Virus record (IMG/VR): IMGVR_UViG_3300032278_000137
Location: 1 to 21,491 of that record
Length of the DNA stretch: 21,491 nt
Direction: 5' to 3' (one strand)
Origin: a virus
Position numbers and translations under genes: made by a program. Within the stretch, counting starts at the first letter, position 1. The number at the start of each line of letters is the position of its first letter. Under the pieces are notes generated by a model that worked only from the letters and a program-made list of their open reading frames with translations, was not told where the DNA came from and made no database searches. Shown one piece after another: positions 1 to 21,491 of this stretch.

Positions 1-93
1 AATAGGGCCAGCGGCGTTAAACAAAGGCCAAGGAAATTCCAGAATAGAACGCAGTTGTCTGCTAAAAGTAAACGAAGAAAAATTCGGAATTAA
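1..93 (+). CDS. C-terminal end of a basic protein, 5'-truncated by window edge
   Basis: Frame 1 is open from the first base to a TAA at 91-93 and gives 30 residues, very rich in Lys, Arg, Asn and Gln (it ends KSKRRKIRN). The start lies outside the window, so total length and family cannot be judged. It is read in the same direction as, and about 20 bp before, the next small basic gene, so it is probably the end of an upstream structural-operon gene. Only the open frame and the basic composition support it. Confidence 0.45.
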   Translation, partial: NRASGVKQRPRKFQNRTQLSAKSKRRKIRN

Positions 94-112
94 TATTAAA
101 AAAAGAGATGAC

Positions 113-223
113 ATGCCAAAGGTAGGGAAAAAACATTATTCATACACCCCCAAAGGAATGGCTAAGGCTAAGAAAGCTGCCAAGAAAAAGGGGTTAAAAG
201 TTAAATATAGTAAACGTAAATAA
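113..223 (+). CDS. 36-residue very basic small phage protein
   Basis: ATG at 113 opens a 36-codon frame ending at TAA 221-223. The product begins MPKVGKKHYSYTPKGMAKAK and is about 40% Lys plus Arg, with a KKAAKKKG core. Tiny proteins starting MPKVGKK with a YT-x-KG segment recur, as I recall, in marine phage structural operons, but no function is established. The composition suggests binding to nucleic acid or to acidic virion surfaces; that is inference. The stop is followed by a 4-nt gap and the next ATG, as expected for an operon. A purine-rich AAAAAAAGAGATGAC precedes the ATG as a weak ribosome site. Confidence 0.6.
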   Translation: MPKVGKKHYSYTPKGMAKAKKAAKKKGLKVKYSKRK

Positions 224-227
224 TATT

Positions 228-494
228 ATGGCTAAGCAAAGTAAGGAAGAATATAAGGTTGCTCGAAGAAAATCATATGTATCGAATCGGAGGGCTTTAG
301 ATCCAAAATTAGATCGCCAGCTAAAAGATATAGAGGATCAACATAAACGGAGAGTAATTAAAAATAGAAAGAAATGGATCAATTGGACGTTGCCGAAATT
401 ACAGGATGCCGAATCAGACGCATTTATTGAAGCCGAAAGAAAGAGAAGGACGGCGAAAGCACTCGCCAAGTCTAATGCAAGGCGTAAGAAATAA
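228..494 (+). CDS. 88-residue basic helical protein, unknown function
   Basis: The protein is highly charged: Lys/Arg-rich throughout with scattered Asp/Glu, likely all helical (the YKVARRKSYVSNRRAL segment, then a KDIEDQHKRRVIKNRKKW segment at about 33-50) and a C-terminal basic tail ending SNARRKK. There is no signal peptide or membrane segment. Its TAA shares its last base with the ATG of the next gene (TAATG at 492-496), which implies translational coupling to the 719-residue structural protein. I do not recognise the family. By position it may be a minor virion or DNA-associated protein; nothing in the sequence proves this. Confidence 0.7.
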   Translation: MAKQSKEEYKVARRKSYVSNRRALDPKLDRQLKDIEDQHKRRVIKNRKKWINWTLPKLQDAESDAFIEAERKRRTAKALAKSNARRKK

Positions 495-2653
495 TGGCTC
501 GATACGACAGATACGGAGCATTGGATGACCAAATCGTTGAGGATTTGGACATAGGCTTTGCTGGCTATAATAACAGGCTAAGACCGGACCAACTCCCGCA
601 AGGTGTATTGGCTGAAAGTCTGAATGGTCGCATGGGGATTGGGGGCGAATGGCAGGTGAGAAAAGGTATTGATCTTATTGCTGCTCCTTTTGCAGTAGGA
701 AATTTTACGATTCCGTTTTATGTATATGCTAATATTACTATAACTACGGGGAACATAGCACGAGCTGACACAACCCTGACATTTACAGCTTCCTCTCACG
801 GTCTAACTAATTCCACTTTGGTTAGTCTTGCTGGTTTAGGAACGGCTGGCGTAGACCCTAATGGCAACCACATTGTTACGGTTACGGACGCAAATACATT
901 TACTATAACGATTGCTGGCTTGACCGGAAAACCAACTGGAACTGCAACTGTTGGCGCGCCGAAATTAGATGAAGATGCTAATGTTCAGATTTACGGATCT
1001 ACACCCTGGTCAGATCCAAGTGCGTCTTCTGAGTTTTATATTATATGTGCAGGAAATTCAAAAGTAATAGCAGTAAAAATTTCTGATGGTTCTACCTCAG
1101 ATATTATCTATCCAACCGGAACAACAATTACATCTTCGGTTGATATGATTCAAGCATTTCATAAAGTGTTTATTTTTATAGATGGAGCTGTTGCTCTTGA
1201 ATGGAATGGCAGTTTTGCTGGAACCCCAGCCTTTACCTTGGTTGGTAATGGAGACTACACTCAGCCAGCTAAACTCGATGCTACCGGATTTGTTATAGCA
1301 AGTGGTGTAGCGACCGTCACAGTGAGTAATACTCTAGCTATTGGTGATACTGTTGTGCTAACAACTGTAGGTGGATCAACACTTACAAAAGGGTCTGAAC
1401 ATACCGTAGCTACCAGGAGTAGTAGTGCTTTTACGTTCTTCGTAGATAATGCCGATGTAAGTGACCAGACCGACACTGAATGGACCCAGAAAGTGAGTGC
1501 CGGTATCGGGTTTATACATATGCCAGCTCCGCCATTTGGAATTATTCATCAAACCCGTCTTGTCCTTCCGTTTGATTATACTACTAGTGGAAGTAGTGGG
1601 AGTGCCACTATTACAAACAGAGGAATCAGAGATGAAGTGATATTTTCAGACATTCTAGATACAGACACCTACGATCAAATATATGGACAATTTCGCCTTA
1701 ACGCCGGCACGTCAGATTTTATTGTAGGATTTCTTTCTTTTGCGGAAGACAAGTTGGTTGTTTTTAATCGCAACTCTATTCATCTTATATCTGGGACATC
1801 AGATCCTACCACCGCAACATCTCAGCTTATTACAGGAGAAGTAGGATGCGTTGCCAGGAAAACCATTACTAAAATCGGAGACAATATAATGTTTTTATCC
1901 GATAATGGTTTATACTCTTTAAGCTTTCAGGATTTATATAATTTGAGGGGCGATGATCTACCTGTATCAACTAATATTGAAAATACAATTAATCGTATAA
2001 ATAAAGCCTATGCATCTAATGCTCTCGGTGTTTATTTTGAAAACAAATATTATTTAGCCGTTCCATTGGATGATGCTACTGTAAATAGTTCTATTATTGT
2101 TTATAATTTCTTAAACCAGAAATGGGAGTCAGTTGATTCAGTGAATGATTCTAACTGGGAAGCACATAATTTAATTATAGCTGGAAATGATGATGACAGG
2201 GGAGTATATGTTGTTAATCAGCAAGGCGGAGTGCATCAACTCGATTCAAGAAATGATGATGTCGATGTTGTAATAACTCAGATTGGTTCCGCCCAGAGAA
2301 GTATTACTATTCTCGGAACTGCAATAACCAGGATGTTTACCGCAGGAAGTGTTGACCGGAAAAAGTGGAACAATTGGGACTTACATGTTCAGTCCTCTGA
2401 TTTTAATGAATCGGATAGCACCTTAACGGCAATTACAGAAAATATTGATGATACTATAAGCATTGGAACAATTGATGAGTATAATAGTGGGTTACTGCCT
2501 GTAGGTGAGGACGTTTCGTTACGTGGACGATTTGGCAATAGACGGGCCTATGGGTTACAATTTAAATTAGAGACTATACAGGGAAGACCAAAATTTAGAG
2601 CCGTAAAGATTGCGGGAGTGCAAAGTTTCCGGCAATTAGAAAAGGCAATATGA
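494..2653 (+). CDS. 719-residue tail/stabilisation-type structural protein with two FCCH-like inserts
   Basis: The N-terminal RPDQLPQGVLAESLNGRM segment (about residues 30-47) followed by VRKGID is typical of phage proteins related to P22 gp10-like packaged-DNA stabilisation or podoviral tail-tube proteins. The C-terminal two thirds carry beta-propeller-like strands, for example GDNIMFLSDNGLYSLSF near residues 455-475. Two Thr/Val/Gly-rich beta inserts, at about 82-155 and 262-335, have the pattern SHGL-x(n)-V-x-L-x-G ... HTV-x-TRSSSAFTF. This resembles the E1_FCCH/Ig-like modules used as add-ons in phage tail proteins. The exact family is inferred, not proven. It is coupled upstream by TAATG and is followed after 1 nt by the tail-fibre gene, which fits a tail or neck location. 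Confidence 0.72.
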   Translation: MARYDRYGALDDQIVEDLDIGFAGYNNRLRPDQLPQGVLAESLNGRMGIGGEWQVRKGIDLIAAPFAVGNFTIPFYVYANITITTGNIARADTTLTFTASSHGLTNSTLVSLAGLGTAGVDPNGNHIVTVTDANTFTITIAGLTGKPTGTATVGAPKLDEDANVQIYGSTPWSDPSASSEFYIICAGNSKVIAVKISDGSTSDIIYPTGTTITSSVDMIQAFHKVFIFIDGAVALEWNGSFAGTPAFTLVGNGDYTQPAKLDATGFVIASGVATVTVSNTLAIGDTVVLTTVGGSTLTKGSEHTVATRSSSAFTFFVDNADVSDQTDTEWTQKVSAGIGFIHMPAPPFGIIHQTRLVLPFDYTTSGSSGSATITNRGIRDEVIFSDILDTDTYDQIYGQFRLNAGTSDFIVGFLSFAEDKLVVFNRNSIHLISGTSDPTTATSQLITGEVGCVARKTITKIGDNIMFLSDNGLYSLSFQDLYNLRGDDLPVSTNIENTINRINKAYASNALGVYFENKYYLAVPLDDATVNSSIIVYNFLNQKWESVDSVNDSNWEAHNLIIAGNDDDRGVYVVNQQGGVHQLDSRNDDVDVVITQIGSAQRSITILGTAITRMFTAGSVDRKKWNNWDLHVQSSDFNESDSTLTAITENIDDTISIGTIDEYNSGLLPVGEDVSLRGRFGNRRAYGLQFKLETIQGRPKFRAVKIAGVQSFRQLEKAI

Positions 2654-2654
2654 T

Positions 2655-5645
2655 ATGGCAATACTAGCAACAGGAAATACATTCGCTGACGGCGACCAGG
2701 TTACATCAACCAAACTGAATAACATTGCTAATGCAGCAACCTTTGCGGATGACGCAGTGGATGACAGCACAACCGCATTGAGCGGAGGAAAGATTATAAT
2801 CAAAGACGGAGGTGTCACTCCGGCCAAGCTTTCAACTAATCATCCTAATTGGGATTCAACTGGCCTTGGCGTAGGAACCGATTCACCTAGTTCCAAGCTG
2901 GACGTAGAGACAAGCAGCAGTAGTGCAGATGGCGTAGATATTAATAATACATCTACCGGAGATCCCGTTATAGAATTTCAGTTAGCCGGCACCTCTAAGT
3001 TCGTAATGGGCGTGGACAACAGTGATAGCGACAAATTCAAAATTGGCACCACTGCCGTCGAAACTTCTACGTGCCTGACAATAGATAGCACCGGACCACA
3101 GCTTACAATTGGCAATGGTGCAGCAGCAGACACCGCCATTATATTCGATGGTAATGCCCAGGACTTTTACATAGCCCTAGACGACAGTGCTGACGATTTA
3201 TTAATTGGTCTTGGTTCTACAATTGGAACTACACCAGCAATTTCGATAGATGAGAATTTAAAATCTACATTTGGTGGAGATGTTATTATTGGTGGAACCA
3301 CTCCAACACTAACTATTGGTGACGCAGGAGCCGAAGATACAGCCATCGTCTTTGATGGAAATGCAAAAGACTTTTATATAGCCCTAGATGACTCAGCAGA
3401 CAAGCTGGTTATCGGAGAAGGCTCAACCGTTGGAACCAATAGCATCTTAACCATTACAGACGATTCTGTCACCATTGGTGACGCTTCTGCGGTTGATACC
3501 AAGATTGTTTTCGACGGAAACGCACAAGATTTTTATCTTGGTTTAGATGATAGTGCAGATGATTTAATTATTGGTGTAGGTTCTGCGGTGGGAACCACTC
3601 CTGCCATCTCAATTACAGACGGCAGAGCCGTCACGCTTAATACCAGTTTAACACTTGCAAGTGGTTCTACTGTTACAGCGGTGCTGGACCAGGACAACAT
3701 GTCTTCAGACAGTGCAACCTCACTAGCAACCCAACAAAGCATTAAAGCGTATGTTGATGCACAGGTGGACACGGCGGATACCCTTTCTGAAGTTTTAGCA
3801 ATTGGGAATACGTCTGGCGGAACTGACATAGAGTTGTCCACGACTGATAAGACTCAGTTTCGTGACTCAGCCATCTATATTAATTCCAGCACTGATGGGC
3901 AGTTGGATATTGTTGCTGATACCGAGATTCAAATTGCAGCTACAACCATTGATATTAATGGAGCTGTTGCTCTTAACGGTGCTATTACGGGTGCTACCGA
4001 TATCACACTGAGTGGAGAACTCGACGCTGCCACTCTGGATATTTCAGGGAATGCCGACATCGACGGCACTACCAATCTCGATGCTGTAGACATTGATGGG
4101 GCTGTTCAAATTGATGCCACTTTTACGTCCGGTGTTGATGGTCAGGGTTATGACACTAAATTCTTTGGTGATACATCCTCTGCTTTTATGCTTTGGGATA
4201 CATCTGCTGATGATTTAATTTTAAGTGGAGGTGCTGGGTTAGTTGTTCCAGATGGACAACTTGTTCTTGGTTCAACTGCTGTTAGTTCAACAGCAGCAGA
4301 ACTCAATCTACTGGATGGTTCTTCTGCTAACACTGTAGTTAATTCAAAAGCTGTAATTTACGGATCAAGCGGAGAAGTAGCTGGAACCTTGTCCACTGCT
4401 GCACAAACCAGCGTAACCAGTTTAGGGACACTTACAGCCCTCACAGTAGATAATCTTGGTGTAAATGGTAATACTATTACAGCAAACTCTGGTGCTTTAA
4501 ATCTTACACCTGCAAGTGGTTCTGCTATCGTTTTAGATGGAACAATCAATGTAGACGCAGGAGTCGTTACGGGTGCAACAAGCATTACATCCACAGCCTT
4601 TGTAGGAGATATCACCGGAGACGTAACAGGTAATGTTTCAGGAACAGCAGCCACAGTAACTACTGCTGCACAGTCTAATATTACCAGTCTTGGAACACTC
4701 ACCACTTTGACAGTTGATAATGTTATTATTAATGGAACAACCATTGGCCATACTGATGACACAGACTTAATCACCGTTGCCGATGGTGCCTTAACTGTTG
4801 CGGGAACTATTGGCAGCGGGGCAATTACGTCTACTGGAATCGTCACTGCGGTTGGAACCTCCGTATTTACCAATCTAGATATTTCAGGTGATGTTGATAT
4901 TGACGGGACAACCAACTTGGATGTCGTGGATATTGATGGTGCGGTGGACATGGCATCAACTTTAGATGTTACTGGTGATATAACATTTGCTAATGACCTA
5001 GAAATAAATGTAGCTGGTTCTTCCAATGGCAGTAAGGCTATTGTAATAAATAGTAGTGGAACTAACTTTGAGTCAGATGATGGTATGATCCGAGGTGTTC
5101 ACGCCTCAACTGGAAGTGGTGCGTTGACGGGTGGTTACTGGGTCAAGTTTTCGGCTAACGGGTCTGATAAATTTACAATTAAGGGAAATGGCGACACGGT
5201 AATCGATGGAGCATTATCAAAAGGTAGTGGATCATTTAATATCGAACATCCATTAGAATCTAAGAAGGAAACCCACCGATTGGTTCATTCATTTATTGAG
5301 GGACCACAGGCTGATTTAATTTATAGAGGGAAAGTGAATTTGATTGGCGGGGATGCGACAGTGAATATAGATATTGAAAGCGGAATGACGGATGGAACTT
5401 TTGTTGTTCTTTGCCGAGACGTTCAAAGCTTCACCACCAATGAATCAGGTTGGACTGCTGTCCGATCCAGTGTAGCGGGTAACATTCTGACGATTGAGGC
5501 TCAAGACCCTACATCAACTGATTCAATTAGCTGGATGGTAGTTGGCGAGCGACAGGACGATCACATGATTGACACTGGCTGGACCGATGAAACAGGTAAA
5601 GTAATTGTAGAGCCATTAATCGAGGAAGAAGAAGATGATGAGTAA
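2655..5645 (+). CDS. 996-residue repeat-built tail fibre protein
   Basis: The product is Asp/Ser/Thr/Gly-rich and almost free of Cys and aromatic residues, as expected of an elongated beta-structured trimeric fibre. The N-terminus has the pattern GDQVTSTKLNNIANAATF, then DGGVTPAKLS (residues about 54-63), common at the virion-attachment end of phage fibres. Three related units follow (residues 150-326) with the core FDGNAQDFYIALDDSAD. Further on are paired AAQxxITSLGTLTxLTVDN and DIDGTTNLDxVDIDGAV modules. The last 120 residues form a distinct domain starting LVHSFIEGPQADLIYRG (876-892) and ending in an acidic EEEEDDE tail. No S74 chaperone domain is visible. Start: ATG 1 nt after the upstream stop. 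The end overlaps the cupin gene by 11 nt. Confidence 0.8.
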   Translation: MAILATGNTFADGDQVTSTKLNNIANAATFADDAVDDSTTALSGGKIIIKDGGVTPAKLSTNHPNWDSTGLGVGTDSPSSKLDVETSSSSADGVDINNTSTGDPVIEFQLAGTSKFVMGVDNSDSDKFKIGTTAVETSTCLTIDSTGPQLTIGNGAAADTAIIFDGNAQDFYIALDDSADDLLIGLGSTIGTTPAISIDENLKSTFGGDVIIGGTTPTLTIGDAGAEDTAIVFDGNAKDFYIALDDSADKLVIGEGSTVGTNSILTITDDSVTIGDASAVDTKIVFDGNAQDFYLGLDDSADDLIIGVGSAVGTTPAISITDGRAVTLNTSLTLASGSTVTAVLDQDNMSSDSATSLATQQSIKAYVDAQVDTADTLSEVLAIGNTSGGTDIELSTTDKTQFRDSAIYINSSTDGQLDIVADTEIQIAATTIDINGAVALNGAITGATDITLSGELDAATLDISGNADIDGTTNLDAVDIDGAVQIDATFTSGVDGQGYDTKFFGDTSSAFMLWDTSADDLILSGGAGLVVPDGQLVLGSTAVSSTAAELNLLDGSSANTVVNSKAVIYGSSGEVAGTLSTAAQTSVTSLGTLTALTVDNLGVNGNTITANSGALNLTPASGSAIVLDGTINVDAGVVTGATSITSTAFVGDITGDVTGNVSGTAATVTTAAQSNITSLGTLTTLTVDNVIINGTTIGHTDDTDLITVADGALTVAGTIGSGAITSTGIVTAVGTSVFTNLDISGDVDIDGTTNLDVVDIDGAVDMASTLDVTGDITFANDLEINVAGSSNGSKAIVINSSGTNFESDDGMIRGVHASTGSGALTGGYWVKFSANGSDKFTIKGNGDTVIDGALSKGSGSFNIEHPLESKKETHRLVHSFIEGPQADLIYRGKVNLIGGDATVNIDIESGMTDGTFVVLCRDVQSFTTNESGWTAVRSSVAGNILTIEAQDPTSTDSISWMVVGERQDDHMIDTGWTDETGKVIVEPLIEEEEDDE
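3102..3635 (+). repeat. Three tandem protein-level repeats in the tail fibre
   Basis: Units begin at 3102, 3309 and 3468 (fibre residues 150, 219 and 272). Each has TIG-D/N-x(4)-DT-x-I-x-FDGNA-x-DFY followed by LDDSADxLxIGxGS and a closing GT-x(2)-AISI segment. The first copy carries an extra strand pair (VIIGGTTPT) and the other two are about 53-55 residues. DNA identity has drifted while the protein pattern is kept, so the repeats are old or under selection. Confidence 0.8.
4038..4946 (+). repeat. Interleaved fibre modules, two pairs of degenerate direct repeats
   Basis: Two kinds of module appear twice each. A 23-residue unit DISG-x-x-DIDGTTNLDxVDIDGA lies at 4038-4106 and 4878-4946. A 29-residue unit TAAQxxxTSLGTLTxLTVDN lies at 4392-4478 and 4659-4745; both copies are exactly 87 nt. 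The order A-B-B-A suggests mosaic duplication of fibre modules. Confidence 0.7.
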
Positions 5646-6192
5646 TATTACCGAAATGATTCCAGAGTCAGTTGACCATATTGAGATTTTGGAGAGGCTA
5701 ACCCCACTCCAGGATCAGCCACATATTCTGCCGGTGGGTGATAATGAAACTCATACTGATATATTAGAACGTCAGATGCTTGAAAATGTATTAAGGGGTG
5801 AACCTGATACATTTCTAGGCGATGAATATCCCGATTGTGTTAAGCATTTTTTTGCGCCTGGGATTTATCTAAGAGAACTACATATGGCTAAAGGGATGGT
5901 TGTTGTCGGACATAGGCATAAAACGGAAACGGTAAATATTCTTCTAAAGGGGAAAATAGCCCTTATTGAAAACGGAGAACTTATCTATAAAGAGGCTCCA
6001 TTCACCTATGTTTCTCCGGCAAAACACAGAAAAGCGGCTTATATAATAGAAGATGTTATATGGCAGAATATTCATCCTTCTGATGAAACTGACCTCAAAA
6101 AATTAGAAGATATTTTCATAGAAAAAAGTCCTGCATTAATAGAATTTGAAAAACATATATTAGAGTTTAACGAAGAAAGGAAATTAGCATGA
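5635..6192 (+). CDS. Cupin-fold protein, 185 residues, coupled to the tail-fibre gene
   Basis: The core KGMVVVGHRHKTETVNILLKG (residues 86-106) fits cupin motif 1, with H93, H95 and E98 as likely metal ligands. VSPAKHRKAAY (126-136) supplies the second-motif His, H131. The fold is a small beta barrel that usually binds a divalent metal; the substrate or partner here is unknown. The first ATG at 5635 overlaps the fibre gene by 11 nt, and a second in-frame ATG at 5638 is equally possible. The purine-rich GAGGAAGAAGAAG just before both can serve as ribosome site. Its own end overlaps the next gene by 4 nt (ATGA). Placed between fibre and internal-protein genes, it could be a virion component, fibre accessory factor or host-modifying enzyme. 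Confidence 0.72.
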   Translation: MMSNITEMIPESVDHIEILERLTPLQDQPHILPVGDNETHTDILERQMLENVLRGEPDTFLGDEYPDCVKHFFAPGIYLRELHMAKGMVVVGHRHKTETVNILLKGKIALIENGELIYKEAPFTYVSPAKHRKAAYIIEDVIWQNIHPSDETDLKKLEDIFIEKSPALIEFEKHILEFNEERKLA

Positions 6193-9100
6193 GTTGGTGG
6201 AATGTTGCAAAAGTAGCTGCTACCGCTGTCGGGTCCTATGCGGGATCGAAGGGAAGTGGTGGAAGTGGTGGAAGCGGCGGAACCGGTGAAATGGAATCTA
6301 TTGATATTGGGGAGGTTCTAAAAGGAACTGCCAAAGGATTCGAAGGAGCAGTGCCGTCTATAATTTCAGCCGAAGAAGCAATGCGTCCAGCTATGCAGGA
6401 TTTGGCTTTGTCTGATGCCAGAAGGGCTTTAATGGGTGGTGATGCTGCTCTAAGGACAGAAAGAGACACAGCGGAGGCTGCTGTAAACGCATTAGAAGCT
6501 GGTTTATCTAAAGCTACATCAGAAATTCGAACTAAGATATCCGAGATTGAATCAACGTCCTTTAATGTTGAAACCCAAAGGGAGGAATGGGAAAAAACCA
6601 GAATCAATCTTCAGGATGAGTTAGTTAAAACAACCGATCTTCAATCAGCGTTCGATACCGCTTCGGCTACAGTCGACACTGACAGGGAAACATTTAAGAA
6701 ATTTAGACAACAACATTCAGCTTTAATTAATTCACTCACAGGGAAACTTAAAACCTCGTTTCTTTCGGGTAAGCAACCTACAGGTGAACTCGAAGATAAG
6801 TATAACATTGCAAAAGCCGCTCAGTCGAGGATTACAAAATATGAACGAGATTATGGCTGGCTCGAACTACAGGCAGAAGAGGCTGGGGCCAAAGATGCAA
6901 CGTCCTATCTTGCTTCAATTGAAGAGGCATACAATCGGGATATCGGTATTCTCACTGAGGAGATAGCAGCTCGGCCTGAAGACATTGATACATATGAACC
7001 TTATATTAGGGCTGAAACAGCTTTTAATGAAAAGAGGGAAGCGGATTTAGGAGTCCTTGCCAATCAAATCGAGAATTTGAAAAAAACTGGGCAATTCTCT
7101 GATGAGAATTATGAAGTATTAAAAGGAGAATTTGAGGATGCCGCCGCTGCTGTTCTTGAAGGTAGTCCAGGGATACTCGACTTGGCTGAATATTCTATTA
7201 ACAGACAAGCGGGTGTTGGCGAACGCCTGAAAGAAGCTGCTGCTAAAAATGAATTTCGGATTATGCAGGAATTGGCTCCTGAACTGGTTGCCATGTATCG
7301 GAAGACTAATGAACCCGCCGTAAAATTAGCTGATATAGTGTCTAAACAGGCGCAGCTGATGATAGATAATCCGGATACTCCTTATACCGATCAGCAAGAA
7401 GCTTTAACTAAACTAAGAGGAACTCTTGGTTTACCACCAGATGAAGATTCATTAGAAGCCAAAGTGGCAGCGGAAGTATCTGGGTTTATAGATAAAGAGT
7501 CTCTTGGTTCTCCTCAACTTCAAAAAGATTTAGCTGCAAAAGTTGGATCTTTGATGGGGGGACCAGCAGCAGGTGAAGCAGAAAAAGCACTTTACGGAGC
7601 AGCCTTCGATGAACCAGGAGTAAGGAAAGGTCCATCCGCCGAGGCACAAGCATTATCTGCATTTGGACAAGAACAATTGGCTCCTGGGTTAGCAGCCCGT
7701 GGACCATCGCCTGCTGAAACAGCCTTAGGTGTTACAGCAGAAGGCCGTTTAGCTGCTCAACAAAGAGCAGCTGGAGCGGGAGAAGAAGCCATTGCTCAAA
7801 GGGGATTAGAGATGCTAGGCCAGGCTCAAGCTGGTCCATCTGCTGTTCAGCAAGCTATGGCGGGAGCAGCAACAACTGGCCTTGCAGCCCCTGTTCGGGA
7901 AGCTTCCGAAACTGAACAAGCTTTAAGACAAGCTGCTCAACAAGGATTAGTTGCTGAACAAAGACCTGCTGGAGTTAGAGAGCAAGCTCTCACACAAGCA
8001 GGGTTGGGTATGCTTGGAGGTCAAGCACCTGTCGTGTCTCCAGTGCAGCAGGCAATGGCTCAAGCTGCTATAAGGGATATGGGTGCAGGAGTTAGAGGAG
8101 CCTCTGATGTTGAACAAGCTTTAGGGATTTCTGCTTTAGGTGGCTTAGGCGCGCAACAACGCGCTGCCTCTCCCGAAGAAGCTGCAATGCAGGCACGAAT
8201 TGGAGAACTCATCGCTGGTGCCGGAAAACTTTCACCACTTGAACAAAGACAAATTGAACAACAAATATTTGCATTACAGCAACGTCAGGGCAGGGCCAGA
8301 GACACTGGTGCTGCTGCCGCCGTTGCTGGTCGTATGGCAGAGGCTCGTCGGGCTGATTTAGGACAGGATTTGACACTCGCTTCCGCCCTTCTTGGTCAAC
8401 AGGATGTATTACAACAAGTTAGAGTTCAGGAGGAACTACAGCGTCTTGGATTGGGTCAGCAAGCTGCCACTCAAGCAGTTGGATTAGAGGCCACAAGGCA
8501 GGATGAAAGACTCCGTCAGCAAGCGGTGGGACAACAGGCAGGTGTATCTGCTGAACAAATTGCTCTGGCTCAAGCTCAACAGGGAATAGTTGAAAGGGAA
8601 ACAGGTGCAGGTTTCTTGGGAGAAGCTGAAAGACTTGAACAAGCTAGAGTACAAGAACAACTACAGAGACAGGCAACAGGTCAACAAGGAGCCTTTAGTA
8701 CGGCTCAATTAGAAGCTGCCAGGGAAGCAGAACTTTTAGAAAAACAAGCACAAGGAATTCAGGCTGGAGCTACAGCTGAACAGATAGAGCTTGCAAGACA
8801 GCAACAAGAAATTGCTCAAACGCAAGCTGGTGCTGGATTGGTTAGTGGTGCTGATGCTTTACAACAAGCTCGAATTAATGAGTTATTGGCACAGCAACAA
8901 ACAGGAGCCGGAATGACTGCAACTGCCAGTCAGATAGAGGCCCAGAGACAGGCTGAATTACAGGCTCAACGAGGTGCAGGAATGCAAGCAGTGACGCAAG
9001 CGGGAGGACTTACTTTGCAACAAACCCAACAGGAATTGTCTGCATTAGAGGCTGCTGCTCAACAGGAAAGAATGCGGGAATCGCAACGCTTACAAGGTTA

Positions 9101-9749
9101 CGGTATCACTGCGGGAGTTGCTCAAGAGGAGTTTAGACAAGAAGCTGCTGCTAGAGATTTAGAAAGACAAGGACTCACTACTGGAGCAGCCATTACCTCT
9201 GACCTAGCAGATAGGGATTTCAGGCAAAAAGCGGCAATAGCTAATATTCTTGGTCAGGAACAAGATATGGAAGCAAGACGGCGAGCCGAAAATTATGCGA
9301 GAGAACAGCAAGGGTTAGCTACTACTGGACAGGCGTTTGCTATGCAGACAGCCGTAGCACCGGATGTTGCTAAATACTTTGGTCGTCCCGCAAGTCAAGC
9401 TGCCGGAATGGAAGTGCTGGGTATGGGACAGCAGCAAGCTATGTATGGTACTAGTCCTCAAGCGTTTGATTATGGCCAAGGAGTTAATGTTGCTATGGCA
9501 GAACAAGCTAACTTGACTGCGCTACAGGCAGCACAGATGTCCGCAGATGCGGCGAAGAAAGCTGGGAAGTATAGTGGTCTAGGGAATATAGTTGGTAGTT
9601 TTCTTGGGACTGAATCAGGTGCTGGAGGAATTATGGATATATTTGGCGGCGGTGGTGGCTCCGGTGGAGGCATTAGCGGTGGTGGTGGAAGTTCTGGAGG
9701 CAGTCCTTACTATCTCCCTGAAACTAGTTTTGAACAATGGAACCCCTAG
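6189..9749 (+). CDS. 1186-residue repeat-rich probable internal virion/ejection protein
   Basis: The N-terminus MSWWNVAKVAATAVGSYAGS is a short amphipathic or membrane-prone helix, followed by a Gly/Ser linker (GSGGSGGSGG). Residues about 50-470 are charged, helical, coiled-coil-like. Residues 481-681 consist of degenerate 22-residue Ala/Gly/Gln units. Residues 742-966 hold three 75-residue Gln/Ala-rich repeats with a partial fourth after them. The C-terminus is glycine-rich (GGGGGSGGGISGGGGSSGG). Large low-complexity helical proteins in this place, followed by other internal-protein candidates, are typical of podoviral ejection or inner-core proteins; a tape-measure-like role is the main alternative. 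There is no catalytic motif. The start ATG overlaps the cupin stop (ATGA) and is preceded by GAAAGGA. Confidence 0.65.
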   Translation: MSWWNVAKVAATAVGSYAGSKGSGGSGGSGGTGEMESIDIGEVLKGTAKGFEGAVPSIISAEEAMRPAMQDLALSDARRALMGGDAALRTERDTAEAAVNALEAGLSKATSEIRTKISEIESTSFNVETQREEWEKTRINLQDELVKTTDLQSAFDTASATVDTDRETFKKFRQQHSALINSLTGKLKTSFLSGKQPTGELEDKYNIAKAAQSRITKYERDYGWLELQAEEAGAKDATSYLASIEEAYNRDIGILTEEIAARPEDIDTYEPYIRAETAFNEKREADLGVLANQIENLKKTGQFSDENYEVLKGEFEDAAAAVLEGSPGILDLAEYSINRQAGVGERLKEAAAKNEFRIMQELAPELVAMYRKTNEPAVKLADIVSKQAQLMIDNPDTPYTDQQEALTKLRGTLGLPPDEDSLEAKVAAEVSGFIDKESLGSPQLQKDLAAKVGSLMGGPAAGEAEKALYGAAFDEPGVRKGPSAEAQALSAFGQEQLAPGLAARGPSPAETALGVTAEGRLAAQQRAAGAGEEAIAQRGLEMLGQAQAGPSAVQQAMAGAATTGLAAPVREASETEQALRQAAQQGLVAEQRPAGVREQALTQAGLGMLGGQAPVVSPVQQAMAQAAIRDMGAGVRGASDVEQALGISALGGLGAQQRAASPEEAAMQARIGELIAGAGKLSPLEQRQIEQQIFALQQRQGRARDTGAAAAVAGRMAEARRADLGQDLTLASALLGQQDVLQQVRVQEELQRLGLGQQAATQAVGLEATRQDERLRQQAVGQQAGVSAEQIALAQAQQGIVERETGAGFLGEAERLEQARVQEQLQRQATGQQGAFSTAQLEAAREAELLEKQAQGIQAGATAEQIELARQQQEIAQTQAGAGLVSGADALQQARINELLAQQQTGAGMTATASQIEAQRQAELQAQRGAGMQAVTQAGGLTLQQTQQELSALEAAAQQERMRESQRLQGYGITAGVAQEEFRQEAAARDLERQGLTTGAAITSDLADRDFRQKAAIANILGQEQDMEARRRAENYAREQQGLATTGQAFAMQTAVAPDVAKYFGRPASQAAGMEVLGMGQQQAMYGTSPQAFDYGQGVNVAMAEQANLTALQAAQMSADAAKKAGKYSGLGNIVGSFLGTESGAGGIMDIFGGGGGSGGGISGGGGSSGGSPYYLPETSFEQWNP
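7629..8231 (+). repeat. About nine degenerate 22-residue repeats
   Basis: Read in the 1186-residue frame, units start at residue 481 and recur about every 22 residues (range 21-24). The consensus is small-P/A-S-x-x-E-x-A-L-x-x-x-A-x-x-G-L-x-A-x-x-R. Examples are SPAETALGVTAEGRLAAQQR and ASETEQALRQAAQQGLVAEQ. Every second or third unit begins GPS or VSP, so a higher-order unit of about 66-68 residues is superimposed. Confidence 0.75.
8412..9086 (+). repeat. Three exact-length 75-residue (225-bp) tandem repeats
   Basis: Units start at 8412, 8637 and 8862, exactly 225 bp apart. They align without gaps at the protein level: QQVRVQEELQR, EQARVQEQLQR and QQARINELLAQ begin the three copies. Copies 1 and 2 also share AEQI at unit positions 47-50 and TGAG or AGAG near 64-67. 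A partial fourth unit (RLQGYGITAG...) follows. Confidence 0.8.
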
Positions 9750-9776
9750 AAACGGTTATAAAATAAATAATTTTTT

Positions 9777-9782
9777 AAGGAG
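9777..9782 (+). promoter_or_regulatory. Strong Shine-Dalgarno AAGGAG
   Basis: AAGGAG lies 8 nt before the ATG at 9791, in an otherwise AT-rich 41-bp gap (9750-9790). It is the best ribosome binding site in the window and fixes the start of the 472-residue gene. Most other genes here start by overlap coupling instead. Confidence 0.8.
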
Positions 9783-9790
9783 AAAATATT

Positions 9791-11209
9791 ATGGCTAGAG
9801 TAGGCGAATCGATAGATCCCAGACTTTTACGTCTGGACCCACAGGTATTTAGATCAATAGAAAGCGCAGGTGCTTCTACAGGTGCCATGTATGCCAGCTT
9901 GGGTGAGAGTGCTGCCGGAGCAATTGAGAGTTATGCCGAGAGAAAGAAAGAACTCGATCTGAAAAAAGAGGAAGAAGAAAAACTCCTTAAAGAAGAAGCT
10001 GGAGCTGTTGATTACCTAGTTCAAGCAGGGATGTCACAGGAAGACGCTGAATACTCAGTTCAGGCTCTTGGAGCGAAAGCTGCCATTGATACATACGAAA
10101 AGCGTCACCTTCAGGGACAATTACTTCAAGCACAGAAGGATGCAGCAGCACTAGCTGTGAAAAGTGCTAAGGAAGCTGCAACCGATTTATGGTTTCAGCA
10201 GCAATTAGATGCCAAACTGAAGGCATCCGTCGATGCATCGGCTGCCGCGGAAGACGCACAAAACAAATACGAACTAGCTATTCTTAATAATGAGAATGAT
10301 GCCGTCAAAGCGACCCTTAAAGCTACTATTCAATCTTTAAGAGATAAGCTAGCCTTGAATCAATCGGATAGGGATAGCATCAACCAGAATATTAAATGGC
10401 TGCAACTGGGCCGGGAAGTAGCATGGACATTGTCTCAACCTGGGTGGTTGGAGAAAGCATCTCAAGAAGACATTGATGAAAAATATAATCTCCTTAAAGA
10501 GGTTCAAATAAATTATATTGGAAAAGAGGGTGAAAGTTTTTTTGCCCTACAAAATTGGACGGGTTTAGATCCAGACACTGGAGCAAGAGTTCAGAAGCCA
10601 GCTTGGCTCACAGAGACTCAAGAACGAGCAGCAGGAACCTATGTTCCATCGGAAATTATAATAAAACCAAAAAAAGTTGGATTGTGGGATAAAATTTTCG
10701 GTGGTGATACACCAACAATAGGGGAAGATATCGATACCGTTGGAGGAGGCGAAGCTGAAATGTCCAATGGAGCCGCGAAGCAAGTAGCAGGTGCAACAGA
10801 AACATCTACTCCATCATTAGAAAGTATATCATCCTTTGGAGAAGATATTCAGTTAGATAGGGCAAAATCTGGGTTTGAAAGATTTGCAGGAACTACGTTT
10901 AACGAAAAAAAACCTACAATAGAAAAGGTGCAGGAATATGGTTGGAAACCTGCTCGCTATGAAACAGGAGAGTTGAGAACATTTAACCGGGCTGTAAGTA
11001 AGTATTATAATAAAATTGATGCTATAAGAGAAATTACACTCAGAGGGAAATTGCCCCCAGCCGATATGATTAATAGTTTTACCGATGCTGGGTTTAAAGA
11101 TTTAATGGTTGCGGTTGATCCTTATATTAAACAGAAAAGACATCAAAATAAGCTGGGTCTTAGTTATAATCAAATAAAGTCGTACTTTAAAGACACGCGA
11201 CAGGATTAA
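9791..11209 (+). CDS. 472-residue helical probable internal virion protein
   Basis: The N-terminal 45 residues are Ala/Gly/Ser-rich (STGAMYASLGESAAGAIESY), followed by a Lys/Glu coiled-coil run at about 50-70 (RKKELDLKKEEEEKLLKEE). Alanine- and charge-rich helices continue to about residue 200. The rest is mixed, with a basic C-terminal region (about 395-472) that includes YIKQKRHQNK. No enzymatic motif, signal peptide or membrane helix is seen. This N-terminal style is familiar from phage internal and tail-associated proteins encoded beside ejection proteins, but I cannot assign a family. The next gene starts 1 nt after its stop. Confidence 0.65.
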   Translation: MARVGESIDPRLLRLDPQVFRSIESAGASTGAMYASLGESAAGAIESYAERKKELDLKKEEEEKLLKEEAGAVDYLVQAGMSQEDAEYSVQALGAKAAIDTYEKRHLQGQLLQAQKDAAALAVKSAKEAATDLWFQQQLDAKLKASVDASAAAEDAQNKYELAILNNENDAVKATLKATIQSLRDKLALNQSDRDSINQNIKWLQLGREVAWTLSQPGWLEKASQEDIDEKYNLLKEVQINYIGKEGESFFALQNWTGLDPDTGARVQKPAWLTETQERAAGTYVPSEIIIKPKKVGLWDKIFGGDTPTIGEDIDTVGGGEAEMSNGAAKQVAGATETSTPSLESISSFGEDIQLDRAKSGFERFAGTTFNEKKPTIEKVQEYGWKPARYETGELRTFNRAVSKYYNKIDAIREITLRGKLPPADMINSFTDAGFKDLMVAVDPYIKQKRHQNKLGLSYNQIKSYFKDTRQD

Positions 11210-11210
11210 G

Positions 11211-14200
11211 ATGCCAAGGAACTATATACAACTGGAGGGAAAACCCAGATTGTTGATCTCCTCTCCTCCTGGTTCCTCTGATGAGGAGAAAGAGAGGCTT
11301 TATTTTGAGGAGTTACGCAGACGGGGAGAAATATCTGAGCGTTCTTTAGCCAGAACTGCAACTGGATTAGGAACTGAAGTTGTATTAGGTGAGGGTATAA
11401 AACTAGGAGGGGCAGCTGCCGGTTCTGCCCTTGGCCCACTTGGATTCTTAGCTGGCTATGTTACTGGTGGTATAATTGGAGGAGTGAGTGGTTCTCTTGC
11501 AAGACAGAGAATTTCTGATCCCAATGCGCCTATTTCGTATGGACAGATTTTAGGCGATACCCTTATTAATTTACTACCTGGAGTGGGTCGTGCGGGGAAG
11601 GCTATAGGGATAGGTGCTAGAGTGGCAAGGCATGGTGCTGCTGGTGCTGTTATTGCTCCTGCGGCGGTTACTGTAGAATCTATTGTCGATCAAGGGAGAC
11701 TCCCTGACCAGGAAACAATTCTTAATGCAGGGATTACGGGAGTAGCCCTTGGTTCTGGTTTAGGTATTAGCGGGGAATTAGCTTCAAAGATTTACTCAAA
11801 ATATGCAAACAAGTCCATCGCTCAGGTAGATGCCGACCTCGCTAAGAAAGGTAAAGATGCTCAGGAATTGAAAGCTGGCATCAAGGCTGTAGATGATCGA
11901 AATGTTGATTTTTCTGCTTCGACAGGGGAGCAGAATTTATTGAAAATTAAACAACAAAGCGTTGATAGACGCTCGTGGTTGCTGTCTCTTCAAGAAAAAC
12001 TTGAAAAGACATTAGATATTAAGTTTAACGGTAGTGCTAGTGATGCTTATCTTCAGGGAAGGATGGCGGATGCTAAAACCAGAGTTGAGTATACAACTTT
12101 GCTTGAGACCATAAGGGCAGACGGAATTGCATTGGAGAAAGCCGCAAAAGACATGGCTAAGGGACCGAAGGCATATTCAGCGGAACAATTGCATGACGAG
12201 GCGAATAGATACATGCATGCCGAACATGCACTGGAATATCATCGCAAGATAGGAGAAACCGGCGACGAAGCTGCTTTCTCTGGAGGTATTGCTGGAGGTG
12301 ATACACTTATGACTAATAAGGAGGCCACCCGAATAGTTAATGATTTTAAAGCCAAAGGTTTAGATGTAACATTGAAAGACTCTCTAGCTGCACGCCGTCT
12401 TATGGCGGATAATATACCTAGAATATTAAAGGATGGTGGTTTAATCACTGAATCCGATTATCAGAGACTTATATCAACTTACGATCATTATGTCCCATTG
12501 AATCGTCGTCCTGACGATTTAACAATGACCCCAGCGCAAGTTGTTGAAGCTGAAAAACAAAAGGCAAAAGGGGAAGCCACTCAACGGCCAAGGATGCACG
12601 AAGGGGGAGGTGGAGAAGTAAATGTTTGGGAAAATCTAGTGGCTCGAACAGAGGATGCTATTTATCGTTCAGCAAAAAATAAAGAATCCGGTGCAACGAA
12701 AAGACTTTTAGAATTTGCTGAAGGAAAAACAAAACTAGATTTATCGAAAAGAGTTACCAACCTGAGTGAAGTTGCAACTGTAAGCGAAAGGGATTATATA
12801 GGCGTAGACTGGAATGAGAACCTCATACCCTCACCTTTAAAAAATGACGAGGTAAGGGTTATTGAAGAGGGAAAACAGTATATAATTAAATTTCAACCAG
12901 GTCCATTTCAACAGATTGCCCAAACCTTAAAGGGGATGGATAGGGTGGAGCTTGGAAGTGTTGCCAGAGGCATGTTGTTTGGGAACCAAGCTTTAGGAAC
13001 TTTATATACACGAGCAGCTCCAGCGTTCTGGGTTCCAAATATGGTCAGGGATCGGCTGGAATCATTTATTAATACCGGCGCGCGTCTTGGCTATCGCAAC
13101 TCACTAGAAATTCTTAATCCATTTGCGATTGCACGAGATATGCGAACCGTGCTAAGAAATGCAACTGGAGGTGGATGGTTCTCTGGTTCAATCACAGATC
13201 CTGCTAACATTTCACAGGATAAGCTATTTAAAGGATATAAAGGTTCTGGAGCAAGTGTAGGGGGATTGGGTTATTCTACAAAAAAAGATATTATAGATCA
13301 TATGGGAGACGTTGCTCCCAGTTCGCCCTTAACGGCTAAAGTAAAAAGAAATAAATTATCTAAGTTATTAGATACTATTAATGCTGTCTTTGAGAATACA
13401 ACACGCTTCTCGGTTTGGAAAAAAGCGACAAAAGAGCTTGATGCCAGAACTGACTTAACATCAAAACAGAAGGAAACCTTAGCAACTATATTTTCATTAG
13501 ATGCTTCTTTTGATCCCCATCTTGGCGGAACTATGAAAAGAAACATGAGTGCTTGGTTTATCTTTTCTAATCCAGCTATACAGGGAGCCAGGAACATGTT
13601 CAGAACTTTGAGCGATCCCAAGGTTTTAGCTTCAACAACGGCTTCTTTTGTAGGAACCAGTATGTTACTTGATTGGTGGAATAGTAATATTGACCCGGAT
13701 TGGAAAAACAAAATTAAAGGTGGGCCAGACCGGAGTGCCTGGAGACTGAACAAACACCTGATTATTTTGAGTCCAGACGAAAACGAAGGAGGCGAGTTAA
13801 ATTATGTTCAAATACCTGTTCCTTATCCATTGATACCTATAAAAACAGTTTCTGATTTTATCTCTGATTTAGCCAGGGGACGTGACCTTGATCCTGTAAA
13901 ACTGGCTAAGGGAGTGGCGGATTCAATTGTAGAGGGATACAGCCCAACAGGGGGAAGTTTAGTCCCAACACTATTAGAAAAAGCATGGGTTAGTCCTTTT
14001 CTGTCAAACAAAGATGGTCTTGGAAGAAGCATAATACCTCCATATATGTTTGAGATGAACATCCCTGACAGTGAGAAGTATGGTCCGTGGATGGCTGAAA
14101 CTGTAGGGGGTAAACTTGCTATAGACATTGCCCAGGAAGCTTCTCATCTCGGTATGGAAGTGAGTCCTGAAACCCTGGAATATATATACGAGAACAGTCT

Positions 14201-14735
14201 TGGCGGTTTGGGAACAACAATGAAAAAACTGGTAAACGCGACAGCCAATTTGTTTAGCGGTAAACCTGTTAGAAACAATGAATTACCTATATTGCGTAGA
14301 TTTCTTGGTCGAACTTATGCTGATGGGTTTGAGCAACTAACCGGAGTTGCTCCAGATATTAGCCACTTTGAACGAGAACAAAACACGTCAAGTGTTCAGA
14401 ATCAAAGAAGGCATTTTGAACTTCTCGGGGAGTTAAGAAAAGGAAGGGACGCTGAAGAACGTGCCTCCATCTATTATAGTCTAATTCAAGGCGAAAACAA
14501 ATCTGTCCAGCGTAGAATGAAGAAGAGTATGATGGATATGAGGATGGGGATTACTAAGACTGACCAGGATGTAAGAAGACTGGGAGTTGAGAATGGCCAG
14601 AGAGCAGCGTTTTTCACAGAACAAATCAAAAAAATGCCACCAGGTGATGTTAGAGAGTATATAATGGATCAATCCCGGAAAAAGATTATGACTCCCGAAG
14701 TGAAAATTCAAATGAGACTTTTAGGTGCATTATAA
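11211..14735 (+). CDS. 1174-residue LPD38-like internal/ejection polyvalent protein
   Basis: The N-terminal region has glycine-zipper-like hydrophobic stretches (about residues 57-95, including LGPLGFLAGYVTGGIIGGVS, and 120-190), compatible with membrane insertion during DNA ejection. The segment from NRYMHAEHALEYHRKIGE (about 332-349) through YDHYVPLNRR (424-433), then FWVPNMVRDRLESF (606-619), NAVFENTTRFSVWKKATKE (724-742) and WFIFSNPAIQGARNMFRTL (about 782-800), follows the order seen in phage large polyvalent proteins with the LPD38 domain. No transglycosylase or peptidase motif stands out. In other podoviruses such proteins are packaged and ejected with the DNA, and that role is inferred here. 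The gene starts 1 nt after the upstream stop, and the ribosome site is weak. Confidence 0.72.
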   Translation: MPRNYIQLEGKPRLLISSPPGSSDEEKERLYFEELRRRGEISERSLARTATGLGTEVVLGEGIKLGGAAAGSALGPLGFLAGYVTGGIIGGVSGSLARQRISDPNAPISYGQILGDTLINLLPGVGRAGKAIGIGARVARHGAAGAVIAPAAVTVESIVDQGRLPDQETILNAGITGVALGSGLGISGELASKIYSKYANKSIAQVDADLAKKGKDAQELKAGIKAVDDRNVDFSASTGEQNLLKIKQQSVDRRSWLLSLQEKLEKTLDIKFNGSASDAYLQGRMADAKTRVEYTTLLETIRADGIALEKAAKDMAKGPKAYSAEQLHDEANRYMHAEHALEYHRKIGETGDEAAFSGGIAGGDTLMTNKEATRIVNDFKAKGLDVTLKDSLAARRLMADNIPRILKDGGLITESDYQRLISTYDHYVPLNRRPDDLTMTPAQVVEAEKQKAKGEATQRPRMHEGGGGEVNVWENLVARTEDAIYRSAKNKESGATKRLLEFAEGKTKLDLSKRVTNLSEVATVSERDYIGVDWNENLIPSPLKNDEVRVIEEGKQYIIKFQPGPFQQIAQTLKGMDRVELGSVARGMLFGNQALGTLYTRAAPAFWVPNMVRDRLESFINTGARLGYRNSLEILNPFAIARDMRTVLRNATGGGWFSGSITDPANISQDKLFKGYKGSGASVGGLGYSTKKDIIDHMGDVAPSSPLTAKVKRNKLSKLLDTINAVFENTTRFSVWKKATKELDARTDLTSKQKETLATIFSLDASFDPHLGGTMKRNMSAWFIFSNPAIQGARNMFRTLSDPKVLASTTASFVGTSMLLDWWNSNIDPDWKNKIKGGPDRSAWRLNKHLIILSPDENEGGELNYVQIPVPYPLIPIKTVSDFISDLARGRDLDPVKLAKGVADSIVEGYSPTGGSLVPTLLEKAWVSPFLSNKDGLGRSIIPPYMFEMNIPDSEKYGPWMAETVGGKLAIDIAQEASHLGMEVSPETLEYIYENSLGGLGTTMKKLVNATANLFSGKPVRNNELPILRRFLGRTYADGFEQLTGVAPDISHFEREQNTSSVQNQRRHFELLGELRKGRDAEERASIYYSLIQGENKSVQRRMKKSMMDMRMGITKTDQDVRRLGVENGQRAAFFTEQIKKMPPGDVREYIMDQSRKKIMTPEVKIQMRLLGAL

Positions 14736-14747
14736 CTATAATAGTTA

Positions 14748-14909
14748 ATGGATAAGAAAATAAAATTCATCACTCAGGGCGGGAAAAGATATAAAGGGGC
14801 AAGCCATTTCCATAGAGGAAGATGGTATACCGGAGAAAAGCACACGATTAGAAGTAAACCGTTGCTTTCTCAAACCTCTTATTCTGATTTCCCAAGACTA
14901 GAGCTTTAA
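14748..14909 (+). CDS. 53-residue small basic phage protein, last gene of the + block
   Basis: ATG at 14748 opens 53 codons to TAA 14907-14909. The product starts MDKKIKFITQGGKRYKGASH and continues FHRGRWYTGEKH. The pattern of glycine turns, His/Trp/Tyr and Lys looks like a conserved compact protein rather than random sequence, and I have the impression of similar small proteins in marine phages. No function is known. It lies 12 nt after the 1174-residue gene, in the same direction, and just before the non-coding convergence region. It has no clear Shine-Dalgarno sequence. Confidence 0.6.
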   Translation: MDKKIKFITQGGKRYKGASHFHRGRWYTGEKHTIRSKPLLSQTSYSDFPRLEL

Positions 14910-15011
14910 AATCCCGTATCTCTCCCTCTACGGCATCCTTGTCACAGATTGACACTGTCGTCTACTTATTGCAATGAAAGTGGGTTACCAGGTGCCGTGA
15001 ACGCATGTCCA

Positions 15012-15040
15012 GGGAATATAAAAGAAATAGTTATATTCCC
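15012..15040 (+). terminator. Perfect 10-bp hairpin, possible terminator of the structural operon
   Basis: GGGAATATAA (15012-15021) pairs perfectly with TTATATTCCC (15031-15040) around a 9-nt loop. On the + strand it is followed by CTAACTTTGTTTT, only moderately U-rich. The position about 100 bp after the last + strand gene suits a terminator, but the stem is AT-rich. Confidence 0.45.
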
Positions 15041-15049
15041 CTAACTTTG

Positions 15050-15087
15050 TTTTGGGCCGAGTTTCGGTGCGGAATCCTGGCCCAAAA
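15050..15087. terminator. 9-bp hairpin with 20-nt loop, possibly bidirectional terminator
   Basis: TTTTGGGCC (15050-15058) pairs with GGCCCAAAA (15079-15087). The stem begins with T and ends with A runs on both strands, so either direction could terminate. The loop allows a competing small hairpin, CCGA/TCGG (15057-15060/15064-15067), so a structured RNA is an alternative reading. Confidence 0.45.
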
Positions 15088-15167
15088 ATATACCTCTGAT
15101 AATCAACTACTTAGGTGACTTTCGGATAATTCTCTCCCAAAAATATCCAGTTTGGACAAAAAGAAAA

Positions 15168-15187
15168 GGGGCGGATTGCTCCGCCCC
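15168..15187 (-). terminator. Intrinsic terminator of the - strand block
   Basis: GGGGCGGA (15168-15175) and TCCGCCCC (15180-15187) form a perfect GC-rich 8-bp stem with a 4-nt loop. On the - strand the stem is followed directly by TTTTCTTTTT, the classic U-run; on the + strand no T-run follows. It lies 41 bp past the stop of the last - strand gene. Confidence 0.85.
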
Positions 15188-15228
15188 AACAGGCTTAAAA
15201 GGGGACAAAAGATAAACCCCGTCAGCGA

Positions 15229-15414
15229 TTACTCGCCTGACTGACCTGTCTCCCCAGAAATAGCTAGCTTTTGTTCCTTTTTACTTAGTTCATTAAACCG
15301 GTTAAGAGAGGTGTCCGTAGCTACCTTCCTCATTATTTCCACTATCATTGGGAGTGTTATCTCCTTATTCAGAATGATGTCGGCTTGTTCCTTCAGGTAT
15401 TCTTTTTTTGTCAT
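15229..15414 (-). CDS. 61-residue hypothetical protein, last gene of the - block
   Basis: The product starts MTKKEYLKEQADIILNKEIT, is amphipathic and probably all helical, and has an acidic C-terminus ending GQSGE. ATG at 15412-15414 is used. The reading frame overlaps the end of the DnaA-like gene by 50 bp, more than other overlaps here, so a shorter start is possible. No good Shine-Dalgarno sequence is seen. The strong - strand terminator lies 41 bp downstream, which supports it as the final gene of this unit. I do not recognise it. Confidence 0.5.
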   Translation of the reverse strand: MTKKEYLKEQADIILNKEITLPMIVEIMRKVATDTSLNRFNELSKKEQKLAISGETGQSGE

Positions 15415-15739
15415 GGCTTTTAATTATGTTATTGGTATGTTCTAAAATTCCTTCCTCTGTGTCGAGGATGTTTTTTGCACTACGTAGACCGTGATAAATG
15501 CAAGTGCGTTCTCTGTTAAAGAACCAGCATATGTATTTGCCGGAGATTCCCAGCTTAGTTAAAGCATACATAGATAATTGCCTGGCTGTAGCGGGAATAC
15601 GCTGTCGATTTTTGCTTACCATCGTTTCTATTTCCACGCCACACAGATCAGCAAAATCCTCTGCCACGCCCTTACACAAATTAAACACGTTCCTATAGTG
15701 TTTCTTCCTATCCTCTTTTATTATCGGCTCGTTTTTCAT
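15365..15739 (-). CDS. DnaA domain IV-like DNA-binding protein lacking the AAA+ domain
   Basis: Residues about 30-95 follow the DnaA C-terminal DNA-binding domain. They read CGVEIETMVSKNRQRIPATA, then ARQLSMYALTKLGISGKYIC, then a recognition-helix signature WFFNRERTCIYHGLRSAKNI that corresponds to the FGRDHTTVxxA motif. At 124 residues there is no room for the ATPase domain III. Domain IV binds DnaA boxes in bacterial origins. A phage stand-alone copy could recruit or compete with host replication factors, or act as a transcription regulator; this is inference. The gene starts 32 nt inside the end of the HNH gene, so the two are coupled. Confidence 0.72.
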   Translation of the reverse strand: MKNEPIIKEDRKKHYRNVFNLCKGVAEDFADLCGVEIETMVSKNRQRIPATARQLSMYALTKLGISGKYICWFFNRERTCIYHGLRSAKNILDTEEGILEHTNNIIKSHDKKRIPEGTSRHHSE

Positions 15740-16100
15740 TCTCCATCTTTGTTTTAATTTTGTGAGCTGCTTTGCTCACTGCCTGTAAATTCTCTTCGCT
15801 ACAAAACACTCTTGGCAACAATTCATTCCAGTTGTAGCCCAGCCACTTGGTTTTTCTTCCGAATTTATAAGGAACGACAGGATCGATATGATCAATCTGC
15901 ATCTCGGCTGCTGGAAAAAGTTTTCCTGTGATGGCGCATCGGAACATTTTCCGAGTGCGTTTGGTCTTTGGATTTATTTGATTCTCAACAAAGGCTTTAT
16001 TAAGCACCGAATATTTTGGTCCCCACCGAGCTGTCATTCTCCGCATACCGCTCATAACGAATGATCGAAGTCGTGCTTCAGTCCAAGGTTTCTTCTTCAT
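15708..16100 (-). CDS. HNH endonuclease with degenerate zinc-binding cysteines
   Basis: The N-terminal RLRSFVMSGMRRMTARWGPK (about 10-29) is the helical lead-in found in one phage HNH family. The catalytic segment is QIDHIDPVVP (68-77, H71), with CSEENLQAV (100-108, N104) and AHKIKT (112-117, H113). Relatives usually carry CxxC before DHI and CxxCH near the end. Here the first pair is CAIT (C55 only) and the second is SKAAH, so the structural zinc site looks lost while the catalytic residues remain. Possible roles are recombination, nicking for replication, packaging or mobility. ATG at 16098-16100 lies 3 nt after the homing endonuclease stop. Confidence 0.75.
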   Translation of the reverse strand: MKKKPWTEARLRSFVMSGMRRMTARWGPKYSVLNKAFVENQINPKTKRTRKMFRCAITGKLFPAAEMQIDHIDPVVPYKFGRKTKWLGYNWNELLPRVFCSEENLQAVSKAAHKIKTKMENEKRADNKRG

Positions 16101-16103
16101 AGT

Positions 16104-16640
16104 TCATGGTTTAAATTTATTTAATGCTTCTGGGTTGTAGCCGTCATTGATGGCTGCCTTGTTATAGGCTCTTGCTGCTTCCTCCTCCTCATCAAAGCGG
16201 CCAAGGTGTTTGCCTTTTCCATCCACCTGGATCCTAGCCTGCCACCTTTTTTTATTCTTGTCCCAAGTAACACCCCGGAATTGAGAACTACACCCTCGTC
16301 GCTTGGTTAGGAAGCTTCTGCGATTCATTTCACGGGTTACCATTCTCAGATTCTCAATATTGTTTTGTGTTTTCACTCCATTGATGTGATCCACTTCCAA
16401 GTTTTCAACCCAATCAGGTCTAAAAGCTTGAGCAACTAGACGGGAAACTAGGCAAAGTTTTCTCCTCTCCCCTTTTCCACCAAAGAGTTCAATCATTCGG
16501 TATTCTGAAACTGTGTTTTCTTTAAGGATCTTCTCCCTGCCAAATTTCAGGGATCTAACCCTGCCTCGGTTGGAGACTTGGTAGTCTCCGTCATATCCTT
16601 CGATGTCTTTCCACATTTCTTTGTCTATATCCATCTTCAC
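16104..16640 (-). CDS. NUMOD4-HNH-AP2 homing endonuclease
   Basis: Three modules are visible. NUMOD4 is at about 9-32 (MWKDIEGYDGDYQVSNRGRV). HNH is at about 66-106 (LEVDHINGVKTQNNIENLRM). An AP2/ERF-like DNA-binding domain is at about 119-165 (SSQFRGVTWDKNKKRWQARI, then HLGRFDEEEEAARAYNKAAI). This is the classic free-standing phage homing nuclease, a selfish element that spreads by cutting related phage DNA beside its own insertion site. The usual HRLVA before the HNH core reads SRLVA (residues 66-70). The annotated GTG at 16640 overlaps the exonuclease stop (GTGA); ATG at 16634 in the same frame is an alternative start. No host intron is evident. Confidence 0.88.
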   Translation of the reverse strand: MKMDIDKEMWKDIEGYDGDYQVSNRGRVRSLKFGREKILKENTVSEYRMIELFGGKGERRKLCLVSRLVAQAFRPDWVENLEVDHINGVKTQNNIENLRMVTREMNRRSFLTKRRGCSSQFRGVTWDKNKKRWQARIQVDGKGKHLGRFDEEEEAARAYNKAAINDGYNPEALNKFKP

Positions 16641-17407
16641 AGTCCGTTAAGTTCGTCATAGAAAATAAAACAGCTTATGGAATCACTCAAAGCCTTCTCA
16701 AAAGCCTTGTCGGTCCACTCCTTCACATGCGTTGAGCCTGTTTCTGTGTCTATCAGAACGGTGAAAATTGAGGGGTTGTAATCGAGGTGCATCATGTCTC
16801 GGATCATCGAGCTTTCGGACGCAAGCTGCATACAGTCCTTGGGGTAAGCCTTTTTTTTGATATCCCCGCCTTCAGAAACCTTTCTCGTTTTATAGTCAAA
16901 GAGGGCTATTTTACCACCGTTTAATTTGGCCAAAAGGTCTATGGTTCCGGCTGTGTTGAATGATGGGATCGATGAAGCGACTATAGTTTCTGTAGCCAGC
17001 ACTTCGATATTCCTGGTTTTAACCCAGGAGACAAAAGGCTGGATAAACGGTTCCCATTCATTCCACTGCCACTTATCGTTCATCGCCAAATCCAGCTGTG
17101 CGTGGCACTCGGTCCCCCATGCAGAGCTACTCACTTCTTCCCCGGTGACAGGATGTTCTCTGATTCCCCAAATTTTATCAGCGATAACAGTGTCATCCAG
17201 GTGGGGGTTCTCCCTGGTAATCCTAATGGCCTCCTTGATTCGCCACGACTCAAAAAATGAATTCGGGAGAACCTTCAGTTTTTCCGTAACGCTCGCTACA
17301 GTTTTCTTTCCGTTCTTAAGCCTCTCCTTCCGTGCTTGAGAAGGAGTGGTTATATCTTCTCGAAGGAAACCCGAGTGCTTGTCTGTTATTTGATAGAAGT
17401 GGCTCAT
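16637..17407 (-). CDS. RecB/Cas4-type PD-(D/E)XK exonuclease
   Basis: The core motifs occur in order: WGTECHAQLD (97-106, with H102), E140 in ATETIV, NTAGTIDLLA (151-160, with D157), ALFDYKTRKV (168-177, with D171 and K173), and Q194 in CMQLASES. These make a metal-dependent nuclease of the RecB/lambda-exonuclease/Cas4 superfamily. In phages it usually works in recombination, DNA degradation or end processing near the replication genes, as here. No iron-sulfur cysteine cluster is evident. ATG at 17407 lacks a Shine-Dalgarno sequence and follows an A-rich run. A 131-bp structured gap separates it from the dpdA-like gene. Its stop overlaps the homing endonuclease start. Confidence 0.82.
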   Translation of the reverse strand: MSHFYQITDKHSGFLREDITTPSQARKERLKNGKKTVASVTEKLKVLPNSFFESWRIKEAIRITRENPHLDDTVIADKIWGIREHPVTGEEVSSSAWGTECHAQLDLAMNDKWQWNEWEPFIQPFVSWVKTRNIEVLATETIVASSIPSFNTAGTIDLLAKLNGGKIALFDYKTRKVSEGGDIKKKAYPKDCMQLASESSMIRDMMHLDYNPSIFTVLIDTETGSTHVKEWTDKAFEKALSDSISCFIFYDELNGL

Positions 17408-17538
17408 TGTTTTTTTATGTATATTGAAAAATGGGCAGCAACCTCCGCAGAATTCGGCAAGTACCTGCTATAATTCCCAGCACATTGCCATGTGGCGAAA
17501 TTACCTGCCCAATAAAGTTTGTTTTAACATGTGCAGTA
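17408..17538 (-). promoter_or_regulatory. Structured leader between the dpdA-like gene and the exonuclease gene
   Basis: No ORF of note lies in this 131-bp gap. On the - strand transcript TGGGCAG (17505-17511) can pair with CTGCCCA (17432-17438) across 66 nt and is followed by U5 (17427-17431), as in an intrinsic terminator with a large branched loop. Inside are CACAT/ATGTG (17481-17485/17490-17494, loop 4) and GCAG/CTGC (17447-17450/17465-17468). It could be a terminator, an attenuator or a small RNA leader. I recognise no known riboswitch. Confidence 0.4.
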
Positions 17539-18246
17539 TTAACTAAAAGTAATTTGTTTTTTATTGATTTTCCTAGAAACAAAAGGAGTCATCCAAGCAT
17601 GAGTAAGATTACTTTTCTTATGTTTACTGCAAAACTTTTCTAACCCAAGTGTTTGATCTCGGCTTCCCCTATTCCAACCAGTCCCATCGCAACTCTCAAC
17701 AGTTGGTAAGCACTGGAGATATTCCAATTTCTCAGGTGAATTACATCGCAGAACATGCACTCTAGGAAATCCCTCAGCCCACATCTCAATAGTTGACCAT
17801 TTAAATTCTGTAGTTCCACCCACACAAATCACTGATGGGACTGGGGACAGTCCTTTTACATCCTTAACATCCATACCATCCTGAACTGCAATTGCTAACG
17901 GAATTTGTGCCTTTAATACTGTTGGCGAATAAATATTCCACCTATCCAATGTTTGTTCAGCATTGCCAGGAACATCGGGTACTATTGCCCACTTGGCTTT
18001 TTGGTTGTTACATTGTGACCAGAACAAAAGTTTTTTCCATTCAACTTCGTTCTTCTCCCATTTATCGTAATCGAAAGTATTCTCACTTTGATTCCAACAA
18101 TTAAAAGATCCATTATCCAGGGCGTAAGGGAACCACGGCCACGGCCCTCGTTGGTCGGTAGGACTATAGAGATGTCCCAAACAACCAGTTTCCCTTGCTA
18201 GACAATGCCAAAACCATCCAGAAGAACCTGCGGGCATTATTATCAC
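17539..18246 (-). CDS. dpdA: DpdA-like DNA guanine transglycosylase (TGT fold), compact phage form
   Basis: The order of motifs matches the tRNA-guanine-transglycosylase/DpdA barrel. It has ALDNGSF (42-48), AIVPDVPGNAEQTLDRW (87-103, with D91), IAVQDGMD (119-126), ICVGGTTEFKW (140-150, the GG of the base pocket), RVHVLRC (162-168) and ESCDGTGWNRGS (184-195). D187 is a candidate nucleophile. DpdA enzymes swap guanine in DNA for a 7-deazaguanine made by the queuosine-precursor pathway. At 235 residues it is far shorter than bacterial TGT (about 370) and lacks its C-terminal Cys/His zinc site. Adjacent queD supports the assignment: its TGA overlaps this GTG (GTGA at 18246-18243). ATG at 18237 is an alternative start. 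Function is inferred from motifs and context. Confidence 0.72.
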   Translation of the reverse strand: MIIMPAGSSGWFWHCLARETGCLGHLYSPTDQRGPWPWFPYALDNGSFNCWNQSENTFDYDKWEKNEVEWKKLLFWSQCNNQKAKWAIVPDVPGNAEQTLDRWNIYSPTVLKAQIPLAIAVQDGMDVKDVKGLSPVPSVICVGGTTEFKWSTIEMWAEGFPRVHVLRCNSPEKLEYLQCLPTVESCDGTGWNRGSRDQTLGLEKFCSKHKKSNLTHAWMTPFVSRKINKKQITFS

Positions 18247-18593
18247 GGTCTATAAATTACGCTTGTTTCCGGTGTTTCATAGAAAACAATTCCCGATAGA
18301 ATAGGAATTTCTTCTTTTATTTTATTAAATAGCCATATCGCCAGATTCTCAGCGGTTGTGACCATCGGTAGTATTGTATTTAAGTCTCTGTGATCTAACA
18401 TATCAACAATTGGATATACAACCTGGGATATTTCCGCATAATCTATTACAAATGATCTATCATCAGGTTCTCCTGTACATTCCACGGAGAATTTATAGGA
18501 ATGCCCGTGTGGTCTGGAACATTTATGGGTATGCCCTAGATGAGGTAGGGAGTGAGATGCTTCAAATCGAAAATCTTTAGTTACAGTAATCAT
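18243..18593 (-). CDS. queD: QueD, 6-carboxy-5,6,7,8-tetrahydropterin synthase
   Basis: The 116-residue product is a full-length QueD/PTPS-family protein. FRFEASHSL (8-16) gives zinc ligand H14 and RPHGHSYKF (27-35) gives H29 and H31. C25 in HKCSRPHGH is the catalytic cysteine, MLDHRDLN (65-72) gives the D67/H68 pair, and TTAENLA (79-85) and FYETPET (104-110, E106) complete the site. QueD converts dihydroneopterin triphosphate to 6-carboxytetrahydropterin, an early step towards preQ0. It is coupled to the dpdA-like gene by a GTGA overlap. A hairpin terminator lies 26 nt before its ATG, so expression probably depends on readthrough. There is little room for a promoter after the hairpin. Confidence 0.93.
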   Translation of the reverse strand: MITVTKDFRFEASHSLPHLGHTHKCSRPHGHSYKFSVECTGEPDDRSFVIDYAEISQVVYPIVDMLDHRDLNTILPMVTTAENLAIWLFNKIKEEIPILSGIVFYETPETSVIYRP

Positions 18594-18619
18594 TCCAAAA
18601 AACGCTGAGATTTAAAAGG

Positions 18620-18647
18620 AAAGAGGGAGAGTTGCCCCTCCCTCTTT
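18620..18647. terminator. Hairpin terminator between the SSB-like gene and queD
   Basis: AAAGAGGGAG (18620-18629) pairs perfectly with CTCCCTCTTT (18638-18647) around an 8-nt loop. On the - strand it is followed by CCTTTTAAAT; on the + strand a TTTT follows too. It lies 64 bp past the SSB-like stop and just before queD, so it could end the first - strand unit or attenuate the second. Confidence 0.7.
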
Positions 18648-18688
18648 TAATCTCCTCAACTAATCATATCAACAACTCAAAGAGTGTT

Positions 18689-18717
18689 AGTATAAAACGG
18701 TTTGTCAATTATTAAAA
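18689..18717 (-). promoter_or_regulatory. Possible weak sigma70-like promoter before queD
   Basis: On the - strand TATACT (18689-18694) is a good -10 box. The hexamer 17 nt upstream is TTTTAA (18712-18717), a poor -35 that overlaps the SSB-like stop codon. A consensus TTGACA (18703-18708) is present but only 8 nt away, which is the wrong spacing. Transcripts would run through the hairpin before queD. Confidence 0.22.
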
Positions 18718-19314
18718 AGGGCTTTCCTCGGTCACTAGATGTTGCCTCTTGGCTACTGGCCGTGGACGCAAAAACTCCTCCTTCAAATCTCGGTTTTCAA
18801 TTATAGCATCCCTCACTTCCTTCAACTTGTTGGCAACCTCGAATACATCTTGAGTGAATGAATCGGTCACTCCATTAGCTTTGAAGAACGGGTCGTTCAT
18901 CACTACCTGGCTGGCATGATTAACAGAAGCCTGTGTTGAAATCTTTTCATCAACAGATGGCTCGCCGGGTTTAGCAATTCTTCCACGAGAGAAGCTGGTG
19001 CTGGTCCCCGAGTTACTTTGAGTTACGGTGAAGCCACCACTGTCGGGTTTACCCCCGCCATGCGTATCTGGCAACCTTATCTTCAAGTATGGTTTATCTG
19101 TATCCTGGTAAGTTCCACCAGGGGTTGTTACATCGACCAATGTGCCGATACCACTCCATGCTGGATCTTCCTTCTTAGCCCTTGCAATACCGTAGGAGCC
19201 GTCTTCGAACTCGACGTTTAAAACAAAGAATTCACCCCATTCGGTTTCATCCTTCTTTATAACGCCGTTTTCATCTTTTCTCACTTCAACTTTTGTTACT
19301 GTTTTTAGGTCCAT
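18712..19314 (-). CDS. SSB-like single-stranded DNA-binding protein
   Basis: The N-terminal ~85 residues are beta-rich with alternating polar and hydrophobic residues (WGEFFVLNVEFEDGSYGIAR, then YLKIRLPD), as in an OB-like fold. A Gly/Ser/Thr-rich flexible linker follows (about 86-120), then a helical charged C-terminal half. The last residues, EESPF, resemble the acidic -PF tip by which SSB proteins recruit partners. The position directly after primase-helicase (6-nt gap) fits the role. The family is not clear from the sequence, so SSB is an inference from architecture and neighbours. The start ATG has an A/T-rich leader (AAAATATAAAATAAA) and no Shine-Dalgarno sequence. Confidence 0.55.
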   Translation of the reverse strand: MDLKTVTKVEVRKDENGVIKKDETEWGEFFVLNVEFEDGSYGIARAKKEDPAWSGIGTLVDVTTPGGTYQDTDKPYLKIRLPDTHGGGKPDSGGFTVTQSNSGTSTSFSRGRIAKPGEPSVDEKISTQASVNHASQVVMNDPFFKANGVTDSFTQDVFEVANKLKEVRDAIIENRDLKEEFLRPRPVAKRQHLVTEESPF

Positions 19315-19320
19315 TTTATT

Positions 19321-21135
19321 TTATATTTTATTGGTTATTGGTGAGGTTTGAAACATTCTTGTCTTGGGATCAAACCATAAATCTTTTGTAAAAATTGCCC
19401 CACTATTCCGCTGTTTAAAGACAGAGAACAGAGCGTCTCCCTGTTTAGCAAACTTTCTTTTGTCGTCGTCTGTAACGGCCATCTCCTTCTGTGTATTCCT
19501 GTGAATATTACAAATTGTGTGGCTGGCTTGGGATAGTTCCTGCGCGCCGAGAATATTACCTGGTCCGGTGGCAGGATATTTTCCACCACCGGTTTCTTTG
19601 TTTTTAGCGTCTTCATGGGCGTTTAAAATCAAACTAATTTCGTTTTGAACACAAGTTCTCGCAAGATCCTTGCTGATAATACCCTGAAATTCCCAGTCCA
19701 TTTTCGGACTCAAAAACGTATAACTGTCAACTATCACACTAGAAATTCCATACTTCTTTTTGGCTAAGATAATTTCCTCTTTTAATCCATGCCAATTGCT
19801 GCGTGAATCCCGCATCAACTTATCATCTATAAAATACATGTTCTTCCCCAGGATATCAGCCATTTCTCCACACTCTTCATGCAAAGGTGGGCGACCAAGC
19901 CTCTGATGGGCCAGTTCCAGCATGATCGATTCTATTGGAATTTCAAAGGAGGCGAAAAGCAAAGGTTGATCGTTATCAGCCAAAAAATTAGCTATTTGAT
20001 AGCTTAAAGCCGACTTACCGGATCCGGTTTTTCCCGAGAGGCAAAAAAGCTCACTCTGCCTTATCGAAAGATCCATTTCCTGAAAGATCCAGTTCTTCCA
20101 ATCACGTTCTTGTTCCTGGCGAGTTATGCAATCCTGGAGCTGTATAATATATTGATTCGGCTTCACCAAGCTCTCAGACTGTTGCTCCTGACTTTTATCC
20201 AATACACTTTGAAAATCTTCTTCGCTGGGAGATCCCTGAACCCACCAGTCATTGGCATCGTTGTAGGGGGTTGGAATGATTAGCCGTTTGCACCTGTCTA
20301 CGCCTAAACGCTTGGAGAGTGTTAAAAACATGGCTTGACCTGCTTGATCCATATCAGAGCAGATGTATATTATTTTTTGGGTAGCCAGCATATCGTAGCA
20401 ATTTTCAATCCAAGCATGGTTGGACGCGCTGGGGACACTGATGACTGGGATGCGGTCTTCTTTTTGCATCTGATAAACACTCATCGCGTCGATTTCGCCT
20501 TCGCAGATAATCAATTTAGTGTCATCCGGATCGACCAGATGCAAACCAAAAGCTGTGTTGAAAACTGGCTTACTGCTCCAGATTTTTTTGGATTTCCCAT
20601 CACGCTGAAGCGATGTATATTTAATCATCCTGCAATTTTCCGACTCGTCATACAGAGGAGTAGCCCACCAGGTAGACGTAGCACTTTTTTCCTGAAAAAT
20701 TCGAAACTTGTTCAATGTTCGTTCGTTAATTTTTCTTTCATCAAGCATGTATTTCGCCACCTCCGAGCCTCTAATCGCTTCATCTTTGACCGATAACACT
20801 TTTACAGGCTCTGATGTTTTGATTGTTCTGATCTGAGTGTAACCCAGCCAGGTATGGACCCACCTCATGGTGCTACTGAAAGATCCTCCCAGATGCCTAT
20901 GAACCAACTCCAGGATGTTGATGCTTTCGTCCGTCTCATGGTCCTTCGCCAAATACACCCCGTTTCTGCTCTTGTAAACTGAGCAGGAGTAACCCTTGTC
21001 TCCTTTAAAATTACCCATCGAATAGCGACCGCCGGACGCTCGCTTTGCTAACGGAAAGAGTTCCGTTATGAGACTATCAATACGCCGAGATAATTCGGCT
21101 TTCACCTCTTGTGGGGATTTTGCTTCGTTAATCAT
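19321..21135 (-). CDS. T7 gp4-like primase-helicase
   Basis: The 604-residue product is close in length to T7 gp4. The N-terminal ~85 residues resemble the primase zinc-ribbon fold without its Cys set (YSMGNFKGDKGYSCSVYKS, with C51 alone; then VYLAKDHETDESINILELVH). TOPRIM follows, with LIICEGEIDAMSVYQMQ (208-224; E212, E214) and CSDMDQAGQ (259-267; D261, D263). The RecA/DnaB-type helicase has Walker A GKTGSGKS (368-375), Walker B SVIVDSYTF (466-474), an LILNAHEDAK motif (502-511) and FKQRNSGA (573-580), which holds an arginine-finger candidate. It primes and unwinds the replication fork. Its ATG overlaps the upstream nuclease stop (ATGA at 21135-21132). Confidence 0.9.
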   Translation of the reverse strand: MINEAKSPQEVKAELSRRIDSLITELFPLAKRASGGRYSMGNFKGDKGYSCSVYKSRNGVYLAKDHETDESINILELVHRHLGGSFSSTMRWVHTWLGYTQIRTIKTSEPVKVLSVKDEAIRGSEVAKYMLDERKINERTLNKFRIFQEKSATSTWWATPLYDESENCRMIKYTSLQRDGKSKKIWSSKPVFNTAFGLHLVDPDDTKLIICEGEIDAMSVYQMQKEDRIPVISVPSASNHAWIENCYDMLATQKIIYICSDMDQAGQAMFLTLSKRLGVDRCKRLIIPTPYNDANDWWVQGSPSEEDFQSVLDKSQEQQSESLVKPNQYIIQLQDCITRQEQERDWKNWIFQEMDLSIRQSELFCLSGKTGSGKSALSYQIANFLADNDQPLLFASFEIPIESIMLELAHQRLGRPPLHEECGEMADILGKNMYFIDDKLMRDSRSNWHGLKEEIILAKKKYGISSVIVDSYTFLSPKMDWEFQGIISKDLARTCVQNEISLILNAHEDAKNKETGGGKYPATGPGNILGAQELSQASHTICNIHRNTQKEMAVTDDDKRKFAKQGDALFSVFKQRNSGAIFTKDLWFDPKTRMFQTSPITNKI

Positions 21136-21491
21136 TTTGTTAATTCAGATTGGTTGAGGGCATAGACAGGTCCGTGGCCCATGTCGGTAATCGATTGTGG
21201 ATGTAGCAGTTCTTCCGAGGTGGCCGAACCCACATACCGGTAGGTTGGAAACTTGCCTACCATCAGGGCGTAGTTATCCACTTTTTCAAGATTCAGTTTA
21301 CTGGGTTGGGCCAGGAGTCGTCCATTTCTCCAGGTGGTGGCCTTTACGTCTACAGCGCCTAATTGCAAGGTCCACGCATCTGCGTAGGGACAGGCACCAG
21401 CTTCGAGGTCTGGGTATACATTGAAGAGCTTGCAGAATGCCAACTCGGCCCCAACCCCTTCAAGGTCGGTCTGCTCATTGCTCTGTGGCCC
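21132..21491 (-). CDS. PD-(D/E)XK nuclease-like protein, 5' end cut by the window
   Basis: The frame stays open from 21491, so the TTG at 21443 is probably not the start and the gene continues beyond the window. Visible motifs are GVGAELAFCKLFNVYPD, with a conserved-looking Glu; LGAVDVKATTWRNGRLL, giving D-x-K; and YALMVGKFPTYRYVGSA. This E...DxK arrangement with the following V-G-x-x-P-x-Y strand matches a family of small phage PD-(D/E)XK-fold proteins encoded near replication genes. The enzymatic role, whether nuclease or Holliday-junction resolvase-like, is inferred. Its stop overlaps the primase-helicase start by 4 nt. Confidence 0.6.
   Translation of the reverse strand, partial: GPQSNEQTDLEGVGAELAFCKLFNVYPDLEAGACPYADAWTLQLGAVDVKATTWRNGRLLAQPSKLNLEKVDNYALMVGKFPTYRYVGSATSEELLHPQSITDMGHGPVYALNQSELTK

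Follow-up and report, generated by a model that had tools for sequence, protein, structure and literature searches.

A queD gene overlapping a compact DpdA-like gene in an uncultured phage: a probable minimal module for 7-deazaguanine DNA modification

Does a queD gene that overlaps a short gene with DpdA-type motifs mark a phage system for replacing guanine in DNA, and can a protein of 235 residues belong to the DpdA family? We analyzed a 21,491-base linear virus fragment from IMG/VR (the window, meaning this whole stretch of DNA), which had no match when searched in full against phages by megablast. The features at the center of the locus, and the genes on either side, are as follows.

16637 to 17407, minus strand: phage exonuclease, downstream on the same strand (phrog_298, E = 1.9e-13)
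17539 to 18246, minus strand: compact DpdA-like putative DNA guanine transglycosylase, 235 aa, GTG start (phrog_15826, alignments, HMM, and model)
18243 to 18246, minus strand: GTGA overlap of the queD stop and the partner start, 4 bp, read directly
18243 to 18593, minus strand: queD (6-carboxy-5,6,7,8-tetrahydropterin synthase), 116 aa (Pfam, aligned residues, and PDB matches)
18620 to 18647, minus strand: hairpin resembling an intrinsic terminator, 12 bp, short U-rich tail (consensus scan only)
19321 to 21135, minus strand: primase-helicase, upstream on the same strand (phrog_239, E = 6.3e-59; Toprim_2)

The initial annotation had described two genes overlapping by GTGA, and both open reading frames were recovered on the minus strand, with GTGA at 18246-18243; translational coupling of queD and the compact gene through this overlap is probable. 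The GTG start of the compact gene is supported by its homologues, 25 of which begin at that position or very close to it, with MI(I/V)MPAN. The hairpin lies 27 bases upstream of queD, between queD and a 200-aa ORF (18712-19314), and may serve as a stop for upstream transcription; no preQ1 riboswitch or any other Rfam family was found near queD, the hairpin region included. The compact gene is placed inside a block of replication and recombination genes. This replication block also holds a 124-aa ORF (15365-15739, minus strand) with a DnaA C-terminal helix-turn-helix (PF08299, 31.6 bits, at the cut-off), and 2 neighboring HNH endonuclease genes (15708-16640, minus strand), one with NUMOD4 and AP2, sit beside the exonuclease. 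QueE, QueC, and FolE were not found on the 21,491-base fragment.

The 116-aa protein matched PF01242 (E = 1.5e-28), is 43% identical to Escherichia coli QueD, and matched 5 PDB chains of the 6-carboxytetrahydropterin-synthase type at E < 1e-21 (best E = 2e-25; CPH4 synthases 4ntm and 3qn0). That it carries a full catalytic set, as had been proposed, was confirmed by alignment: H14, C25, H29, H31, D67, H68, and E106 are invariant across the window protein, E. coli QueD, and the aligned phage QueDs, covering all metal-binding and catalytic residues, and C25-x3-H-G-H is a QueD-type motif. Because the NCBIfam equivalog TIGR03367 slightly missed its cut-off (E = 4.8e-24, 84.6 bits; cut-off 89.25), the assignment rests on the residues and Pfam; with PTPS family membership, the CxxxHGH motif, and the catalytic D-H-E, the protein is, judged by its sequence, QueD.

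The partner protein was harder to place, with nothing relevant returned by searches of Pfam, NCBIfam, PADLOC, and PDB sequences with the protein or its profile. Its sole strong match was phrog_15826, a large phage family of "unknown function" (E = 4.8e-22) that also takes in proteins of Majeke, R6L, ReqiPine5, and R29Z as well as Sonali gp81; phrog_887 ("queuine tRNA-ribosyltransferase") reached E = 0.07 against the window protein alone, and 15826 was preferred. Relatives were collected by scanning IMG/VR, giving 62 close relatives and, with a family profile, 419 candidates, of which 80 were kept. Across 40 aligned members, D44-N-G-x-F, P90-D91, Q122-x-G124, G143-G144, K149, H164-x-x-R167-x-N169, and S185-x-D187-G-T-G-W were invariant or nearly so, which upholds the earlier reading of TGT/DpdA-type motifs in the right order. 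The motif order in the compact family is that of TGT, in which the matching positions are the acid/base Asp102, Asp156, Gln203, Gly229-Gly230, and Asp280 (Zymomonas numbering).

An AlphaFold model built from a 40-sequence alignment was a TIM barrel (pLDDT 90.5, pTM 0.86). In this model, D44, D91, Q122, and G143-G144 come after strands 41-43, 87-88, 117-121, and 139-142, respectively, with H164 within strand 163-165 and D187 within strand 183-188; the compact motifs are thereby modeled at or within successive strands 3-8, on the active-site face of the barrel. A first model, searched against the BFVD viral predictions, had queuine tRNA-ribosyltransferases as 3 of its 7 top matches (Bella96, Mufasa8, and ctKHH22), with Sonali DpdA and nt-1 R9TGF0 (the same phage and length as DpdA2) at lower ranks, and its best match among solved structures was TGT (E = 1.7e-3, TM 0.50). 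The better model matched generic TIM barrels among solved structures (3e-4 and weaker), with TGT outside the top 50. The PDB fold search shows the barrel class and not the superfamily, so superfamily membership rests on profiles.

Searched among about 780 proteins, the compact HMM matched the DpdA of immuto (5e-7), DpdA1 of Sonali (6e-5), and CPT_0056 of CP220 (3e-4). Phrog_887, the DpdA1 family, matched 25 of 29 compact members at E <= 1 (best 1.2e-6), and one locus (L314) fits both profiles (compact 5.5e-9, DpdA1 4e-19). No signal was obtained with hhalign against reversed-profile decoys, no match was obtained with hhalign between the compact profile and the single E. coli TGT sequence, and HVTV-1, the only DpdA4 representative compared, did not match the compact profile. 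PF01702 matched neither the window protein nor any of 50 scanned records; the 50-record scan is uninformative because it also missed the real DpdA1 of Sonali. By its fold, its ordered pocket residues, and statistical homology, the window partner is a barrel of the TGT/DpdA superfamily, and the best reading of the compact family is a DpdA subfamily that is neither DpdA1 nor DpdA2, with DpdA4 compared through HVTV-1 only. The suggestion that the 235-residue form may be a less described DpdA subgroup is supported: the compact proteins are a subgroup of their own, in a PHROG (15826) apart from those of DpdA1 and DpdA2.

We also approached the pair from the QueD side, using a profile built from 7 QueDs, and recovered 80 phage loci. 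The compact protein was encoded in 75 of these, always on the same strand (75/75) and within 1.5 kb in 74; because most seeds were picked beside a compact dpdA, 75/80 is the rate for one QueD clade and not for all phage QueDs. Pairing by chance is excluded by its recurrence in 42 sequence clusters (75 loci clustered at 90% identity). The queC gene was present in 22 of the 75 loci, and nearly all 75 had no second DpdA profile match. The pair was also carried by at least 18 contigs (20-83 kb) in which QueC and FolE went undetected across the whole record; the whole-record QueE search on those contigs, run without a positive control, is weak evidence. Starting from the compact gene, its neighbors were queD, queE, and folE (L104), queD and queE with a nucleoside 2-deoxyribosyltransferase (NDT)-like ORF in between (L120), queC and queE (L111), queD and queC (L119 and L122), queD (L105, L114-116, L123, and L124), queE (L106 and L109), or queC (L113 and L125, the latter a Verrucomicrobiales MAG). 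The compact family is thus tied genomically to preQ0 synthesis genes across many phages.

Several other features were recorded around compact genes. The queC gene adjoining compact dpdA in the L113 record (G043:C1:30628-31200) has one in-frame TGA, reflecting decay, error, or recoding. A PP-loop gene resembling PAPS reductase lies near compact dpdA in L027, L069, L084, L086, L092, R6L (gp7, L065), and ReqiPine5 (gp02, L134), and 4 records had a weak, sub-threshold match to the QueC PP-loop. A recurrent "dNMP kinase neighbor" was rejected, being mostly an overlapping frame at the 3' end of the compact gene, with a real adjacent gene only in L081, L082, and L085.

QueD alone cannot make preQ0. 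We consider it likely that queD and the compact gene together form a minimal module for 7-deazaguanine DNA modification, in which guanine is exchanged with the help of the host. Phage QueD would increase the amount of CPH4, which arises early in the preQ0 pathway and from which FolE, QueE, and QueC of the host (or of the phage, encoded off the contig) would produce 7-cyano-7-deazaguanine (preQ0). The compact DpdA would then swap guanine in phage DNA for 7-cyano-7-deazaguanine or a derivative by the double-displacement reaction of TGT, with Asp187 attacking the sugar and guanine being released, Asp44 acting as acid/base, and Asp91, Gln122, and Gly143-144 holding the base. Modified phage DNA would resist restriction. 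We infer that DNA and not tRNA is the substrate, which base goes in, that the host contributes to making it, and that the change is protective. The initial interpretation is supported in part: the superfamily, the tie to preQ0 genes, and the compact subgroup hold up, and action on DNA, partial replacement of guanine in this virus, and a block on restriction are predictions.

Phage DpdA is known to insert 7-deazaguanines and to protect DNA (PMC6884629). Phage MED16 has dpdA without a preQ0 pathway and has dADG in its DNA (PMC8306585), and Salmonella phage 7-11 is cited in that paper, from its ref. 18, as likewise having dADG with dpdA alone. Phage Orion grown in M. smegmatis, a host without the pathway, had no dADG (PMC8306585). 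Counting against the proposed module, the restriction enzymes that were tried were only minimally affected by the dADG of MED16 (PMC8306585).

A wider proposal is more tentative: that the compact proteins form a widespread new DpdA subfamily in uncultured phages, that queD and dpdA make up a 2-gene unit parasitizing the host preQ0 pathway, and that a compact enzyme beside DpdA1 gives the phage another transglycosylase, with a sequence motif or a 7-deazaguanine of its own. The compact protein and DpdA1 or a DpdA1-like protein occur together in Sonali (L067, gp81 and gp87), R29Z (L133), phiG7 (L132), and probably L118, and because some phages pair it with canonical DpdA1, the job of the compact protein may differ. 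Such pairs also speak for an alternative that we regard as unlikely, in which the compact enzyme, as a member of the superfamily, does not itself insert 7-deazaguanine but removes or edits a base in DNA or assists another transglycosylase. On the same side are the closest relatives of the window protein (50-60% identity), whose 35 virus records, from possibly incomplete contigs, had no QueD, QueC, or FolE above the cut-off, and 9 of these que-less loci (L003, L008, L010, L014, L018, L020, L031, L036, and L062) instead have an NDT-like gene (PF15891/PF05014) directly upstream of compact dpdA. Against the excising or accessory role, every pocket and nucleophile position is retained in members found with queD alone, and a match to another DpdA profile is missing from almost all 75 queD loci.

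The NDT-like gene may belong to the module; in L120 (8889-9380) it separates compact dpdA from queD. Since the window QueD resembles QueDs beside more distant compact enzymes, module genes appear to have been lost and exchanged. In Escherichia phage phiG7 (L132:6827-7473), the compact gene consists of 2 overlapping ORFs, suggesting decay or a sequencing frameshift, and the compact gene of SHIN8 is also in 2 pieces.

Less probable again is that the compact enzyme acts as a tRNA-guanine transglycosylase of the phage, the pair boosting queuosine-type tRNA modification during infection. QueD feeds tRNA queuosine synthesis too, and the base pocket has a TGT-type Gln where DpdA1 has His; however, the compact enzyme has no C-terminal zinc site and lacks some 140 residues present in bacterial TGT, PF01702 does not match, phage DpdA1 and immuto DpdA are closer to it by profile than E. 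coli TGT is, and the gene lies within a replication and recombination block. That queD is an auxiliary metabolic gene with no relation to its partner, next to it by accident, would fit the lack of queD beside the partner's closest relatives but is largely refuted already and very improbable, given the same-strand linkage in 75 of 80 QueD loci and 42 clusters, the further links to queC, queE, and folE, and the 63-68% identity of the window QueD to QueDs adjoining compact dpdA in L114 and L120.

If the queD-compact pair is such a DNA-modification module, then PHROG 15826, listed under "unknown function" and overlooked by Pfam and NCBIfam, likely becomes a family of DNA guanine transglycosylases, and the machinery by which phages disguise their DNA can shrink to some 200 residues and a single gene of the pathway. 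The pair, recurring in dozens of uncultured phages, would mark a small, barely described branch of this known system, and 7-deazaguanine is predicted in many environmental phages without the full preQ0 pathway. A compact enzyme for DNA base exchange would serve as a practical tool, and phages with 2 different DpdAs make the choice of motif testable.

Among the named systems, bacterial TGT shares the order of catalytic and pocket motifs with the compact protein; reading the C-terminus of the window protein for the CxCxxC-H zinc motif of the bacterial enzyme revealed none. DpdA1 (9g and CAjan type; phrog_887, which includes the DpdA1 of 9g and of Sonali) is alike in its TGT-superfamily barrel, its D-(S/N)-G-x-F and S-C-D-(S/G)-(S/T) motifs, its tie to queD, queC, queE, and folE, and its position by replication genes. 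It differs in length (about 300-320 aa, against 194-242 in the compact family) and in its pocket, where a conserved His (PCFH) takes the place of Gln122 of the compact family; it was missed by pairwise tblastn with the window protein, belongs to a separate PHROG, and is co-resident with the compact protein in some phages. The window protein has neither a phrog_887-type sequence nor the pocket His. DpdA2 (Vibrio phage nt-1; phrog_10773) is likewise a que-linked member of the TGT superfamily without the DpdA1-type His, and it is reported to lack a His conserved in the 9g type (Hutinet et al., PMC6884629). At 464 aa, it is closer to cellular TGT, and hhalign found no profile similarity between nt-1 DpdA2 and the compact family (probability 0.6%, E = 0.098).

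The DpdAs of Campylobacter phage CP220 and Flavobacterium phage immuto are small (258-264 aa) and had the best profile scores among known DpdAs, a weak but real match, and the immuto gene sits among QueD, QueE, FolE, and QueF. We take these 2 proteins to be, probably, the DpdA3 subfamily (Cui et al. 2023). They resemble the compact family in the motifs LDN-x-x-F, VPDALxD, VVQG, and LDT but lack Gly-Gly and SCDGTGW, score 15-25 bits only, and are missed by pairwise tblastn. Our literature search did not find a functional study of the compact family or biochemical data on it. The "DpdA-like tRNA-guanine transglycosylases" of actinobacteriophages (Majeke gp54, Sonali gp81, and Aoka gp40) belong to the same family, with Majeke gp54 and Sonali gp81 falling in phrog_15826; they stand at 25-28% identity, and Majeke, whose host is M. 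smegmatis, has the compact protein alone and no queD nearby. Because these members are already named "DpdA-like" in GenBank, the resemblance of the compact proteins to DpdA had been noticed earlier.
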